Below are positions 1 to 64,000 of a DNA stretch of 64,000 bases, piece after piece; position 1 is the stretch's first letter; each line of letters starts with the position of its first letter. The stretch is taken from positions 27,987-91,986 of the forward strand of contig LMSR01000004.1 in the NCBI GenBank assembly GCA_001429555.1. Reading direction: 5' to 3'. The notes under the pieces were generated by a model. It made no database searches. It saw only the letters and a list, made by a program, of their open reading frames with translations, and had not been told where the DNA came from. Position numbers and translations under genes: made by a program. Source of the DNA: Nocardioides sp. Soil797. Its GTDB lineage: Bacteria > Actinomycetota > Actinomycetes > Propionibacteriales > Nocardioidaceae.

Positions 1-71
1 GCGACGGGGTCCAGTGGCCGAAGGAGAGGAAGCCGATGTTCTTCATGACAGGCACAACAACCTGTGGCGCA

Positions 72-107
72 AGTTCTTCCCGGGAGGGCAGTTCTTCCCG
101 GGAGGGC
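72..107. repeat. 18-bp unit repeated twice in tandem
   Basis: Two exact head-to-tail copies of an 18-bp unit (72-89 and 90-107) beginning AGTTCTTCCCGGGAGG. Each copy contains a CCCGGG palindrome. The pair lies about 40 bp upstream of the start codon at 148. Seventeen of these bases (83-99) recur at 43372-43388, also in an upstream region. Function unknown. Confidence 0.6.
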
Positions 108-147
108 GGGGCGGCGTGGTGCGAGCAGCATGCGGCACCCTTGACCC

Positions 148-843
148 ATGAGCTCGTGCGGTTGTGGCAACTGTGGTGGCGGAGCCACGGGGCCCGTTGA
201 TGGCCCCGTTGACGTGGCGTTGGGCGACCGGATCGCCGACTGGCTGGGCAAGCTCCAGCTGGTCGAGCATCTTGCCGAGGCCGGGTTGCCGACCTTCGAG
301 CGGGACGCCGCCGGACATGCCTGCTGGGTGGATCCGGCGACCGGCAAGGCGATGACGACAGCCCAGCTCGAGGGCCTCGATCGCCAACTGCACAGTGACG
401 GCAGCGACCCCGACCACGCGGTGCCGGTGGGACTGCTCCAGCTCCAACGCCGGGCCCGGGTGCGCGCCGAGCTGGTGGAGAGCGAGTGGTTCACCTACGA
501 GACCCTGGCCGAGCTCCGCGGCGAGAGCGTCAACGCGGCACGCTTCGCCGTGCACAAGGCCAACGCCGACAACACCCTCCTGCTGGTGGTCAATGACGCG
601 AGCACGCTGATCCCTGCCTTCCAGTTCACCGCCGGGGGCGACGTACGCCCGGAGGTGGAAGGCCTGCTGCGGCCGCTGCTCGCCGCCGGCATGGACCCGT
701 GGAACGCGTGGGCCTGGCTGACCCACCCGGCCGCCCTGCTGGGAGGCCTGGTGCCGGAGCAGGCCGCAGCCGATCCCGAGGAGGCCGAGCTGGTCGCCCA
801 CGCCGCCACCCGCCTCGCCGAACGGGTCGCGGCACAGACCTGA
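148..843 (+). CDS. Conserved hypothetical protein, antitoxin-like C-terminus
   Basis: 231 aa. The N-terminus carries three closely spaced cysteines (C4, C6, C9, in CGCGNC), which could bind a metal. The last 50 residues, from MDPWNAWAWL (about residue 182), resemble the C-terminal toxin-binding segment of Xre/MbcA/ParS (DUF2384-type) proteins, where a dPWxaxxWL...LgGxxP pattern recurs. A middle segment (WFTYETLAELRGESVNAARF, about residues 113-132) looks like a helix-turn-helix. No RES or other toxin gene lies beside it, so a true antitoxin role is doubtful; a small DNA-binding regulator is the alternative. A 22-bp gap separates it from the following transporter gene. Confidence 0.6.
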   Translation: MSSCGCGNCGGGATGPVDGPVDVALGDRIADWLGKLQLVEHLAEAGLPTFERDAAGHACWVDPATGKAMTTAQLEGLDRQLHSDGSDPDHAVPVGLLQLQRRARVRAELVESEWFTYETLAELRGESVNAARFAVHKANADNTLLLVVNDASTLIPAFQFTAGGDVRPEVEGLLRPLLAAGMDPWNAWAWLTHPAALLGGLVPEQAAADPEEAELVAHAATRLAERVAAQT

Positions 844-864
844 CGCCGGTGGAACAATGCGGGG

Positions 865-2166
865 ATGACCGACACCGGCGAGTCCCTCTACGGCAAGCTG
901 GTCCACGCCGAGGGCGACGTCGCCGAAGGCATTGACGAATCGGCCCGCCCGCACATCGCCCGCAACGGCCTGCGACAGATGGGCGGCCAGGCAATGCAGG
1001 GCATCGGCGACCAGGTCGTCAACGCCAAGACCGTGCTGCCGTGGCTGATGGGTGCGGTCGGCGCCCCCGGCGTACTCCTGGCGTTCCTGGTGCCCGTGCG
1101 CGAGGCCGGGTCGATGCTCCCGCAGGCACCGATCACCCCGTGGGTACGCCGACTCCGGGCCCGCAAGTGGGCCTGGATCGCCGGAGCCGCGGCGCAGGGC
1201 GTCGGAGCGGCGGGGATGGCGTTGGCCGCCGTCACCCTGGAGGGTTGGCCGGCCGGCCTCGCGATCATCGTGGCGTTGGCCGTCTTCGCAGTCGGTCGCG
1301 CGTTGTGCTCGCTGGCCAGCAAGGACGTCATGGGCCGGACGATCCCCAAGGGCCAACGCGGCCAGATCAACGGCGTCGTGACCATCTTGTCGGGCGCCGT
1401 GGCGCTCACCCTCGGTCTCGGCCTGGAGCTCTGGGGCGGCGACGTCGGCACCGGCCTGCTCTCCGCGATGCTCCTGGTCGCCGCCCTGGCCTGGGTGGTG
1501 GGCATGTTCATCTATGCGACCGTCCGCGAGCCCGAGTCGGAGCCGGTCCCGGCTGAGGAGCAGCCGGGTTGGGTCGCCCAGTCATGGGGCCTGCTCCGTG
1601 ACGACGCCACCTTCCGTCGCTTCGTCCTGGTCCGGTCGCTGCTCCTGGTCTCGGCGCTCAGCCCGCCGTTCGTGGTGGCGATCGGGGTGGCCAACCAGGG
1701 CGACGCGCTCTCCGGTCTCGGCCTCTTCGTGATGGCCCAGGGCATCGCGAACCTGATCGGCGGCCGACTCTTCGGGCGACTGGCCGACAAGTCCTCGCGC
1801 CTGCTCATGGTGTGGTGCGCGCTGGCCGCCTCCGCGATCACGACTGCCTTTCTCCTGCTCCTGCTGGTGCCGGGCGTCAGGGAGTCGTCGTGGCTCTACC
1901 CGGCGACCTACCTGCTGCTCGCGCTGGTGCACCTCGGCACGCGACTGGCCCGCAAGACTTACGTCGTCGACATGGCCGAGGGTGACCGCCGTACCGAGTA
2001 CGTGGCCGTCGCGAACACCGCGATGGGCGTGCTGCTGCTGGTGACCGGTGCGTTGACCGCTGTGCTCTCGATCTGGGGCAACGAGCCGGCGTTGGTGCTC
2101 CTGGTCGTGCTCGGGGTGCTCGGCGCAGGCCTGGGGCGTTCGCTGCCCGAGGTCAGCGCCCGCTGA
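865..2166 (+). CDS. MFS-type transporter
   Basis: 433 aa integral membrane protein with about 10-12 hydrophobic segments and the major facilitator layout; the substrate is not recognisable. The first 55 residues are polar (MTDTGESLYGKLVHAEG...), then membrane segments start at a conserved-looking NAKTVLPWLMG stretch. A central cytoplasmic loop (about residues 220-245, EPESEPVPAEEQPG) separates the two halves; the motif GGRLFGRLADKSSR resembles the MFS loop 2-3/8-9 signature. The ATG start has a -10-like AACAAT box at 853-858, only 6 nt upstream, which suggests leaderless translation. It follows the preceding gene by 21 bp but probably has its own promoter. Confidence 0.75.
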   Translation: MTDTGESLYGKLVHAEGDVAEGIDESARPHIARNGLRQMGGQAMQGIGDQVVNAKTVLPWLMGAVGAPGVLLAFLVPVREAGSMLPQAPITPWVRRLRARKWAWIAGAAAQGVGAAGMALAAVTLEGWPAGLAIIVALAVFAVGRALCSLASKDVMGRTIPKGQRGQINGVVTILSGAVALTLGLGLELWGGDVGTGLLSAMLLVAALAWVVGMFIYATVREPESEPVPAEEQPGWVAQSWGLLRDDATFRRFVLVRSLLLVSALSPPFVVAIGVANQGDALSGLGLFVMAQGIANLIGGRLFGRLADKSSRLLMVWCALAASAITTAFLLLLLVPGVRESSWLYPATYLLLALVHLGTRLARKTYVVDMAEGDRRTEYVAVANTAMGVLLLVTGALTAVLSIWGNEPALVLLVVLGVLGAGLGRSLPEVSAR

Positions 2167-2245
2167 CGGCGCCCGCGCGCATCAGCTCCGTGTCCGTGAC
2201 AAATGCGCTTGCGCCGATCACGCCGTGGACGACAGGGTTTCTCCC

Positions 2246-2785
2246 ATGAGCAACATGTGGAGCGACCCAGCGGACGACCCGCGCAGCTACGGGAACCCGG
2301 TCGGTGAGCTGGCGACGCTGCGCGAATACCTCACCAACTATCGGATCACGCTGGAGATGAAGTGCCAGGGCCTGGACCCGGAGCAGCTGGCCGCCCGCTC
2401 GGTGCCGCCGAGCACGATGAGCCTGCTCGGGTTGGTGCGTCACATGGCCAAGGTCGAGAACAGCTGGTTCCACCGGGTCCTGGACGAGCACCTCGACGAT
2501 CCGCAGATCTTCCGCCGCGACGGCGAACGGGACTGGGACTTCACCGGCGCCGTTGCCGACCAGGGCGTGGTCGAGGAGGCGTTCGCCCGGTGGGAACAGG
2601 AGATCGCGGCCGCCGATGCCTGGCTCGACGGCATCGACGAGTCGGAGCTCGGGCGCGAGGTGCCGTTGGGCGAGGGCACGGTGAGCATCCGCGACGTGCT
2701 CGTGCACATGATCGAGGAGTACGCCCGTCACGCGGGCCACGCCGACCTGCTCCGCGAGTGCATCGACGGGCGCACTGGCCAGTAG
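2246..2785 (+). CDS. DinB-like (DUF664) metal-binding four-helix protein
   Basis: 179 aa from ATG 2246; a GTG seven codons upstream (2225) is possible, but MSNMWSDPADDPR is the usual-looking N-terminus. The family (DinB_2/DUF664) forms four-helix bundles with a triad of metal-binding histidines, and includes mycothiol- or bacillithiol-dependent transferases. Here the histidines fall in LVRHMAKVENSWFH and HMIEEYARHAGHADLLRE, the standard positions. The actual substrate is unknown. It is transcribed alone on the plus strand and converges on the small minus-strand gene that ends at 2802. Confidence 0.75.
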   Translation: MSNMWSDPADDPRSYGNPVGELATLREYLTNYRITLEMKCQGLDPEQLAARSVPPSTMSLLGLVRHMAKVENSWFHRVLDEHLDDPQIFRRDGERDWDFTGAVADQGVVEEAFARWEQEIAAADAWLDGIDESELGREVPLGEGTVSIRDVLVHMIEEYARHAGHADLLRECIDGRTGQ

Positions 2786-2801
2786 CCGGCGCCCCGGGCG
2801 G

Positions 2802-2963
2802 TTACTCCTGCTCGGCCTCGGTGAGTCGCTCGTGCAGGCGTGAGCGCACCTGCTCGGGCGTGTAGGAACGACGCTCCCGCTCCTGGCGGGCGATGACGGC
2901 ACCCGTTGCCGCAACGCCGGCCAGTCCGGCCATCCCGAGCCACTTCACCCATCGCTTCGCCAT
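2802..2963 (-). CDS. Small membrane-anchored hypothetical protein
   Basis: 53 aa if translation begins at MAKRWVKW (ATG at 2963); an in-frame start 12 codons upstream would run into the promoter of the divergent gene and is less likely. It has one N-terminal transmembrane helix (about residues 6-25, WLGMAGLAGVAATGAVIA) followed by a highly charged helix rich in Arg and Glu (RQERERRSYTPEQVRSRLHE). This layout is common for actinobacterial membrane-anchored small proteins of unknown role. It is divergent from the amidase-like gene, with starts about 45 bp apart. Confidence 0.6.
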   Translation of the reverse strand: MAKRWVKWLGMAGLAGVAATGAVIARQERERRSYTPEQVRSRLHERLTEAEQE

Positions 2964-3007
2964 GTCAGGAACGATATCCGGGACCACCACCGGGCACACT
3001 GGTGTCT

Positions 3008-3673
3008 GTGCTCGACATCGACGAAGCCGTCAACCTGACCCGCACCGGTGACCTGTGGTTGTTCCGCGGTCGCACCACCGTCGACCGCGCCATCCGCACC
3101 TTGACCAATGCACCGGTCAACCACGTGGGCGTGTCGATCGTCATCGATGACCTGCCGCCGTTGATGTGGCACGCGGAGCTGAGCAAGAAGCTGCTCGACC
3201 AGTGGAGCGGCGAGCACCACCGCGGCGTACAGCTGCATGACCTCAGGCAGGCCGTCACCCAGTGGCGTGACGTCTACGGCCAGGCCTCGTGGCTGCGCCA
3301 GCTGGCGCCCGAGGTCGGGCGACCCGAGGAGAACGCGGCGCTGCGCACCATCGCCCGGCTCGACGGGGTCTCCTTCCCGAGTACGGCGAAGCTGGCGACG
3401 CGCTGGCTGCGTGGCCGCGATGCCTACGTGCCACGCAAGAAGCGTGGCCACCGGGTGCGCCCGGAGGCCGCCTTCTGTGCGGAGGTCGTGGCCGAGACCC
3501 TGATGGAGATGGGCATCCTGCTCGACGACCGCAAGGCGACCTGGTTCGACCCGGGCACGTTCTGGAGCGGCGCCTACCTCCCGGTCGCCGAGCCCTGGTC
3601 GTACGGCGGCGAGGTGCAGGTGGGCCCGGAGCCCGAGGGCCAAGCCCCCAGCAGCCGCACCCGCTGGCGTTGA
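3008..3673 (+). CDS. Permuted papain-like (YiiX/YaeF-type) amidase/peptidase
   Basis: 221 aa from GTG 3008 (another GTG at 3002 would add two residues). The fold is the circularly permuted NlpC/P60-like family: catalytic His lies near the N-terminus (H39 in NHVGVSIV) and the Cys near the C-terminus (C157 in AAFCAEVVAETL), the order expected for YiiX/YaeF-like enzymes. A DLWLFRG segment at 15-21 matches the strand preceding the His. There is no signal peptide, so it is probably cytoplasmic; lipid or peptide amide hydrolysis is typical of the family. Its stop codon region runs into a 22-bp tandem repeat. Confidence 0.65.
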   Translation: MLDIDEAVNLTRTGDLWLFRGRTTVDRAIRTLTNAPVNHVGVSIVIDDLPPLMWHAELSKKLLDQWSGEHHRGVQLHDLRQAVTQWRDVYGQASWLRQLAPEVGRPEENAALRTIARLDGVSFPSTAKLATRWLRGRDAYVPRKKRGHRVRPEAAFCAEVVAETLMEMGILLDDRKATWFDPGTFWSGAYLPVAEPWSYGGEVQVGPEPEGQAPSSRTRWR

Positions 3674-3735
3674 TGCGCGAACCTGCAATTGTTGATGCGC
3701 GAGCCGGCAATTGTTGATGGGCGAGCCTGCAGTTC
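3670..3735. repeat. Three tandem copies of a 22-bp unit
   Basis: Units at 3670-3691, 3692-3713 and 3714-3735, each starting TTGATGCGCGA or TTGATGGGCGA and ending CAATTG or CAGTTC. A fourth TTGATGC begins at 3736. The first unit overlaps the stop codon of the preceding gene, and the array stops 10 bp before the -10 box (TAGTCT, 3746-3751) of the next gene. Units 1 and 2 differ at two positions. It could be a regulator-binding array for the downstream hydrolase, or replication slippage. Confidence 0.8.
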
Positions 3736-3757
3736 TTGATGCATCTAGTCTTTCGCC

Positions 3758-4576
3758 ATGACCGACGACGCCCTGAGCGACTTCGAGCTGACGGACTTCA
3801 CTGCGGACGGGAAGACCCATCCCGTCTATCGCTCGGGCTCCGGCCCGGCCGTGATCGTGATCGCGGAGATCCCGGGCATCACCCCGAAGGTCACCGAATT
3901 CGCCAGGAGGGTGCGCGACGAGGGCTTCACCGTGGTGATGCCGCACCTCTTCGGGGTGCCCGGCCGGGACCCGAACCCGCCCGCCCACGGGTGGGCCGGC
4001 ACCGTGGCCACCGGCGCCCGGGCCTTCGGGCGGGTGTGTGTCAGTCGCGAATTCAGTCTCTTCGCCACCGGGAGGACCTCACCCGTGGTGACCTGGCTGC
4101 GCGCACTGGCCGCCCAGGAGCACGAGAGGTGCGGGGGCCCCGGCGTCGGTGCGATCGGGATGTGCCTGACCGGTGGCTTCGCCCTGGCCATGGCGACCGA
4201 CGAGCGGATGCTGGCGCCCGTGCTCTCCCAGCCGTCGTTGCCGTTGACGGTCCTGCCGGGACGCAAGCGGGGCACGGACATCTCGGCCGAGGACCTGGCC
4301 GTGGTGAAGCAACGCTGCCTGGCCGGAGACCTGCAGGTGATGGGCCTCCGGTTCCGCAGCGACAAGCTGGTCTCCGACGAGCGCTTCGCCTGGTTGCGTG
4401 AGCAGCTCGGAGACGCGTTCGTCGCCGTCGAGCTCGACGACGAGGACGCCAACCCTGACGGGGTGTTGCCGCCGCACTCAGTGGTGACCGAGCACCTCAT
4501 CGATGAGCCGGGGACCCGCACGCGCGCGGCGTTGGACGACGTACTCCGCCTGTTCCGCACGAAGCTGCTCGTCTGA
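3758..4576 (+). CDS. Dienelactone hydrolase family protein
   Basis: 272 aa alpha/beta hydrolase. The nucleophile elbow is GMCLTGGF with Cys136, the Cys type used by carboxymethylenebutenolidase/dienelactone hydrolases rather than the usual Ser. An early GxSGSGPAVIVIAEIPGI segment (about residues 26-42) gives the first core strand and oxyanion region. The family hydrolyses cyclic esters, but many actinobacterial members are of unknown substrate. The ATG is preceded by TAGTCT at 3746-3751 with a 6-nt gap, a leaderless arrangement. Signal peptide absent; cytoplasmic. Confidence 0.8.
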   Translation: MTDDALSDFELTDFTADGKTHPVYRSGSGPAVIVIAEIPGITPKVTEFARRVRDEGFTVVMPHLFGVPGRDPNPPAHGWAGTVATGARAFGRVCVSREFSLFATGRTSPVVTWLRALAAQEHERCGGPGVGAIGMCLTGGFALAMATDERMLAPVLSQPSLPLTVLPGRKRGTDISAEDLAVVKQRCLAGDLQVMGLRFRSDKLVSDERFAWLREQLGDAFVAVELDDEDANPDGVLPPHSVVTEHLIDEPGTRTRAALDDVLRLFRTKLLV

Positions 4577-4599
4577 GCCAGCGGGGTCGGCCTGCAGGC

Positions 4600-4884
4600 T
4601 CAGGAGTAGCGGTGGCTCTTCTCCGAGTGGCCCTGGGGGCGGGTGCAGGTGCGTCCGCTCATGTTGCGGTGGCCGCACAGCTCCTCGGCGGAGGGGACGT
4701 CGGCCGGAGAGGCCTTCGAGACTGCCTTCTTGGCCGTGGGCTTGGCCACCGGCTTGCTTGCCGGCTTGCTTGCCGGAGCCACGGGGGCCCGGGTCGCCGC
4801 GGCGCCGCCGGAGCTCTTGGCGCGTGCCTGGGCTGCCTCGTAGCGGGCCTCGCGCATCGCGCGCAGGTTGTCCATCTTGCTCAT
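4600..4884 (-). CDS. Small Ala/Lys/Pro-rich protein with Cys-His C-terminus
   Basis: 94 aa, not recognised as a named family. Residues 1-30 are a charged helix (MSKMDNLRAMREARYEAAQARAK), residues about 31-60 are a low-complexity Ala-Lys-Pro linker with tandem ASKP/AKP units, and the last 30 residues hold an ordered-looking Cys/His motif: CGHRNMSGRTCTRPQGHSEKSHRYS. The C-H-C-H spacing suggests a small zinc site. It converges on the dienelactone hydrolase gene, with stops about 25 bp apart. A DNA- or RNA-binding role would fit the basic linker but is not shown. Confidence 0.6.
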   Translation of the reverse strand: MSKMDNLRAMREARYEAAQARAKSSGGAAATRAPVAPASKPASKPVAKPTAKKAVSKASPADVPSAEELCGHRNMSGRTCTRPQGHSEKSHRYS

Positions 4885-4935
4885 CGTCGGATCACACTGC
4901 AGATGTTAGTCCTCCCCACCGACACCCATCTCCAG

Positions 4936-4951
4936 TGGTAGATTTCTACCA
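4936..4951. promoter_or_regulatory. Perfect palindrome overlapping the vapB start (putative VapBC operator)
   Basis: TGGTAGA-TT-TCTACCA, a perfect 16-bp inverted repeat whose last base is the A of the antitoxin ATG. A second CTACCA half-site follows at 4957-4962. AbrB-type VapB antitoxins bind palindromes in their own promoter, with VapC modulating affinity, so autoregulation is the natural reading. No Shine-Dalgarno is present before the ATG. Confidence 0.65.
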
Positions 4952-5196
4952 TGAGAACTACCATCGACAGGGCCGGACGCATCGTCGTTCCCAAGGCGGT
5001 GCGCGACGCGATGGGCCTGACGGAAGGAAGGCAGATCGACGTGGTGTTCACCGATGGTCGGATCCAGATCGAGCTCGCTCCTGCTGAGGTGGAGGTCGAG
5101 CACGAGGCCGGGCTGCCCCGTCTCGTCCCGGCGGAGCCGCTCCCCGAACTCACCGATGACATGGTCAGGGACACCCTCGAGGCCACTCGCAGGTGA
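4951..5196 (+). CDS. vapB: AbrB/MazE-type antitoxin of a VapBC module
   Basis: 81 aa. Residues 1-45 are a SpoVT/AbrB swapped-hairpin DNA-binding domain: MRTTIDRAGRIVVPKAVRDAMGL followed by EGRQIDVVFTDGRIQIE. The C-terminal half, rich in Pro, Leu and Glu (PRLVPAEPLPELTDDMVRDTLEATRR), is the sort of flexible tail that wraps the toxin. The TGA overlaps the GTG start of the toxin gene (5193-5196), typical of VapBC operons and of translational coupling that keeps antitoxin in excess. The start sits inside a palindrome, so expression is probably self-repressed and the mRNA leaderless. Confidence 0.85.
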   Translation: MRTTIDRAGRIVVPKAVRDAMGLTEGRQIDVVFTDGRIQIELAPAEVEVEHEAGLPRLVPAEPLPELTDDMVRDTLEATRR

Positions 5197-5603
5197 AGGG
5201 ACGCGCCGCCTGCGACTCAAGCATCCTGGTCCCCGCGCTGATCTCGTGGCATCCGGAGCACCGAACCTCTCGCGCTGCACTCCGCGATGACGTCGACTCG
5301 GTGCCGGCGCACGTGCTGGTCGAGTGCTTCAGCGTGCTCACCCGATTGCCGGCGCCTCACCGGATCTCCGCTGGCAATGCCGCCGAGGCGTTGGCCTCGA
5401 TCGGCCTCAAGTCGATCACCCTCCCGGCGAGCAGGTACTCATCGATCGTCTCCACACTCGGTCGCTCGGGGATCGCCGGGGGAGCGGTCTACGACGCGCT
5501 GGTCGCCGAGACCGCGCGGCACCATGACCATCTCCTGCTCACGCGAGACCGACGAGCGCGCCCGACGTACGACGTGATGGGCGTGAGCTACACGCTCATC
5601 TGA
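5193..5603 (+). CDS. vapC: PIN-domain ribonuclease toxin
   Basis: 136 aa PIN-domain nuclease. The acidic metal-binding residues are in place: D8 (CDSSILVPAL), E44 (VLVECFSVLTRLP), D101 (VYDALVAETA) and D119 (LLTRDRRARPTY). The protein is intact and of normal length for VapC, so the module looks functional. GTG start overlapping the antitoxin stop by 4 nt. VapC toxins cleave tRNA or rRNA in a site-specific way; which RNA is cut here cannot be told from sequence. Confidence 0.88.
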   Translation: MKGRAACDSSILVPALISWHPEHRTSRAALRDDVDSVPAHVLVECFSVLTRLPAPHRISAGNAAEALASIGLKSITLPASRYSSIVSTLGRSGIAGGAVYDALVAETARHHDHLLLTRDRRARPTYDVMGVSYTLI

Positions 5604-5636
5604 TCATCGAGCGGGTCATGGCTAGGCTTGATCGGC

Positions 5637-6431
5637 GTGAGCGTCTCCTTCTCCGAACACGTCGACCTGCTGGACCTGCACGGTCGAGCCGCCGTGGCGA
5701 GTCTGGGCCAGCTGCAGCCCGGCGACCCAGTGCCTCCGCGCGCGGCGACCGCGCGTGAGGTGGGCGGTGACCACTGGGCCACGCTCGAGGTGTGGGCCTG
5801 GTCGTTGGAGAACCCCAAGGACCACTGGAGTTCGCGGGAGGCGCCCGACTCGCCCCCCGACCACGCGGCACTCGTGGCGGGCGTCGCCACTCAACTCGAC
5901 CGGTTGGAGGCATCCTTGCTGGCGGCCGGGCCCGACGCGGTGGTCGACTACTTCGGAGAGCCCGGAACCACGTCCCGGGTGGCCAGGTTGCTGGCCCACG
6001 AGGCAATCACGGTCGCCCGTGCGGTCAGCCTGGCAGCCTCCCGGCAGTCGCCGCCGCTGTCTGCTGTGGTGGCCGCCGACGGCATCGACCAGACCTTGGG
6101 GCACTGGGAGTCCCCCGACGCCCGGCTGACGTGGCGCCCGGAGACGGTGGCGCTGCAGGCCAACGACATCGAGGAGTCCTGGCACGTCCAGGTGAGTCGC
6201 TCGAAGGTCGGTGCAGATCCGGAGATCCGACTGGTGCCGGCGACGACGGCCGACGCAGCGGTGGAGGGTGCGGCCGAGGACCTCCTGGGCTGGTTGCACG
6301 GCTTCAGCCCCGCCGACGGCGCAGTGAGCATGACCGGGGACCGCGAGGCCCTCGTCGTGCTCCGTTCCTCGTTGATGCATCCGGCGCCGGAGCCACCGCG
6401 CCGTACTCGTCGCCGACGCTGGTTCGGCTGA
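5637..6431 (+). CDS. Maleylpyruvate isomerase family (mycothiol-dependent type) protein
   Basis: 264 aa from GTG 5637. The segment TSRVARLLAHEAITVARAVSLAA (about residues 108-130) is the DinB-like helix typical of the MDMPI/TIGR03083 family, whose members bind a divalent metal with His residues and use mycothiol as cofactor. The C-terminal part (about 170-250, TWRPETVALQAND...) matches the accessory domain; the extreme C-terminus is a basic tail (PPRRTRRRRWFG). A TTG three codons upstream is less likely because TAGGCT (5623-5628) sits 8 nt before the GTG, giving a leaderless start. Exact reaction unknown. Confidence 0.65.
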   Translation: MSVSFSEHVDLLDLHGRAAVASLGQLQPGDPVPPRAATAREVGGDHWATLEVWAWSLENPKDHWSSREAPDSPPDHAALVAGVATQLDRLEASLLAAGPDAVVDYFGEPGTTSRVARLLAHEAITVARAVSLAASRQSPPLSAVVAADGIDQTLGHWESPDARLTWRPETVALQANDIEESWHVQVSRSKVGADPEIRLVPATTADAAVEGAAEDLLGWLHGFSPADGAVSMTGDREALVVLRSSLMHPAPEPPRRTRRRRWFG

Positions 6432-6432
6432 G

Positions 6433-6990
6433 TCAGGCGGGTCTCGACACCAGGCCGTTCACCAAGGCGGCCAGGGCGGCCGTGACATCCACGGCTTCCG
6501 GAGCTGCCGCTTCGACGGCGCGCCGCGAGAACAGCGAGGCCAGGCCGTGCACGCCGGCCCAGAGGGCCATCGCCTCGGCAGGTGAGGTCGGTCGTCCACT
6601 CGCCCGGGTCATCGCGGAGCCCAGTGCCGCGAACCAGGCCGAGGTGACGGCGCGCAGGTTGCCGCCGGCGCCATCGAGCAGGTCGTGTCGGGAGATCAGC
6701 TCGAACATGGCGGGGCGGCGGACGGCGAAGTCGACGTACGTCGTGGCCGCGCGACGCAGCCCGGGGGCTCCCCGCGCCCGCTTCAGGACCGGGGCGAGCT
6801 CGGCGTCGAGATCGTCGACGCCGCGGCGGGCCACCGCGGCCAGCAGGGCGGCGTACGTCGGGAAGTGGCGCCGTGGAGCGCCGTGGGAGACGCCCGCCTC
6901 GCGCGCGATGGTGCGCAGGGTCAGCGCGGCCAGTCCGTCCCGCTCGAGCAGGCGTACGCCGGAGTCGACGAGGTCGTCCTTCGTGGTCAC
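6433..6990 (-). CDS. TetR family transcriptional regulator
   Basis: 185 aa from GTG 6990. Residues 3-45 are a TetR helix-turn-helix: DLVDSGVRLLERDGLAALTLRTIAREAGVSHGAPRRHF, followed by an all-helical ligand-binding domain (about 60-185) with the motif FELISRHDLLDG and a TetR_C-like WAGVHGLASLF. It is divergent from the acyltransferase gene at 7057 and separated by two operator-like palindromes, the first starting only two bases upstream of its own start codon. The arrangement predicts self-repression and control of the acyltransferase; a lipid or acyl-CoA ligand is a reasonable but unproven guess. Confidence 0.85.
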   Translation of the reverse strand: MTTKDDLVDSGVRLLERDGLAALTLRTIAREAGVSHGAPRRHFPTYAALLAAVARRGVDDLDAELAPVLKRARGAPGLRRAATTYVDFAVRRPAMFELISRHDLLDGAGGNLRAVTSAWFAALGSAMTRASGRPTSPAEAMALWAGVHGLASLFSRRAVEAAAPEAVDVTAALAALVNGLVSRPA

Positions 6991-6991
6991 G

Positions 6992-7040
6992 TAGACAGTG
7001 TCAACTGGGTTCGGGCAGACTGTCCAGTAGACACTGTCTA
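6992..7040. promoter_or_regulatory. Paired TetR operator in divergent promoter
   Basis: Two related palindromes, TAGACA-G-TGTCAA (6992-7004, one mismatch) and TAGACA-C-TGTCTA (7028-7040, perfect), centres 36 bp apart. They also form an 11-bp inverted repeat of each other (6992-7002 and 7030-7040). Together they cover the whole space between the regulator start and the acyltransferase RBS (GAGGAGA, 7047-7053), so binding would block both promoters. Confidence 0.75.
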
Positions 7041-7056
7041 CACCTCGAGGAGAACG

Positions 7057-7731
7057 GTGACCTTCTGGCTGCTGAAGTGGGTGTTGCTCGGCCCGGTCGT
7101 CCGGGTCTTCGCGCGACCGGTCGTGGTGGGCCGACACCATGTCCCCTCGGATGGACCCGTCGTCCTGGTGCCCAGCCACCACGCGGAGATCGACTCGCTG
7201 GTGCTGTCGTTGGTCAGCCCACGACGCCCCACCTTCGTCGCCAAGCGGGAGTACTTCGACACCGCCACCCTGCGCGGTCGCGTTGACCGGTGGCTGTGCA
7301 CCGCCACCGGGCAGATCGCCGTGGATCGACGCGGTGGCGATGCGGCCCACCGGGCGCTGACCGCGGCTCGAGAGCTGCTCGCCTCAGGTGGCGCCTGGGC
7401 GATCTATCCCGAGGGCACACGCTCACCCGACGGGCGACTCCATCGGGGCCACACGGGAGCGATGCGGGTCGCACTCACGGTCCCGGACGCGATCGTGGTG
7501 CCGGTCGGCCTCGGTGGAACGGCCGCGGTCGACCCGCCGGCCCGCCGGGGTTGGCGCCGCGGACGGGTCAGGGTCATCTTCGGTGCCCCGATGGACCTGT
7601 CGCCCTGGCGCGACCGGGCCGACGATCCGCAGGCCTGGCGGGAGGCGACCGACGCGTTGATGCGGGAGATCCGGGCGCTGACAGGGCAGGAGTACGTCGA
7701 CACCTACGCCTCCAGGTTGCCGGGCTCCTGA
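7057..7731 (+). CDS. 1-acyl-sn-glycerol-3-phosphate acyltransferase (PlsC-like)
   Basis: 224 aa membrane-associated acyltransferase. The catalytic HX4D motif is at H41-D46 (SHHAEID), and the glycerol-phosphate-binding EGTRS motif at about 119-123 (YPEGTRSPDG). A hydrophobic N-terminal helix (FWLLKWVLLGPVVRVF) anchors it to the membrane. The family transfers a fatty acyl chain to lysophosphatidic acid in phospholipid synthesis; some actinobacterial paralogues acylate other lipids. GTG start with a good RBS at 7047-7053. The dual operator upstream indicates control by the adjacent TetR protein, so it is likely a conditional paralogue rather than the housekeeping PlsC. Confidence 0.82.
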   Translation: MTFWLLKWVLLGPVVRVFARPVVVGRHHVPSDGPVVLVPSHHAEIDSLVLSLVSPRRPTFVAKREYFDTATLRGRVDRWLCTATGQIAVDRRGGDAAHRALTAARELLASGGAWAIYPEGTRSPDGRLHRGHTGAMRVALTVPDAIVVPVGLGGTAAVDPPARRGWRRGRVRVIFGAPMDLSPWRDRADDPQAWREATDALMREIRALTGQEYVDTYASRLPGS

Positions 7732-7740
7732 GGATCAGCC

Positions 7741-8310
7741 CTAAGCCCGAGGCTCAACCCGGGCCAGGAACTCCAGCACCCGCTCGGTGAGCAGGGCAGC
7801 CGCCCCTGCGTCGTAGGACGGCAAGGAGTTGTCGGCGAACAGGTGCGCCGACCCGGGGTAGAGGAAGTAGTCAGCGCCCAACCCTTCGAGCTCCTTGGCC
7901 GCCGCACGGTCGAAGTCCTCGAACCATGGGTCGTCGGCCATCGCATGCACCTGTGCGGCGAGGCCGTCCGGCCAGGTGCCGAACTCGCCGGGAGGGATGG
8001 CGCCGTGGAAGCTGAGCAGGCCGCGGACTCCGTCCCGGGTCTGGGCGAGCTGTTGGGCCGGTGGGACGCCGAGGGAGAAGCCGCCGTAGACGGTCGCGGT
8101 CGGCAACTCCTCGGCAGCGGCGAGAGCGCGATCGGCGACGACCTGGAAGCCGGTCTCCTTGGCAAAGGCGACTCCCTCGTCGATGTCGTCGAAGGTGTGC
8201 CCGTCATACGAATCGGGCGTGTGCACGGTGTGGCCGGCCTGGCGAAGCGTCTCTGCGAAGGCGAGGACGCCATCGGTCAGGCCCTGGGCGTGGTGGAAGA
8301 GAACAATCAT
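7741..8310 (-). CDS. Dienelactone hydrolase family protein, serine type
   Basis: 189 aa. Alpha/beta hydrolase with the compact DLH core: MIVLFHHAQGLTDGVLAFAETLRQAGH at the N-terminus, nucleophile elbow GGFSLG with Ser79 in place of the classical Cys, and catalytic His156 in GSAHLF. The general acid is probably in the DYFLYPG strand region. The substrate is unknown. The gene converges on the PlsC-like gene, with stops 10 bp apart, and its start has CAGACT seven bases upstream on the minus strand, resembling the leaderless promoters elsewhere in the window. Confidence 0.75.
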   Translation of the reverse strand: MIVLFHHAQGLTDGVLAFAETLRQAGHTVHTPDSYDGHTFDDIDEGVAFAKETGFQVVADRALAAAEELPTATVYGGFSLGVPPAQQLAQTRDGVRGLLSFHGAIPPGEFGTWPDGLAAQVHAMADDPWFEDFDRAAAKELEGLGADYFLYPGSAHLFADNSLPSYDAGAAALLTERVLEFLARVEPRA

Positions 8311-8340
8311 GGGATCCAGTCTGGAGCAGGTTGCGGACGA

Positions 8341-9291
8341 TCAACTTCCGGTTGCGGCCAGCATTCGCTCGGCGATCTCCCGGGCGGCCGCGCGCACCTC
8401 GTCGCACCTCACGATGCGGTAGGGGACCGGGAGCGTGGCCAGCGACTCGGCGTACATCCACGGGTTGCTGGTGGTGCCGGTGAGCCGCGTGCTCGCGTCG
8501 TCGACGGCCTCCAAGTGGCCCAGCGCCCGCGGGAACCAGAACGAGCCGACGGGTGCGTCGATGACCACCTCGACGTCGTACTCCCAACCAGCGGAGAGGT
8601 GCTCCTCGAGCAGGCCGACCGGATCCAGGTCGTCGGGCGGGGTGAAACCCTTCTCAAGAGTGGTCACCGAGCCGACCCGGTCGACGCGATAGGCACGCAA
8701 CGCCTTCGCCCGGTGGTTGTGGCAGAGCAGGTACCACCGGCCGTGGCGCACCACGACGGCCCACGGGTCGACCGTCGCCTCCCAGGCCGCGCCGGCCTCG
8801 GAGCGGTAGCCGATGCACACCTGCCGACGGTCGGCGCACGCCTGCACCAGCACGGTCACCGTCTCGGGGTCCGGGCGGGCAGCGCCGCGGTCGGGAGCGG
8901 CCGCGGCAGTACGGCGTACGGCCTCGGCCTGCGCGGCGACAGCAGCGGGGAGTGAGCGGATGATCGTGCCGAGCGCGCTGCCGACCAGGTCATCGGGGTC
9001 GCTGGCCTGGTGGTGCCCGTCGAGGACCGCCATCACCAAGCCGAGGGCCTGGGCCGACGAGAACCGCAACGGTGGCAGCCGCAGGCCGCGCCCCACCCGG
9101 TATCCGCCGTAGGGCCCGCGCTCGGACTCGACCGGGATCCCGGCCTCGCGGAGCAGGGCGACATAGCGCCGCGCCGCCCGTGACGAGACGCCGAGCTCGT
9201 CGCCGAGGCGGTCGGCCGTGATGCCGGGATGGTCCTGGAGCACGTCGAGGCAGCGCAGGGCCCGGGAGGTCGGGCTGGCGTCGGGTTGCAT
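8341..9291 (-). CDS. WYL-domain transcriptional regulator (DeoR-like HTH)
   Basis: 316 aa from ATG 9291; an upstream in-frame start would overlap the divergent gene and is rejected. Residues about 8-60 form a winged HTH (RALRCLDVLQDHPG... SRAARRYVALLREAGIPVESERGPYGGY). The WYL domain lies at about 140-230, with RWYLLCHNHRAKALRAYRVDRVGS as the signature, followed by a WCX-type C-terminal extension. WYL proteins sense nucleic acids or small ligands and several regulate DNA-damage responses. It is divergent from an acetyltransferase/AlkX-YcaQ-like operon with a 9-bp inverted repeat between, so it probably controls that pair. Confidence 0.83.
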   Translation of the reverse strand: MQPDASPTSRALRCLDVLQDHPGITADRLGDELGVSSRAARRYVALLREAGIPVESERGPYGGYRVGRGLRLPPLRFSSAQALGLVMAVLDGHHQASDPDDLVGSALGTIIRSLPAAVAAQAEAVRRTAAAAPDRGAARPDPETVTVLVQACADRRQVCIGYRSEAGAAWEATVDPWAVVVRHGRWYLLCHNHRAKALRAYRVDRVGSVTTLEKGFTPPDDLDPVGLLEEHLSAGWEYDVEVVIDAPVGSFWFPRALGHLEAVDDASTRLTGTTSNPWMYAESLATLPVPYRIVRCDEVRAAAREIAERMLAATGS

Positions 9292-9300
9292 GGCGGCCTC

Positions 9301-9338
9301 GATTCCGGATGGCAGTCGTCCGGAATCGACCCTAGTGT
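9301..9338 (+). promoter_or_regulatory. Operator and -10 box between WYL regulator and acetyltransferase
   Basis: Perfect 9-bp inverted repeat GATTCCGGA (9301-9309) and TCCGGAATC (9319-9327), spacer 9 bp, then a -10 box TAGTGT at 9333-9338, 7 nt before the plus-strand ATG at 9346. The repeat occupies the space between the -10 box and the WYL start, where a repressor would block both directions. Confidence 0.65.
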
Positions 9339-9345
9339 CGTCGGC

Positions 9346-9921
9346 ATGAGCATCACCATCCGTCCCGCGCACGACTTCGACGACGTCGCGACGATGCTGG
9401 GGCCGAAGAACCCGACGTCGTCGGTCTGCTTCTGCCTGAGCCACCGCATCCCGGCCAAGCTCAACCAGTCACTCGTCGGCCCCGAGCGCGGTGAGTTCGT
9501 GCGTGAGCTGTGCGCCCGCGACGTGGCACCCGGAGTGCTGGCCCACGACGGTGACACGGTGGTCGGCTGGGCCGCGGTCGCCCCTCGCTCCGAGCTCCCG
9601 TTCGCCCGCTCGACGAAGATCCCGCACGTGGATGACCAGCCGGCCTGGTCGATCTGGTGCATCCGGGTCCGTCCCGGCCACCGCAAGAAGGGCATCGCGC
9701 GCACATTGATTCCCGGCGCCGTCGACTACGCCGCGTCACAGGGTGCGCCGGTCGTCGAGGGCTACCCGGTCGACAACCGGGGCGAGAAGGTCGACCTGAC
9801 CATGGCGCACGTCGGCACCCGTGCGCTCTTCGAGGCCGCCGGGTTCACGATGGCTGCTCCGACCGAGGCCACCTCCGCCGGCTTCCCGCGAGTCATCATG
9901 CGCAAGGACCTGCGCGGGTGA
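9346..9921 (+). CDS. GNAT family N-acetyltransferase
   Basis: 191 aa. The acetyl-CoA pyrophosphate-binding motif A is RVRPGHRKKGIARTLIPGAV (about residues 106-125), preceded by the strand WSIWCIRV. The N-terminal half contains a VCFCLSHRIPAK segment seen in a subgroup annotated only as GNAT. The ATG is selected over an earlier in-frame ATG because TAGTGT lies 7 nt upstream, and because the earlier start would cross the operator and the WYL gene. The TGA overlaps the GTG of the next gene by 4 nt, indicating an operon with the glycosylase-like protein. Acceptor unknown. Confidence 0.8.
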   Translation: MSITIRPAHDFDDVATMLGPKNPTSSVCFCLSHRIPAKLNQSLVGPERGEFVRELCARDVAPGVLAHDGDTVVGWAAVAPRSELPFARSTKIPHVDDQPAWSIWCIRVRPGHRKKGIARTLIPGAVDYAASQGAPVVEGYPVDNRGEKVDLTMAHVGTRALFEAAGFTMAAPTEATSAGFPRVIMRKDLRG

Positions 9922-11012
9922 CGGTGCACGAGCTCACCCGCGAGCGGGCCCGGCGGATCGCGGTGCGGGCGCAGCTGCTGGCCGAGCCCCGGCCGGTCGA
10001 CCTGCTCGAGGTGGTGCGTCACCTCGCCCTGGTGCAGGCGGATCCGGTCACCGTGGTCGCGCCGAGCGCGGATCTCGTTGCCTGGTCGCGCCTCGGGGCG
10101 TCGTACGTCATGGGAGACCTGGAGTCGCTCCGTGTGGCCGGGAGCCTGGTCGAGCTCGACATGATGTTGCGCCCGGCCGAGGACATCGCCCTGTTCCGCG
10201 CCGAGATGGCCGCCTGGCCCGGGCCAGGTCCGCTCAAGGACTGGCAGGAGGGCATCCGCGACTGGGTGCTGGCCAACGACGAGTGCCGCCGCGACGTGCT
10301 CGAGGCGCTCGCCGGCGACGGGCCGCTGCCGGCCAGCCAGTTGCCCGACACCACGATCGCTCCCTGGGAGTCGAGCGGGTGGAACAGTGACCGCAGCATG
10401 CGCAAGCTGCTCGACATGATGGTCGGCCGGGGCGAGATCGCGATGGCCGGTGTCGAGGGACGCGAGCGCATCTGGGACCTCGCCGAGCGGGTCTACCCGC
10501 CCACCGAGGTGGTGCCGTTCGAACAGGCCGCGGCCGAGCGCGACTCCCGCCGACTTCGCGCGCTGGGGGTTGCCCGGCCGAAGTCGGCAAAGACCCCCAA
10601 CGAGCCGAACCACGTGGGAGAGGCTGGTGAACCGGCGGTCATCGAGGACGTGAAGGGGAAGTGGCGGGTCGACCCGGCACTGCTGGAGGGTGACTTCGAG
10701 GGACGGACCGCGCTCCTCTCGCCGATCGACCGGCTGGTGATCGACCGGTTGCGGATGGACGAGATCTTCGAGTTCGACTACCAGCTCGAGATGTTCAAGC
10801 CAGCCGCCAGGCGTCGGTTCGGGTATTGGGCGATGCCGATCCTGCACGGCGACCGGCTGGTCGGGAAGCTCGATGCCACCACCGACCGCGAGGCCGGTGT
10901 GCTGCGGGTCGATGCGGTGCACGAGGACGGCGCCTGGACCCGGGCCATGCGCTCGGCGGTCGACGACGAGATCTCAGCCTTGGTCACGTGGTTGGGCCTT
11001 TCTCGCTCCTGA
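9918..11012 (+). CDS. Winged-helix DNA glycosylase-like protein (AlkX/YcaQ, HTH_42 family)
   Basis: 364 aa from GTG 9918, which overlaps the preceding stop. The family has three tandem winged helices and a beta-barrel; members such as YcaQ (AlkX) and AlkZ unhook DNA interstrand crosslinks. The catalytic QxD-type motif is visible in LVQADPVTVVAPSADLVAWSRL (about residues 35-56), the barrel region in SPIDRLVIDRLRMDEIFEFDYQLEMF, and the C-terminal YWAMPILHGDRLVGKLD signature is typical. It is co-transcribed with an acetyltransferase and lies opposite a WYL regulator, a family often tied to DNA damage, which supports a repair role. Confidence 0.8.
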   Translation: MTVHELTRERARRIAVRAQLLAEPRPVDLLEVVRHLALVQADPVTVVAPSADLVAWSRLGASYVMGDLESLRVAGSLVELDMMLRPAEDIALFRAEMAAWPGPGPLKDWQEGIRDWVLANDECRRDVLEALAGDGPLPASQLPDTTIAPWESSGWNSDRSMRKLLDMMVGRGEIAMAGVEGRERIWDLAERVYPPTEVVPFEQAAAERDSRRLRALGVARPKSAKTPNEPNHVGEAGEPAVIEDVKGKWRVDPALLEGDFEGRTALLSPIDRLVIDRLRMDEIFEFDYQLEMFKPAARRRFGYWAMPILHGDRLVGKLDATTDREAGVLRVDAVHEDGAWTRAMRSAVDDEISALVTWLGLSRS

Positions 11013-11065
11013 TCCGGCTACGATCCACTTTCACTTGTACCTGAAGGGCACCTGGGGGAATGGTC

Positions 11066-11599
11066 ATGAAGAAGCTCATCGCACTGGCGCTGCCTGTCGC
11101 CGTACTGTCGCTGGCGTTGTCGGCCTGCAGCGACGACAAGAGCGACAACGACGACAAGAGTGAGAAGCAGGGCAAGAAGGAGTCGACGGCCGCGCCGAAG
11201 CCCAACAAGTACGCGCACATGCTCGATGCCCTGGCCGCGCTCGAGTCGGGTGAGCAGGACGACGACGCCACCTTCACCCCCGGCGCGGATCCGAAGCAGG
11301 CCGCCGCCGAGCAGAACAAGGCGTTGGGCTGGGGCAAGCGCTCCGAGTTCCGCTACGCCGAGGTGCATCGGGACACCAACCGGTCGTGCATCGTCAGCGA
11401 CGACGCCCATCTCGTGGTCCCCAGCGAGTTCGCGCTCGAGTACTACCTCGGTGACGGCACGAAGTGCTCCTTCGACGAGGCAGACGCGAAGGTGATCTAT
11501 CGGTTCGGCAGGCTCACCAATGACGGCGCCGTCGTCTACCGCGCCGTCAAGGGTGCCGACGTGGCTCCGAAGAAGGTGAGGATCGACATCGGGGGATGA
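11066..11599 (+). CDS. Lipoprotein of unknown function
   Basis: 177 aa from ATG 11066 (a start two codons earlier, 11060, is equally possible). The N-terminus MKKLIALALPVAVLSLALSAC is a lipoprotein signal with lipobox LSAC, so Cys21 would be lipidated and the protein anchored outside the membrane. A 30-residue Asp/Lys/Glu-rich linker (DDKSDNDDKSEKQGKKES) follows, then a globular domain of about 130 residues with two cysteines (SCIVSDD and GTKCSFDE) that could form a disulfide. No family recognised. The leader contains a GGGGGAA RBS. Confidence 0.7.
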   Translation: MKKLIALALPVAVLSLALSACSDDKSDNDDKSEKQGKKESTAAPKPNKYAHMLDALAALESGEQDDDATFTPGADPKQAAAEQNKALGWGKRSEFRYAEVHRDTNRSCIVSDDAHLVVPSEFALEYYLGDGTKCSFDEADAKVIYRFGRLTNDGAVVYRAVKGADVAPKKVRIDIGG

Positions 11600-11657
11600 C
11601 GGTTGCACGGTGCGCATCTCTCAGCGGAGGTCGCGGATCTTCCAGGACGGGTCGAGG

Positions 11658-13361
11658 TCAGCCTCGACGCAGCTCTGCCGGCGTGAGCTCCTTCGTGAAC
11701 CGGTGGCACGGCGTCGGGATCGGCCCGTCCGGCCCCCTCGAGGGATGGTCCACAACACCCTCGTCGACCCAGCCCTGTCCGCGGTAGAACGCCTGGGCGC
11801 GGTCGTTTCCGGGGACCACCGCCAACCACGCCTTGTCGTGACCGGCCGTGGCGATCTGCCGCTCCGCCTCGCCGAGCAGGGCGACCGCGATGCCGTTGCC
11901 ACGCTGGTCGGGGTCGACGTAGATCTGGTCGACGGCGTCGTCTGCGGTCATCACGAAGCCCACCACGTCGTTGCCGACCACGGCCACCGTGGTGTGGCGG
12001 ATCCGTTCGGCGGCGACCTCGGTGAAGAACTCGCGCGGCCGGGCGTCGAGCAGCTCGTCGGAGACCCGGTCGACATGGGCCTCGGCCCAGCCCGGCTCCC
12101 AGATCGCGGCGATCGCGGCGACGTCGGTGAGGGTTGCGGCGCGCAGCTCGAGGGTCGACAGGTCGGGGTGGAGCACCGAGTCGGGGTCGACGATCTCGAC
12201 GCTGACGCCGTCACTGCGCAGTCGTCGTACGACCTCCTCGAGCATCACCCGGGACACCTTGTCGGCATCGGTGACCATGCTCAGGTCGAAGCCCACCCGG
12301 TCGGTCGCGACATGAGCCTCGCTGACCGCGCGTACGACGGTCTCGGTCCCGGCGAAGCGCAGCGGACCCTGGAGCCGGTAGACCGTCGTACCCCCGTCGT
12401 CGGAGACGAGGTGGCGGCGCAACGTGGCCGCGTGGTGGGCCGCGACGTCCATCATGTGCAGACCCATGTCGGCAGAGAGTCGCTCGAAGACCTCGACGCC
12501 GCGGACGCTGTGACCGTGCTCGTCGAGCCGTGGCGAGAAGGCGGCGATGCCGACCTGCCCGGGGAGAGAGCCGAGGATGCCGCCGCTGACCCCGCTCTTC
12601 GCGGGGATCCCGACGGTGGTCACCCAGTCGCCCGCTGCGTCGTACATCCCGCAGGTGGTCATCACGCTGAGCACCTGCCGGATCACCTCGCGGGAGAAGA
12701 TCTCCTCGCCGGTGATCGGTTGGACGCCGCCGCCCGCGAGGGTGGCAGCCATCAGCGACAGGTCGCGGCAGGTCAGCCGGATCGCGCACTGCCTGACATA
12801 GCCGCGTACGGCGTCGACGGGGTCGCCGTCCATGACGCCCACCGCCTTGAGCATGTGGCCCATCGCCAGGTTGCGGTGGGAGGTCGACCACTCGGAGGCG
12901 AAGACCTGCTCGTCGATGTGCAGCTGCCGGCCGGCCAGGCGGCTGAACAGGTCGAGGATGTTGTCGACCCGCTCGTCGGAGTCGGCACCCGGCACCAGTG
13001 AGTGCGTCAGGATGGCGCCGGCATTGATCATCGGGTTCTCGGGCCGCCCGGTGTTCTCCTCGAGGGAGATCGCGTTGAACGCCTCACCGGAGGGCTCCAC
13101 GTCGACCTTCTCGAGCACTGCCGGCAGCCCGAGCGCGGCGATCGCGAGGCCGTAGACGAACGGCTTCGACATCGACTGCACGGTGAACTCAACCTCTGCG
13201 TCGCCGGCGCTGTAGACCATGCCGTCGGGCGTGGCCACACACGCGCCGAGCCGTTCTGGGTTCGCTGCCGCGAGCTCGGGGATGTAGTCGGCGACCTCGC
13301 CGGCGTCGGCACTGCACGTGCTCAACACCTCGGCCAGGTAGTCAGGAATCGGGGAACGCAT
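11658..13361 (-). CDS. glsA: Glutaminase A fused to STAS and GNAT domains
   Basis: 567 aa, about 250 residues longer than a standard bacterial glutaminase. Residues 1-305 are a beta-lactamase-fold glutaminase that hydrolyses glutamine to glutamate and ammonia: SxxK dyad S63-K66 (QSMSKPF), ENTGRPENPMINAGAI, and GIPAKSGVSGGI. Residues about 322-400 are a STAS-like sensor domain (TTVYRLQGPLRFAGTETVV...), and residues about 404-550 a GNAT acetyltransferase with motif A DQRGNGIAVALLGEAE. Glutaminase-STAS proteins are known; the added GNAT is unusual. The start ATG at 13361 has a TACGGT box (13368-13373 on the complement) 6 nt upstream. Confidence 0.88.
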   Translation of the reverse strand: MRSPIPDYLAEVLSTCSADAGEVADYIPELAAANPERLGACVATPDGMVYSAGDAEVEFTVQSMSKPFVYGLAIAALGLPAVLEKVDVEPSGEAFNAISLEENTGRPENPMINAGAILTHSLVPGADSDERVDNILDLFSRLAGRQLHIDEQVFASEWSTSHRNLAMGHMLKAVGVMDGDPVDAVRGYVRQCAIRLTCRDLSLMAATLAGGGVQPITGEEIFSREVIRQVLSVMTTCGMYDAAGDWVTTVGIPAKSGVSGGILGSLPGQVGIAAFSPRLDEHGHSVRGVEVFERLSADMGLHMMDVAAHHAATLRRHLVSDDGGTTVYRLQGPLRFAGTETVVRAVSEAHVATDRVGFDLSMVTDADKVSRVMLEEVVRRLRSDGVSVEIVDPDSVLHPDLSTLELRAATLTDVAAIAAIWEPGWAEAHVDRVSDELLDARPREFFTEVAAERIRHTTVAVVGNDVVGFVMTADDAVDQIYVDPDQRGNGIAVALLGEAERQIATAGHDKAWLAVVPGNDRAQAFYRGQGWVDEGVVDHPSRGPDGPIPTPCHRFTKELTPAELRRG

Positions 13362-13367
13362 GCCACC

Positions 13368-13395
13368 ACCGTACGGTTCACGACCGGCGTACGGT
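13368..13395. promoter_or_regulatory. Divergent leaderless promoters for glsA and the DUF488 gene
   Basis: On the minus strand TACGGT (complement of 13368-13373) lies 6 nt before the glutaminase ATG; on the plus strand TACGGT (13390-13395) lies 6 nt before ATG 13402. The minus-strand box is part of the palindrome ACCGTACGGT. Only 40 bp separate the two start codons, so both messages must begin at or next to the start codon and the two promoters overlap. Confidence 0.6.
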
Positions 13396-13401
13396 CGAGG
13401 C

Positions 13402-13752
13402 ATGGACATCCGGATCAAGCGTGCGTACGACGACCCGGCAGCCAACGACGGCACCCGCGTGCTGGTCGACCGGATCTGGCCGCGTGGCGTGGCCAAGGCC
13501 GACCTCGCCCTCGACGACTGGAACAAGGACGTCGCGCCGTCCACCGAGCTGCGGAAGTGGTACGCCCACGACGTGGCGAAGTTCGACGAGTTCGCTGCTC
13601 GGTACGGCAAGGAGCTCGACTCGGTGGCCGGCCGTGCAGCGCTGTCGTCGTTGAAGGCGACTGTCACCGGCCAGCGGCTGACCCTGGTCACCGCCACCAA
13701 GGACGTCGAGCACAGCCAGGCGGCCGTGCTGGCGCAGTTGTTGGGTGCTTGA
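13402..13752 (+). CDS. DUF488 family protein
   Basis: 116 aa, full length for this small family. The signature RVLVDRIWPRGVAKADLALDDWNKDVAPSTELRKWY is clear at about residues 18-52, and a C-terminal TLVTATKDVEHSQAAVL matches the conserved end. The family is widespread in bacteria and often called a DUF488 or YeaO-like protein; its biochemistry is not established. Leaderless-type start. Only 9 bp separate its stop from the lysozyme gene, so the two may be co-transcribed, though no functional link is evident. Confidence 0.8.
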   Translation: MDIRIKRAYDDPAANDGTRVLVDRIWPRGVAKADLALDDWNKDVAPSTELRKWYAHDVAKFDEFAARYGKELDSVAGRAALSSLKATVTGQRLTLVTATKDVEHSQAAVLAQLLGA

Positions 13753-13761
13753 CTCCTGCCC

Positions 13762-14559
13762 ATGACTCCCGGGTTCCTGCGTGGCTCTCGCGCGCGCCTC
13801 GCAGCGACGGCTGCGGTCGCGCTGTTCGTGAGCGGGGTGCTCGCGGGGTGCGGCTCGTCGGACACCTCGTCGCCCGCGCCCTCAGCCTCCGGCTCGTCGC
13901 CCGCGACCTCGCCGACCTCGCCGACCTCGTCGCCCTCGGTGGTTGAGGAATGCGAGGAACGAGCCCGTCTCGAGACCAGAGAGCCGTCGGTCGGCACCAT
14001 CCAGGGCATCGACGTCTCCCACCACCAGGGCGAGATCGACTGGCAGCGAGTGGCCGGCGACGACATCGACTTCGCCTACCTGAAGGCCACCGAAGGCACC
14101 GGCTTCACCGACGACCGGTTCGTCACCAACGCGTCGGCTGCTCGGAGGGCCGGGATCGAGGTGGGCGGCTACCACTACTACTCGCTCTGTTCCGCGCCAG
14201 AACCGCAGGCGGCGCACTTCGTCGACGTACTAGACCGGGCACGCACTGACCTGCCTCCGGTGGTCGACCTCGAGCTGATCGGCAACTGCGATCCGCCGCC
14301 GGAGAAGGCCACGCTGGCCGCGCACGTGGAGACCTTCATCGACCAGGTCGAGGAGGCCACCGGCAAGGAGGTGGTCGTCTACTTCCACCCCGACTTCGAG
14401 GCGACGTACGCCATGGTCGACGACTTCGACCGCCGTCTGTGGGTACGCCGCGTGGGCGCCAAGCCGCCGCCCGGTGACTGGTTCATCTGGCAGCGCGACG
14501 ACGCCGGATCCGTGGACGGCGTCGACACGCCCGTCGACCGCGACGTGATGCGCCGCTGA
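13762..14559 (+). CDS. Glycoside hydrolase family 25 lysozyme-like lipoprotein
   Basis: 265 aa. Signal peptide with lipobox LAGC (Cys30) followed by a Ser/Pro/Thr-rich linker (about 31-60) that would hold the enzyme off the membrane. The GH25 domain (about 78-265) begins GTIQGIDVSHHQGEIDW with the family Asp, has YLKATEGTGFTD, GYHYYSL, and the catalytic DxE-type strand PPVVDLELIG. GH25 muramidases cut the beta-1,4 bond of peptidoglycan glycan strands. A role in cell wall turnover fits; a defensive role against other bacteria is also possible. Confidence 0.85.
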   Translation: MTPGFLRGSRARLAATAAVALFVSGVLAGCGSSDTSSPAPSASGSSPATSPTSPTSSPSVVEECEERARLETREPSVGTIQGIDVSHHQGEIDWQRVAGDDIDFAYLKATEGTGFTDDRFVTNASAARRAGIEVGGYHYYSLCSAPEPQAAHFVDVLDRARTDLPPVVDLELIGNCDPPPEKATLAAHVETFIDQVEEATGKEVVVYFHPDFEATYAMVDDFDRRLWVRRVGAKPPPGDWFIWQRDDAGSVDGVDTPVDRDVMRR

Positions 14560-14586
14560 CGTCGTACGTCGCCCCGGTCACCCGAG

Positions 14587-14662
14587 CCCCCGTGCAGTTA
14601 CCGAAACGTATGCAGGCTTTTTCCGCCTGAAACCTGCATACGTTTCGGTAACTGCACGGGGG
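14587..14662. repeat. 30-bp perfect inverted repeat with 16-nt loop
   Basis: Arms 14587-14616 and 14633-14662 are perfect complements (left arm begins CCCCCGTGCAGTTACC and ends ATGCAGG); loop 14617-14632 is T-rich. It lies between the GH25 gene stop (14559) and the next start (14722). It is much longer and less GC-biased than a normal terminator stem, and there is no U-tract, so besides termination it could be a REP/MITE-like element. No flanking target duplication is obvious. Confidence 0.9.
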
Positions 14663-14721
14663 GAAGGTCGCCGTCCGAAAATCGCTCGCCCACAGTCGGT
14701 GCCGACGGGCAGAATGACTCG

Positions 14722-16020
14722 GTGACTTCACCGGACTCCCTGACGATCCGGTCCTTCTGGGCGGCGCTGCCCACCCCGGGCCGCTGGTTGCTCTCCTCCA
14801 CCGTCTTCCAGGTGCTGGGCCGTGGCCTGACCCTGCCGTTCACCGTGATCTACCTGCACGAGGTGCGTGGACTCACCCTCGACGTGGCTGGATCGATGAT
14901 GGCACTGGCCTTCGCGGTGGCGCTGCTGCTGACCCCGATCGCCGGCGACCTCACCGACCGGCTCGGCGCCCGGATCATGGTGATCATCGGCAGCGCAGCC
15001 CAGGCCATCGGCATGGCGATCCTGGCCTTCGCCGACGACCTGCCGCGAGTGGTCCTGGCGATGGTGTTCGTCGGCATCTGCAACGCGGGCGGCTGGTCGG
15101 CGTTCAACGTGTTGATCTCGTCGATCGTCGACGGCCCGGTCCGGGTGCAGTACTTCGGCATCAACTTCGCGTTGGTCAACCTGGGCATCGGTCTGGGTGG
15201 CGTCGTCGGTGGCATCTTCATCGACGTCAACCGACCCGAGACCTTCACCACGATCTTCCTGATCGCCGCGGTGTGCATGCTGATCCCGATCGCGATGATG
15301 CTCGGCCCCCTGCGCCACGTGCACGGGCGCAGCGAGATCCCGGAGGCCGAGGTCGGCGTCAAGGTCAGCTACCTCAGCCTGCTGCGCCGACCGGGGGTGC
15401 TCCACCTGTTCCTGATCGGGCTGGTCTTCGCGTTCATCGGCTACGGCCAGATGGAGGCCGGCTTCCCGGCGTTCGCGCGCCAGGTCAGCGAGGTGTCCAC
15501 GCGGGTGATCGGTTGGGCCTTCGCGGTGAACACGGTGGTGATCGTGGCCTTCCAGTTCCTGGTGCTCCGCAAGATCGCCGGTCACCGGCGCACCCGCGTC
15601 GTCATGGTGATGGCGGCCATCTGGGCGGCATCGTGGCTGCTGCTCGGCGCCACCGGCGCCTTCGCCGGCACCCTCACCGCGGCCACCATGGTGCTGGTCT
15701 TCCACGCCCTCTTCGCCAGTGGCGAGACGTTGTTGCAGCCGACGTTGCCGGCGATCACCAACGACCTGGCGCCGGCGCACCTGCGCGGCCGCTACAACGC
15801 GCTCTCCTCGGCGTCGTTCCAGCTCGGTGCGATCCTCGCTCCACTGGTGGCCGGATTCCTGCTGCGCCACCACCTCGGCAACGTGTTCATCGGGGTGCTG
15901 CTGGCCGGTTGCGCCGCCCTGGCCCTGGTCGCGTCCCGCCTGGAGAAGCAGATCTCGCCCGAGGTGAACGGGGTCCCCGACGAGGCGTCAAGCATTGCGT
16001 CGCGAAGCGTCAATCATTGA
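14722..16020 (+). CDS. MFS transporter (MdtH/multidrug-like)
   Basis: 432 aa, 12 predicted transmembrane helices. The first cytoplasmic loop carries an MFS signature, DLTDRLGARIMVIIGSAAQAIG (about residues 74-95), and helix 5 resembles an antiporter C motif region (GIGLGGVVGGIF). The C-terminal half has a second loop motif RKIAGHRRTRVVMV and LPAITNDLAPAHLRGRYNAL. This layout is that of multidrug efflux proteins of the MdtH type. GTG start with CAGAAT at 14710-14715 six bases upstream. The C-terminus is short and polar. Substrate not predictable. Confidence 0.8.
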   Translation: MTSPDSLTIRSFWAALPTPGRWLLSSTVFQVLGRGLTLPFTVIYLHEVRGLTLDVAGSMMALAFAVALLLTPIAGDLTDRLGARIMVIIGSAAQAIGMAILAFADDLPRVVLAMVFVGICNAGGWSAFNVLISSIVDGPVRVQYFGINFALVNLGIGLGGVVGGIFIDVNRPETFTTIFLIAAVCMLIPIAMMLGPLRHVHGRSEIPEAEVGVKVSYLSLLRRPGVLHLFLIGLVFAFIGYGQMEAGFPAFARQVSEVSTRVIGWAFAVNTVVIVAFQFLVLRKIAGHRRTRVVMVMAAIWAASWLLLGATGAFAGTLTAATMVLVFHALFASGETLLQPTLPAITNDLAPAHLRGRYNALSSASFQLGAILAPLVAGFLLRHHLGNVFIGVLLAGCAALALVASRLEKQISPEVNGVPDEASSIASRSVNH

Positions 16021-16065
16021 TGGCCGAGGGGTCACTCGTTGTTGCCTGAGCTGGGTCGGTGCCTG

Positions 16066-16497
16066 TCAACTCTCCAGGTCGGTCTCGCACCCTTTGTCGC
16101 CGTACGTGTCCCACTGGCTCGACGTGCACTCGTCGGGCAGTGACTGCAGCAGCATGGCCACGGGGACCGGGACGAGGCACATCACCGCGAGCAGGATCAG
16201 TGTGATCGCGACCGAGCGCCGGCGCAGCCAGACCACCAGTGCCAGCACGAGCAGGAGGATCATCAGAGCCAGGGCGAAGTAGTGCCCCCGGACTCCCTCA
16301 TCCGTGCACATCAACCGCCCCTGCAGCGACGTGGGCGCTGCCACGGTGCCTTCGTCGTCGTACCCCGGGCAGTCCTCCCACATCATGAAGTAGGAGAGGA
16401 CCCAGACCAGGTAGCCGACGAACATGGCGGTGAGCGCCGCAAGCAGCAGGAGTACGTCGGCCAGCAAGCGGGGTCGGGCAGCCTCCGGGTGTGTCAT
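16066..16497 (-). CDS. Small membrane protein, three predicted TM helices
   Basis: 143 aa, unrecognised. Helix 1 about residues 14-38 (DVLLLLAALTAMFVGYLVWVL), an extracellular loop of 35 residues with three cysteines overall in the outside segments (CPGYDDEG, LMCTDEG), helix 2 about 74-90 (YFALALMILLLVLALVVWL), helix 3 about 95-117. The C-terminal tail has two further cysteines (DECTSSQ, GCETDLES), so disulfides between loop and tail are plausible. It converges on the MFS gene. No functional partner is evident. Confidence 0.65.
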   Translation of the reverse strand: MTHPEAARPRLLADVLLLLAALTAMFVGYLVWVLSYFMMWEDCPGYDDEGTVAAPTSLQGRLMCTDEGVRGHYFALALMILLLVLALVVWLRRRSVAITLILLAVMCLVPVPVAMLLQSLPDECTSSQWDTYGDKGCETDLES

Positions 16498-16590
16498 GTG
16501 CAGGGCCCTACCCCGGTCGAAGGTCGTTCATGCCTGGCACCGGTTCCGTGAAACCGCGTCATGGTTCGGCCGCCACGCCGTTCCTTGGTC

Positions 16591-16710
16591 ATGACACAGA
16601 AGATTCGGGAGAGCCAGGTCGTCGCCGTACTCCAGCGTGAGCGACTGATCCTGGGCGGACTCGTGGCCAACGCCAGCGCCGTCGCGATGGTGGTCGTGCA
16701 CCGGGGCTGA
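16591..16710 (+). CDS. Possible 39-aa small protein in the 16498-16782 gap
   Basis: An ATG-started frame of 39 codons ending TGA, giving MTQKIRESQVVAVLQRERL and then a hydrophobic ILGGLVANASAVAMVVV segment. A charged helix plus one short membrane-like helix is a sensible small-protein layout, but there is no convincing RBS (TTGGTC precedes the ATG) and no family match. It is the only candidate gene in the 285-bp interval between the membrane protein and the alcohol dehydrogenase; the rest of the interval shows only the TATCGT promoter of the dehydrogenase (16771-16776). Confidence 0.2.
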   Translation: MTQKIRESQVVAVLQRERLILGGLVANASAVAMVVVHRG

Positions 16711-16782
16711 GCCTGCCCTCCCCGGCCCAGCAGGCCTTGCCTCGCACCCTGCCACCCTTTTCGACGGCGATATCGTGGCGGC

Positions 16783-17829
16783 ATGCCCACCACGACTGCA
16801 CTGCAAGCCGCCACCGCGGGAGCCCCCTTCGAGGTCGCCGAGGTCCCCGTGCGCGACCTGCGCGACGACGACATCCTGATCGACATCAAGTTCGCCGGCA
16901 TCTGCCACTCCGACATCCACCAGGTGCGTGAGGAGTGGGGCAAGGCGATCTTCCCGATGGTCCCCGGTCACGAGATCGCCGGCATCGTCGCGGCGGTCGG
17001 CGACGGCGTCACCAAGCACAAGGTCGGCGACCGGGTCGGAGTCGGTTGCATGGTCGACTCGTGCGGTGAGTGCGAGTACTGCAAGGACGGCGAGGAGCAG
17101 TTCTGCACCAAGGGTGCCGTGATGACCTACAACGGCCGCGGCTACGACGGTGAGGAGACCAAGGGCGGCTATGCCCAGCAGGTCGCGGTCTCCGAGCGGT
17201 TCGCCTGCTCGATCCCCGAGGGGGTCGGCCTCGACGAGGCGGCGCCACTGCTCTGCGCCGGTATCACCACCTGGGCGCCGTTGAGGCGTTGGGGCGTCGG
17301 CCCCGGCTCGAAGGTGGCCGTGGTCGGCCTGGGCGGCCTGGGCCACATGGGCGTGAAGTTCGCCGTCGCGATGGGCGCCGAGGTCACCGTGCTCTCGCGC
17401 AGCGACGCGAAGGCCGACGACAGCCTGGCGCTGGGGGCGACCGCACACGTGGCGACCGCCGATCCGCTGAAGCTGAAGAAGCTGCGCGGCACCTTCGACG
17501 TCGTGCTCAACACCGTCTCGGCCGACCTCGACCTCAACCACTACATCGCGCTGCTCAAGCCGATGGGCACGCTGGCCAACGTGGGCATGCCACCGGCGCC
17601 GTACTCGATCCGACCGAGCTCGGTCATCCAGGGCTCTCGCGTGGTAGCCGGGTCCAACATCGGTGGCATCCAGGACACCCAGGACATGCTCGACTTCTGC
17701 GCCGAGAAGGGCATCGGTGCCTCGATCGAGACGATCGCTGCCACCGACGTCGATGCGGCGTACGAGCGGGTGGTCGCCGGTGACGTGCGCTACCGGTTCG
17801 TGATCGACACGGCCACCATCAAGGCCTGA
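16783..17829 (+). CDS. Zinc-dependent NAD(P) alcohol dehydrogenase (AdhC/YahK type)
   Basis: 348 aa medium-chain dehydrogenase. Catalytic zinc ligands C41 and H42 (GICHSD) and H63-E64 (PGHEIAG); structural zinc cysteines in CGECEYCKDGEEQFC (about 96-110). NAD(P) binding by VAVVGLGGLGHMGVKFA (about 180-196). The TYNGRGYDGEETKGGYAQ segment is characteristic of the cinnamyl-alcohol-dehydrogenase/YahK/mycobacterial AdhC branch, which reduces a broad range of aldehydes with NADPH. Monocistronic; TATCGT at 16771-16776 is 6 nt upstream of the ATG, giving a leaderless start. Confidence 0.88.
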   Translation: MPTTTALQAATAGAPFEVAEVPVRDLRDDDILIDIKFAGICHSDIHQVREEWGKAIFPMVPGHEIAGIVAAVGDGVTKHKVGDRVGVGCMVDSCGECEYCKDGEEQFCTKGAVMTYNGRGYDGEETKGGYAQQVAVSERFACSIPEGVGLDEAAPLLCAGITTWAPLRRWGVGPGSKVAVVGLGGLGHMGVKFAVAMGAEVTVLSRSDAKADDSLALGATAHVATADPLKLKKLRGTFDVVLNTVSADLDLNHYIALLKPMGTLANVGMPPAPYSIRPSSVIQGSRVVAGSNIGGIQDTQDMLDFCAEKGIGASIETIAATDVDAAYERVVAGDVRYRFVIDTATIKA

Positions 17830-17842
17830 CAGGGGCCACGGC

Positions 17843-18259
17843 TCAGAGGTGGTCGGGGACGATGAAGGCGTCCGGGTCCTGACGGATCGGCATCGCCTTC
17901 ACCCCGGCCTCGACCATGGCGGCCGTGCCCTTGGTCAGCGCCTGCTGCTTGCGGCGGGACAGCCCGTCCCACGCGCCCGGCTGGCGGTGGTCCATCAGCT
18001 TGCGGGTGCCCTCGACCGAGGCTTCGGCGTACTCCTCGGCGGTGAACTGGGGCGTGGAGCCGACGGTCGGGCGCTCCGGCAGCGCGATCAGGGCAGTCAG
18101 GATCATCTCGCCTGCGGCTGCTCGATGGTGGTACTTGTCGATCTTGGCCAGCTCGCGCCAGGCCTCGTCGTGGTTGCGCTTCAGCGGACGCGATGCCCGG
18201 AACAGCAACTGGCCGACAGCATCGACGGCCGCCGTCATCTCCCGTTCGGTGAACTTCAT
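17843..18259 (-). CDS. Conserved hypothetical protein
   Basis: 138 aa from MKFTEREMTAAVDAVG (ATG 18259; a start four codons earlier is possible). The sequence is soluble and mostly helical: two charged helices, a segment RPTVGSTPQFTAEEYAEAS and a Lys-rich part (SRRKQQALTKGTAAMV), ending in PIRQDPDAFIVPDHL. I do not recognise a domain. It converges on the alcohol dehydrogenase gene with stops 13 bp apart and is divergent from the small alarmone synthetase (starts about 52 bp apart). Confidence 0.6.
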   Translation of the reverse strand: MKFTEREMTAAVDAVGQLLFRASRPLKRNHDEAWRELAKIDKYHHRAAAGEMILTALIALPERPTVGSTPQFTAEEYAEASVEGTRKLMDHRQPGAWDGLSRRKQQALTKGTAAMVEAGVKAMPIRQDPDAFIVPDHL

Positions 18260-18311
18260 GGCACCAGTCAACCAGTCCTCCGGGTGTGGAGTGGCTCCCT
18301 ATCATCGAAGC

Positions 18312-18980
18312 GTGAGCCTCGAATCCCTCGGCAGCCTCCCGAACATGCAGGACATCCAGCAGCTGCATGCCCGACTGACCCGCATGCTCATGGAGTACAA
18401 GTTCGGCATCGACGAGGTCACCACGAAGATCGAGATCCTGCAGGAGGAGTTCACGCACCTCCACGAGTACAACCCGATCGAGCACGTGTCGTCGAGGGTC
18501 AAGTCTCCGGAGAGCATCTACGCCAAGATCCAGAAGCGTGGCTTCGACCCGTCGATGGAGTCGATCCGTGACAACGTCACCGACATCGCGGGCGTGCGGG
18601 TCTCCTGCAGCTTCACCTCCGACGTCTATCGGGTCTTCGAGATGCTCAGCTCCCAGTCGGACCTCACCGTGCTGGAGGTCGAGGACTACATCCGTGACCC
18701 GAAGCCGAACGGCTACCGCAGCCTGCACTCGTTGATCTCCATCCCGGTGCATCTCTCGGACCGGGTCGTCGACGTGACCGTCGAGCTGCAGCTGCGCACC
18801 GTGGCGATGGACTTCTGGGCCAGCCTCGAGCACAAGATCTACTACAAGTACCAGACCGACGTCCCCGCCCAGCTGCTCGACGAGCTGAAGAGCGCCGCCG
18901 AGACGGCGGCCAGCCTCGATGCCCAGATGGAGCGGCTGCACAGGCAGACCCATCGGCTCGACGGCAGCATCGACGTCTGA
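18312..18980 (+). CDS. Small alarmone synthetase (RelA/SpoT synthetase domain)
   Basis: 222 aa from GTG 18312. Only the (p)ppGpp synthetase domain is present, without hydrolase, TGS or ACT domains, as in RelQ/RelP-type small alarmone synthetases that transfer pyrophosphate from ATP to GTP or GDP. Motifs: SIRDNVTDIAGVRVSC, YIRDPKPNGYRSLHSLI (GYRSLH is the canonical GTP-binding motif) and VELQLRTVAMDFWASLEHKI. An N-terminal helical extension and a C-terminal helix (DELKSAAETAASLDAQMERL) would support oligomerisation. TATCAT at 18300-18305 lies 6 nt before the GTG. It joins a second RelA/SpoT-domain gene 9 kb downstream. Confidence 0.88.
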   Translation: MSLESLGSLPNMQDIQQLHARLTRMLMEYKFGIDEVTTKIEILQEEFTHLHEYNPIEHVSSRVKSPESIYAKIQKRGFDPSMESIRDNVTDIAGVRVSCSFTSDVYRVFEMLSSQSDLTVLEVEDYIRDPKPNGYRSLHSLISIPVHLSDRVVDVTVELQLRTVAMDFWASLEHKIYYKYQTDVPAQLLDELKSAAETAASLDAQMERLHRQTHRLDGSIDV

Positions 18981-19018
18981 CCCAATGAGACCCCGGGGCT
19001 GGGGCGTACGACGACAGC

Positions 19019-19603
19019 TCAGCGCTGCTGCCACTCCTCGCGCAGGATCGCGTAGAGCAGCCCGTCCTTCCACTCGCCAGAGCGGTGCAGTGAGTCCTTG
19101 CGGGTGTGGGCTTCGCGGCGCATCCCCAGGCGCTCCATCAGCCTCCACGAGGCAGTGTTCTCGGCGAAGCACTCGGCCGTGATGCGGCGCAACTCGAGCT
19201 GCTCGAAGCAGGCCGTGATCAGTGCCTCCACCGCTTCCGTGGCATAGCCGCGGCCGCTGTGGGCGGGATCCAGCGTCCACCCCAGCTCGGCCTGGGTGCC
19301 GACGGCCTGTTCGCGCACCTCCACCTGGGACCACGGGTCGTTCACGTGCAGCATCAGGTCGCCGATCACCTGGAGGTCTCGCTCGATGACCAGGGTCAGG
19401 TCGAGGGAGGACGGCCGCCGGAACAGGTCGACGTACTCGTCGTGGTCGACGGCGGCGCGGGTGATCCAGTTGTTGACCTCGGGCAGTCGGCGGAACGGCC
19501 ACGTGGTCTCGGCGTCCTCCCACTCCGCCGGGCGGATCAGCAGTCGCTCGGTCAGCAGTGGCCATTCCATGCGGTCGAAGACGCGATCCATGACAGCCAT
19601 CAT
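19019..19603 (-). CDS. RimJ/RimL-type GNAT acetyltransferase
   Basis: 194 aa at the longest; ATGs at 19603, 19600 and 19591 are all possible. It opens with LLTERLLIRPAEWEDAETTWPFRR, the typical start of RimJ/RimL/SpeG-like proteins, and motif A is WTLDPAHSGRGYATEAVEAL (about 112-131), followed by LRRITAECFAENTASWRLMERLGMRRE. Such enzymes acetylate N-terminal amines of ribosomal proteins, or antibiotics and metabolites. The stop lies close to the small alarmone synthetase gene on the other strand (convergent). Confidence 0.82.
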   Translation of the reverse strand: MMAVMDRVFDRMEWPLLTERLLIRPAEWEDAETTWPFRRLPEVNNWITRAAVDHDEYVDLFRRPSSLDLTLVIERDLQVIGDLMLHVNDPWSQVEVREQAVGTQAELGWTLDPAHSGRGYATEAVEALITACFEQLELRRITAECFAENTASWRLMERLGMRREAHTRKDSLHRSGEWKDGLLYAILREEWQQR

Positions 19604-19649
19604 GCCGACCCCGGCAACTCATTTCCCGGGTGCTGACATGATCAGGGTC

Positions 19650-21497
19650 ATGCGCACCCTCGCTGTTCTCGGCAGCTCGCTGTTGTTGCTCGTGCCGACC
19701 GCGTGCTCGCAGGGCGGTGATGAGGACGACGCCCAGAGCGTCGCCGATGCGCTGGCCGCGGGCCTCTCGGCGAAGAAGCTGGACGACGTCCCGTTCACGG
19801 GAGCCGACCCGGCGGACGAGTTCACGGAGACCATCGGTGAGCTCGACTGGGCCCCGGTGAAGGTGAGCGCTGCCGACCCCGAGGTCGATGGTGACCGGGG
19901 CACGGTCTCGCTGACCTGGAAGTGGGACGTCAAGGGCAACGAGTGGACGTATCGCTCGAAGGCCGCGCTGGCCAAGGAAGGCGACGACTGGAAGGTGGTC
20001 TGGACGCCCTCCGTCGTCGAGCCGTCGCTCAAGGACGGCGAGGTGATCGAGGTCGACACCCTCCACCCCGAGCGCGGTGCCATCGTCGGCCCCCACAACA
20101 CCCCGATCGTGGTCCGTCGCGACGTCGTGAAGCTCGGTCTCGACAAGTCGACGCTGACCAGGAAGCAGGAGCTGGTCTCCGCGCGCGCCATCGCGAAGGT
20201 GCTCGACATCGACGGTGCCGCCTTCGTGAAACGGGTGAAGGCGACCGGCGAGAAGGCCTTCGTCGAGGCCCTGGTGCTGCGCAAGGAGGACGCGGCGAAC
20301 CTGCCCCCGACGTACGGCGAGAACAAGGGCGCGGTCGCGATCCCCGCCACCTTGCCGCTGGCACCGACCAAGGAGTTCGCGGCGCCGATCCTGGGCTCGG
20401 TGGGCGAGGCCACCGCGGAGCTGATCAAGAAGTCCGAGGGGCGGCTCAGTGCCGGTGACCTGACCGGTCTCTCCGGGCTCCAGGGACGGTACGACGAACA
20501 GCTGGCGGGAACGTCCGGCATCCAGATCGAGGCGGTCAAGGGCAAGGGCACGGAGCGGGAGCTCTTCGCGACCGAGCCGGTCAACGGCGACGACCTGCGC
20601 CTCACCCTCGACAACGACCTGCAGCTCAAGGCCGAGCAGATCCTCTCAGCGACCAAGCCAGCCAGCGCGATCGTGGCGCTCGACCCGAAGACGGGCAACA
20701 TCCTGGCCGCCGCCAGTGGGCCCGGCTCGAAGGGCATCAACACCGCCACCTATGGGCAGTACGCGCCCGGCTCGACGTTCAAGGTGGTCACCGCGCTCGC
20801 ACTGCTGCGCAAGGGCCTGACTCCCGACTCGACCGTGCCATGCACCGCGACCCTGTCCGTCGACGGCAAGGCGTTCAAGAACTACGACGACTACCCGTCC
20901 TCGCACGTGGGCGACATTCCGTTCCGGGACGCCTTTGCCCAGTCCTGCAACACCGCCTTCATTGCTGAGCGTGAGCGCCTGGGCAAGGACGACCTCGCGG
21001 AGGCTGCTGCCGCGCTCGGCCTCGGGGTCGACCACGACCTGGGCTTCCCGGCGTACTTCGGACAGGTGCCCGAGGCGGCCAGCGAGACGGAGAAGGCAGC
21101 CGACCAGATCGGTCAGGGCAAGGTGCTGGCATCGCCGATGGCGATGGCGACGGTGGCCGCCTCCGTGCGCTCGGGCCACACCGTGCTGCCGCGGCTGATC
21201 AAGGATCACGACGTCGACCAGGTCGAGCCCGACGTGCCGCTCACGTCGAAGGAAGCTGGCCAATTGCGTGCGCTGATGCGGGGTGTGGTCACCGACGGCT
21301 CGGGCTCGTTCCTCGCAGGTGTCCCGGGTGAGGTGATGGCCAAGACCGGCACCGCTGAGTACGGCACCGGCACTCCGTTGCCCACCCACACGTGGATGAT
21401 CGCCTCGACCGACAAGCTCGCTGTTGCGGTCTTCGTCGAGACGGGTCAGTCCGGATCCGCCACGGCCGGTCCGCTGCTGGAGCGGTTGCTGGGGTGA
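19650..21497 (+). CDS. Class B penicillin-binding protein (lipoprotein, MecA_N-like)
   Basis: 615 aa from ATG 19650. The signal MRTLAVLGSSLLLLVPTAC gives a lipobox at Cys19, unusual for class B PBPs that are normally membrane-anchored by a helix. Residues about 25-145 resemble the NTF2-like MecA_N domain; a dimerisation domain follows, and the transpeptidase domain (about 330-615) has SxxK S375-K378 (PGSTFKVV), SxN S432 (QSCNTAF) and KTG 565-567 (AKTGTAEYG). It crosslinks peptidoglycan stem peptides. A MecA_N domain can accompany low beta-lactam affinity. The gene is monocistronic and followed by intergenic repeat copy A. Confidence 0.88.
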   Translation: MRTLAVLGSSLLLLVPTACSQGGDEDDAQSVADALAAGLSAKKLDDVPFTGADPADEFTETIGELDWAPVKVSAADPEVDGDRGTVSLTWKWDVKGNEWTYRSKAALAKEGDDWKVVWTPSVVEPSLKDGEVIEVDTLHPERGAIVGPHNTPIVVRRDVVKLGLDKSTLTRKQELVSARAIAKVLDIDGAAFVKRVKATGEKAFVEALVLRKEDAANLPPTYGENKGAVAIPATLPLAPTKEFAAPILGSVGEATAELIKKSEGRLSAGDLTGLSGLQGRYDEQLAGTSGIQIEAVKGKGTERELFATEPVNGDDLRLTLDNDLQLKAEQILSATKPASAIVALDPKTGNILAAASGPGSKGINTATYGQYAPGSTFKVVTALALLRKGLTPDSTVPCTATLSVDGKAFKNYDDYPSSHVGDIPFRDAFAQSCNTAFIAERERLGKDDLAEAAAALGLGVDHDLGFPAYFGQVPEAASETEKAADQIGQGKVLASPMAMATVAASVRSGHTVLPRLIKDHDVDQVEPDVPLTSKEAGQLRALMRGVVTDGSGSFLAGVPGEVMAKTGTAEYGTGTPLPTHTWMIASTDKLAVAVFVETGQSGSATAGPLLERLLG

Positions 21498-21538
21498 GCC
21501 ACTCCCGCGTGTGACGAGGGGCGTCGCCGTACGCCGGT

Positions 21539-21610
21539 GCACTTGTGCGGTGGTGTTGACGATTTCGGGCGTCACAGCACGTGTTGAGCGACCATAACCC
21601 CGCGTTACTC
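21539..21610 (+). repeat. 72-bp dispersed intergenic repeat, copy A
   Basis: Begins GCACTTGTGCGG, ends CCCCGCGTTACTC. It lies between two convergent genes (stop at 21497, stop at 21629). Compared with copies C and D the stem arm GTGCTGT is GTGGTGT here, giving one mismatch in the hairpin. The 5' palindrome GCACTTGTGC and the 3' AACCCCGCGTTACT block are intact. Confidence 0.88.
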
Positions 21611-21628
21611 CCGGAAAATGGGTGAGAG

Positions 21629-22606
21629 TCAGCGGTTGTTGGCGCTGAAGTGCTGGTAGTCCTTCAGGCTGCTCCAGGCGCCGCCCCAACCCCAACCGAT
21701 CCGGGCGAAGGCGCGCACCACCGGCCCGGACGCGGTGATCATGCCCGGGCGTACGTCGCCCCGGTCGAGGTAGGAGCCGGCCAGCTCGGGGAGCACCAGA
21801 TCCCCTTTCAGATAGGGGTTCTGGAAGGGGTTGAGGTCGATCGCCAGGCCATACGCATGCTGGCTGTACGACGAGCCGCCGGTCGTCGCGCGACAGTTGA
21901 AGGCGCCGGTGCCGTTGCCGTCCCCGGTGGGGGCGGCATCCCGTTCCGCGACGGTGGTGATCGTCATCTGCTCCATCGGGAAGTCGTCGTCCCACAGGTC
22001 GTGGAAGACCTGCACCAGTTGCTTGTCGACGGAGCTGTTCACCAGGAGCTCGCCGGTGTGGCGGCGCCCGTCGAAGCCACGGAAGGTCAGCCGGATCCAG
22101 GAGAGTTCGTCGGCCGCGACCGGGCATCCGGGAGCCCAGGTTGATCGCCGGATCACCTGTGCTGGTGCGGGATCTGAGATCACGGCCCTGAAGCCCTTGC
22201 CGGGAAGCATCGGGACCGAGTCGGACAACGTGAACCGGCGGATGCGCAGGACCTTCGGTGTCGGTCGCTGTTCGCCGTACCCGTCGGGAGTGGTGGGCAG
22301 CACCCGCGTGCCGAGCCAGGGCGGAGGCACCGTGCCGGGTGCCGGCGCGGGCGTTGAGGGCGTGGTGGGAGCCGTCGGCGTCGAGGTGCCCGGCGTGCTG
22401 GGGTCAGGGCCGGGCCTGGACGGCATGGTCTGCGCCGAGATCGACGATGTGGGGCGACCCAGTGGCGTCTCGGACTGCCGGTCGCCCGAGCACCCCGCCA
22501 GCCACCCCGCCAGCCCGGCCGCCAGGGCGACAGCCAAGCAGCCGGTCGGCGCAAGGATTCGGCAGCGGGCCCGCCATGCAGGCAGTCGATCCCGGTTCCG
22601 ATGCAT
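21629..22606 (-). CDS. D-alanyl-D-alanine carboxypeptidase-like lipoprotein (M15)
   Basis: 325 aa from ATG 22606, with TATTCT (complement of 22613-22618) 6 nt upstream. Lipoprotein signal with lipobox LAGC (Cys39), then a Pro/Thr/Ser linker (about 60-105), then a peptidase_M15-type domain (about 200-325). The zinc ligands are suggested by SYSQHAYGLAIDLNP (H and D of the SxHxxGxAxD motif) and a late His in LKDYQHFSANNR. VanY/M15 enzymes remove the terminal D-Ala of peptidoglycan precursors. It converges with the penicillin-binding protein gene, so two wall enzymes sit together. Confidence 0.82.
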   Translation of the reverse strand: MHRNRDRLPAWRARCRILAPTGCLAVALAAGLAGWLAGCSGDRQSETPLGRPTSSISAQTMPSRPGPDPSTPGTSTPTAPTTPSTPAPAPGTVPPPWLGTRVLPTTPDGYGEQRPTPKVLRIRRFTLSDSVPMLPGKGFRAVISDPAPAQVIRRSTWAPGCPVAADELSWIRLTFRGFDGRRHTGELLVNSSVDKQLVQVFHDLWDDDFPMEQMTITTVAERDAAPTGDGNGTGAFNCRATTGGSSYSQHAYGLAIDLNPFQNPYLKGDLVLPELAGSYLDRGDVRPGMITASGPVVRAFARIGWGWGGAWSSLKDYQHFSANNR

Positions 22607-22658
22607 GCCGTCAGAATACGACCGGCCGGATGGTCGGATCGCTGCGATGATGGGCATC

Positions 22659-23927
22659 ATGGATGCAGGTGGACAGCCGTCGCAGTGGGCCCTGCGCCCC
22701 GCGCAACCGGATGATCTCGACGCGATCGTCGAGCTTCGCGCCACGGTGATGCGACCGGACCTGGAACGGCTCGGACGCTTCGACGAGACCCGGGTGCGGC
22801 AACGGCTGCGAGACTCCTTCGCGCCCGAGCACACCTGGGTGATCGAGGTCGAGGACGACTTCGTCGGGTGCATCGCGTTGCGGCCGGAGGACGGCGGTCC
22901 CTGGTTGGAGCACTTCTACGTCGACCCCAGGATCCAGGGCCGCGGGCTCGGGTCGGCGGTCCTGGAGTCGGTGCTGGCGCGCACCGATGCCGACGGCCGC
23001 AGGGTCCGGGTCAACGTCCTCCAGGGCAGCGACGCCCGGCGGCTCTACGAGCGCCACGGGTTCGTGGAGCAGTCACAGGACCCGATCGACATCTGGATGG
23101 CGCGAGAACCGGGCGGCACGATGTCCGACCTCGTGGCCCGGCTGCGCGCGGCAGGGTGTGTGTACGCCGAGGAGGAGGCCGCGATCCTCCTGGAGGCGGC
23201 CGGCGGGGCAGCAGCCGGCGACCTCGAGGCGCTCGTCGCACGGCGGGTGGCCGGTGAGCCACTCGAGCACGTCGTGGGGTGGGCGGAGTTCTGCGGTCTG
23301 AGGGTGGGTGTGGCCGACGGGGTGTTCGTGCCGCGTCGACGCACGGAGCAGCTGGTCGAGCTCGCCGCGGCCAGCGCACCGGAGGCCAAGGTCGTCGTCG
23401 ACCTGTGTTGTGGATCCGGTGCGTTGGGGATGGCCTTCCGTGCCCGGGTGCCCGTCGACGAGCTGCACGCGGCCGACGTGGATCCCGTGGCGGTGGCCTG
23501 TGCGCGGCGCAACCTTGGTCTCGAGATGGTTCCTGACACTCGTTCCTCAGCTCGCTCCTCAGCCACCGTCGGGGCGGCCCAGGTGCACCAGGGCGATCTG
23601 TTCGAGGCATTGCCCGGCGAGCTGCGCGGGCGGGTCGACGTACTCCTGGCCAACACGCCGTACGTCCCGAGCGACGAGATCGACTTCCTGCCGGGCGAGG
23701 CCCGCGACCACGAGCCGCGAGTCACGCTCGACGGCGGCAAGGACGGGCTGGACGTCGCCCGACGGGTCGTCGACGGTGCCGGGGAGTGGCTGGCGCCCGG
23801 CGGCTGGGTGTTCATCGAGGCCAGCGACCACCAGGCAGCCAAGCTACGTGCGCACATGGTGGGCTGCGGGTTGCGGGCGGTCGTCGACGAGTCCGTGGTC
23901 GCGGGGCAGCGACCCGAAGAACGGTGA
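22659..23927 (+). CDS. GNAT domain fused to PrmC-like N5-glutamine methyltransferase
   Basis: 422 aa from ATG 22659 (ATGs at 22647 and 22650 are alternatives; a GATGAT box 7 nt upstream favours 22659). Residues 10-150 are an acetyltransferase (RPAQPDDLDAIVELR, motif A DPRIQGRGLGSAVLESVL). Residues about 155-422, starting at an internal Met (MSDLVARLRAAG, 23121), form a HemK/PrmC-type methyltransferase: VVVDLCCGSGALGMAF for SAM binding and LLANTPYVPSDEIDF, where NTPY replaces the usual NPPY, as in the PrmC-related subfamily of actinobacteria. There is no stop between the halves, so this is a true fusion or the second half also uses the internal start. Confidence 0.78.
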   Translation: MDAGGQPSQWALRPAQPDDLDAIVELRATVMRPDLERLGRFDETRVRQRLRDSFAPEHTWVIEVEDDFVGCIALRPEDGGPWLEHFYVDPRIQGRGLGSAVLESVLARTDADGRRVRVNVLQGSDARRLYERHGFVEQSQDPIDIWMAREPGGTMSDLVARLRAAGCVYAEEEAAILLEAAGGAAAGDLEALVARRVAGEPLEHVVGWAEFCGLRVGVADGVFVPRRRTEQLVELAAASAPEAKVVVDLCCGSGALGMAFRARVPVDELHAADVDPVAVACARRNLGLEMVPDTRSSARSSATVGAAQVHQGDLFEALPGELRGRVDVLLANTPYVPSDEIDFLPGEARDHEPRVTLDGGKDGLDVARRVVDGAGEWLAPGGWVFIEASDHQAAKLRAHMVGCGLRAVVDESVVAGQRPEER

Positions 23928-23976
23928 CGTGGACAGGCCATTGTGACCGGTGCCACTCCGGCCTAGTCTCCGAGAG

Positions 23977-25575
23977 GTGGAGACCTTCGACTACGTCATC
24001 GTCGGCGCGGGCAGCGCCGGCGCAGTGCTCGCCAACCGCCTCACCGAGGACGCCGACACCACGGTGCTGCTCCTCGAGGCCGGCCCACCCGCCGATGCCG
24101 ACGAGATCTCGGTCCCGGCCGCGTTCTCGACCCTGATCAAGACGCGCTGGGACTGGAACTACCGCACCGTCGAGCAGAAGCAGCTCAACGGACGACGCAC
24201 CGACTGGCCCCGGATGAAGGCACTCGGCGGGTGCTCGTCGATGAACGCGATGATCTACATTCGCGGAAACCGGGCCGACTACGACACCTGGCGCGACGAG
24301 TACGGCGCCACCGGCTGGGGCCACGACGACGTGTTGCCCTACTTCATCAAGGCCGAGCACAACTCCCGCCTCGGTGGTCCGCTGCACGGCCAGGACGGTC
24401 CGCTCCACGTCGAGGACCGCCGCTACACCCATGAGCTCACGCATGCCTGGGTCGACTCGGCGGTGGCGGCCGGCTTCAAGCCGAACGACGACTTCAACGG
24501 CGTCGAGCAGGAGGGCGCCGGGCTCTACCAGGTGACCTGCCACAACGGACACCGCTGGTCGACCGCCCGGGCCTACCTCGACGCGGCGGCCGAGCGGCCC
24601 AACCTGACCATCCGCACCGGCGCCCTGGCCGAGCGCATCGTGATCGAGGGCGGGCGGGCCAAGGGCGTCGGCTACCTCACCGCGGACGGCCCTCAGACGG
24701 CGTACGCCGATGGCGAGGTGCTGTTGTGCGGTGGGGCGATCAACTCGCCGCACCTGCTGATGCTCTCCGGGGTCGGACCAGCCACCCATCTGCGCGAGTT
24801 CGGCATCGACGTGGTCGCAGACCTGGCGATGGTGGGGGCGAACCTGCACGACCACCCCGCGACGCCGCTGGTCTTCCACACCCGCGACACCACCGACGTG
24901 GCCGACTTCAACAACCTGGCCAACTTCGTGCGCGCCAAGACGCGTGGCACCGGGCCGCTGGTCTCCAACATCGGTGAGGGCGGCGGATTCTGGAGGAGCC
25001 GCGACGACCTGGCCGCGCCCGACCTGCAGGCCCACATCGCGCCGAGTGGCTTCTGGGACAACGGCCTCCACGAGGCCACCACCCGCAAGGTGACCCTGGC
25101 GCCGACACTGGTCAACGTGGCCAGTCGCGGCCACATCCGCTTGCGCTCGACCAACCCGCGCTGGCATCCCGAGATCGATCCGAACTACTACGACGACCAG
25201 GCCGACCTCGACGCGATGGTGGCCGGGGCCCGGCGGTTGCTCGAGACCGCCCGCACCGGTCCGCTGGCCAAGTTCATCGCCGCGCCCGCCATGCCCGCCG
25301 CCGCCGACCCTGACGACGGCCAGCTCGTCGACCACATCCGCACCCTCAGCCAGACCCTCTTCCACCCGGTCGGCACCTGCGCGATGGGTGACGACGAACG
25401 CTCCGTGGTCGACCCCGAGCTGCGGGTGCGCGGCATCGAGGGTCTCCGGGTGATCGACGCCAGCGTGATGCCGATGGTGCCGCGCGGCAACACCAACGCC
25501 CCCACCATCATGATCGGCGAGAAGGCCGCAGACCTGATCCGCAACGGCTCGATCCGCAACGAGGAGAACCGATGA
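23977..25575 (+). CDS. GMC family oxidoreductase (choline dehydrogenase-like)
   Basis: 532 aa from GTG 23977, which follows TAGTCT (23964-23969) by 7 nt. The FAD-binding Rossmann motif is [18 protein letters not shown] at residues 5-22; GMC signature 1 is [19 protein letters not shown] (about 85-103); the C-terminal active-site region has the conserved His in [12 protein letters not shown] and Asn in [19 protein letters not shown]. Such flavoenzymes oxidise an alcohol to an aldehyde. The ATGA overlap (25572-25575) with an aldehyde dehydrogenase gene shows a two-step alcohol to acid pathway; substrate could be choline or another alcohol. Confidence 0.88.
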
Positions 25576-27050
25576 CCGACAAGCTCGAGAGTCTGAACCC
25601 GATCACCGGGGACGTCGTCGGCACCTACGCCATCGACGACGCCGCCTCGATTGCGGTCGCCGTGGAACGGGCCCGAGCGCTCACCCCGTGGTGGGTCTCC
25701 ATCGGCCACGACGGTCGCAAGGAGGTGCTCGCCCAGTGGCGCGGGGTGATCACCCGGCGGATGGCGCAGCTGGCCCAGGTCGTGCACGAGGAGACCGGCA
25801 AGCCCCACGCCGACGCGATCCTCGAGATCGGGCTGGCCATCGACCACCTGGCCTGGGCGGCCGGCCATGCGAAGAAGACGCTGGGTCGTCGCAAGGTCAG
25901 TGCCGGCCTGCTGATGTCCAACCAGCTGGCCGAGAAGGAGTACAAGCCGCTCGGGGTGATCGGTGTGATCGGCCCCTGGAACTATCCCGTCTTCACCCCG
26001 ATGGGCTCGATCGTCTACGCGCTCGCCGCCGGCAACGCGGTGGTCTTCAAGCCCAGCGAGCACACGCCCGGCGTCGGCCAGTGGCTGGCCGACAGCCTCT
26101 CCGAGGTGCTGCCCGACCAGAGCCTGCTCACCTGCGTCCACGGGGTCGGTCCGACCGGTGCCGACCTGTGCCGCGCCGACATCGACAAGCTGGCCTTCAC
26201 CGGCTCGGCGGCGACCGGCAGGAAGGTGATGGCCACCTGCGCGGAGAACCTCACCCCGGTGGTCATCGAGGCCGGAGGCAAGGACGCGATGCTGGTCGAC
26301 GTCGATGCCGACCTGGCCGCTGCCGCCGATGCCGCTGCGTGGGGTGCCTTCTCCAACGCCGGCCAGACCTGCGTCGGGGTGGAGCGGGTCTACGTGCACG
26401 AGTCGGCGTACGACGAGTTCCTGGCCGAGCTGACCGAGGCCAGCAAGGGAGTGCGGGCCGACGTCGGCGCACAGCTGGGTCCGATGACGATGGAGTCCCA
26501 GGTCGGCGTGGTGCGCAGCCACATCGAGGACGCCCTGGCGCGCGGAGGACGCGCGGTGATCGGCGGCGCCGGTGCCGTGGGTGACCGGTTCATCCAGCCG
26601 ACCATCCTGGTCGACGTACCCGAGGACTCGCTGGCGATCACCGAGGAGACCTTCGGGCCGACCGTGACGGTGACGCGGGTCAAGGACATGGACGAGGCCG
26701 TGGAGCTGGCCAACGGCGGCAAGTACGGCCTCGGCGGCGCCGTCTTCAGCAAGCGCCGCGGGGCCGAGCTCGCCCAGCGACTGCGCTCGGGGATGACCTC
26801 GGTCAACTCGGTGATCGCCTTCGCGGCAGTGCCGTCGCTGCCCTTTGGTGGTGTGGGCGACTCCGGGTTCGGTCGGATCCACGGCGAGGACGGGCTCAAG
26901 GAGTTCACCTACGCCCACTCCACGACCCGGCAGCGGATGAAGCCGCTGCTCAACCTGACCTCCTTCACCCGCGGCGAGAAGGAGGAGACGGCGTTCGCGA
27001 CCCTACTCACCGCGCTCCACGGCAGGGCCTCGCAGCTGCGCAAGGCCTGA
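25572..27050 (+). CDS. Aldehyde dehydrogenase
   Basis: 492 aa NAD(P)-dependent aldehyde dehydrogenase, whose start overlaps the oxidoreductase stop by 4 nt. Catalytic Cys267 lies in [14 protein letters not shown]; the general base Glu233 in [15 protein letters not shown] binding by [12 protein letters not shown]; the [12 protein letters not shown] segment is typical. The C-terminus has a long tail ([18 protein letters not shown]). It would convert the aldehyde product of the upstream flavoenzyme to the carboxylate. Residues around [25 protein letters not shown] resemble succinate-semialdehyde or coniferyl-aldehyde dehydrogenase groups. Confidence 0.88.
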
Positions 27051-27077
27051 CGTCAGCCGAACCCCTAGGGTGGGGGC

Positions 27078-28103
27078 ATGTCCAGGAAGCCCCGGCGGCG
27101 CGGCCGCACGTCAGCAGCGTCTGCTGCCGTGCAGAAGTACGCCGCCGCACAGCCCGGGCTCGAGGCGATCACCAGGCAGTACGTCGACCTGATCACCCAC
27201 ATGCTCGACGACGCCGGCATCAACTACCTCAGCGTCACCGGGCGCACAAAGTCCGTCGCCTCCTATGCCGGCAAGGCGGAACGGCTCGCCGACGACGAGG
27301 ACCCCCTGACCGAGATCACCGACATGATCGGGGTCCGGGTGATCACCTACGTCCACGCCGATGTGGCGGCCGTGGCCGACGTCCTCGGTGACGAGCTGGT
27401 GGTCCTCGATGACCGCGACCTCGGGCAGGAGACGGCCAGCGAGGGCCGCTTCGGGTACTCCAGCCGACACGTGCTGGCCACCGTTGCGGAGGACGGGGCG
27501 GCGAAGCTGGTCGGGCACAATGCGTCGGTCCAGATCCGCACGGTGCTGCAGCACGCATGGGCCGAGTTCGAGCACGACATCCGCTACAAGGGCAAGATCC
27601 CCGAGGAGCACGCTCCCGACCTCGACCGCCGGTTCACCCTGGCCGCCGGGCTGATCGAGCTGGCCGACAAGGAGTTCTCCCGGATCCGTGACGTCCTGCG
27701 TGCCACCGTCACCGAGGAACGCGACGAGACCGACGAGGAGGACCCGCGCATCGACGCGAAGGAGCTGGCCACCTTCCTCGGCACCCAGTACGCCGACGTC
27801 GGTTGGTCCCGCTCCGACCACTACGCCTGGATCTCCGGGCTCCTGCTGGAGCTGGGCATCGCCTCGCTCGACGAGCTGGCCGGGTTGCTGGTCTCCATCG
27901 ACAGCGAGTCGATCGACGCCCGGATGGGCTACAAGTACCCAGCCGGCGCCGTACGCCGCCTCGATGACGCGCTGCTCGCGGTCTTCGGCGCGAAGTACGT
28001 GGCCCTGCACGGCAACGCCCACCGCGTCGACCTCTTGAGGGCCCGGCTGGAGAAGCTGCGCGCCGACCTGCCCGAGCTCCCCGACCTCACCGATCCCCAG
28101 TAG
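27078..28103 (+). CDS. RelA/SpoT-domain protein with long C-terminal extension
   Basis: 341 aa, ATG preceded by TAGGGT (27066-27071) at 6 nt. The synthetase-like domain (about 30-190) has EITDMIGVRVITYVHADV and VQIRTVLQHAWAEFEHDIRYKGK, both close to the canonical motifs, but the nucleotide loop reads FGYSSRHVLA in place of GYxSLH. The region 220-341 (DPRIDAKELATFLGTQYADVGWSRSDHYAWISGLL...) is an extra domain not found in RelQ. Activity as a (p)ppGpp synthetase is probable but the altered motif leaves room for a changed nucleotide or a regulatory role. It overlaps intergenic repeat copy B at its stop. Confidence 0.78.
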   Translation: MSRKPRRRGRTSAASAAVQKYAAAQPGLEAITRQYVDLITHMLDDAGINYLSVTGRTKSVASYAGKAERLADDEDPLTEITDMIGVRVITYVHADVAAVADVLGDELVVLDDRDLGQETASEGRFGYSSRHVLATVAEDGAAKLVGHNASVQIRTVLQHAWAEFEHDIRYKGKIPEEHAPDLDRRFTLAAGLIELADKEFSRIRDVLRATVTEERDETDEEDPRIDAKELATFLGTQYADVGWSRSDHYAWISGLLLELGIASLDELAGLLVSIDSESIDARMGYKYPAGAVRRLDDALLAVFGAKYVALHGNAHRVDLLRARLEKLRADLPELPDLTDPQ

Positions 28104-28172
28104 TAACGCGGGGTTATGGTCGCTGAACCCGCGCCGTGACGTCCGATTTCGTCAACAGCACCGCACAAGTGC
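28102..28172 (-). repeat. Dispersed intergenic repeat, copy B (inverted)
   Basis: 71 bp, the same element on the minus strand. It overlaps the TAG stop of the RelA/SpoT-domain gene by 2 bases and lies between convergent genes. The most diverged copy: in its own orientation the right stem arm is ACGGCGC instead of ACAGCAC, which still pairs with GTGCTGT through two G-U wobbles. Confidence 0.85.
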
Positions 28173-28209
28173 CAGCGCCCGTTGCCAGCGCCCGTTCCCA
28201 GCGCCCGTA
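28171..28209. repeat. Three tandem 13-bp units beside repeat copy B
   Basis: Units 28171-28183, 28184-28196 (both GCCAGCGCCCGTT) and 28197-28209 (CCCAGCGCCCGTA). They abut the end of repeat copy B, and no such array follows the other three copies. Confidence 0.75.
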
Positions 28210-28228
28210 CGGCGGGTCAGGAGCCCGG

Positions 28229-30364
28229 CTAGCGTGCCCTGACCCGCAACGCCACGGCGTCCTTGGGACGGTGCGCCGGTGAGGTTGCCTGCAGGTTGAA
28301 CTTCCGGGCGTCACCCTTTCGCGCCTTGGCAGTGCGGGTGACCCTCACCGTCATCGTCCAGTGCTTCCCGGGTCGGATCGTGGGAGTTCGGAACGTGCCG
28401 GCCACGACCTTGCGCGTGACGTTCGTGCCGTTCGCGACGTACTTCATCCGGAACTTGGCCGACCCCTTGGCTCCGGCGAGCCAGAAGCGCTCGGCAACGT
28501 TGCCGTCATTGCCGATCCGCACCTGCACGACCTGGGTGTTCCTCGCCCTCCTGAGGTCGTAGGTGACGATCTGACCCGGTTTGGCGCGTCCGTGGATGCC
28601 GTCGCCGACGAACTTCTTCGAGCCCTGCTTGCGGATCGTGGCATCGGGTCGGTGCAGCTCGCCAACCGAGTAGTGGCGGGTGACGGTCGCGGTGTTGCCC
28701 GCGCCGTCCGTCGCGGTGACGGAGACCGTGTGCTCGCCGGGTGTCGAGGTGTCAAGGCGGTCGCCCTGCATTCCCGTGGTCACGCAGGACTGCAGGCTGG
28801 AACCTCCGCGGTCTGTGCAGGTGTACGCCGGCCGCACGACCTCGTTGCCGTCGTACGCCGCCCCGTCGGTGACCGGGAGCTCGACCGTGGGGTCGGTCGC
28901 GTCGGGGATGGTGGTGCGGTCGGCGCGATAGGTGAACTGGCGGCTGTTGAGGTCGGCAGTCGGGTCCTTCAGCTCCCAGACGACCTCCTTGTCCGGGTTG
29001 ATCTCGCTGACCACGGCGTCACGCGAGGAGGCCCAACCGACCAGGGTGTTGCCGTTGGGGAGTCGCTCGGCCGACCCCGCGAAGATCGCGAACTGCCCGA
29101 CGTGGGTGTACTCCCAGACCAAGCTGGCTTCCATCGTCGTCTCGTCGATCGCGTACTCGGTGATCCGGGTGGTGGGGCGGGGGATGGTGTCGCCGGCCCG
29201 GTCAGCGGGGTTGATGCACAGGGGGTGTGCGCCGCCAAAGGTCCACGACCCGTTGTCGAAGATCAGGATGTGTCCGTCGTCGAGCTGGCTGGCGGTGTGC
29301 TGGGCACACGGACCACCCTCACCTTCGTCGAACTCGAAGCTGCTGTCGTGGCCGCCGAGCTTCCACACGATGTCGCCCTCGGCGAAGCCGGCGCGGGGAG
29401 TCCGCGCGATCTTGAAGACCGCGCTGAAGTGGCGGAACGAGGCGAGGATGTCGCCGTCGTCCATGATCTGGATGGAGTTGATGTGGGCGTAGTCGGGGTT
29501 GGTCTCCTCGATCACCGACTCGTCTCGCGGGGTGACGTGGTCACTGGTGTTCCACTCGAAGAGCTTGTTCCCGTCGGCATCAACCTGCTGGATGACGGCG
29601 TCCGTCAGGCCGGACTCGGCATTCGGCTCGTAGGACACGAAGTAGCGCGTGCCGTCCTCCATCAGGATCGAGTCGTGCCCGTCGGTGTTCTTGAGACCCT
29701 GGGTCTCGTGGGAGCCGGTCGGGGAGAGGTCGTCACCCAGTGTGACAACTGCGCTGCCGGTCTTTCCCGGGCTGGTCGCCGAGCCACGCGAGACGGACAG
29801 CTCGCCGTTCGGCTGGCGCTTGAAGTCCATCGCGGAGGTGGCCTCCTCGTGCACCGTGGCCGGCACACCGTTCGCGTCGACGGCCACCTCGTAGAACGGC
29901 GTACCGCCTCCCCAGAGACCGAGGGTGAGCAGCGTGAGCTCCTGCGGCGCCGGCTGGCTCCCGGAAGCAGTGACGGCATGCAGATCGGTGGGCAGGTAGA
30001 TCAGTGAGTAGGCACTCGTGCCGGACGAGTCCTCGATGATCACGGAGATCTCGTCACCGGCCGCCAACCCGCGCACCGTCCGCTGACCCGTGGGGGCCGG
30101 GCGGCCGTCGATCCTGATCGTGCCGTTCCGCTCACCCGTTCCCGCGGTCACCTTCACGGTGCCGTTGCTGGCTGCGGTCGTGGTGATTCCGTAGCGCTCG
30201 ATGCTCGGCTTGAAGGCGGGGTACGTCGCCACGCCCGCGCCGGTGACCGTCAGCGAGTGGGCCGGTGCGGCCGTCACTTGAGCCGCGCTCGTCGGCGCCG
30301 CCGTCGACGGTGTGGTGACCAGTGCGGAGGGGACCAACAGGAGCGCGGCCAGGATCAGCTTCAT
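28229..30364 (-). CDS. Secreted arylsulfotransferase-like (ASST) protein
   Basis: 711 aa. N-terminal signal peptide MKLILAALLLVPSALVTTPSTAA, then a cadherin/Ig-like segment (HSLTVTGAGVATYPAFKPSIERYGITT), then the ASST-type six-bladed propeller (about 140-510): GHDSILMEDGTRYFVSYE, DYAHINSIQIMDDGDILASFRH and QHTASQLDDGHILIFDN. A HYR/Ig-like repeat follows (CTDRGG...CVTTGMQGD, TPGEHTVSVTATDGAGNTATV, about 515-600), and a C-terminal beta domain (about 605-711). Extracellular; the ASST family moves sulfate between phenols, but many actinobacterial relatives are uncharacterised. TACGGT lies 6 nt before the ATG (complement of 30371-30376). Confidence 0.75.
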   Translation of the reverse strand: MKLILAALLLVPSALVTTPSTAAPTSAAQVTAAPAHSLTVTGAGVATYPAFKPSIERYGITTTAASNGTVKVTAGTGERNGTIRIDGRPAPTGQRTVRGLAAGDEISVIIEDSSGTSAYSLIYLPTDLHAVTASGSQPAPQELTLLTLGLWGGGTPFYEVAVDANGVPATVHEEATSAMDFKRQPNGELSVSRGSATSPGKTGSAVVTLGDDLSPTGSHETQGLKNTDGHDSILMEDGTRYFVSYEPNAESGLTDAVIQQVDADGNKLFEWNTSDHVTPRDESVIEETNPDYAHINSIQIMDDGDILASFRHFSAVFKIARTPRAGFAEGDIVWKLGGHDSSFEFDEGEGGPCAQHTASQLDDGHILIFDNGSWTFGGAHPLCINPADRAGDTIPRPTTRITEYAIDETTMEASLVWEYTHVGQFAIFAGSAERLPNGNTLVGWASSRDAVVSEINPDKEVVWELKDPTADLNSRQFTYRADRTTIPDATDPTVELPVTDGAAYDGNEVVRPAYTCTDRGGSSLQSCVTTGMQGDRLDTSTPGEHTVSVTATDGAGNTATVTRHYSVGELHRPDATIRKQGSKKFVGDGIHGRAKPGQIVTYDLRRARNTQVVQVRIGNDGNVAERFWLAGAKGSAKFRMKYVANGTNVTRKVVAGTFRTPTIRPGKHWTMTVRVTRTAKARKGDARKFNLQATSPAHRPKDAVALRVRAR

Positions 30365-30567
30365 CGACTCACCGTAGGGCGCCCGGTCGGTGTTGTCCGC
30401 AGGATCGGGAAGTTGCCCTCGCCATCTCGGCGTACGCCGTGGGGCCGGGCCGACGTACGCCGGGCCGACGCACGCCGGCGGATGCGAGCCTGTGGAGAAC
30501 CGTTTGCGGGCCACGAACCGCCACCGAATACTGATGGGCACCAACTTCATCTCTCGGGGGTTCGACC

Positions 30568-33003
30568 ATGCGGCAACTGGTGGCACGACTTTCTCTTCTC
30601 AGCCTCGTGCTGTGCGGCGCAGCCGCCTGCACGTCCGACCCGGACGACGGGGCATCGTCGGAAGAGGCAGCGGCACCGATGACGGGTGAGCTGAAGGCTC
30701 CGACGAAGAAGCAGCTTGCCGACGGCGTACGCCTCGGAGACCAGACGGACGAATCACTGTCGGCGGTGGCCGTCCACGGGAAGACGGTGGTGGCCGTCGG
30801 TGCCCAGAACTCGTCAAACCTGACGCATGCACTCTTCGTAGTCTCTGCCGACGGCGGTCGCACGTGGCGTCAGGGCACGGTCGACGGAAAGACCCTGCCT
30901 GATGACCTCGGGGCTGCCGCGGCGGACGAAGTCGTGTGGGGCGACGACGGATTCCTCGCCACCGGCACCCGCACCAACGGCGTACCCGTTCTGTGGCGCA
31001 GCAGTGACGGCAAGGAGTGGGATCTGCTCGAGACCGACGACATGCCGTTCACGTCCAAGGACTCCATCAACGCGACCACCTGGTCCGAGGGCACCTACTT
31101 GGCCGTCGGTGTGAACTCCAAGCCAGCGGGGAGGGCGTCGAATCGTGTTGTCGTGTGGCGCAGCCGCGACGGGGTCACCTGGCGCCGCCATGATCTTGCC
31201 GACACACTGCGACAGGTCTCCGGGAGCATCTCGGTCGCCGATGTCGCGGTAGCGGGAAGACGCGTTCTCGTGGTGGGCACCATCGACGACACCGGCGCTG
31301 AGCAGTCCGACCGTCTCGGCCTGTGGCTGTCCAAGGATGCCGGGCGCACCTTCTCCCTGGAGAAGACGCGCAGCGATCTCGGTTCTGCGGGCCGCACCTA
31401 CGCCCAGGCCCTTGCCGTCCATCGAGGCGAGTTCCACCTCGCGGTGTCGGGTGGTGGCCTCAGTTCCTTCCTCCACGGACAGTCTTCGTGGGATCCGGTC
31501 GTCGTGGCCTCGGGGCCGAATGGCTGGTTGGGCTACGCGGACCGAGCGATGAGCTCCGTTGCCGACGAACATCCCACGTCGATCTTCCGCGCCGGGAACA
31601 AGTGGGTGATCACAGCCAACCGCTCCTCCAACTCCGACGGCGACGCGGCCCTCTACACCGGGGATGACTACCTGCACATGGAGCAGCTCACGACGTCGTC
31701 GATGTCGGGGCGGGGTGACCAGTACTTCGCGGACGGGGTTGCGGTGGGCAATCGCGCGGTGCTCGTGGGCGCCACCTCGCGCAGCGGGTCGACCGAACCG
31801 ATGGTCTGGCTCCTGGATGGCAAGAAGGTGTCGGTGGCGCACCTTCCTGCCGGTGCCACCGGCGGTGAGCCCACTGTGGGCGTGGCCGACATGGTCGTCG
31901 CGAACGGCGAGGTCGTGGTCGTCGGCAGCGCTGCGGACAGTCCGGTTGCCTGGACCGGCACGGACACCACCTCGTGGAAGTCGCAGGGACTGCCCGGCCT
32001 CTCGGAGCAGGTGCCGGCCGCTTGGATCCAGGATGCGGTCACGATGCGCAAAGGTCGGGTCCTGGCCGTGGGCACCCAGTCCTGGGGCAATGGAAGAGAT
32101 GGGGTGGTGTGGACGCGTGGCCGCAACGGCAGTTGGCGAAAGGCCACGCCGCCGGCCCTCAACCTGCGCACTGAGCGTGGCTACGGAACCGCGGAGCCCG
32201 CGGCGGTCGCCACCCACGGAAATGACCTGGTGATCGCGGCCAACCGCTACATCGAGGGCAGAGCCGAGATCCGGCCCTTCTACTCCCATGACGGGGGAAA
32301 GAGCTGGCATGTCGGGTCCGGCACGAACGAGGTGTCCTTGAGCGAGAGCGAAGATTCCTACGGCATCACCCGATGGGCGGACTTCGCCGCGCCCCTCAAC
32401 GGCGACCTGGCAGTCAACGACGTGGCCCGTGTCGAGCAGAATTGGGTGATGGGTGGATTCCGCTCCAATCCTCGCAAGGGCGACCGGCCGGTGGTCTGGC
32501 GCAGTGACACCGGAGTCACGTGGAGCGCTCCGACTCAGTTGCCGATGCCCGACGATGCTCACGGCGCAGGCGTCACGATGCTGACGGTCCACGGCGAACA
32601 GGTCCTGGCGACCGGCTGGGTCGTTCGCCATGAGTCGGACGCCGAACCGAGCTGGGTCAGCTGGACCTCCGACGACGGCGGCAGGACGTGGCAGATCGGC
32701 GTACAGGTGGCGACGTCGAAGGCATCGGTCAACCAGGTCCTGGAACTCGAGGACGGCTACCTCGCGCTCGGTGATGTGGGCGCTTCGGCTGCGGCGGACA
32801 CGCGGGCCTGGGTCTCTGCCGACGGGTTGCACTGGGACGAGGTCGACCTTGGGCTGGTCCATGCCGACGGGCCGGGCGCCCAATCCATTGCCCTGGGTGT
32901 CATCAGCAAGGGTCAACTGCATGTGGTGACTGGCGACATCCGACCCACGAGCGGCTCCGTTCGAACCCAGACCGTTGCCATTCCGGACATCCGGCAGGAG
33001 TGA
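30568..33003 (+). CDS. Large beta-propeller lipoprotein (BNR/sialidase-like repeats)
   Basis: 811 aa. Lipobox CGAAAC gives lipidated Cys21 after MRQLVARLSLLSLVLCGAAA. The rest is made of BNR/Asp-box-like blades, for example VVSADGGRTWRQGT, WRSSDGKEWDLLE, VWRSRDGVTWRRHD, WLSKDAGRTFSLE, FYSHDGGKSWHVG, VWRSDTGVTWSAP, WTSDDGGRTWQIG and WVSADGLHWDEV, roughly one per 50-100 residues. Such folds resemble sialidases and photosystem-assembly YCF48 proteins but no catalytic triad is evident, so a scaffold or binding role is as likely. It is divergent from the ASST gene; GGGGG RBS 7-10 nt before the ATG. Confidence 0.8.
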   Translation: MRQLVARLSLLSLVLCGAAACTSDPDDGASSEEAAAPMTGELKAPTKKQLADGVRLGDQTDESLSAVAVHGKTVVAVGAQNSSNLTHALFVVSADGGRTWRQGTVDGKTLPDDLGAAAADEVVWGDDGFLATGTRTNGVPVLWRSSDGKEWDLLETDDMPFTSKDSINATTWSEGTYLAVGVNSKPAGRASNRVVVWRSRDGVTWRRHDLADTLRQVSGSISVADVAVAGRRVLVVGTIDDTGAEQSDRLGLWLSKDAGRTFSLEKTRSDLGSAGRTYAQALAVHRGEFHLAVSGGGLSSFLHGQSSWDPVVVASGPNGWLGYADRAMSSVADEHPTSIFRAGNKWVITANRSSNSDGDAALYTGDDYLHMEQLTTSSMSGRGDQYFADGVAVGNRAVLVGATSRSGSTEPMVWLLDGKKVSVAHLPAGATGGEPTVGVADMVVANGEVVVVGSAADSPVAWTGTDTTSWKSQGLPGLSEQVPAAWIQDAVTMRKGRVLAVGTQSWGNGRDGVVWTRGRNGSWRKATPPALNLRTERGYGTAEPAAVATHGNDLVIAANRYIEGRAEIRPFYSHDGGKSWHVGSGTNEVSLSESEDSYGITRWADFAAPLNGDLAVNDVARVEQNWVMGGFRSNPRKGDRPVVWRSDTGVTWSAPTQLPMPDDAHGAGVTMLTVHGEQVLATGWVVRHESDAEPSWVSWTSDDGGRTWQIGVQVATSKASVNQVLELEDGYLALGDVGASAAADTRAWVSADGLHWDEVDLGLVHADGPGAQSIALGVISKGQLHVVTGDIRPTSGSVRTQTVAIPDIRQE

Positions 33004-33017
33004 GCCGCAGGTCGATG

Positions 33018-34238
33018 TCAGCCGGTGAGGCGGAGTGACATCAACACCCTGTTTCCGAGCGGCCACAGCATCAACAGGCCCATCGCGACGCCGAACGCGC
33101 ACAGCGCGACCGCTGCCGACGTCACCCCGGCCAAGGCTCCAAAGGCGATCATCGCGATCGGCATGAAGACGTCGTCGCCGAGGCGTTGGATCGAGACCAT
33201 CCGACCGAAATGGGCCCCGTCGACCGTGGTCACGAACACCGCGCCGAGGAGTGCCGAGGCGACACCCGCGGTGACGCCGATCGTGAAGCAGGCCGCCCCG
33301 CTGAGCCAGAGTGGGCCGAGGCCGATGAGGGGTATCGAGCACCCCTGCGTGACCAAGAAGAGGAATCCGACCCGGGCCGGGAACTCCGGCTTCCACTTCA
33401 GCATCGTCAGGGCACCGACGGCAGCGCCGAGGCCCACCAGTGCCTCGAGAACACCGACGGCCTGGGCGCCCCACCCTTCGGCGGCGGCCCGCAAGGGAAT
33501 GCCCAGACCAAGGGCCGGAGTGACGGCGAGGTTCAACCCGGAGAGGGCCAGAACAAGCGTGCGGGTGGTCGGCGTACGACGCAGGTGGACGAAGCCGTTG
33601 TGAATGCTGCGCAGCACCGGCTCGGGCTCGGCGCGCTCGAGCGGGTAGCGGGGCCGCAGCCAGATCACGAGGAAGGCGATCACCCCGACGAAGGTGAGGG
33701 CGTCGACGGACGCACTGCCGTCGAGGCCGGAGTGGGCCACCAGGAAGCCTCCGATCGCAGATCCGGCCATGGTGCCGAGGCGGGTGCCGGTCTGGGCGAG
33801 GCCGCCGTACGCCGGCATGTCTTCGGGCCGGACCATCTGGCGTCCGATCGTCGAGCCTGCCGGTTCGTAGATCGCGTCAGTGACGCCGAAGGCGACTGCT
33901 GCGATCAGCAGGACCACGAGTGACGGCCCGGTGGTGGTCACCCAGACGGCGGTGGTGACGAGGACGCCGAATCGGGCCGTGTTCGCCGTGATCATCACCC
34001 AGCGGGCGTCGTAGCGATCGGCGATGACGCCGCCGACCAGGAGCACTGCCGCTCGCGGAACGGTTCCGGCGGCCACCACCATGCCGGCCATCGCCGGGCT
34101 GGCGACCTGCACGGCGGTCCAGGCCAGGGCGATGGTCCAGATCGCGTCGCCGGCGTCGGAGAGTGCCTTCACCGCGATCCACGCGTGGACCATGCGGTCG
34201 CGGGCGAACGGGGGCGCCGCGGTGAGGGTGGTGGTCAT
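33018..34238 (-). CDS. MFS transporter of an ArsR-linked operon
   Basis: 406 aa from ATG 34238 (overlapping the regulator stop as ATGA, 34235-34238). Twelve hydrophobic segments; MFS_3/EntS-like pattern with AGTVPRAAVLLVGGVIADRYDARWVM as the first loop motif, and TRLGTMAGSAIGGFLVAHSG. It is probably an efflux protein of the macrolide/multidrug MFS type, controlled by the co-transcribed ArsR-family protein. A 27-codon upstream extension in frame is rejected because it would lie wholly within the regulator gene. Confidence 0.85.
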   Translation of the reverse strand: MTTTLTAAPPFARDRMVHAWIAVKALSDAGDAIWTIALAWTAVQVASPAMAGMVVAAGTVPRAAVLLVGGVIADRYDARWVMITANTARFGVLVTTAVWVTTTGPSLVVLLIAAVAFGVTDAIYEPAGSTIGRQMVRPEDMPAYGGLAQTGTRLGTMAGSAIGGFLVAHSGLDGSASVDALTFVGVIAFLVIWLRPRYPLERAEPEPVLRSIHNGFVHLRRTPTTRTLVLALSGLNLAVTPALGLGIPLRAAAEGWGAQAVGVLEALVGLGAAVGALTMLKWKPEFPARVGFLFLVTQGCSIPLIGLGPLWLSGAACFTIGVTAGVASALLGAVFVTTVDGAHFGRMVSIQRLGDDVFMPIAMIAFGALAGVTSAAVALCAFGVAMGLLMLWPLGNRVLMSLRLTG

Positions 34239-34792
34239 GGACGGCTCGGAAATCCGTGGCTGAAGACGAAGACGGGCAGACGCTCTTGGCCGTCGGCCTT
34301 GTCGATGGTCTCGGTCCATTCACGAACCGTGGCGTCGATCCGGGCCTGCAGGTCGGAGAACTCCTCCGCCGTGGCCACGGCGGAGGTGCTGGAGCTGAAC
34401 GCGGCCCGGCGCCATGACTCGTCGGCGCGGTCCGCCTCCTTCTTCCAGGCTGCCAGCTTGCGGATCTGGTACTCGATGTTGAGCTTCTCGGCGGCCTTGG
34501 CCTGCATCCGGTCCGCGGGGTTGTCGGCGAAGTCGTCGACGGACCACGAGATGGTGCTGCCTTCCGGCATCCGCCACCAGCTGGTGCGTCCGTCCGCGGC
34601 GAGCTCGGGCGCCCGCTGCACGACGTCGACCCGCTCCAGCATGCGGAGGTGGTGGCTGATGCTGCCCACCTGCAGGTCCATCGCCCTGGCCAGAGTGGTG
34701 ACCTGACTGGCGCCGTGGACGCTCAGGTATTCGATGATGCGCCGTCGAACCGGGTGCTGCACCGCCCGGAGCGTCTCGATGGAGGTCGTCAT
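34235..34792 (-). CDS. ArsR family winged-helix regulator
   Basis: 185 aa from ATG 34792. Residues 1-90 form an ArsR/HTH_20-type winged helix: IETLRAVQHPVRRRIIEYLSVHGASQVTTLARAMDLQVGSISHHLRMLERVDVVQ. There are no cysteines for metal sensing, so it is not a metal-responsive ArsR. The C-terminal half is a charged helical segment (EYQIRKLAAWKKEADRADESW). It sits first in an operon with an MFS efflux protein, which suggests drug-responsive control. A 20-bp palindrome lies about 30 bp upstream and the -10 box TAGCGT (complement of 34800-34805) is 7 nt before the start. Confidence 0.85.
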   Translation of the reverse strand: MTTSIETLRAVQHPVRRRIIEYLSVHGASQVTTLARAMDLQVGSISHHLRMLERVDVVQRAPELAADGRTSWWRMPEGSTISWSVDDFADNPADRMQAKAAEKLNIEYQIRKLAAWKKEADRADESWRRAAFSSSTSAVATAEEFSDLQARIDATVREWTETIDKADGQERLPVFVFSHGFPSRP

Positions 34793-34821
34793 GCCCGGGA
34801 CGCTAGGTGGGCTCCGCCGAG

Positions 34822-34841
34822 TGCACAAGACTTCTTGTACA
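34822..34841. promoter_or_regulatory. Palindromic operator upstream of arsR-type gene
   Basis: TGCACAAGA-CT-TCTTGTACA, one mismatch in 9-bp arms (34822-34830 and 34833-34841). Its position at the -35 to -50 region of the ArsR-MFS operon and its AT-rich core in an otherwise GC-rich context point to binding by the operon's own regulator. Confidence 0.6.
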
Positions 34842-34870
34842 TCTCCGGGGCGCCCGTCCGGCGTACGACG

Positions 34871-34942
34871 GCACTTGTGCGGTGCTGTTGACGACATCGG
34901 GCGTCACAGCACGTGTGGAGCGACCGTAACCCCGCGTTACTC
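34871..34942 (+). repeat. 72-bp dispersed intergenic repeat, copy C
   Basis: Plus orientation, between the ArsR operon promoter and the stop of the SDR gene (34957). Its stem arms GTGCTGT and ACAGCAC are perfect, as is the inner GACG/CGTC pairing with one bulged T. It lies in the only tandem (not convergent) minus-strand gap that holds a copy. Confidence 0.88.
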
Positions 34943-34956
34943 GCAAGGTTGAGGGG

Positions 34957-36474
34957 TCACCAGGGGCTGGGCTTGAAGTCCTTCACGAAGCAGCCGTAGA
35001 GGTCCTCGCCCGCCTCACCCAGCACGATCGGGTCGTAGACACGGGCGGCGCCGTCCACCAGGTCGAGCGGGGCGTGCCAACCCTCGGCAGCGATGCGCAG
35101 CTTGTCCTGGTGGGGGCGCTCGTCGGTGATCCAGCCGGTGTCGACAGCGGTCATCAGGATCTGGTCGGTCTCGAACATCTCGCCGGCGCTGGTGCGGGTC
35201 ATCATGTTCAGCGCTGCCTTGGCCATGTTGGTGTGCGGGTGCCCGGCGCCCTTGTAGCGGCGGGAGAACTGCCCCTCCATCGCCGAGACGTTCACGACGT
35301 ACGCCCGTCGGGCGCCGGCTGCCACGGCTGCCCGCATCGCGGGCCGCAGCTTCGAGACCAGCAGGAACGGGGCGATCGAGTTGCAGAACTGCACCTCGAG
35401 GAGCTCCAACGGGTCGACCTCGTCGACCACCTGGGTCCACGAGTTCACCGTCGCCGTGTCGGGCAGCAGACCGCCGGCGTCGACCGCCGTACCGGCCAGG
35501 TGCGCATCGAGCGAGGCGTTGCCGGCGGTCAGTGCGAGCGCCGTGAGTGAGGCGGCCGTGTGGGCTGCGCGGGCGTGCTCGATCGTCTCGCCCTCGTGCT
35601 GGGCGACCGCGTCTCGCTCGAGGGCGCCGGCGATCGCGGCCGGGTGGGCCTCGGAGATCCGGTCGAAGGAGACCATCTCCGGCAGTTCGCGATCAGTCGG
35701 CAACGGCGCTGACTCCATCTCGACCAGCTGGCTGTAGGCGCCCGGCGATCGGCGTACGGTCTGGCAGGCGTTGTTGATCAGGATGTCGAGGGGCCCGGCC
35801 GCGGCCACGTCCTCGGCCAGCGACACCACCTGGGTGGGATCGCGCAGGTCGATGCCGACCACCTTGAGTCGGTGCAGCCAGTCGCCGCTGTCCTCGAGCG
35901 CGGAGAAGCGACGGACGGCATCCTTCGGGAACCGGGTGGTGATGGTGGTGTGGGCGCCGTCGCGGAGCAACCGCAACGCGATGTACATCCCGATCTTGGC
36001 CCGCCCACCGGTGAGCAGTGCGCGCTTGCCGGACAGGTCGGTGCGCTGGTCACGCTTGGCGTGCGACATCGCGGCGCAGTCCGGGCACAGCCAGTGGTAG
36101 AACGCGTCGACCAGCGTGTAGTCGCGCTTGCAGATGTAGCAGCCACGCGGCTTGAGCAGCTCGCCGGCGAAGTCTCCGGTGGTGTTCGAGACCAACGGGA
36201 TCCCGGCCGTCTCGTCGTCGATGCGCATCGCCGAACCGGTCGCGGTGGCCTCGATGACGGCTCGGTCGGCGGCGGCCTCGGCGGCCCGCTTGCGCAGGCG
36301 TCGGGCCTGCTTGAGCGCCTTGTACATGTGGGAGGCCGCGTGCTTGACCGTGGTCACGTCGGGGTGGTCGCTGGGCAGCTCGTGGAGCTGGTCGAGCACT
36401 TTGACCGCGATCGCCAGCTCGTCGGGGTCGATCGCGTCGAGCGTGGGGGAGGCATCCTCGGGCGGCTTGGTCAC
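34957..36474 (-). CDS. SDR family oxidoreductase with N-terminal zinc ribbon
   Basis: 505 aa, nearly twice a typical SDR. Residues 1-105 are helical (MYKALKQARRLRKRAAEAAADRAV), residues 112-133 form a four-cysteine zinc ribbon (C112, C115 in GCYICK; C130, C133 in LCPDC), and residues 148-500 are the dehydrogenase: LLTGGRAKIGMYIALRLLRDG (NAD(P)-binding TGxxxxIG) and INNACQTVRRSP. The catalytic Tyr of YxxxK is replaced by Thr in HTNMAKAALNMMT, so hydride-transfer chemistry is uncertain. The cofactor-binding part is intact. Role unknown; the fused zinc ribbon suggests interaction with protein or nucleic acid. Confidence 0.78.
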   Translation of the reverse strand: MTKPPEDASPTLDAIDPDELAIAVKVLDQLHELPSDHPDVTTVKHAASHMYKALKQARRLRKRAAEAAADRAVIEATATGSAMRIDDETAGIPLVSNTTGDFAGELLKPRGCYICKRDYTLVDAFYHWLCPDCAAMSHAKRDQRTDLSGKRALLTGGRAKIGMYIALRLLRDGAHTTITTRFPKDAVRRFSALEDSGDWLHRLKVVGIDLRDPTQVVSLAEDVAAAGPLDILINNACQTVRRSPGAYSQLVEMESAPLPTDRELPEMVSFDRISEAHPAAIAGALERDAVAQHEGETIEHARAAHTAASLTALALTAGNASLDAHLAGTAVDAGGLLPDTATVNSWTQVVDEVDPLELLEVQFCNSIAPFLLVSKLRPAMRAAVAAGARRAYVVNVSAMEGQFSRRYKGAGHPHTNMAKAALNMMTRTSAGEMFETDQILMTAVDTGWITDERPHQDKLRIAAEGWHAPLDLVDGAARVYDPIVLGEAGEDLYGCFVKDFKPSPW

Positions 36475-36517
36475 CGGCAGATTCTAGGTCGCGAGCACGG
36501 GAGTAGCCTCATCCTTC

Positions 36518-37789
36518 GTGCTGAGGGGAATGATCGCGGACACCGAGCCGCTGAAGAACGATCACTTCCGGCGGCTGTGGGTCGCGAACATCATCACGGT
36601 CATCGGCGCCCAGCTCACCGTGGTCGTCGTACCGGCCCAGATCTATGCGATCACCGGCTCCTCGGCGTACGTCGGTCTCACCGGCGTCTTCGGTCTCGTG
36701 CCGCTGGTGGTCTTCGGCCTCTGGGGCGGCGCGCTCGCCGATGCCATGGACCGGCGGCGACTGCTGATGATCACCACGGTCGGACTGATCGTGACCAGTG
36801 GCCTCTTCTGCCTGCAGGCCGCCGCCGGCAACGAGGACGTCTGGCTGCTGCTCGGCCTGTTCTCCCTGCAGCAGGCGTTCTTCGCGGTCAACCAACCCAC
36901 CCGCAGCGCCGTGCTGCCCAAGATCCTGCCGGCACACCTGCTGCCGGCCGCGAACTCGCTGAACATGACCGTCTTCATGGCCGGTGCCATCGCCGGGCCG
37001 ATGGTCGGCGGCGCGCTGATCCCGGTGCTCGGCTTCGCCTGGCTCTACCTGGTCGACACCATCACCCTGTTCGCGACACTCTTCGCCGTCACCGCCCTGC
37101 CCGCGCTCCCGATCGAGGGTGTCACCCAGGCACCCGGCCTGCGCTCGGTGATCGACGGGTTCAGGTATCTGCGCGGCCACAAGGTGCTGATGATGAGCTT
37201 CGTCGTCGACATCATCGCGATGGTCTTCGGCATGCCACGGGCACTCTTCCCGGAGATGGCCCACAGTGACTTCGGGGGACCGGTCGAGGGAGGGCTCGCC
37301 TTCGCCCTGCTCTTCGCGGCGATCCCGGCCGGGGCGGTGCTCGGCGGGGTCTTCTCGGGGTGGGTCTCGCGCGTGGAACGCCAGGGGCGTGCGGTGATCA
37401 TCGCGATCCTGGTCTGGGGAGCGGCGATCGCGTTCTTCGGGATCTTCGTCGGCGTCGCCAACGGCAGTGGCGGACTGATGCTGGCCGGGGCCGTCGTGAT
37501 GCTGATGGTCGGCGGGGCCGCCGACATGGTCTCCGCCGCGTTCCGGCAGAGCATGCTGCAGAGCGCCGCCTCCGACGAGGTGCGCGGCCGTCTCCAGGGA
37601 GTCTTCATCGTCGTGGTCGCCGGTGGCCCGCGCATTGCCGACGTCGCCCACGGTGGCGCCGCCGCCATGGCCGGTACGGCGACCGCTGCCGCCGGCGGAG
37701 GCATCCTCGTGGTGGTGCTGACGATCGTCGCAGCGCTGGCCGCGCCGGCCTTCATGCGCTACCGGTTGGCGCGCCCACAGGACGCCTGA
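36518..37789 (+). CDS. MFS exporter (EntS-like)
   Basis: 423 aa from GTG 36518, with TAGCCT (36504-36509) 8 nt upstream. MFS_3/EntS-like sequence: HFRRLWVANIITVIGAQLTVVVVP as helix 1, LWGGALADAMDRRRLLMIT as the loop signature, FAVNQPTRSAVLPKILP, and EGRTQ-like ERQGRAVIIAILVWG in the second half. The family exports siderophores such as enterobactin and various drugs. The locus is 8 kb from the siderophore operon and no iron box is visible, so a role in desferrioxamine export is possible but unsupported. Confidence 0.82.
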   Translation: MLRGMIADTEPLKNDHFRRLWVANIITVIGAQLTVVVVPAQIYAITGSSAYVGLTGVFGLVPLVVFGLWGGALADAMDRRRLLMITTVGLIVTSGLFCLQAAAGNEDVWLLLGLFSLQQAFFAVNQPTRSAVLPKILPAHLLPAANSLNMTVFMAGAIAGPMVGGALIPVLGFAWLYLVDTITLFATLFAVTALPALPIEGVTQAPGLRSVIDGFRYLRGHKVLMMSFVVDIIAMVFGMPRALFPEMAHSDFGGPVEGGLAFALLFAAIPAGAVLGGVFSGWVSRVERQGRAVIIAILVWGAAIAFFGIFVGVANGSGGLMLAGAVVMLMVGGAADMVSAAFRQSMLQSAASDEVRGRLQGVFIVVVAGGPRIADVAHGGAAAMAGTATAAAGGGILVVVLTIVAALAAPAFMRYRLARPQDA

Positions 37790-37891
37790 ACCTGGCTGAC
37801 CTGTCTGCGGGTGTCGGGAATTCGTGGGGGCTGAACCCTCGACACAGATTGCCGAGTGCAACTAGCGTGGCGGCACCCGACAGGAGGTGTG

Positions 37892-38365
37892 ATGGCCGAC
37901 ACACGTTGCGACATGACGCACCGTGCCTACGAGCTTGCCCTCGGAGAGGGCCTCGGCTTCTGGGAACGCAGCGCGACCGTGACCTCGCTGTTGTCGGCAA
38001 CTGCCAGTCGCTCCGGCCGCCGGCCCTTCCTGGGCGGTGGACGCAAGCACAAGGCGAACGACCTGATGTTGCACACCTTCGACGGTGGGCTGGTCGTCGA
38101 GCGAGTCCGTGGCGGTGTGCTCGGCGCCTGCTACACCACGGTCACCGCTGGGTTGCTCGAGATCGAGCCGTGTCCCGAGACTTCCGGTCCGGGCCTGGCG
38201 CTGAGCCTCACCTTCGACGGCAGCCGGACCCTTCTCCTCATGGAGTCCACGACCAGCACTCCCGACGAGCTCGCGGAGCTGGCCGGCCGATGTCGTGCCA
38301 GCTCGCGAGCCCGGATGGAACGCTGGCAGCTCGGCCAGGCGTTCAGCGACCCCGACTGGATCTGA
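37892..38365 (+). CDS. Conserved hypothetical protein
   Basis: 157 aa; strong Shine-Dalgarno AGGAGGTG (37882-37889) 3-10 nt before the ATG and a TAGCGT -10 box (37863-37868), so here a short leader is present. N-terminal helix (CDMTHRAYELALGEGLGFWERSATVTSLLS), a basic segment (SGRRPFLGGGRKHKAND), then beta-rich sequence (LMLHTFDGGLVVERVRGG, LALSLTFDGSRTLLLME) and a final helix. Not recognised. It precedes the pyrimidine-dimer glycosylase gene by 26 bp. Confidence 0.65.
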   Translation: MADTRCDMTHRAYELALGEGLGFWERSATVTSLLSATASRSGRRPFLGGGRKHKANDLMLHTFDGGLVVERVRGGVLGACYTTVTAGLLEIEPCPETSGPGLALSLTFDGSRTLLLMESTTSTPDELAELAGRCRASSRARMERWQLGQAFSDPDWI

Positions 38366-38391
38366 TCGTCCGGATCAGAGAGGCTCCGGGC

Positions 38392-38823
38392 ATGCGGATC
38401 TGGTCGTTGCACCCCGAACACCTGGACGTGAGGGGCCTGGTCGCCTGTTGGCGCGAGACGTTGCTGGCGCAGAAGGTGCTGCGCGGACTGACCGTGGGTT
38501 ATCGCAACCACCCTCAGCTGATCCGCTTCCGCGCCTCCGGCGACCCGGTGGTCGCCGTCGCCACCTACTTGCACGGCGTCGCCGACGAGGCCGATGCTCG
38601 TGGCTACAACTTCGACCGGAGCCGGGTCGTCGTCGCCCCGGACCCAGCGTTGAGGATGCCGGTCAACGACGGCCAGGTTGCCCATGAGTGGCAGCACCTG
38701 CTGGCCAAGCTCGCCGAACGCGACCCGGCGCGGCACGAGATGCTGCTCGCGACCGAGCCGCGCGTGCACCCGCTCTTCGTCGTACGCCGGGGGCCGGTCG
38801 AGGCGTGGGAGGCCACCGGCTGA
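38392..38823 (+). CDS. Pyrimidine dimer DNA glycosylase-like protein (endonuclease V family)
   Basis: 143 aa. MRIWSLHPEHLDVRGLVACWRETLLAQKVLRG and NHPQLIRFRASGDPV match the bacterial pyrimidine-dimer glycosylase family related to phage T4 endonuclease V, which cuts the N-glycosidic bond at UV photodimers and then the backbone. A conserved Glu in the ACWRETLLAQ helix is the probable catalytic acid, and the N-terminal amine attacks C1'. Length 143 aa is close to the 138 aa of T4 EndoV. It is downstream of an unknown gene in the same orientation and has no other repair genes beside it. Confidence 0.8.
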   Translation: MRIWSLHPEHLDVRGLVACWRETLLAQKVLRGLTVGYRNHPQLIRFRASGDPVVAVATYLHGVADEADARGYNFDRSRVVVAPDPALRMPVNDGQVAHEWQHLLAKLAERDPARHEMLLATEPRVHPLFVVRRGPVEAWEATG

Positions 38824-38832
38824 GCCGGGCGC

Positions 38833-39405
38833 TCACTCCTCCGGAGGGATCACCGCGCGGACCCGGGTCACGAACTCGCCGAAGTTGGCCATGAACTCAC
38901 GCAGGAACTCCTCGGTCTCGGAGTCGCTGACGTGGCCGGCGTCGTCGACCAGACCCTCGGTGAACTTGATGTAGGCCTCGGGCGCGTTCATCTGCGGTGA
39001 GTCACAGAAGCTCAGCACGCTGCGCAGGTTCTGCTGGGCGACGGCGGTGCCGATGTTGCCGGGCGAGGCGCCGATGACCGCGGACGGCTTGCGGGAGAAG
39101 GAGTTCTTGCCCCACGGCCGACTGGCCCAGTCGATCGCGTTCTTCAGGCCACCGGGGATGTCCCGGTTGTACTCAGGGGTGACGAACAGCAGGGCGTCGA
39201 CGCCGGCGATCTGCTCCTTCAGGGCGCGCGCGGGCGCCGGGTAGTCGCCGTCGAGGTCACGGTTGTAGAGCGGGAGGTCCTTGATCGGGATCTCCTCGAA
39301 CGCCAGGTTCTCCGGAGCCAGGGGGATCAGCGCCGTCGCGAGCTTCCGGTTGATCGAGTCCTTCGAGAGGCTGCCGACCATGTAGCCGACCTTGTGCACG
39401 GTCAT
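38833..39405 (-). CDS. NADPH-dependent FMN reductase family protein
   Basis: 190 aa from ATG 39405, with RBS GGAGGA 6-11 nt upstream on the minus strand. Flavodoxin-like fold: VGYMVGSLSKDSINRKLATAL at the start binds FMN phosphate, then LLFVTPEYNRDIPGGLKNAIDW and SRKPSAVIGASPGNIGTAVAQQNLR, the signatures of NADPH-dependent FMN/quinone reductases (ChrR/azoreductase group). Usually reduces flavin, quinones or chromate for redox protection. The gene converges with the glycosylase gene and is divergent from the NTF2-like gene at 39487. Confidence 0.85.
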   Translation of the reverse strand: MTVHKVGYMVGSLSKDSINRKLATALIPLAPENLAFEEIPIKDLPLYNRDLDGDYPAPARALKEQIAGVDALLFVTPEYNRDIPGGLKNAIDWASRPWGKNSFSRKPSAVIGASPGNIGTAVAQQNLRSVLSFCDSPQMNAPEAYIKFTEGLVDDAGHVSDSETEEFLREFMANFGEFVTRVRAVIPPEE

Positions 39406-39486
39406 CCGCGTTCCTCCATCAGTCGTTATGTCCGGTTCCGTCGATGCCCACCATGCCGAACAGGCGGTGCGAGCACAATGGGACCC

Positions 39487-39975
39487 ATGTCGACCTGGAC
39501 GCGCGAGGAACTCGCCGACGCATTCGCCCACTTCCAACAACAGGTCCAGGCCGCGGCCGACTCCGGGGAGTGGTCACGTTTCGCCGACCTCTTCGTCGAG
39601 GACGCGACGTACGTCGAGCACGCCTACGGGCGCTTCTCCGGGCGTGAGGAGATCCGGGAGTGGGTGACCCGCACGATGACCAGCTTCCCCGGCAACGAGA
39701 TGGTGGCGTTCCCGGCGAACTGGGTGACGATCGACGTCGAGCGCGGCTGGGTGATCTGCGAGATCGCCAACCCGATGCGCGACCCGGGCGACGGCAGCGT
39801 CATCTCACCGAGCAACCTCACCATCCTGCGGTACGCCGGCAACGGGATGTGGCGCGAGGAGGAGGACGTCTACAACCCGGCCACCTTCGCCACGGCGGTC
39901 AAGCAGTGGTTGGCGATTGCCGCCGAGCACGGGCAGCTGCCCGAAGGCCTGCCGGCCTGGGCGACTCAGGCCTGA
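39487..39975 (+). CDS. NTF2-like (SnoaL-type) protein
   Basis: 162 aa with the cone-shaped NTF2 fold: WTREELADAFAHFQQQVQAAADSGEWSRFADLFVEDATYVEH (long helix then strand), GREEIREWVTRTMTSFPG, and a later beta-sheet (NWVTIDVERGWVICEIANPMRDP). SnoaL-like proteins are hydratases, isomerases or ligand binders; no catalytic Asp/His pair stands out. Start ATG 39487 is 7 nt after CACAAT (39474-39479). It is divergent from the flavin reductase gene (starts about 80 bp apart). Confidence 0.72.
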   Translation: MSTWTREELADAFAHFQQQVQAAADSGEWSRFADLFVEDATYVEHAYGRFSGREEIREWVTRTMTSFPGNEMVAFPANWVTIDVERGWVICEIANPMRDPGDGSVISPSNLTILRYAGNGMWREEEDVYNPATFATAVKQWLAIAAEHGQLPEGLPAWATQA

Positions 39976-40000
39976 AGCGCTCGGCTCGGCCCGCCGGACG

Positions 40001-40885
40001 TCACTCCGTGGGCTCGAGCGTCGGCTCCTCGGCCCCGGACGACTCCGGCTCGGATGCCTCGCCGCTGGGCACGTCACCCTCCGCAGCGGGCGTGTCGAAG
40101 CCGCACTGCCTGGTCTCCTGCTTGATCTGCTTGGTCAGCCGATCCTTGCCCGCCTCGTGGGCCTCGGCCACGGTGCCCTCGTAGATCTGTCCGTCCTCGG
40201 ACTCCAGGTTGACCGCCGACGCATCTGCGCAGAGGTGGAAGACCTTGCCGGACTTGGTCCAGTAGACGAGGTTCTCGCCGGTGATCTGCTCGACCTGGTT
40301 GGTCTCCTCGGTGTACTGCTCGACCGACGGCGAGTCCCAGTCGACCCCGAACAGCGTGGCCGCCACCATCACCGCGATGCCGATGCCGCCGGCGATGGCC
40401 TTGTCCTTCTTGTCCAGGTCGCCGTTGAGGAAGATCATCACGATCAGCGGCAGGAATGCGATCACGGTGATGATGGCGCCGAGCTGGTTCTGCACGAAGA
40501 ACCGCACGGTGTCCTGGCGTGAGGCCGGGTCGAGCCGGTTGGCCTTCTTCCACAGGAACGAGCCGCCCATCGCGAGGGCACCGATCACCACGATGAGGGC
40601 GATCAGGATGACCATGTTGATGTCGTCCTGCCGCAGCACCCAGAAGATGCCGAACAGCTCACCGGCGATGGCCAGCGCCCACAGGGCCGCGGCAACCAGG
40701 CGGAACGTGGTCGCCTTCTTCTTCGCCTCGGCTGTCGGCTTCCAGGCCGGGTCCACGTCCTGGACGTCGTCTCCGCCGGATCGGGTCGGACGGGTGGTGC
40801 CCTTCGATCCGCCCCTGCTGCTCGGCGGTGGCGCCAACTTCTCGGCCCGGACGATCTTCTTGCCGGACGACGACTTCTTGGCCAT
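40001..40885 (-). CDS. Membrane protein with basic N-terminus and extracytoplasmic domain
   Basis: 294 aa from ATG 40885 (RBS GGGAG). The first 57 residues are Lys/Arg/Ser-rich (MAKKSSSGKKIVRAEK...), then four or five predicted transmembrane helices (about 60-175; LVAAALWALAIAGELFGIFWVL, INMVILIALIVVIGAL, LGAIITVIAFLPLIVMIFL, IAGGIGIAVMVAATLFG). Residues about 185-260 form a soluble domain with two cysteines (HLCADAS, RQCGFD) that could pair outside the cell, and the tail is acidic. This looks like a conserved actinobacterial membrane protein of unknown function. A 13-bp palindrome sits 30 bp upstream of the start. Confidence 0.7.
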   Translation of the reverse strand: MAKKSSSGKKIVRAEKLAPPPSSRGGSKGTTRPTRSGGDDVQDVDPAWKPTAEAKKKATTFRLVAAALWALAIAGELFGIFWVLRQDDINMVILIALIVVIGALAMGGSFLWKKANRLDPASRQDTVRFFVQNQLGAIITVIAFLPLIVMIFLNGDLDKKDKAIAGGIGIAVMVAATLFGVDWDSPSVEQYTEETNQVEQITGENLVYWTKSGKVFHLCADASAVNLESEDGQIYEGTVAEAHEAGKDRLTKQIKQETRQCGFDTPAAEGDVPSGEASEPESSGAEEPTLEPTE

Positions 40886-40913
40886 GGGGGCTCCCGGGAT
40901 TGCAGCGCGGACG

Positions 40914-40926
40914 ATTTGGGCCAAAT
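40914..40926. promoter_or_regulatory. 13-bp AT-rich palindrome upstream of membrane protein gene
   Basis: ATTTGG-G-CCAAAT, a perfect inverted repeat in the 74-bp gap between the membrane protein start (40885) and the stop of the next gene upstream (40960). An isolated AT-rich palindrome in such GC-rich DNA is a likely regulator site; the regulator is not identifiable. Confidence 0.4.
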
Positions 40927-40959
40927 ATCCCATGCTTGCGCCGGAATGCGGTTGCCTGA

Positions 40960-41853
40960 CTACAGATCGACCGCGCGGTTCACCCAGGTGGAGGTGACCA
41001 CCATGCCGACCTTCTCGTAGAGCGACAGCGCACCAGTGCGGGAGTCGGTGTTGAGCTCGCACCGCGTTGCGCCGTGCTCGCGGGCGGCCGTGAATGAGTC
41101 GGCAAGGAGTGCTTGGGCCAGGCCACGACCACGTTCGTCGCCACGAACGGCCAGTCGGTCGACGTATCCGCAGGGGCCGTCCAGCACCATCGAGGAGACG
41201 GCGACCACCTGGTCGCCTGCATCGACGACCACCCGCAGGTGCCACGGCTCGAAGCCGGGCCGGCGTACGACCTTGGCGACGAAGTCGCCGAACGGCTCCC
41301 GTTCGCGCTCGGACCACTCGAGGAAGGCGTCCTCGGCGACCTTCCACGCGGCCCTGTGGTCATCCGCCGTGGCCGTGCGGAGCCGGAACCCGTCGGGGAG
41401 GGCGCGGGCCGGAATGTCGGCCCCCTCAGGCAGGGCCAGGAGCCACGACGTCCACCTCACCCGGAACCCCATTGCCTCCAGGAGGCGGTCGGCCGCCGAA
41501 CCCTGCGGCACCGACTGGCCCACGGCTCGTACGCCGGCAGCGCGAGCGTGCTCGTGGATCCAGCCGACCAGCCAGGTGCCGATGCCACGCCCCTGTCGGT
41601 CCGGATGGACGGAAGCCTCGGCGCGGTCGTGCCCTCCGTGTTCGGCGTACCCCACGAGGCGGTCACCGTCGAAGACACCGACCGTGCTGGCGCCGATGTC
41701 GAAGCTGGGGCGCTGCCAGTCGCTGACGATGTCGGCCAGCTCGATCTGGGCCTCGCCGATGGCGGCCACCTCGTCGGCTGCCATCACATCTGTGACGGCC
41801 TGCGCGTCGTCGAGCGTGAGTGGACGGCTGGTGAGGCCTTCGGAAAGCTCCAT
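40960..41853 (-). CDS. Protein with two GNAT acetyltransferase domains
   Basis: 297 aa from ATG 41853 (MELSEGLTSRPLTLDD); a start 16 codons upstream is possible. Two tandem GNAT domains: residues 1-150 (ASVHPDRQGRGIGTWLVGWIHEHA as motif A) and about 155-297 (AVRGDERGRGLAQALLADSFTAAREHGATRCELNTDS, the complete motif A/B). The double-GNAT layout and length match mycothiol synthase (MshD) and its relatives, in which one domain is catalytic. Nothing nearby links it to mycothiol, so a general double-GNAT label is safer. Stop at 40960, close to the membrane protein promoter. Confidence 0.8.
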   Translation of the reverse strand: MELSEGLTSRPLTLDDAQAVTDVMAADEVAAIGEAQIELADIVSDWQRPSFDIGASTVGVFDGDRLVGYAEHGGHDRAEASVHPDRQGRGIGTWLVGWIHEHARAAGVRAVGQSVPQGSAADRLLEAMGFRVRWTSWLLALPEGADIPARALPDGFRLRTATADDHRAAWKVAEDAFLEWSEREREPFGDFVAKVVRRPGFEPWHLRVVVDAGDQVVAVSSMVLDGPCGYVDRLAVRGDERGRGLAQALLADSFTAAREHGATRCELNTDSRTGALSLYEKVGMVVTSTWVNRAVDL

Positions 41854-42030
41854 GCTGAATTCAAGCCCCACCGCGGGTGTGGGTGCATCCGGTTTTCCCA
41901 TTCGGCCAGATCCTCGCCGGCAACCTGCGGGGACAGGGCGTGCGTTCGAGCTCCCAGCGCGCGAACGCGGAACCGGCCGGTCAGTCCCCTCGGGAGGGCT
42001 GGCCGGCCGGCGTACGGCGGAGCTGCTGGC

Positions 42031-42633
42031 TCAGGCGTTCTTGATCGCCGAGACGTCGAACTGCAGCTTGATCTTCTCGGAGACCAGCACGCCACCGGTC
42101 TCGAGGGCCGCGTTCCAAGTCAGGCCGAAGTCCTTGCGGTTGATGGTGGTCGCGCCCTCGAAGCCGACGCGGGTGTTGCCGAACGGGTCCTGGGCGGAGC
42201 CGAGCTGCTCGAACCCGATCGTGACGGGCAACGTGGTGTCCTTGATGGTCAGGTCGCCGGTGATGTTCCAGTCGTCGCCGTCACGCTCGACGGAGGTGGA
42301 GCTGAACGTCCAGGTCGGGAAGTTCTCGACGTCGAAGAAGTCGGCGGAGGTGAGGTGACCGTCGCGGTCAGCGGCGCCGGTGGAGACCGTCGAGGCGTCG
42401 ATGGTCAGCTTGACCGAGGAGTTCGCCGGGGTGGCGGTGTCGATCGTGGCGGTGCCCTCGAAGCCGGTGAACTGGCCGCGCACGTTGGTCACCATCGCGT
42501 GCCGAGCGGTGAAGCCGAGGACGGTGTGGCTGGGGTCGATGGTGTAGTCGCCCGAGATGTCGGAGACGGCGGTGGTGCCGGCGTCGAAGACGGACTCGGG
42601 GGCGGCGGACTTGTTGCGGCTGAAGATGCTCAT
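42031..42633 (-). CDS. YceI family protein
   Basis: 200 aa from ATG 42633, preceded by AGGAG about 10 nt upstream. The YceI lipocalin-like barrel is clear: GDYTIDPSHTVLGFTARHAMVTNVRGQFTGFEGTATID, HLTSADFFDVENFPTWTFSS, and TINRKDFGLTWNAALETGGVLVSEKIKLQFDVSA. It binds a polyisoprenoid-like lipid; bacterial relatives respond to base or stress. The N-terminus (MSIFSRNKSAAPESV) has no signal peptide, as in actinobacterial cytoplasmic YceI. A TTGAA-N2-TTCAA palindrome 42 bp upstream suggests a MarR-type regulator. Confidence 0.9.
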   Translation of the reverse strand: MSIFSRNKSAAPESVFDAGTTAVSDISGDYTIDPSHTVLGFTARHAMVTNVRGQFTGFEGTATIDTATPANSSVKLTIDASTVSTGAADRDGHLTSADFFDVENFPTWTFSSTSVERDGDDWNITGDLTIKDTTLPVTIGFEQLGSAQDPFGNTRVGFEGATTINRKDFGLTWNAALETGGVLVSEKIKLQFDVSAIKNA

Positions 42634-42674
42634 TGTGGTGTGCTCCTGAAGATCTTGGGTGGTGTGGGCTTTCA

Positions 42675-42686
42675 TTGAATCTTCAA
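42675..42686. promoter_or_regulatory. TTGAA-N2-TTCAA palindrome upstream of yceI-type gene
   Basis: Perfect 12-bp inverted repeat TTGAA-TC-TTCAA at 42675-42686, in the yceI promoter region 42 bp before the start codon at 42633. Palindromes with TTGAA half-sites are typical for MarR/OhrR-type regulators; the regulator itself is not in the window. Confidence 0.55.
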
Positions 42687-42784
42687 CTACAAGTCTGCCG
42701 AACCCATTCCCACTTCTCAACGAATGTGACCCACTTCACAAAGCGTGACCAGTCAGCAGTCGGTCAGCCCGTCGGGTCGAGCGC

Positions 42785-43342
42785 TCAGGCCGGTCGCCAG
42801 GACGAGTCGATCGCGCGGGCCACGTCGATCGTCCGGGCGGCCTGCACTGCCGGTTTCGCCAGCTCGCGGGTGACGTAGGAGGCCACGAAGCGGCGCAGCT
42901 CGTCGTCGATTCCGGCGGCTCGCTGCAGCAGGCTGGCGCGTAGCCCGTCGGCCTTGAGCTGCACGTGGATCTGTTCGGCGCGCGGCGCCAGCGCCTCGAT
43001 GAAGACGGTGCACCCACTGCGCGCCCGAGCCGTCAACTCAAGCGGCACGTCGAGGTGGGTGTCGAAGCGTTGGGTGTCGAGCTGCAGGTCAACGGTCAGG
43101 CGCAGATCGACGGGGAGGACCACCCGGAAGCACACGTGCTCGCCGTCGATCCGATCGATCGAGGCCGGTCGCAGCCTTCCCTTGGCGCTCGCCTTGGCCA
43201 CCCGGCCGGGCCCGACACCGATCGGGCCGAAGTCGATCGGCTCACCGGCCAGCACGTTGATGGCGGCCAGGACGCGCTCCTCGGTGACCGCGATCCGGAA
43301 GAAGTCGCGGCCGAAGTCTTCGTACGAGCAGTAGTCCGTCAT
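42785..43342 (-). CDS. Conserved hypothetical protein
   Basis: 185 aa from MTDYCSYEDFGRDFF (ATG 43342, TACTGT box 7 nt upstream). The sequence looks like a beta-barrel followed by two helices: FRIAVTEERVLAAINVLAGEPIDFGPIGVGPG, FRVVLPVDLRLTVDLQLDTQRFDTHLDVPLELTARA, then QIHVQLKADGLRASLLQRAAGIDDELRRFVASYV. The middle resembles a lipid- or START-like binding sheet; I do not recognise a family. It converges on nothing and lies just before the divergent esterase gene. A 17-bp motif shared with the 5' end of the window occurs in its upstream region (43372-43388). Confidence 0.65.
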   Translation of the reverse strand: MTDYCSYEDFGRDFFRIAVTEERVLAAINVLAGEPIDFGPIGVGPGRVAKASAKGRLRPASIDRIDGEHVCFRVVLPVDLRLTVDLQLDTQRFDTHLDVPLELTARARSGCTVFIEALAPRAEQIHVQLKADGLRASLLQRAAGIDDELRRFVASYVTRELAKPAVQAARTIDVARAIDSSWRPA

Positions 43343-43487
43343 CCTCAGGACAGTAGTCCCGCTGGTCGTCCGGAGGGCAGTTCTTCCCACCAGGGTTGGG
43401 AAATCCCTGAAATGTTTGAAGCATGAACTTTCCGGAAATGCGTGACTTGCGCCATACCGGCAGCATAAGGTCGCCAGACGCTTGATG

Positions 43488-43501
43488 GTTGTCAAGACAA
43501 C
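43488..43501. promoter_or_regulatory. Palindrome upstream of the esterase gene
   Basis: GTTGTC-AA-GACAAC, a perfect 14-bp palindrome (43488-43501), nested with CTTGA...TCAAG arms, 25 bp before the esterase ATG at 43527. The surrounding 43390-43500 stretch is noticeably AT-rich, as in a regulated promoter. Confidence 0.5.
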
Positions 43502-43526
43502 GGGACGAGCCGACAGGAGAGATCCG

Positions 43527-44489
43527 ATGATCGAAGTGCACCAGCGCGACAGCGTGCGCTCGATCGTGGTCGGCGCCGCCGCGAAGGGCGTGGCCCGTCC
43601 GTTCCTGCGCTGGTTCCCGGTCAACGGCCCGGTCGCTCCGTTGCGCCACGGCCTCGACCTCGGGGCCCGGCTGGCGCCGCGCCACCGCGGCACCAGCCTG
43701 GAGAAGGTCACCGGCGACGGCTGGGTCGGCGAGCTGGTGATGCCCAAGGGCGTGCGCTCCGGCGACGGGGCGCTGGTCTACTTCCACGGCGGCGCGTTCG
43801 TGTTCTGTGGCCTGGCCACCCACCGCCGCATCGTCGAGCACCTGGCCCTGCGCACCGGCCTGCCGGTGCTGAGCGTCGGCTACCGGCAGCACGACAAGGC
43901 CCTGGTCGACCAGAGCATCGCCGACTGTGTCGATGCCACCAACTGGATGATCGAGCGCGGCTTCGCGGCCGACAAGCTCGTGCTGGCCGGCGATTCCGCC
44001 GGCGGACACCTGGCCTTCGCGGTGGCGCTCGAGGCCACCGGTCAGGGGATTCCGCTCGGTGGTGTGGTCGGTCTCTCCCCGTGGCTGGAGTTCGACAACA
44101 CCGACCGGCGCAACCACGAGAACGCCCGCCGCGACCACTACATCCCGTCGCGCCGTCTGGACGCGATTGCCCGCGTGGTCACCGGCAAGCCGATCCACGA
44201 CCCCGCGATGTCGCCGGTCAACCGAGACCTGGCCAAGCTGCCGCCGACCCTGCTCATCTGCGCTGCCGACGAGATCCTGCGCTACGACGCCGAGATGATG
44301 ACCGAGCGCCTGCAGCGTGCCGGGGTCTCGGTCACCACCCACATCTGGGAGGGCCAGGTGCACGCGTTCCCGGTCCTGGGCGAGCTGCTTCCCGAGTCCA
44401 GCCAGGCGATCGACCTCGTCGTCGACTTCGTGCACCTCCGGCTCGGCTCCCGCCGACACCTCCACGCGGTCGCCGACGTCGCCGTCTGA
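43527..44489 (+). CDS. Alpha/beta hydrolase of the hormone-sensitive lipase family
   Basis: 320 aa from ATG 43527, chosen over ATGs at 43482/43485 because AGGAGA lies 7-12 nt before it and the palindrome would fall inside the longer frame. HSL-type motifs: oxyanion HGGAFVF, nucleophile GDSAGGHLA with Ser157, Asp in LLICAADEILRYDAE and His in EGQVHAFPVL. These esterases cut short acyl esters. The C-terminus is basic (LGSRRHLHAVADVAV). The gene converges on the siderophore operon, which ends at 44532. Confidence 0.86.
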   Translation: MIEVHQRDSVRSIVVGAAAKGVARPFLRWFPVNGPVAPLRHGLDLGARLAPRHRGTSLEKVTGDGWVGELVMPKGVRSGDGALVYFHGGAFVFCGLATHRRIVEHLALRTGLPVLSVGYRQHDKALVDQSIADCVDATNWMIERGFAADKLVLAGDSAGGHLAFAVALEATGQGIPLGGVVGLSPWLEFDNTDRRNHENARRDHYIPSRRLDAIARVVTGKPIHDPAMSPVNRDLAKLPPTLLICAADEILRYDAEMMTERLQRAGVSVTTHIWEGQVHAFPVLGELLPESSQAIDLVVDFVHLRLGSRRHLHAVADVAV

Positions 44490-44531
44490 GACGCCGCGCA
44501 GGACAGTCGGCGCAGGGCAGTCGGCGGCCCG

Positions 44532-45065
44532 TCATCCCGGCGCGGTCCAGTCGGCGCGCTCCACGAACGCGAACTGCGCCGTCTTGTCCGGCAGCTCGGC
44601 CCGCGGGCCACGGCTGGCCTGCAACCGGTTCATCAGGCTGAGCGACTTCTCGTTGCGTACGTCGGGCTCGAGCACGATCCGTTGCACCGACGGGTCGGAG
44701 AACACCCACGAGGCCAGGTGTGAGAACAGCGCCTGGGAGAAGCCGTCCGGGCGACGCCCGGGCCCGATCAACAGGTGGACGCCGACGTCACCGGGCCGGC
44801 GGTCGTAGAACTGTCCGATCTCGTCGACCGCCGGGTCATAGGTCTGGAACAGCGCTCGCGGTTCGCCGTCCCAGCAGACCAGGTGGGCGGAGAGGTGCTC
44901 CTGCTCGTCGATGTAGGTGTAGATCTCCTCCACCTCCTCGACAGAACGCTCGAGCATCCCCCAGAACCGGGCTCGTTCCTCGGTGACCCATCGGTGCAGC
45001 ATCGCGGAGTCGGTGGCCGGGACCACGGGGCGCAGCACGAGGTGCGGGTTCAGCGTCGCCTTCAT
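44532..45065 (-). CDS. Siderophore-type GNAT acyltransferase, last gene of the des operon
   Basis: 177 aa. Belongs to the acetyltransferase group that acylates hydroxylamines in hydroxamate siderophores (RhbD/IucB/AlcB-like): LVLRPVVPATDSAMLHRWVTEERARFWGM at the start, DVGVHLLIGPGRRPDGFSQALF, and VQRIVLEPDVRNEKSLSLMNRL. Its ATG overlaps the acylase stop by 4 nt (45062-45065). It is a second enzyme of this type in one operon; the first (48896-49429) occupies the standard desC place. A different acyl chain or a different amine may be its substrate. Confidence 0.82.
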   Translation of the reverse strand: MKATLNPHLVLRPVVPATDSAMLHRWVTEERARFWGMLERSVEEVEEIYTYIDEQEHLSAHLVCWDGEPRALFQTYDPAVDEIGQFYDRRPGDVGVHLLIGPGRRPDGFSQALFSHLASWVFSDPSVQRIVLEPDVRNEKSLSLMNRLQASRGPRAELPDKTAQFAFVERADWTAPG

Positions 45066-47092
45066 CGAACTTCTTCTCCTGTGGTCCGGGCCTGCTCGCG
45101 CAGCTGGTTCCAGTCGGTGGTGACCGCGATCAGGTCGCCGGTCTGCCAGGCATCGAACTGGTCGACCTGGTGGGGGTGGCCGGGAACGCCGCTGCTGCCC
45201 AGCGGGACCGCCCAGCGGCTCCGGTCGCGATCGGCCAGGTCCCAGACATAGCGGGCGACCGGGCCACGCACTGCGCTGTCGGTGCCGGGGATCCAGCCGT
45301 TTGCCGCGACGGCATTCGCGTCACCGGGCAGCGGCTCACCGGCCACCGGGACGATGTCGTCGTCCAACCCGAACTGGGCCAGCCCCGTCAGTGGGCCGAA
45401 GCCGTGCCGCGCACCCCAGGGACGTGCGTCACCGGCTGCCGCGTCGAGCGCTGCGCCCAGGAGGGACGGCAGGTCGAGGCCCAGCTCGTGACCGTGCTCG
45501 AGCAGCTGAGGCAGCGACTGGCCCACGCGCGTGGGGACCGAGAGCCAGGGCCGATACATCTCGCCGTGGCTGTCGGCATCGGCCACCTGCTGCAACGGCG
45601 CGCTCTGGCAGACCTGGTGGACCAGCTGCTCGCGGACCGCGTTGAACACGGCAGCGCCGGGGCTGTCCACCGCCATGTCGAGGTCCCAGGTGGCGAGCGT
45701 GCTGCGCAACAACTCGGCGGTGGGGGCCAGCTTCGGCAGTGCGGCGATGGCCGCCAAAAGTGCCTCGGCGCCGAGCTGCCGGGCATCGGTCAGTGGGCGG
45801 ATGGCGTCGTCGGCGGTCCAGTCGGCGCGTTCGTCGAGCAGCTCGGTGATGCGATCGGCCCGCCAGGACTCGGCGAAGTGGCTGCCGATCGCGTCGTACG
45901 CCGGGGTGGTGCGGTCGTTGGCCGTGACCACGTGTCCCCGGCCACCGGGATCGATGACCGGCATCTCCTCGACCCAGCCGGTCCAGGTGTGCGTGGCATC
46001 GGCGGCAGGCACGATGCCGAACCGGTTCGACAGGTCCCGGGTGGGGACCTTGCCGGCGACCCGGTGCCGCACCAATCCGGTGGAGTCGGCGACCACCCAG
46101 TTGTTCAACGGTTCCACCCAGTGCGCGAGGGCCGCCTCGACGTCGACGACGCTGCGGGAACGCAGCAGTGGCAACAGGGCACCGAAGCCGAGGTCGCCCA
46201 GGGCATGGGAGGCGGTGCGCAGGGAGATGGGCTGGTCGTCGAAGACGATGGGGCCACGCTCGGTGACGACGACGTCGATCATCTCAGGCTCGTCGTCGAG
46301 CAGGTCGATGGTCTCCTCACGGGTCTCGACCGCCTTCCAGCCGTCAGGACCGAGCGCGCACAGGGTGCCGTCGCGGACCTCGAGCTGCTCGGCGTAGAGG
46401 TCCTGGTAGTCGCCCATCGCATTGGTCAGGCCCCAGGCGACTGAGCCGGTGTGCCCGAAGTGCTGGACGCCCGGCACCCCGGGGAACGTGAAGCCGACGA
46501 CGTCGAATTCGGGGCAGGCCAGGTGGGTCTGCAGATAGACGTTGGGTGACTCGAAGAGCCGGTGCGGATCGCCGGCCACGATCGGAGACCCGGTGGCGGT
46601 GCGGTCCCCGGTCAGGGCGAAGGCGTTGGAACCGGCGGCCCCCGGCGGCGCGACCGAGAGAGCGCGCAGCCCGGCGCGGCCGAGTCGACGTGCGACCCGG
46701 TCGCGCCACAGCTTCGAAGGGTAGGAGCCGAACTGCACCTGCTGGACCAGGAAGACGCCGAGGGGAGTCCAGGGCATCCAGCGCCGGTCGCGGAAGGCCA
46801 CGTTGATGCCGTCGGTGAAGGCGACCAGGAAGTCGCGGGTCTCGTCGTCGACGGCGTCGTAGGCGCGCTGGGCCAGCGCATCGATCCCGGCTCGGCGTGA
46901 GAAGCGGTCCCATTCCAACCCGTTGCGGCCCAGGTGGGCCGCCGTACGGCCTTCGCTGCGCAGCCGTTCGAGCTCCATCTGACCGGCACGGGCCTCGACC
47001 ATCTCGTGGCCCTGGGCAAAGGCCAGCTCCTCGAGGGAGTCGGCCCTGATGTGTGGGATCCCGTGGGAGTCGTGGATGACCTCGGAGCTCAT
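45062..47092 (-). CDS. Penicillin-acylase-family Ntn hydrolase in the des operon
   Basis: 676 aa from ATG 47092 (MSSEVIHDSHGIPHIRADS, the usual family start; a start at 47179 would overlap desD by 50 bp). Autocatalytic processing would expose Ser155 in GAAGSNAFAL as the N-terminal nucleophile of the beta chain, leaving an alpha chain of about 150 aa. The TGSVAWGLTNAMGDYQDLY segment is typical. There is no signal peptide, in contrast to PvdQ and most penicillin acylases, so it should act in the cytoplasm. Acyl removal from, or exchange on, a hydroxamate intermediate is the likely task. Penicillin-amidase genes near des clusters are recalled from the literature. Confidence 0.85.
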   Translation of the reverse strand: MSSEVIHDSHGIPHIRADSLEELAFAQGHEMVEARAGQMELERLRSEGRTAAHLGRNGLEWDRFSRRAGIDALAQRAYDAVDDETRDFLVAFTDGINVAFRDRRWMPWTPLGVFLVQQVQFGSYPSKLWRDRVARRLGRAGLRALSVAPPGAAGSNAFALTGDRTATGSPIVAGDPHRLFESPNVYLQTHLACPEFDVVGFTFPGVPGVQHFGHTGSVAWGLTNAMGDYQDLYAEQLEVRDGTLCALGPDGWKAVETREETIDLLDDEPEMIDVVVTERGPIVFDDQPISLRTASHALGDLGFGALLPLLRSRSVVDVEAALAHWVEPLNNWVVADSTGLVRHRVAGKVPTRDLSNRFGIVPAADATHTWTGWVEEMPVIDPGGRGHVVTANDRTTPAYDAIGSHFAESWRADRITELLDERADWTADDAIRPLTDARQLGAEALLAAIAALPKLAPTAELLRSTLATWDLDMAVDSPGAAVFNAVREQLVHQVCQSAPLQQVADADSHGEMYRPWLSVPTRVGQSLPQLLEHGHELGLDLPSLLGAALDAAAGDARPWGARHGFGPLTGLAQFGLDDDIVPVAGEPLPGDANAVAANGWIPGTDSAVRGPVARYVWDLADRDRSRWAVPLGSSGVPGHPHQVDQFDAWQTGDLIAVTTDWNQLREQARTTGEEVR

Positions 47093-47129
47093 GCGTTGGC
47101 CCTCACGATGGTGGAGGGCGAGGCGATGT

Positions 47130-48899
47130 TCATCCTCCAACCGTTCCAGCACCCACCGGATTGGCCAACTCCCCGGCAAACATCAACGACGAGGACTGAT
47201 CGGCCAGGTCGACCATCTGCAGGGTGTTGCGCAGCTGAAGGCGGTTCAGGCAGCTGTGCCGGAAGGTGGGCCGCAGCAGGTCGTGCCTCGCGGCGGCCTC
47301 CGCCAGCTCGGGGTGGTCGGCGAGGTGACGGTCGAGGCAGGCACGCACCTCGGCCCAGAAGTCGGCCTCCGCGAGAACGCCGTCGTCGTCGAGCACGGCG
47401 GCGAGGTGCCGGAAGAACCCGTCGAAGACATCGGTGTGGATTGCCAAGGACTGCTCCTCGACCGGCACCGCGGCGCGGATCCGCTCCACGGCGGCCGGCA
47501 GCGGCAGGTCGCCCATCACCGCCACCTCCTCGCCGATGTCCTTCATGAACATCGCCACCGGGGTGTGGTCGCGCAGGACCATGACGAGGTTCTCGCCGTG
47601 CGGCATGAACGCCAGGTCGTAGCGGAGCAGGCAGTGCACCAGCGGCCGCAGGTAGGCATCGAGGTAGCTCCCCAGCCAGGCCGCGGCAGTCAGGCCGGAA
47701 CGGGCGATCATCGCGGCGACGAGCGAGGAGCCCTTGGCATCACGGTGCAGCAACGATGCCATCGTGGCCAGTCGCTCACCTTCCGCGAGCCGGGGCGCCG
47801 GGCTCTCGCGCCAGAGGGCCGCGAGCATCTTCTGGTAGGGAGAGGCGAAGCCCAGGGCATGGAAGGCGTCGCCGGTGTAGCCGATCGCAGCACATTCGCG
47901 CAGCACCCGGAAGCCTCGCGCGACCAGCTCCTCGTCGGCCTCGACCAGGTCGTGCACCCAGTCGTTGATTGCCGGCGTGACCGACATGTAGTTCGGGGAC
48001 AGCCCCCGAAGGAAGCCCATGTTCTGGATCGCCAGCGCGGTCTTCACGTAGTGCCGCTCCGGCGCGCTGGTGTTGAAGAACGTGCGGATCGACTGCTGTG
48101 CCCGGTAGTCGTCGTCGCCCTCGCCGAGGAACACGATGTCGTGGCGGGCCACGTCGGGTGCGAACGTGATCGTCACCCGGTTGACCCACTGCCACGGGTG
48201 CAGGGGGAGCCAGAGATAGTCGGCCGCGTCGAGCCCGAGGTCGGCCAGTCTCTCGGTGAATCGGCGCACGGTCTCGTCGCCGAGCTCACCGCCGTAGAGG
48301 TCGTCCTCGGAGATTCCGGCGCTGAGAGACAGGGCGGCCAGCGAGCGGCGTACCGCCACCCAGACCAGGCGCACGGGGCTCCCCGTCTCCGGGGCGTACG
48401 CCGCGAAGTCGTCGCCGCCGAAGCCGATCCGGCCGTTGTTGGCCACGAACGCCGGATGTCCCTCCGTCATCGCCGCCTCGACCGCCTGGTAGTCGGCGTC
48501 CACCAGATCCTCGACCGTCGCGGTGGAGTGCGCGAGCTTCCACGCCGCGGAGGCCAGGGTGCTGGCCAGCTCCTCGAGGTAGGTGGGCAGCAGGCTGTCG
48601 GGAATCCCCAGCAGTGGCGCGAACTCGACCAGGAACCGCTGGACGTCGAGCGGCTGCTCCCGTTCGTCGATCGTGCGCACCAGCGAGTCCCGATCGAGGC
48701 TCCAGTGCTCGAGGGCGTGCCGACGGGCGGCGAACGCGTAGCGCACCGAACCGTCGGGGGAGACCAGCTCGAAGCCGGTTCCACGTGGAACCGGCACGAG
48801 CAACCGCTCGTGTGAGAACTCCGCAATCGCCTTGCAGACAAGGGATCTCTGTGCGGCGGCGAGGTTCTCCGGGCTCAGGTGTGTGACGTCGACGCTCAT
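47130..48899 (-). CDS. desD: Desferrioxamine synthetase (IucA/IucC family)
   Basis: 589 aa NIS (NRPS-independent siderophore) synthetase that joins N-hydroxy-N-succinyl-cadaverine units using ATP and cyclises the product. The IucA/IucC catalytic part spans about 100-400 (EGHPAFVANNGRIGFGGDD, WLPLHPWQWVNRV, TFFNTSAPERHYVKTALAIQNMGFLRGLSPNYM), and the FhuF-like C-terminal part about 420-589 (HCLLRYDLAFMPHGENLVMVLRDHTP). ATG at 48899 overlaps the desC-like stop by 4 nt. Length and motifs match Streptomyces DesD. Its 3' end is 37 bp from the acylase start. Confidence 0.92.
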   Translation of the reverse strand: MSVDVTHLSPENLAAAQRSLVCKAIAEFSHERLLVPVPRGTGFELVSPDGSVRYAFAARRHALEHWSLDRDSLVRTIDEREQPLDVQRFLVEFAPLLGIPDSLLPTYLEELASTLASAAWKLAHSTATVEDLVDADYQAVEAAMTEGHPAFVANNGRIGFGGDDFAAYAPETGSPVRLVWVAVRRSLAALSLSAGISEDDLYGGELGDETVRRFTERLADLGLDAADYLWLPLHPWQWVNRVTITFAPDVARHDIVFLGEGDDDYRAQQSIRTFFNTSAPERHYVKTALAIQNMGFLRGLSPNYMSVTPAINDWVHDLVEADEELVARGFRVLRECAAIGYTGDAFHALGFASPYQKMLAALWRESPAPRLAEGERLATMASLLHRDAKGSSLVAAMIARSGLTAAAWLGSYLDAYLRPLVHCLLRYDLAFMPHGENLVMVLRDHTPVAMFMKDIGEEVAVMGDLPLPAAVERIRAAVPVEEQSLAIHTDVFDGFFRHLAAVLDDDGVLAEADFWAEVRACLDRHLADHPELAEAAARHDLLRPTFRHSCLNRLQLRNTLQMVDLADQSSSLMFAGELANPVGAGTVGG

Positions 48900-49429
48900 G
48901 CGGTCGCTCCCATCCGGGCTGCGGCATGGGCGCTCCGGGTGCAGAAGGACAGTGCCGCCGTCTTGTGGTGGAGGTCGACCTCGCGCGCGACCACGAACCC
49001 AGCCGCGGCGTTGAGCGAGGCGATCTTCCCGTTGCGCACGTCGGGTTCGACGACCACGCGCTTCACCGACGCATCCGCGAAGCAGAAGTCCATCACCGCC
49101 GCGAACACCGCCGTGGTGAACCCGGCACGGTGCGTCTTCGGTGGTGCCACCAGGACGTGCATTCCGAGGTCTCCCTCTGTGATCTCCGGGAGGCCCGCCA
49201 GCGGTCCGTGACGGGGGTCGTAGGTCTCCACGAGGAACTCGGGCTCGCCATCGGCTCGTCCCAGCCACGCATGGTGGTGCGGGTCGGCCGCGATCGCGGC
49301 GTACTCGCGGGCCACCTCGACCGTGGTGGCGCCCTGCATCTCCCAGTAGACCGAGCGGGGATGGGTCACCCAGGTGTGCAGGAGCGTGAGGTCGCGCTCC
49401 ACGTCGAGGGGTTCCAGGGTCAGTCTCAT
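48896..49429 (-). CDS. desC: Desferrioxamine acyltransferase
   Basis: 177 aa GNAT-fold enzyme of the siderophore acyltransferase group: LEPLDVERDLTLLHTWVTHPRSVYWEMQG, DLGMHVLVAPPKTHRAGFTTAVFAAVMDF, and VVVEPDVRNGKIASLNAAAGF. In the des pathway it acylates N-hydroxycadaverine with succinyl- or acetyl-CoA, and homologues accept several acyl donors. Start and stop overlap desB and desD by ATGA (49426-49429 and 48896-48899), so the product ratio is translationally coupled. It is the desC position in the operon. Confidence 0.88.
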   Translation of the reverse strand: MRLTLEPLDVERDLTLLHTWVTHPRSVYWEMQGATTVEVAREYAAIAADPHHHAWLGRADGEPEFLVETYDPRHGPLAGLPEITEGDLGMHVLVAPPKTHRAGFTTAVFAAVMDFCFADASVKRVVVEPDVRNGKIASLNAAAGFVVAREVDLHHKTAALSFCTRSAHAAARMGATA

Positions 49430-50778
49430 CGGCCACTCCCGCCGGGCTGCGTCCTCAGGTGGTCGGGGACGCCGAAGTCCTGGAAGGCGATGCGCTTCTC
49501 CACCGGATAGACCTCGCGCCCGAGCATCGCCGCGATGATCACGGAGTTGCGGTGGGCGCCCATGCCCAGGTCGGGTGCCACGAAGCCATGGGTGTGCTCC
49601 TCGGCGTTCTGCGCGAAGATCTCGCTGCCGTTGTGGTCGATCGCGTAGTGCGCGTCGGCCAGGAAGCGACGGTGGTCGTCCCAGCGGATCCGGTCGCGGA
49701 TCGGGGAGAGGAACGCCGGCACCTCACGGCGGTAGCCGGTGGCGAAGACCAGGCCCTGCGTGTCGAGGGAGAAGTGCTCGTCCTGCTCGACGTGGTGCAG
49801 GTCGAGGCGTACGCCGTCCGGCGTGAGATCGGCGCCCGTGACCGCCGTGTTCGTGACGAGAGTGGTCCGGGTGTCTCCCTGCACCTCGCGACGGTAGAGC
49901 TCGTCGTAGATCTGGTTGATGACGTCGCCACTGATGCCCTTGTAGAGCGAGCGCTGATCGCGCAGCAGGGTGTCGCGGGTCTCGGCCGACAGCTCCTGGA
50001 AGTACGCCGTGTACTCCGGCGAGGTCATCTCCAGGGTCAGCTTGGTGTATTCCATCGGGAAGAACCGGGGTGACCTGGTCACCCAGTTCAACGTGTAGCC
50101 GTGCTGGTCGATGTCGGACAGCAGGTCGGCGTACACCTCGGCAGCGCTCTGGCCACTGCCCACGACGGTGATCGACTCCAGCTGCTGGAGCTCGGCCCTG
50201 TGCCTCAGGTAGTCCGCCGAGTGGCAGGTGACCCGCGAGGGATGAGGAAGGTGCTCCGCGCCCGTCTCGAAACCCCCGCAGCTCGACTCCGCCCCGCGCC
50301 CGAGCACCCCGCGCGCCACCTCGGGCACGTACGGCTGGGTGCCGGTGCCGAGCACCAGCCGTCGGCCGCGGTGCACCTCACCGCCGGCGGTCGTGACGGC
50401 GTACGCCGTGCCGTCGTGCTCGACGCGCGCGGCGGGCGAATCGAAGCGCACCGAGTCGAGGCGTTCGGCGGCCCAGCGGCAGTAGTCGCTGAACTCGCGT
50501 CGCAGGGGGTAGAACGACTCGCGGATGTAGAACGGATAGAGCCGCCCGATCTCCTTGAGGTGGTTGAGGAACGTGAAGCGCGACGTGGGGTCGGCCATGG
50601 TCACCAGGTCGGCCATGAACGGCACCTGGAGCGTGGCGTCGTCGAGCAGCATGCCGGGGTGCCAGTCGAAGTGGGGGCGTGCCTCGAGGAAGACTCCGTC
50701 CAGATCCTCGATCGGGTCGGTGAGCGCGGCCAGGCCGAGGTTGAACGGGCCGAGGCCGATGGCGACGAAGTCCTTCAT
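49426..50778 (-). CDS. desB: Cadaverine N-monooxygenase
   Basis: 450 aa flavin-dependent N-hydroxylating monooxygenase (lysine/ornithine N-monooxygenase family). FAD motif VAIGLGPFNLGLAAL (5-19), substrate-region LQVPFMADLVTMADPTSRFTFLNHL, NADPH motif ITVVGSGQSAAEVYADLL (about 195-212) and the ATGY motif in GLVFATGYRREVP. It hydroxylates cadaverine at the terminal amine. Overlaps its neighbours on both sides by ATGA. No membrane segment; cytoplasmic. Confidence 0.92.
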   Translation of the reverse strand: MKDFVAIGLGPFNLGLAALTDPIEDLDGVFLEARPHFDWHPGMLLDDATLQVPFMADLVTMADPTSRFTFLNHLKEIGRLYPFYIRESFYPLRREFSDYCRWAAERLDSVRFDSPAARVEHDGTAYAVTTAGGEVHRGRRLVLGTGTQPYVPEVARGVLGRGAESSCGGFETGAEHLPHPSRVTCHSADYLRHRAELQQLESITVVGSGQSAAEVYADLLSDIDQHGYTLNWVTRSPRFFPMEYTKLTLEMTSPEYTAYFQELSAETRDTLLRDQRSLYKGISGDVINQIYDELYRREVQGDTRTTLVTNTAVTGADLTPDGVRLDLHHVEQDEHFSLDTQGLVFATGYRREVPAFLSPIRDRIRWDDHRRFLADAHYAIDHNGSEIFAQNAEEHTHGFVAPDLGMGAHRNSVIIAAMLGREVYPVEKRIAFQDFGVPDHLRTQPGGSGR

Positions 50779-52229
50779 CGGGCGGCCCCCATCAGCATCT
50801 CTGCGCCGGTGCTCCGGATCTGGTCGACGATGCCGAGGACGTCGGTGGCCCGCGCGAGAGGGTTCAGCAGCGTGAACTTCAACCACACCTCGCCGTTGAC
50901 CTTGGTGGAGGCCACCATCGATCGACCGTCGGCGAAGAGGGCCGACCGGATCCGGGTGTTGTGCTCGCTGACCCGGCCGGCGTCCATGCCCACCGGGCGG
51001 TGCCGGAAGACCAGGGTGCTCAGGGTGGGAGCCGCCGCCATTTCGATGTCGACGCACTGCGTCATGGCATCGTGCACCTGCGCGGCCAGGTCGATGACCG
51101 AGTCGAAGTAGTCACCGATCCGGTCGGGGCCCATGATCCGCAGGGTCAGCCAGAGCTTGAGCGCGTCGAAGCGGCGGGTGGTCTGCATGGACTTGTCGAC
51201 CTGGTTGGGATGCGCGGCGTCCTTGGGGTTCAGGTAGTCGGCGTGCCACGTGACGTGGCTCAGGGTCTCGGCATCGCGCACGATGATCGCGCTTGCGGAG
51301 ACGGGCTGGAACCAGGTCTTGTGGTAGTCGACGGTCACCGAGTCGGCCCGCTCGATGCCGTCGAGCAGGTGTCGGCGACGTGTCGAGGCGAGCAACCCAC
51401 CGCCGTACGCCGCATCGACGTGGAACCACGTCGCATAGGCACGGCACAGGTCGGCGACCTCGGGCAGCGGATCGATGGCGCCGAAGTCGGTGGTGCCGGC
51501 GGTGGCCACCACCGCCATCGGCACCAGGTCGTCGGCGACGCAGGCGGCCAGGGCGTCCGCCAGGGCAGGCGCCTGCATCCGGTGCTGCGCGTCGACCGGG
51601 ATGCACACCACGGCGTCGGAGCCGAGGCCCAGGAGCCGGGCCGCCTTCTGGACGCTGAAGTGGCCGTCGGCGGAGGCGAAGATGCGCAACCGCTCCAGCC
51701 CATGGGACTCGACCCGGCCACGCGCCAGGTGCAGTGCCTGCAGGTTGGACTGGGTGCCGCCGCTGGTGAAGATGCCGTCGGCGCCGGGCCGGTCGGTTGA
51801 TCCCGCCGGGAAGCCGATGCGGGCCGCGGTCCAGTCGACCAGGTGGCGCTCGATGAAGGTGCCGCCGATGCTCTGGTCATAGGTGTCGAGCGACGAGTTC
51901 ACCGACGACACGAACAGCTCGGCGACCAGCGCCGGGATGACGACGGGACAGTTCAGGTGAGCGGCGTACCCGGTGTCGTGGAACCAGACGGCGTCGTCGA
52001 GATAGAGCCGCGACATCTCCTCGAGGGCGGCCGAGGTGTCGCCGAGGGGCGCATCGAGGTCGACGTCGGCCACGAGCTTGGCGGCCTGCTCGGGGGCGGT
52101 ACCGTTCGACGGCCCGTTGACGGCGCGCAGCTGCCGGGAGAGGTGGTCGATGCCGGTGAGCAACGAGGTCACCCAGGCGTCGGAGTTGACCGGGTGGAAC
52201 AGGTGGTGCGCGGAGGCTGATTGGGTCAC
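50775..52229 (-). CDS. desA: Lysine decarboxylase of desferrioxamine synthesis
   Basis: 484 aa PLP-dependent group II decarboxylase. PLP lysine K304 (DYHKTWFQPVSAS), Asp272 in WFHVDAAYGGGLL, and GGTQSNLQALHLAR for phosphate. It converts lysine to cadaverine, the first committed step. First gene of the operon; GTG start at 52229 has GGAG about 8 nt upstream and the iron box 20-38 bp upstream, so transcription should be repressed when iron is plentiful. The similar diaminobutyrate/glutamate decarboxylases are a possible alternative, but the desBCD neighbours decide the call. Confidence 0.92.
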   Translation of the reverse strand: MTQSASAHHLFHPVNSDAWVTSLLTGIDHLSRQLRAVNGPSNGTAPEQAAKLVADVDLDAPLGDTSAALEEMSRLYLDDAVWFHDTGYAAHLNCPVVIPALVAELFVSSVNSSLDTYDQSIGGTFIERHLVDWTAARIGFPAGSTDRPGADGIFTSGGTQSNLQALHLARGRVESHGLERLRIFASADGHFSVQKAARLLGLGSDAVVCIPVDAQHRMQAPALADALAACVADDLVPMAVVATAGTTDFGAIDPLPEVADLCRAYATWFHVDAAYGGGLLASTRRRHLLDGIERADSVTVDYHKTWFQPVSASAIIVRDAETLSHVTWHADYLNPKDAAHPNQVDKSMQTTRRFDALKLWLTLRIMGPDRIGDYFDSVIDLAAQVHDAMTQCVDIEMAAAPTLSTLVFRHRPVGMDAGRVSEHNTRIRSALFADGRSMVASTKVNGEVWLKFTLLNPLARATDVLGIVDQIRSTGAEMLMGAAR

Positions 52230-52248
52230 CGCGGACTCCTTCCGAGAT

Positions 52249-52267
52249 TTAGGTAAGCCTTACCTTA
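52249..52267 (-). promoter_or_regulatory. Iron box (IdeR/DmdR1-type operator) of the des operon
   Basis: On the minus strand TAAGGTAAGGCTTACCTAA, 16 of 19 positions matching the consensus TTAGGTTAGGCTAACCTAA recognised by IdeR/DmdR1/DtxR. The core AGGTAAG-G-CTTACCT is a perfect palindrome. It lies 20-38 bp upstream of desA, within the core promoter. Confidence 0.88.
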
Positions 52268-52353
52268 TTGACTACCTCGGGGTGGTTGTCGAGGGGGTGG
52301 TCGTGTGACCTGCCTCGCACCGAGGAGTGGCGAGCGCGCGACATACTGGCCCC

Positions 52354-53205
52354 ATGGCTGCCTCTCGTCTCTCCACCTTCAGCAACGCGGGCCTCACCTT
52401 CGACGTGATCGACGAGGGGCCGATCGACGGCCCGGTGGCCGTCCTGCTCCACGGCTTCCCGCAGCGCGCCTCGTCGTGGAACCCCGTCGCCCGCATGCTC
52501 CACGGCCAGGGAATTCGCACGATCGCCCCCGACCAGCGCGGCTACTCGCCCCGCGCACGTCCGCGGGGACGGGCGGCGTACCGGCTGGGCGACCTGAGCG
52601 CCGACATCCATCAGCTGATCGACACCCTCGACGCCGGACCGGTGCACCTCGTCGGCCACGACTGGGGCGCGGTCGTGGCCTGGTCGGTGGCCACCGACCA
52701 GGAACGGGTCCGCTCGTTGACCGCGGTCTCGGTCGCGCACCCGACCGCCTTCATGCGTTCGATGTTGGGCAGCCAGATCGCCAAGAGCTGGTACATGGGT
52801 GCCTTCCAGCTCCCGCTCCTGCCCGAGAAGCTGCTCTCCGACCCGCGGCGAGCCGGTGGGTTCCTCGGGAGAGCCGGGATGACCCGGGAGATGACCGCGA
52901 CCTACCAACGCGACATCGTCGACCACGGCGCCCTCCCGGGAGCGTTGAACTGGTACCGGGCGCTGCCGCTGACCAACCCGCGCGCTGCGACGGGCCGGAT
53001 CCGGGTCCCGACCACGATGGTGTGGAGCGACAAGGATGTGGCGCTGGGCCGCAAGGGCATCGACCTCACGGAGGAGTACGTCGACGCGCCCTATTCGCTG
53101 CAGGTGCTCGGCGGCGTCTCGCACTGGATCCCCGACGAGGTGCCCGACGTCCTCGCCGAGATCGTGTGTGAGCGGATCGACTCAGTCGACGATGGACGAT
53201 CCTGA
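52354..53205 (+). CDS. Alpha/beta hydrolase, epoxide hydrolase or dehalogenase-like
   Basis: 283 aa. HGFP oxyanion motif (33-36), nucleophile Asp103 in GHDWGAVVAW, which is diagnostic for epoxide hydrolases and haloalkane dehalogenases rather than Ser esterases, acid Asp in VWSDKDVALG and His in GVSHWIPDE. ATG 52354 is chosen over the upstream GTG 52327 because CATACT lies 6 nt before it. It is divergent from desA, with starts 125 bp apart, and the iron box is 87-105 bp upstream of it; whether iron affects it is uncertain. Confidence 0.84.
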   Translation: MAASRLSTFSNAGLTFDVIDEGPIDGPVAVLLHGFPQRASSWNPVARMLHGQGIRTIAPDQRGYSPRARPRGRAAYRLGDLSADIHQLIDTLDAGPVHLVGHDWGAVVAWSVATDQERVRSLTAVSVAHPTAFMRSMLGSQIAKSWYMGAFQLPLLPEKLLSDPRRAGGFLGRAGMTREMTATYQRDIVDHGALPGALNWYRALPLTNPRAATGRIRVPTTMVWSDKDVALGRKGIDLTEEYVDAPYSLQVLGGVSHWIPDEVPDVLAEIVCERIDSVDDGRS

Positions 53206-53230
53206 CCGGCTGGGCACTATCTTGGTCTCC

Positions 53231-54997
53231 ATGACTGACCCTGAAATCGATGCTGTCCCGACCTTCGACGAACTCGGGCTCGATGAACGGGTCCTGAAGG
53301 CGTTGAAGAAGATCGGCTACGAGTCTCCCTCGCCGATCCAGGCCGCGACCATCCCGCCGCTCCTCGACAAGCGGCACGTCGTCGGCCTTGCCCAGACCGG
53401 AACCGGCAAGACCGCGGCCTTCGCGCTGCCGATCCTCTCCCAGCTCGACCTGAAGCAGAAGAGCCCGCAGGCCCTGGTGCTGGCGCCGACCCGCGAGCTG
53501 GCGCTGCAGGTCTCCGAGGCCTTCGGCCAGTACGCCGCCAACATGAACGGCGTGCACGTGCTCCCCGTCTACGGCGGCCAGGGGTACGGCGTCCAGCTCT
53601 CGGCGCTGCGTCGCGGCGTCCACGTCGTGGTCGGCACCCCCGGCCGCATCATGGACCACCTCGAGAAGGGCACCCTCGACCTCTCCGAACTGCGTTTCCT
53701 CGTGCTCGACGAGGCCGATGAGATGCTCAAGATGGGCTTCGCCGAAGACGTCGAGACGATCCTGAAGGACACCCCCGACACCAAGCAGGTGGCGCTGTTC
53801 TCGGCCACCATGCCGCCGCAGATCCGCCGCATCTCGAAGAAGTACCTCACCGACCCGGTTGAGGTCACGGTCAAGAACAAGACCACCACCGCCGCCAACA
53901 TCACCCAGCGCTACCTGATGGTGTCGTGGCCGCAGAAGATCGACGCGCTGACCCGCATCCTCGAGATCGAGAACTTCGAGGCGATGATCATCTTCGCCCG
54001 CACGAAGTCGGCCACCGAGGAGCTGGCCGAGAAGCTGCGTGCCCGCGGCTTCTCCGCGATCGCGATCAATGGTGACGTCGCGCAGAACCAGCGCGAGCGC
54101 ACCATCAACCAGCTCAAGTCCGGCAAGCTCGACATCCTGGTCGCCACAGACGTCGCGGCCCGCGGTCTCGACGTCGAGCGGATCAGCCACGTGGTCAACT
54201 TCGACATCCCGACCGACACCGAGTCCTACGTGCACCGCATCGGCCGCACCGGCCGCGCCGGACGCTCCGGTGACGCGATCTCCTTCATCACGCCCCGTGA
54301 GCGCTACCTGCTCAAGGCGATCGAGAAGGCCACCCGCCAGACGCTGACGCAGATGCAGATGCCGACGGTGGAGGACATCAACACCACGCGTCTGTCCCGC
54401 TTCGACGGCGCGATCACCGAGGCCCTCGCTTCGGAGAACGTCGACTTCTTCCGCGACGTGGTCAACCACTACGTCACCGAGCACGACGTCCCGGAGATCG
54501 ATGTCGCAGCCGCCCTGGCCGCGGTCATGCACACCGACACCCCACTGCTGCTCGACCCCGAGCCGGTCCGCCCGGCGCGCGAGTTCAAGGAGCGTCCGCA
54601 ACGCAGCGAGCGTTCTGACCGGCCCGACCGTGGCCCGCGCAAGGAGCGCTCCTTCAGCCGGCGCAGCGACGTCCCGCTCTCGACGTACCGCATCTCGGTC
54701 GGCAAGCGGCACAAGGTCGAGCCGCGCCAGATCGTGGGCGCACTGGCCAACGAGGGCGGTCTTCAGCGCAGCGACTTCGGCAAGATCGACATCCGTGGCG
54801 ACCACTCCATCGTCGAGCTGCCGACCGACCTGCCGTCGAGTGCCTGGGACGCCCTGCGCGGCACCCGCATCTCGGGCAAGCTGATCGAGCTGAGCAAGGC
54901 CGAGGGCGAGGTCGCCGGCGGTCGACCCAAGCGCTCCTTCGACGACCGGGGTCCGAAGAAGTTCGACAAGAAGCCCCGGCACAAGAGCCACGACTGA
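53231..54997 (+). CDS. DEAD-box RNA helicase (CsdA/DeaD type)
   Basis: 588 aa from ATG 53231, with TATCTT (53218-53223) 7 nt upstream. Q motif TFDELGLDERVLKALKKIGYESPSPIQ, Walker A AQTGTGKTAAF, DEAD box LDEADEML, SAT in FSATMPP, and HRIGRTGRAGRSGDA. After the helicase core (about 1-430) come a charged linker (about 450-490, RPQRSERSDRPDRGPRKERS) and a DbpA-like RNA-binding domain (about 500-570, YRISVGKRHKVEPRQIVGAL). It unwinds structured RNA in ribosome assembly and cold adaptation. Confidence 0.92.
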   Translation: MTDPEIDAVPTFDELGLDERVLKALKKIGYESPSPIQAATIPPLLDKRHVVGLAQTGTGKTAAFALPILSQLDLKQKSPQALVLAPTRELALQVSEAFGQYAANMNGVHVLPVYGGQGYGVQLSALRRGVHVVVGTPGRIMDHLEKGTLDLSELRFLVLDEADEMLKMGFAEDVETILKDTPDTKQVALFSATMPPQIRRISKKYLTDPVEVTVKNKTTTAANITQRYLMVSWPQKIDALTRILEIENFEAMIIFARTKSATEELAEKLRARGFSAIAINGDVAQNQRERTINQLKSGKLDILVATDVAARGLDVERISHVVNFDIPTDTESYVHRIGRTGRAGRSGDAISFITPRERYLLKAIEKATRQTLTQMQMPTVEDINTTRLSRFDGAITEALASENVDFFRDVVNHYVTEHDVPEIDVAAALAAVMHTDTPLLLDPEPVRPAREFKERPQRSERSDRPDRGPRKERSFSRRSDVPLSTYRISVGKRHKVEPRQIVGALANEGGLQRSDFGKIDIRGDHSIVELPTDLPSSAWDALRGTRISGKLIELSKAEGEVAGGRPKRSFDDRGPKKFDKKPRHKSHD

Positions 54998-55028
54998 CCC
55001 AACGCCCCCTCGCACCTCGCCTGCCTCT

Positions 55029-55083
55029 CATTTCCCCGCCTACCCGGGGAAATGGGAACTCCCCGGCCGAAATTCCGGCCGGG
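55029..55083. terminator. Two hairpins between convergent genes
   Basis: First hairpin: CATTTCCCCG (55029-55038) and CGGGGAAATG (55045-55054), 10-bp stem, 6-nt loop. Second: CCCGGCCG (55062-55069) and CGGCCGGG (55076-55083), 8-bp stem, 6-nt loop. They lie between the helicase stop and the SDR stop (convergent), where bidirectional terminators are expected. No U-tract. Confidence 0.65.
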
Positions 55084-55134
55084 AGGTGCCCATTTCGGCC
55101 GGGAAGTGGCCAGCAGATCGAGCGAGCGCTGGCG

Positions 55135-55938
55135 TCAGCGCTTCAGGCCGAACATCCTGCTGGTGATCGTCTCGACCACGCCACGGGGCGCGATCCGGCG
55201 CAGGGCAAAGACGACGGGCGCGTTGCTGCCCCTGGCATAGAGCGACTTCGGCTCGGTCGCCTCGACCGCTTCCACGATGGTCTCGGCCACGTCGTCGGCG
55301 CTGATGCCCTTGGCCTCCTTGCCGTCGAGCACCCCGATCACGGTGTCGCACTCGGCCCTGAAGGGCGAGTCCTCGGCGACGTACTTGGTGCGCCGCTGGC
55401 TGATGCCGGTGTTGATCGAGCCGGGCTCCACGGTCGTCAACCACACGCCGTACGGCGCCAGCTCCGGGCGGGCAGCCGTGGAGAAGGCCCTGATCGCGGC
55501 CTTCGTGGCGGCGTAGGAGGACCGGTACGGCAGCGGGAAGCTGGCGATCATCGAGCCGACCATCACCACGCGGCCGTGGCCACGCTCACGCATGCCCGGG
55601 AGCAGCAGCTGGGTGAGCTGCACCGGGCCCAGCACGTTGAGTTGGAAGAGCCGGTCGAGGGCGTCGAGAGGCAGTTCCTCGAAGGCGCCCGACTGGGACT
55701 CGCCGGCGTTGTTGACCAGTACGTCGACCGGCCCCGCGGCCGCTGCACAGGCGGCGATCGAGTCACGTGACTCCAGGTCGAGGGCCAACCACTCGACCCC
55801 ATCGATGGTGGGAGCCGTGGCTGGGTTGCGAGTGGTGCCGATGACTCGGAATCCCTTGTCCCGCAGGGCAATCGCCGTCGCCCGTCCGATGCCGGAGGAA
55901 GCGCCTGTCACCAGTGCCGTGCGTCGCCGGGTCGTCAT
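55135..55938 (-). CDS. Short-chain dehydrogenase/reductase
   Basis: 267 aa from ATG 55938 (a GTG at 55941 is just upstream). Classical SDR: cofactor motif ALVTGASSGIGRATAIAL, NNAG at about 90 (VLVNNAGESQSG), catalytic Ser in VGSMIASFPLPYRSSYAATKAAIRAFS with YxxxK (Y-A-A-T-K). Its start overlaps the stop of the FAD dehydrogenase gene, making an operon of two oxidoreductases. The gene runs head-on to the helicase gene and is separated from it by two hairpins. Substrate unknown. Confidence 0.85.
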   Translation of the reverse strand: MTTRRRTALVTGASSGIGRATAIALRDKGFRVIGTTRNPATAPTIDGVEWLALDLESRDSIAACAAAAGPVDVLVNNAGESQSGAFEELPLDALDRLFQLNVLGPVQLTQLLLPGMRERGHGRVVMVGSMIASFPLPYRSSYAATKAAIRAFSTAARPELAPYGVWLTTVEPGSINTGISQRRTKYVAEDSPFRAECDTVIGVLDGKEAKGISADDVAETIVEAVEATEPKSLYARGSNAPVVFALRRIAPRGVVETITSRMFGLKR

Positions 55939-57647
55939 CACAGGTCTCGAGCCAGGGCCAGGCCAGCGGCGCGACCCGAGAAGATGCAGCCACCCAGGAA
56001 CGTGCCCTCGAGGGCGTTGTGTCCGTGCACGCCACCGCCACCGAAGCCGGCGACCTCACCCGCGGCGTAAAGGCCCTGGATCGGTGCACCGTCGGCGCCG
56101 ATCACCTGGGAGTCCAGGTTGGTCTGGATTCCTCCCAAGGTCTTGCGGGAGAGGATGTTGAGCCGCACTGCGATCAACGGACCGTTCTCCGGGTCGAGCA
56201 CGGCGTGCGGCGACGCGACTCGGATCAACTTGTCGGTGCGTGACTGTCGCGCGTTGCGGATCGCCATCAGTTGCAGGTCCTTGCTGAAGGAGTTGCCCAG
56301 CTGGCGGTCGCGATCGGCGATCTGCTTCTCCAGGTGTGCACCGTCGATGACCGCGCCGTCCCTGGCGATCGCGTTCATCCCCTCGACCAGCTTCTCGACG
56401 GTGTCGGCGACGACGAAGTCCTCACCGTGCTCCTTGAACTTCTCGACCGGGCCCGGGGCGCCCTTGGCGAGCCGCGACTGGAGCATGAACTTGAGGTCAC
56501 GCCGGGTGATGTCGGGGTTCTGCTCGGAGCCGGAGAGGGCGAACTCCTTCTCGATGATCTTCTGGGTCAGCACGAACCACGAGTAGTCGTGGCCGGTGGC
56601 CAGGATCTCCTTCATGGTGCCGATCGAGTCGAAGCCCGGGAAGTTGGGGGAGGGCAGCCGGTTGCCGAGGGCGTCGAACCACATCGACGACGGGCCTGGG
56701 ATGATCCGGATGGCGTGGTCCGGCCAGATCGGGTCCCAGTTGTGGATGCCTTCGGTGTAGGCCCACATCCGGTCCTTGTTGACCAGCTGGGCACCGGCGT
56801 CCTCCGAGATGGCGAGCATCCGCCCGTCGACGTGGGCAGGCACCCCCGCGATCATGTGCTTCGGCGCCGGGCCCAGTCGATCGGTCGGCCAGTTCTTGCG
56901 CATCAGCTCGAAGTTGTGGCCGATGCCTCCCGAGGTCACCACGACCGCCGCGGCGCGGTGCTCGAAGTCGCCGACGACCTCGCGCGAGCTCTTCACACCG
57001 CGCTCCTCGGCGCTCGCCTCGAGGAGGGAGCCGCGGACGCCGACGACCTTGCCGTCCTCGGTGATGATCTCGTCGACCTGGTGGCGGAAGGCGAAACGCA
57101 CCAGCCCGTTGGCCTCAGCGGCCACCACCGGCTCCTCGAAGATCTCCACGACTGCCGGGCCGGTACCCCACGACAGGTGGAAGCGGGGGACCGAGTTGCC
57201 GTGGCCGCTGGCCGAGCCGGAGCCACGCTCGGCCCAACCGACGAAGGGCAGGAACTTCAGGCCGAGTCCGCGCACGTAGTCACGCTTGTCCCCCGCCGCC
57301 CAGTCGACGTACGCCTCCGCCCATTGGCGCCCCCAGACATCTTCGTCCTCGAGGCGGTCGAAGGCTGCCGAGCCGAGCCAGTCCTGCAGGGCCAGCTCGG
57401 GGGAGTCCTTGATGCCCATCCGCCGTTGCTCGGGCGAGTCGACGAAGAACAACCCGCCCAGGGACCAGAATGCCTGGCCGCCGAGGTTGTTGCGGTTCTC
57501 CTGCTCGACCACGAGCACCTTCTTGCCGGCGCGGCTCAACTCGTAGGTCGCGACGAGGCCGGCCAACCCCGCGCCGACGACGATGGCGTCCGGAGTGAAG
57601 TCGTGGGCGGTCGTGGAATCGTGGTGGACAGCTGTGGAGTCGGTCAC
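55938..57647 (-). CDS. FAD-binding dehydrogenase (KstD/fumarate reductase-like)
   Basis: 569 aa from GTG 57647 (TAGATT 8 nt upstream on the minus strand). FAD motif DAIVVGAGLAGLVATYELSRAGKKVLVVEQ (about 20-49), and GGIGHNFELMRKNWP, IQTNLDSQVIGADGAPIQGLYAAGEVAGFGGGG near the C-terminus, typical of the 3-ketosteroid dehydrogenase/FAD-binding dehydrogenase family (long form). Uses FAD to introduce a C=C bond in a ketone or steroid-like substrate. It is translationally coupled to the SDR gene, so the two may act on the same carbonyl compound. Confidence 0.85.
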   Translation of the reverse strand: MTDSTAVHHDSTTAHDFTPDAIVVGAGLAGLVATYELSRAGKKVLVVEQENRNNLGGQAFWSLGGLFFVDSPEQRRMGIKDSPELALQDWLGSAAFDRLEDEDVWGRQWAEAYVDWAAGDKRDYVRGLGLKFLPFVGWAERGSGSASGHGNSVPRFHLSWGTGPAVVEIFEEPVVAAEANGLVRFAFRHQVDEIITEDGKVVGVRGSLLEASAEERGVKSSREVVGDFEHRAAAVVVTSGGIGHNFELMRKNWPTDRLGPAPKHMIAGVPAHVDGRMLAISEDAGAQLVNKDRMWAYTEGIHNWDPIWPDHAIRIIPGPSSMWFDALGNRLPSPNFPGFDSIGTMKEILATGHDYSWFVLTQKIIEKEFALSGSEQNPDITRRDLKFMLQSRLAKGAPGPVEKFKEHGEDFVVADTVEKLVEGMNAIARDGAVIDGAHLEKQIADRDRQLGNSFSKDLQLMAIRNARQSRTDKLIRVASPHAVLDPENGPLIAVRLNILSRKTLGGIQTNLDSQVIGADGAPIQGLYAAGEVAGFGGGGVHGHNALEGTFLGGCIFSGRAAGLALARDL

Positions 57648-57742
57648 GCTGCCCGAATCTAGCCGATCGGGTACCGGCCGGTAGCAAGTTGGTGCGGAGT
57701 TCTTCCGACGGGAGCCTGCGTCGGGACGGGACTGCATGTTCA

Positions 57743-58408
57743 ATGGACTCCGTGACCCTTCCCGTCCTCCTGCTTCTCGGCGCCGGCCCGGGCGTCGGCA
57801 CTGCTGTCGCCCGTCGGTTCCACGACGACGGGTGGCTGGTCGTGCTGGCCGCACGCAACACGGCTCGGCTCGCCGAGTTGGCCGACGACCTGCGTGGTGC
57901 CGGCGCGAAGATCGAGACCGTGCGGGTCGACCTCACCGACGATGACGACGTACGCCGTGTGGTCGACGAAGTCGGACGCGACCACGGCCACATCGACGTC
58001 CTCCACTTCAACCCGAGTGCGTGGCGCCAGAAGAACCCGCTCGACCTAGGCGTCGAGGAACTGATCGACGACGTGCGGTTGGGCGTGGCGCCGTTGCTGT
58101 CGGCCGTGCAGGCGGCACGTCCGTGGCTGGCCTCCGGAGCACGCATCGTGGTCACCGGCAGCGCCGCGGCCGACAAGCCCTGGCACGAGGCGGCCTCGCT
58201 CGGCGTCCAGAAGGCGGCGTTGCGCAACCTGGTCGTCTCACTCGACACCACACTCGCGCCCGACGGGATCCGGGCCGTCAACGTGCAGGTCGACGGTGTG
58301 CTCAGCGCGTCGGGCGCGTTCGCGCCCAGCAACGTGGCCACCGCCATCCACACTGCCGTCCTGCGCCGCAATGAAGGCTGGACTCCGGTGGTCCACTACC
58401 CCGGCTGA
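57743..58408 (+). CDS. SDR-type oxidoreductase lacking the catalytic Tyr
   Basis: 221 aa from ATG 57743 (GTG 57752 is an alternative). Rossmann motif LLLGAGPGVGTAVARRF (10-26) and DLTDDDDV. The usual YxxxK is LGVQK in AASLGVQKAALRN, so the active-site Tyr is Leu, and the NNAG motif reads FNPSA. The nucleotide-binding half is intact; the protein may bind NAD(P)H without normal SDR chemistry. It is divergent from the FAD dehydrogenase operon and followed by intergenic repeat copy D. Confidence 0.78.
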   Translation: MDSVTLPVLLLLGAGPGVGTAVARRFHDDGWLVVLAARNTARLAELADDLRGAGAKIETVRVDLTDDDDVRRVVDEVGRDHGHIDVLHFNPSAWRQKNPLDLGVEELIDDVRLGVAPLLSAVQAARPWLASGARIVVTGSAAADKPWHEAASLGVQKAALRNLVVSLDTTLAPDGIRAVNVQVDGVLSASGAFAPSNVATAIHTAVLRRNEGWTPVVHYPG

Positions 58409-58435
58409 GCCGCACCCTTGACCGCTTGACTGGCA

Positions 58436-58507
58436 GCACTTGTGCGGTGCTGTTGACGAAATCACCCGTCACAGCACGTGTTCAGCGACGATAACCCCGC
58501 GTTACTC
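58436..58507 (+). repeat. 72-bp dispersed intergenic repeat, copy D
   Basis: Plus orientation, between the SDR-type gene (stop 58408) and the Pls-like gene. Stem arms GTGCTGTTGACG (58447-58458) and CGTCACAGCAC (58467-58477) pair with one bulged T. It ends 126 bp before the synthetase start and so could sit in that gene's leader or upstream region. Confidence 0.88.
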
Positions 58508-58632
58508 GAGGAGTAGCGAGGAGTGGCGGGGTGGAGCGGGGTGGGGCGGCGGGCATGCGTGTACACGGAGTCACCCCCGGCAGGTCGCAGAACGGACACT
58601 TTGCGTTCATCGCCGTGCTCAAGAATCCGCGC

Positions 58633-61600
58633 GTGACCCTCGCTCCGTCGACGCTGCTGCCGGCCCTGATGGCGGGCCAGAAGGCACCCGCTCCGCGCAC
58701 CCTCGTCGACATCTTTCGCGCGACGGTGTCCCAGCACCCCGACGTTGCGGCCGTCGACAGCGGCCTTGCCACACTCACCTATGCCGAGCTCGCCGAGGCC
58801 GCTGACGACCTCGCCGATCGCCTGGCCGAGCTCGGGGTCGGCCCCGGCGACAAGGTCGGCGTCCGCATCAAGTCGGGCACCACCGACCTCTATGTCGCGA
58901 TCATCGGGATCCTGGTGGCCGGCGCCGCCTACGTGCCGGTCGACGCCGACGACCCCGACGAACGGGCCCGGGTCGTGTTCGGTGAGTCGCACGCGGTGGC
59001 GGTCATCGGCAACGACCTCGTCATCTCCGCGACCCCTGCAGGTGCCGGCCGCGCCCCGAGCGAGCGGGTCGAGCCCCGGCCCGAGGACGACGCCTGGGTC
59101 ATCTTCACCTCGGGCTCGACCGGCAGGCCCAAGGGCGTGGCGGTCACCCACCGCAACGCCGCGGCCTTCGTCGACGCCGAGGCGGCGATGTTCCTCGTCG
59201 ATGACCCGATCGGGCCCGACGACCGCGTCATGGCCGGGCTCTCGGTGGCCTTCGACGCCAGCTGCGAGGAGATGTGGCTGGCCTGGGCGTACGGCGGGTG
59301 CCTGGTGCCGGCGCCCCGCTCGCTGGTGCGCTCGGGGGTCGACGTCGGGCCCTGGCTGGTCGCCAACGAGATCACCGTCGTCTCCACGGTGCCGACCCTG
59401 GTCGCCCTCTGGCCCGGCGCTGCCCTCGACAAGGTGCGGCTGCTGATCATGGGCGGGGAGGCCTGCCCCCCGGAGCTGGCGGCCAGGCTGCAGGGTGATG
59501 GCCGCGAGGTGTGGAACACCTATGGCCCGACCGAGGCGACGGTGGTGGCCTGCGGCGCGCTGCTGGACGGCTCCGACCCGGTGCGCATCGGCCTGCCCCT
59601 CGACGGGTGGGACCTGGCTGTCGTCGACGCCAAGGGCAACCCGGTCGCGGAGGGAGAGTCCGGTGAGCTGATCATCGGCGGCGTCGGGTTGGCGCGCTAT
59701 CTGGACCCGGCCAAGGACGCCGAGAAGTACGCACCCATGCCGAGCCTCGGCTGGGAACGGGCCTACCGATCGGGCGACGTCGTACGCAACGACTCGGCCG
59801 GCCTGGTCTTCGCCGGCCGGGCAGACGACCAGATCAAGCTCGGTGGGCGGCGCATCGAACTCGGCGAGATCGACGACGCGCTCCTCGGCATCCCCGGCGT
59901 CGTCTCGGCCGCCGCGGCCGTGCGCTCGACCAAGTCCGGCAACAAGCTGCTGGTCGGCTACCTGACCACCGACGAGCGCTACGACCCCACCGCGGCGCAG
60001 GAGTTGTTGCGGCAGCGGATGCCGGCCGCCCTGGTGCCGCGCTTGGCCGTCGTCGACGCACTGCCGACACGCACCTCCGGCAAGGTCGACCGCGACGCCC
60101 TGCCCTGGCCGTTGCCCAAGCAGAGCTCGGCGCCCGTCGCCCTGAGCGGGACGTCGGCCTGGATCGCGGAGATCTGGAACGAGGTGCTCGGCGCGGAGGT
60201 CGACTCCGCCGCTGACGACTTCTTCGCCTTCGGAGGCGGCTCACTGACCGCCGCCCAGGTGGTCAGCCGCTTGCGCGAGCGCTTCCCCGAGACGGCCGTC
60301 GGTGACATCTATGCCCACCCCAAGGTCGGCACCCTGGCCGCTGCGCTCGACGAGATGGGCGAGTCGAGCAGCGCAATGAAGTCGGACCGCAAGATCCTGC
60401 CGATCCCGCGCAAGACCCAGCTGGGGCAGCTTGCCGCCCTGGTGCCGCTGCGAGCACTGGCCGGGTTGCGTTGGCTGAGCTGGCTGATGCTCGGGTCCAC
60501 CGTCGCGGCGGGAGTCGTCGACCTGCCCTGGTTGCCGACGTACCCGATCTGGCTGTTGATCCTGACCACCTGGTTCTTCCTGTCGCCACCCGGCCGGATG
60601 ACACTCGCGGCCGTGGCGGCGCGGGTGATCCTCGCTGGCGTCGAGCCCGGTGAACACCCGCGCGGCGGCCGGGTGCACCTGCGGTTGTGGCTGGCCGAGC
60701 GCGTCCAGGACGGGCTGGCCGCGGCCGGGCTGGCCGGTGCCCCGTGGTTCCCGTACTACGCACGGCTGCTCGGGGCGAAGGTCGGCAAGGGTGTCGACCT
60801 GCACACCCTGCCGCCGGTGACCGGCCTGCTCGAGGTCGGCAAGCACGCGGCGATCGAGCCCGAGGTCGACCTGAGCGGCCACTGGATCGACGGCGACGTG
60901 GTGCACATCGGTCGCATCATCATCGGTGCCCGGGCCAGGATCGGTGCCCGCAGCATGCTCGGCCCGGGTGCGGTGATCGGCAGGGACGCCGAGGTCGGAC
61001 CGGGCTCCCACGTGGTCGGCGACGTTCCCGACGCCGAGTTCTGGTCCGGCTCGCCTGCCGAGCGCCATGCCGCGGCCCGCGGCCCGTGGTCGACGAGGCA
61101 GGCACCCGCCGAGACCGCCTGGCTCGGTGCGTACGCCGCCATCTCGTTCCTGATCGCCTCACTGCCGGCACTGGCCGTGCTCGCCGGCACCGCAGTCCTG
61201 CTCCCGGCACTGGGTGGCACCGAATCGCTCGGTGGGGCCCTGGGTGCCGTCCTGCCCTGGTTGCCCCTCGCAGCGCTCGTCGGGTACGCCGTCCTGGCGC
61301 TGCTGGTGGTCGCCATGGTGCGGGTGTTGGCGTTGCGGGTCAGCCCGGGCCACCACCCGGTGCGCTCGGCAGCGGGGGTTGCGATCTGGGGCACCCTGAG
61401 GGTTCTCGACGAGGCTCGCGACTGGTTGTTCCCGATCTACTCGAGTGCATTCACGCCCACGTGGTTGCGGCTCCTGGGTGCCCGGATCGGGACCGGCGTG
61501 GAGGCGTCGACGGTGCTGCTGATCCCGAAGCTGGTGCACGTCAACGACCACGCCTTCCTCGCCGACGACACCCTGATCGGCTCCTACGAGCTCGGTGGCG

Positions 61601-62520
61601 GGTGGATCCGGGTCGAGCACGTCAAGGTCGGCAAGCGCGCGTTCGTCGGCAACTCCGGCATGCTCGCGCCCGGCCGTCGGGTTCCCAAGAAGTCGTTGGT
61701 GGCGGTGCTCTCGGCCGCGCCCGGCCGCGCCGTCGCGAAGGCCGGCACCTCATGGCTGGGCAGCCCGCCCCGCAAGCTGCGTCGTACGGCTGGAAGCGAC
61801 GACAGCAGTCGTACCTACGACCCGCCGACGCGACTGAAGGTGCTGCGCGCCCTGGTGGAGCTGTGCCGTGGCGTGCCGCTGCTGATCGGCATCGGGCTGT
61901 ACGTCGCTGCCGCGGCGCTGATGGTTGCGTTGCTCGATCTCCATCTCTGGTTGGCGATTCTGCTCTGCGGGCCGGTGCTCTCCCTGAGCAGCATCACTGC
62001 CGCACTGATCACCGTCGCCGCCAAGTGGCTGCTGCTCGGACGCCACCGACCGGGTGATCACGAGCTGTGGACCTCGTTCGTGTGGCGCAACGAGCTGGCC
62101 GACACGTTCACCGAGATGCTGGCGGCTCCGTGGTTCGCCCGCCACACCGCGGGAACCGTGACGCTCAACGTCTGGCTACGCCTGATGGGCGCGAAGATCG
62201 GGCACGGGGTCTGGTGCGACACCTACTGGCTGCCCGAGACCGACCTGGTCGAGGTGCACGACGGCGCCACCGTCAACCATGGCTGTGTCGTGCAGACCCA
62301 TCTGTTCCACGACCGGGTGCTCAGCATGGACAAGGTGGTGCTCAGCGCCGGCGCCACCCTCGGGCCGAACAGCGTGATCCTCCCGGCGGCGACGATCGGT
62401 CGGCACGCGACCGTCGGCCCCGCGTCGTTGGTGATGCGCGGCGAGGGCGTACCGTCGCGCACACGCTGGATCGGGAATCCGATCGGGCCCTGGGAGGAAG
62501 CAGAGGAAGAAGACGCGTGA
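58633..62520 (+). CDS. Pls-like single-module NRPS (epsilon-poly-lysine-synthetase type)
   Basis: 1295 aa from GTG 58633 (AAGAAT box 6 nt upstream). Order: adenylation domain (about 20-500; TSGSTGRPKG at 159, FDASCEEMW at 207, NTYGPTEAT, GRADDQIKLGGRRIE), thiolation domain with phosphopantetheine Ser537 (FAFGGGSLTA), six TM helices (about 605-655, 829-902, 1072-1133) alternating with three tandem acetyltransferase-like soluble domains (about 680-815, 905-1055, 1138-1295). That is the domain order of epsilon-poly-L-lysine synthetase. No condensation or thioesterase domain is present. The binding-pocket code read by hand is D208-A209-E212-T255-I272-G274-T296-V304-V305-K484 (DAETIGTVVK); E212 suits a basic side chain. 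The stop overlaps the M1 peptidase gene. Confidence 0.88.
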   Translation: MTLAPSTLLPALMAGQKAPAPRTLVDIFRATVSQHPDVAAVDSGLATLTYAELAEAADDLADRLAELGVGPGDKVGVRIKSGTTDLYVAIIGILVAGAAYVPVDADDPDERARVVFGESHAVAVIGNDLVISATPAGAGRAPSERVEPRPEDDAWVIFTSGSTGRPKGVAVTHRNAAAFVDAEAAMFLVDDPIGPDDRVMAGLSVAFDASCEEMWLAWAYGGCLVPAPRSLVRSGVDVGPWLVANEITVVSTVPTLVALWPGAALDKVRLLIMGGEACPPELAARLQGDGREVWNTYGPTEATVVACGALLDGSDPVRIGLPLDGWDLAVVDAKGNPVAEGESGELIIGGVGLARYLDPAKDAEKYAPMPSLGWERAYRSGDVVRNDSAGLVFAGRADDQIKLGGRRIELGEIDDALLGIPGVVSAAAAVRSTKSGNKLLVGYLTTDERYDPTAAQELLRQRMPAALVPRLAVVDALPTRTSGKVDRDALPWPLPKQSSAPVALSGTSAWIAEIWNEVLGAEVDSAADDFFAFGGGSLTAAQVVSRLRERFPETAVGDIYAHPKVGTLAAALDEMGESSSAMKSDRKILPIPRKTQLGQLAALVPLRALAGLRWLSWLMLGSTVAAGVVDLPWLPTYPIWLLILTTWFFLSPPGRMTLAAVAARVILAGVEPGEHPRGGRVHLRLWLAERVQDGLAAAGLAGAPWFPYYARLLGAKVGKGVDLHTLPPVTGLLEVGKHAAIEPEVDLSGHWIDGDVVHIGRIIIGARARIGARSMLGPGAVIGRDAEVGPGSHVVGDVPDAEFWSGSPAERHAAARGPWSTRQAPAETAWLGAYAAISFLIASLPALAVLAGTAVLLPALGGTESLGGALGAVLPWLPLAALVGYAVLALLVVAMVRVLALRVSPGHHPVRSAAGVAIWGTLRVLDEARDWLFPIYSSAFTPTWLRLLGARIGTGVEASTVLLIPKLVHVNDHAFLADDTLIGSYELGGGWIRVEHVKVGKRAFVGNSGMLAPGRRVPKKSLVAVLSAAPGRAVAKAGTSWLGSPPRKLRRTAGSDDSSRTYDPPTRLKVLRALVELCRGVPLLIGIGLYVAAAALMVALLDLHLWLAILLCGPVLSLSSITAALITVAAKWLLLGRHRPGDHELWTSFVWRNELADTFTEMLAAPWFARHTAGTVTLNVWLRLMGAKIGHGVWCDTYWLPETDLVEVHDGATVNHGCVVQTHLFHDRVLSMDKVVLSAGATLGPNSVILPAATIGRHATVGPASLVMRGEGVPSRTRWIGNPIGPWEEAEEEDA

Positions 62521-63821
62521 GGAAAGCCGGCACCGACAGCTATGTTCCCGGGCACGGAGACGCGTCGTACGACGTGGAGCACTACGGGCTGGCGCTCGCC
62601 TACAAGCTGATCGGCAACCGCATCGACGGTGACGCGACCCTGCGCTGCCGGGCGAACGTCGACGTCACCTCTCTCGGTGTCGACCTGCACGCCCTGCGCC
62701 CGGCCAAGGTGTTCGTCGACGGCAAGGCGGTCAGGTTCACCCACCGGCACGCGAAGATCGAGGTGAAGCTGGCCACGCCGATCAGTGCCGGCACCCCGTT
62801 CGAGGTCCGGGTGAAGTACGCCGGCAGCCCGCGCCCGGTGCCATCGTCGACGCTGGGCACCTCGGGGTGGGAGGAGCTGGCCGACGGTGCCATCGTCGCG
62901 GCCCAACCGCACGGCGCCCCGTCGTGGTTCCCCTGCAACGACCGGCCCGACAACAAGGCGACCTACTCCGTCGCGGTGTCCGCACCCTCCGACTACCACG
63001 TCGCGGTCTCAGGTGAGCTGGTCTCGAGCAAGCGCAGCGGCAGTTCGACCACGTGGCTCTACGAGCAGGGGGTGCCCATGCCGACCTACCTCGCGACGGT
63101 GCAGATCGGGCGCTACGAGGTGACCGAGCTCAAGTCCGACGTGCCGATGCGAGTGATCGCCCCGGCCGACCGTGATGCGGCTGCCTTCGACGCCAGCTTC
63201 GGGCAGCAGCCGAAGATGATGGCGTTCTTCACCAAGCTCTTCGGCGACTACCCGTTCGCGTCGTACACCGCGGTGATCACCGACGACGATCTCGAGATTC
63301 CCCTTGAGTCACAGGGCCTCTCGACCTTCGGGCGCAACTTCATCGACGACGACTGGGACGCCGTGCGCCTGATTGCGCACGAGCTCTCCCACCAGTGGTT
63401 CGGCAACGCGGTGACGCTGACCGAGTGGAAGGACATCTGGCTGCACGAGGGATTCGCCTGCTACTCGGAGTGGCTGTGGTCGGAGGAGATCGGGGAGAAG
63501 TCGGCCGACGAACGAGCCGCCCATCACCACAGGAAGGTCGCCGAGGATGACGGGCCCGACCTCGTGCTCGGCGCTCCCGGGGCAGACCTGATGTTCGACG
63601 ACCGGGTCTACAAGCGCGGTGCGCTCACCTTGCACGCGCTGCGCAGCGAGGTCGGCGATGAGGTGTTCTTCGAGATCCTGCGAACGTGGATCGCCAAGCA
63701 CCGTGGGGAAAACGTGACCACGGAGCAGTTCGTCGCGCACGTCGCTGAGGTGGTCGGCCGCGACCTGCAGCCACTCTTCGACGCCTGGCTCTTCGAGGTC
63801 GAGTTGCCCGACCTGCCCTAG
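62517..63821 (+). CDS. M1 family zinc metallopeptidase coupled to the Pls-like synthetase
   Basis: 434 aa from GTG 62517, overlapping the synthetase stop by 4 nt (GTGA). Gluzincin zinc site H288-E289-x-x-H292 (HELSHQWFGNAV) with the second glutamate E311 (LHEGFACYSEW), HExxHx18E as in M1. The exopeptidase GxMEN motif is not present; the equivalent stretch is LESQGLSTFG. No signal peptide is visible, so it is cytoplasmic. It lacks the large helical C-terminal domain of full aminopeptidase N. As the partner of a poly-amino-acid synthetase it may trim or degrade the polymer, giving self-protection or length control. Confidence 0.88.
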   Translation: MRKAGTDSYVPGHGDASYDVEHYGLALAYKLIGNRIDGDATLRCRANVDVTSLGVDLHALRPAKVFVDGKAVRFTHRHAKIEVKLATPISAGTPFEVRVKYAGSPRPVPSSTLGTSGWEELADGAIVAAQPHGAPSWFPCNDRPDNKATYSVAVSAPSDYHVAVSGELVSSKRSGSSTTWLYEQGVPMPTYLATVQIGRYEVTELKSDVPMRVIAPADRDAAAFDASFGQQPKMMAFFTKLFGDYPFASYTAVITDDDLEIPLESQGLSTFGRNFIDDDWDAVRLIAHELSHQWFGNAVTLTEWKDIWLHEGFACYSEWLWSEEIGEKSADERAAHHHRKVAEDDGPDLVLGAPGADLMFDDRVYKRGALTLHALRSEVGDEVFFEILRTWIAKHRGENVTTEQFVAHVAEVVGRDLQPLFDAWLFEVELPDLP

Positions 63822-63946
63822 CTGGCGACCGACCTGAGCCACGCGGAAGGGCGCTCGCGGAACTATTTTCCGGGTTTGTCCGGATGGTGAGATTTGGGGG
63901 TGGTTTCGGGGCTGTGTTGTCGGTGGTCTCGTGTTGGGTCGAGGAC

Positions 63947-64000
63947 ATGACGACAGTGATGGCGGATCTCGATGCGGGTGACACGCTCACCGTGGTCGAT
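63947..64000 (+). CDS. Start of a partial gene, possibly DUF222/HNH endonuclease type
   Basis: ATG at 63947 opens MTTVMADLDAGDTLTVVD and runs off the right edge after 18 codons. The N-terminus and the AT-richer, T/G-rich upstream region recall the DUF222/HNH endonuclease (13E12-like repeat) genes that are abundant in this group of actinobacteria, but 18 residues cannot establish it. The 125 bp between the M1 peptidase and this start hold no other gene. Confidence 0.3.
   Translation, partial: MTTVMADLDAGDTLTVVD

Follow-up and report, generated by a model that had tools for sequence, protein, structure and literature searches.

ε-Poly-lysine is used as an industrial preservative. Its natural role has been called less well understood (PMC8117764). 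In S. albulus, the gene of the ε-poly-L-lysine synthetase (Pls) is followed by a translationally coupled peptidase gene, pldII (PMC9223678), whose product is located outside the membrane and whose repression gives longer chains (PMC9223678; PMC9205021). A stretch of 64,000 nucleotides from Nocardioides sp. Soil797 (the window, that is, the whole stretch analysed) holds a similar pair of overlapping genes (Table 1). Which polymer would this synthetase make, and on which side of the membrane would its partner peptidase act?

Results

The first gene encodes a synthetase of the Pls/PosA family

The product of the first gene scored 674.6 bits against NCBIfam TIGR02353 (Pls/PosA; NRPS_term_dom), the curated cut-off being 423.1, which rules out a chance match. 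Pfam (E ≤ 0.001) reported AMP-binding and PP-binding domains, hexapeptide repeats and, below threshold, a β-helix family, but neither a condensation nor a thioesterase domain. In the predicted model, the C-terminal half forms six long helices, arranged as three hairpins that alternate with three β-helical parts. Adenylation (A) and thiolation (T) domains are thus followed by six predicted transmembrane helices in three pairs and by three soluble domains, as in Pls/PosA enzymes; for PosA, the δ-poly-L-ornithine synthetase of Acinetobacter baumannii and a member of the same family, the published model has three β-helices over six helices (PMC10522769). Open frame, Pfam and model therefore agree with the original description of a 1,295-residue protein of alternating transmembrane and soluble parts, and the TIGR02353 score with its assignment to the Pls type. 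The alternative ATG start gives a length shared with database entry P0003; by eye, there was no clear ribosome site ahead of the GTG at 58633 or of this ATG. No second Pls scored above the cut-off in the strain's own genome.

Table 1. Features of the synthetase–peptidase locus (positions in the window)
Feature	Position	Strand	Basis
Pls/PosA-family synthetase gene	58633..62520	+	open frame; 1,295 aa counted from GTG, 1,283 aa from ATG 58669
Adenylation domain, residues 14-496	58672..60120	+	63% identity to S. albulus ε-poly-L-lysine synthase, PDB 7wew
Lysine pocket D208 A209 E212 S251 I272 G274 T296 V304 V305 K484	59254..60084 (span)	+	alignment to 7wew
Thiolation (PP-binding) domain, residues 510-572	60160..60348	+	Pfam
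Transmembrane hairpin 1, residues 593-666	60409..60630	+	predicted model
Soluble domain C1, hexapeptide repeats	60631..61116	+	Pfam, profile, model
Transmembrane hairpin 2, residues 829-900	61117..61332	+	predicted model
Soluble domain C2	61333..61869	+	D978 (61564-61566), N1007 invariant, 31-sequence alignment
Transmembrane hairpin 3, residues 1080-1134	61870..62034	+	predicted model
Soluble domain C3, candidate polymerisation centre	62035..62517	+	E1154, E1202, Q1221, H1223, D1227 invariant, 31-sequence alignment
GTGA overlap, synthetase stop / peptidase start (GTG)	62517..62520	+	read in sequence
M1 zinc peptidase of 434 aa with two domains; neither signal peptide nor transmembrane segment found	62517..63821	+	PF17900 + PF01433
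Motif E264-S265-Q266 where exported relatives have ENQ	63306..63314	+	alignment
Zinc site H288-E289-L-S-H292 ... E311 (HELSH-x18-E)	63378..63449	+	alignment

A structure search with the C-terminal model gave partial matches to left-handed β-helix acyltransferases (TM by target at most 0.56 in the 50 matches listed), and the profile search also matched hexapeptide proteins, so we infer the polymerisation centre from conservation. It is probably the conserved His/Glu/Gln/Asp cluster of C3, whose residues a wider count found conserved in 5 or 6 of 7 sequences not of the lysine type (among them L139, apparently misaligned). In the model, the hairpin loops (10, 5 and 1 residues) are free of Lys and Arg and the outer flanks have a mean net charge of +0.5 to +2.6, which places all soluble domains inside; the catalytic domains of the synthetase are hence predicted to face the cytosol.

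The adenylation domain has the pocket of a lysine enzyme

The pocket code of the A domain, DAESIGTVVK, is the same in ten of ten letters as that of the solved S. albulus ε-poly-L-lysine synthase. It has the Asp at position 1 and the Glu at position 3 of Pls/PosA enzymes. The lysine contacts published for the S. albulus A domain, D213, E217, S256, T301 and K495 (PMC11253843), correspond in the alignment to D208, E212, S251, T296 and K484 of the window, all five being kept, and the pocket as a whole is common to 197 of 198 aligned sequences (window and 7wew included). The code, which had been set beforehand as the test of a lysine-like substrate, is neither neutral nor acidic. The original reading, DAETIGTVVK, was right as to the lysine type and wrong in one letter, pocket position 278 being Ser251 and not Thr.

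In a tree of A domains with one confirmed Pls (7wew), the window fell within the same large group as S. albulus Pls and apart from the DFE-code synthetases (support 100), and not on an unrelated Pls-like branch. Inside this group, the window and S. albulus Pls lie on opposite sides of a branch with support 100. Because the pocket is identical to that of the solved enzyme, the substrate predicted from sequence is very likely lysine, and the synthetase is likely an ε-poly-L-lysine synthetase.

The partner peptidase lacks the export signal of PldII

The GTGA overlap, the M1 domains and the HELSH-x18-E site bear out the claim of a coupled zinc peptidase. S. albulus shares with the window the domain order of Pls and the downstream peptidase gene, and pldII, too, is translationally coupled. 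We made the comparison with PldII through the genes at its place in S. albulus-like genomes, which have a two-domain M1 peptidase there (the nearest locus is L160, with a Pls A domain 94% identical). In all 21 loci of this S. albulus-type group the peptidase carries a twin-arginine-like signal ([ST]RR and a hydrophobic stretch) and the motif ENQ. In contrast, the window peptidase has neither: its sequence predicts no signal or transmembrane segment, and its motif is ESQ. A strict scripted flag (hydropathy limit 1.4) accepted 19 of these 21 loci and missed L161 and L174, which share the RR motif and have hydropathies of 1.36 and 1.37.

Judged from hydropathy and reading of N-termini, the signal was likewise absent from 80 of 80 named relatives, from 9 Streptomyces-like loci (genus g25) and from all 19 loci read among the 102 peptidases of genus g135. 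In the window, the 80 named relatives and the 9 g25 loci, ENQ is changed to E[SA][QAH] (row L143 of the alignment, out of frame, was excluded), and this could mean an altered peptidase substrate. By sequence, a Pls paired with a signal-less M1 peptidase is the arrangement of most of the relatives examined. Among lysine-type g25 loci, 3 of 33 (L138, L172 and L176) had no M1 gene adjoining Pls. The closest solved structure to the window peptidase by sequence (E 2.8e-58) is PDB 6a8z, a two-domain M1 zinc peptidase from Deinococcus radiodurans that is not known to be linked to Pls; its aligned motif is ETA.

The A-domain tree (support 100) and the M1 trees (98 and 97; quick trees with SH-aLRT support only) each separate signal-bearing from signal-less types on a single branch. 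The trees were thinned to 27 of the 80 named loci (A-domain tree and first M1 tree) or 16 of 80 (second M1 tree); L139, L147 and L148 were excluded from the A-domain tree and L147 from the M1 trees. Since all 11 peptidase paralogs read as signal-bearing and the switch occurs once, it is simpler to suppose that the signal was lost than that it was gained. In the literature listings and passages that we covered, nothing turned up on which side of the membrane this peptidase lies.

Pls and the peptidase occur together

An M1 gene lies downstream of Pls in all 80 named relatives. In the window's genus, where 62 of 147 genomes have a Pls of this type, the peptidase adjoins Pls in 61 of the 62 and occurs in 0 of the 85 others (raw counts, kinship ignored). 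Genus g135 has the peptidase in 101 of 105 Pls-bearing genomes versus 1 of 36 others (again raw counts that ignore kinship), and there the two genes are non-adjacent in 97 of 101. We found no third gene conserved beside the pair, the most widespread neighbour family being present in 20 of 81 loci, and a sigma-70 promoter scan gave 0 hits versus 0.4 expected. At least 591 of the 595 pattern matches listed from the species collection encode Pls relatives; together with the counts within the genus, this leaves little news in the idea of a new source. In the literature listings searched, we found no Nocardioides product.

Discussion

The Pls family and the pls–peptidase operon are already known. 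Pls and a peptidase gene also share an operon in another genus, in Corynebacterium variabile; in the passages of PMC8117764 covered here, the location of that peptidase does not come up. In our best reading, to which we give a probability of about 0.6, the window pair is a variant of the Pls–PldII pair, in which an ε-poly-L-lysine synthetase is accompanied by a dedicated M1 peptidase that cuts the polymer in the cytosol, on the same side as the catalytic domains. The A domain would use ATP to activate L-lysine and would load it onto the T domain. Linking the lysines via their ε-amino groups would fall to the three β-helical domains, probably to the C3 cluster, and the hairpin bundle would let the chain out. 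The co-translated peptidase would hydrolyse chains released into, or staying in, the cytosol, preventing build-up of the polycation and controlling net output and chain length. The earlier suggestion that it detoxifies the product thus becomes more specific: having no export signal, unlike PldII, it is predicted to act on cytosolic polymer.

Such a cutter, if dedicated, is one possible reason why the polymer was undetected from C. variabile itself and from C. glutamicum with the gene, and yet was made by S. coelicolor with the gene (PMC8117764). Hydrolysis alone fails to explain silence, because an S. albulus pldI/pldII double mutant is still without polymer at neutral pH (PMC9205021). A cytosolic cutter would also raise the question whether, beyond S. 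albulus-type producers, the coupled peptidase serves to protect the cell against external polymer, as is currently accepted.

The peptidase might instead be a processing or release factor, and not a safety enzyme: it would set polymer length by cleaving the chain while this is still growing on the synthetase. The close pairing even where the genes are apart, the predicted common side and the longer chains upon pldII repression (PMC9223678) are all consistent with this; we nevertheless consider it unlikely, as PosA yielded 7-12-mers in vitro without a peptidase (PMC10522769) and the C. variabile gene gave ε-poly-L-lysine of 26-35 residues in S. coelicolor (PMC8117764). A wider version of the cytosolic-cutter reading, which we regard as rather doubtful, is that in most Pls-bearing actinobacteria ε-poly-lysine would be an internal polycation and not a secreted antibiotic. 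Pls would make it and the signal-less M1 peptidase would break it down, both at the cytosolic face, much as polyphosphate or cyanophycin is turned over but with lysine as the building block; secreted-antibiotic use in the S. albulus group would then go with the exported peptidase.

It is improbable that the locus is an ordinary Pls–PldII pair whose peptidase leaves the cell without a classical signal and, like that of S. albulus, shields it from the ε-poly-lysine it secretes. The genes have the order and the translational coupling of pls–pldII (PMC9223678), the M1 domains and zinc site match the gene at that place in S. albulus-like genomes, and leaderless export is possible. However, a signal is present in 0 of the 109 window-type loci examined (the window, the 80 named relatives, 9 loci of g25 and 19 of g135), while the exported sister group and the paralogs retain theirs. 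Finally, another polymer (of β-lysine, ornithine or diaminobutyrate) or a mixed peptide is a most improbable product: for cationic substrates the code shows some degeneracy (PMC10522769) and lysine is predicted from the pocket, but that pocket is letter for letter the solved lysine enzyme's, the published codes for ornithine (DMEHNGTVSK, of PosA, which unlike the window synthetase is encoded by a single-gene operon) and β-lysine (DGESISVVNK) differ (PMC10522769), and the DFE-code synthetases group in a clade of their own.

Synthetase and peptidase genes

Both genes of the original prediction, the synthetase and the peptidase whose start overlaps its stop, are present as claimed. The synthetase frame, which has two candidate starts (GTG at 58633 or ATG at 58669), is assigned to the Pls/PosA family by NCBIfam with 674.6 bits against a cut-off of 423.1, and Pfam recognises in it A and T domains and hexapeptide repeats, plus a single β-helix family below threshold. 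Its best named protein-database matches are Nocardioides proteins, which are 85-86% identical to it across residues 1-600. Both M1 domains are found in the peptidase, whose HExxH-x18-E site is intact; its gene is one of six M1-family genes in the window's own genome. The siderophore-type cassette, separated from the Pls gene by about 6 kb and presumably desferrioxamine-like by its gene content, may consume lysine too; the penicillin-amidase-family gene adjoins it.

Genes of the window considered in the analysis
Feature	Position	Strand	Basis or context
Pls/PosA-family synthetase	58633-62520	+	open frame, NCBIfam
Zinc M1 peptidase	62517-63821	+	Pfam, intact zinc site
Penicillin-amidase-family protein	45062-47179	-	PF01804, 476 bits
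IucA/IucC with FhuF	47130-49436	-	siderophore-type cassette 47130-52229
Lysine/ornithine N-monooxygenase	49426-51057	-	siderophore-type cassette
PLP decarboxylase	50775-52229	-	siderophore-type cassette

Adenylation pocket

The nearest solved structure is 7wew, the A domain of the Streptomyces albulus ε-poly-L-lysine synthase (E 1.2e-185; 62.6% identity over 473 aligned A-domain positions). The pocket consists of D208, A209, E212, S251, I272, G274, T296, V304, V305 and K484, the same ten letters as in 7wew. Nine letters of the code originally read, DAETIGTVVK, stand; the real fourth letter is S251, and T is the residue after it. The residues that touch lysine in 7wew according to a review (D213, E217, S256, T301 and K495; PMC11253843) have one-to-one counterparts in the window's synthetase. 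The ten-letter code is common to 197 of 198 aligned sequences, these two included, with V replacing I at the fifth place in the one exception. In the PosA study the length choice is attributed to the second code letter, Ala meaning lysine (PMC10522769).

C-terminal half of the synthetase

Residues 585-1295 were modelled from 31 sequences, including two with the DFE code of non-lysine-type synthetases and one split-system member (mean pLDDT 83.4, pTM 0.88). The helices (593-628, 639-666, 829-860, 866-900, 1080-1103 and 1105-1134) form three pairs with inner loops of 10, 5 and 1 residues without Lys or Arg, and outer flanks of mean net charge +0.5 to +2.6 across the 31 sequences. By the positive-inside rule for membrane protein orientation, applied to these modelled helices, all soluble domains are predicted to be cytosolic, as ATP use also requires. 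The same arrangement of helices and β-helices had been modelled earlier for PosA (PMC10522769). The fold matches β-helix acyltransferases only partially.

Residues invariant in 31 of 31 sequences include D978, N1007, E1154, E1202, Q1221, H1223 and D1227. Among the non-lysine-type sequences of a wider set, D978 is kept in 7/7, D1227 in 5/7 and the other five in 6/7 each. Because the sole histidine invariant in the 31-sequence alignment lies in C3, the third soluble β-helical domain, we infer that C3 holds the candidate joining centre.

Pairing of Pls with the M1 gene

An M1 gene lies downstream of Pls in 80/80 named relatives, a set that favours near kin since it is the best 80 of at least 591; the gap is within 105 nt in 75 of these best 80 and 613-2154 nt in five, from Tsukamurella and Williamsia (loci L035, L041, L042, L038 and L063). 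Two Tsukamurella loci have an acetyltransferase-like ORF, judged by eye, between the two genes.

Counting genomes individually and ignoring kinship, we found Pls in 62 of the 147 genomes of the window's genus and a close M1 (53-100% identity) in 61 of the 62, lying no more than 102 nt from the Pls match in 58 and at 827-881 nt in three; in the lone exception, G128, the Pls match is 801 nt from the contig end. The close-type M1 is absent from all 85 Pls-free genomes of the genus, where no match exceeds 40% identity. In genus g135 (2.0-3.6 Mb genomes), counted likewise, 105 of 141 genomes have Pls, 102 have M1 and 101 both; of these 101, four have the two genes side by side, 53 have them on one contig but at least 37 kb apart, and 44 have them on separate contigs. 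In three of the four Pls-only genomes (G1164, G1191 and G1261) the only Pls seen is of a second type; completeness is 77% in the fourth, G1253, and likewise in the sole M1-only genome, G1239.

Exported-type and signal-less peptidases

Peptidase N-termini and motifs were read at 111 adjacent loci. In the S. albulus-type group, all 21 have [ST]RR followed by a hydrophobic stretch (best 15-residue hydropathy 1.36-2.47) and the motif ENQ. At the other 90 (the window, the 80 named relatives and nine of genus g25), hydropathy is at most 1.08 and the motif is E[SA][QAH]; the 28 codons upstream of the window's peptidase start are hydrophilic (-0.64). The g135 peptidases are of the signal-less kind in 19/19 read, out of 102, with a maximum hydropathy of 1.17.

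In quick trees with SH-aLRT support only, one branch of the A-domain tree, built without peptidase sequences, has the signal-less kind as one of its sides (support 100); with that tree rooted on DFE-code rows, the exported kind is the remainder and not one clade. In the M1 trees each kind forms a clade of its own, supported at 98 and 97 for the signal-less kind and at 100 for the exported kind, and the paralogs fall outside both. All 11 paralogs read carry N-terminal signals (ten by hydropathy, L194 of the window's genome by eye), so that a single loss of the signal in the signal-less lineage would be the simpler history.

PldII, the type II ε-PL-degrading enzyme of S. albulus, is described as lying outside the membrane in passages of PMC9223678 and PMC9205021, in line with the exported-kind peptidase at L160, the locus nearest to S. 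albulus, with 94% A-domain identity. Unlike PldII, the window's peptidase lacks the export feature by sequence and is therefore not to be filed as PldII; it may nonetheless function like it.

Proposed role of the signal-less peptidase

The family, the operon, the likely product and the coupling are already known; we found no report in the open-licence papers searched of the closely paired peptidase's predicted change of side across most Pls-bearing lineages examined. A signal-less peptidase would act on the membrane side where the polymer arises, and hydrolysis of polymer chains in the cytosol is its most likely predicted role. Control of polymer length is a close rival: PldII is thought to protect from outside polymer and affects length too, its repression giving chains above 40 and dissolving cells (passages of PMC9223678).

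Cytosolic cutting would fit the observation that C. variabile, and C. glutamicum carrying its pls, gave no polymer, and that S. coelicolor, without its own pls, succeeded (as told in PMC8117764). Against this fit, however, promoters also differed between the hosts, and an S. albulus double peptidase mutant stays silent at neutral pH (PMC9205021). The C. glutamicum control genome of our survey has a Pls-family protein above the cut-off.

Other Pls systems

The second Pls type of the three g135 genomes has 46-47% identity and the code DAESIG[TS][VI]IK; these genomes, showing it alone, lack the M1 partner. Across g135 this type was read at L216-L223, L234 and L235 (45-48% overall identity, same code). 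Codes read at 22 g135 loci are primary in 12, all DAESIGTVVK, and second-type in ten.

Genus g25 is, we infer from its likeness to S. albulus, Streptomyces. Among its first 20 loci, 13 have the lysine code, with M1 adjoining in 12, and four have DFE codes, with M1 adjoining in none, though the contig of one of these, L146, ends about 400 nt downstream. The remaining three gave the letters DIWQSTADDK, two of them being split systems. When 20 further loci chosen and typed by A-domain similarity were pooled with these, M1 lay beside 30 of 33 lysine-type loci. That Pls and the other synthetases differ in gene context has been reported before (PMC8117764).

L138, L172 and L176 are S. albulus-like lysine-type Pls loci without an adjoining M1 gene. 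About 2 kb upstream of one g25 split system lies an M1 gene with 31% identity. In the g25 split systems (L147, L148 and many further matches), the polymerisation half stands alone in its own ORF (about 890-995 aa), which adjoins an adenylation ORF with the code-like letters DIWQSTADDK.
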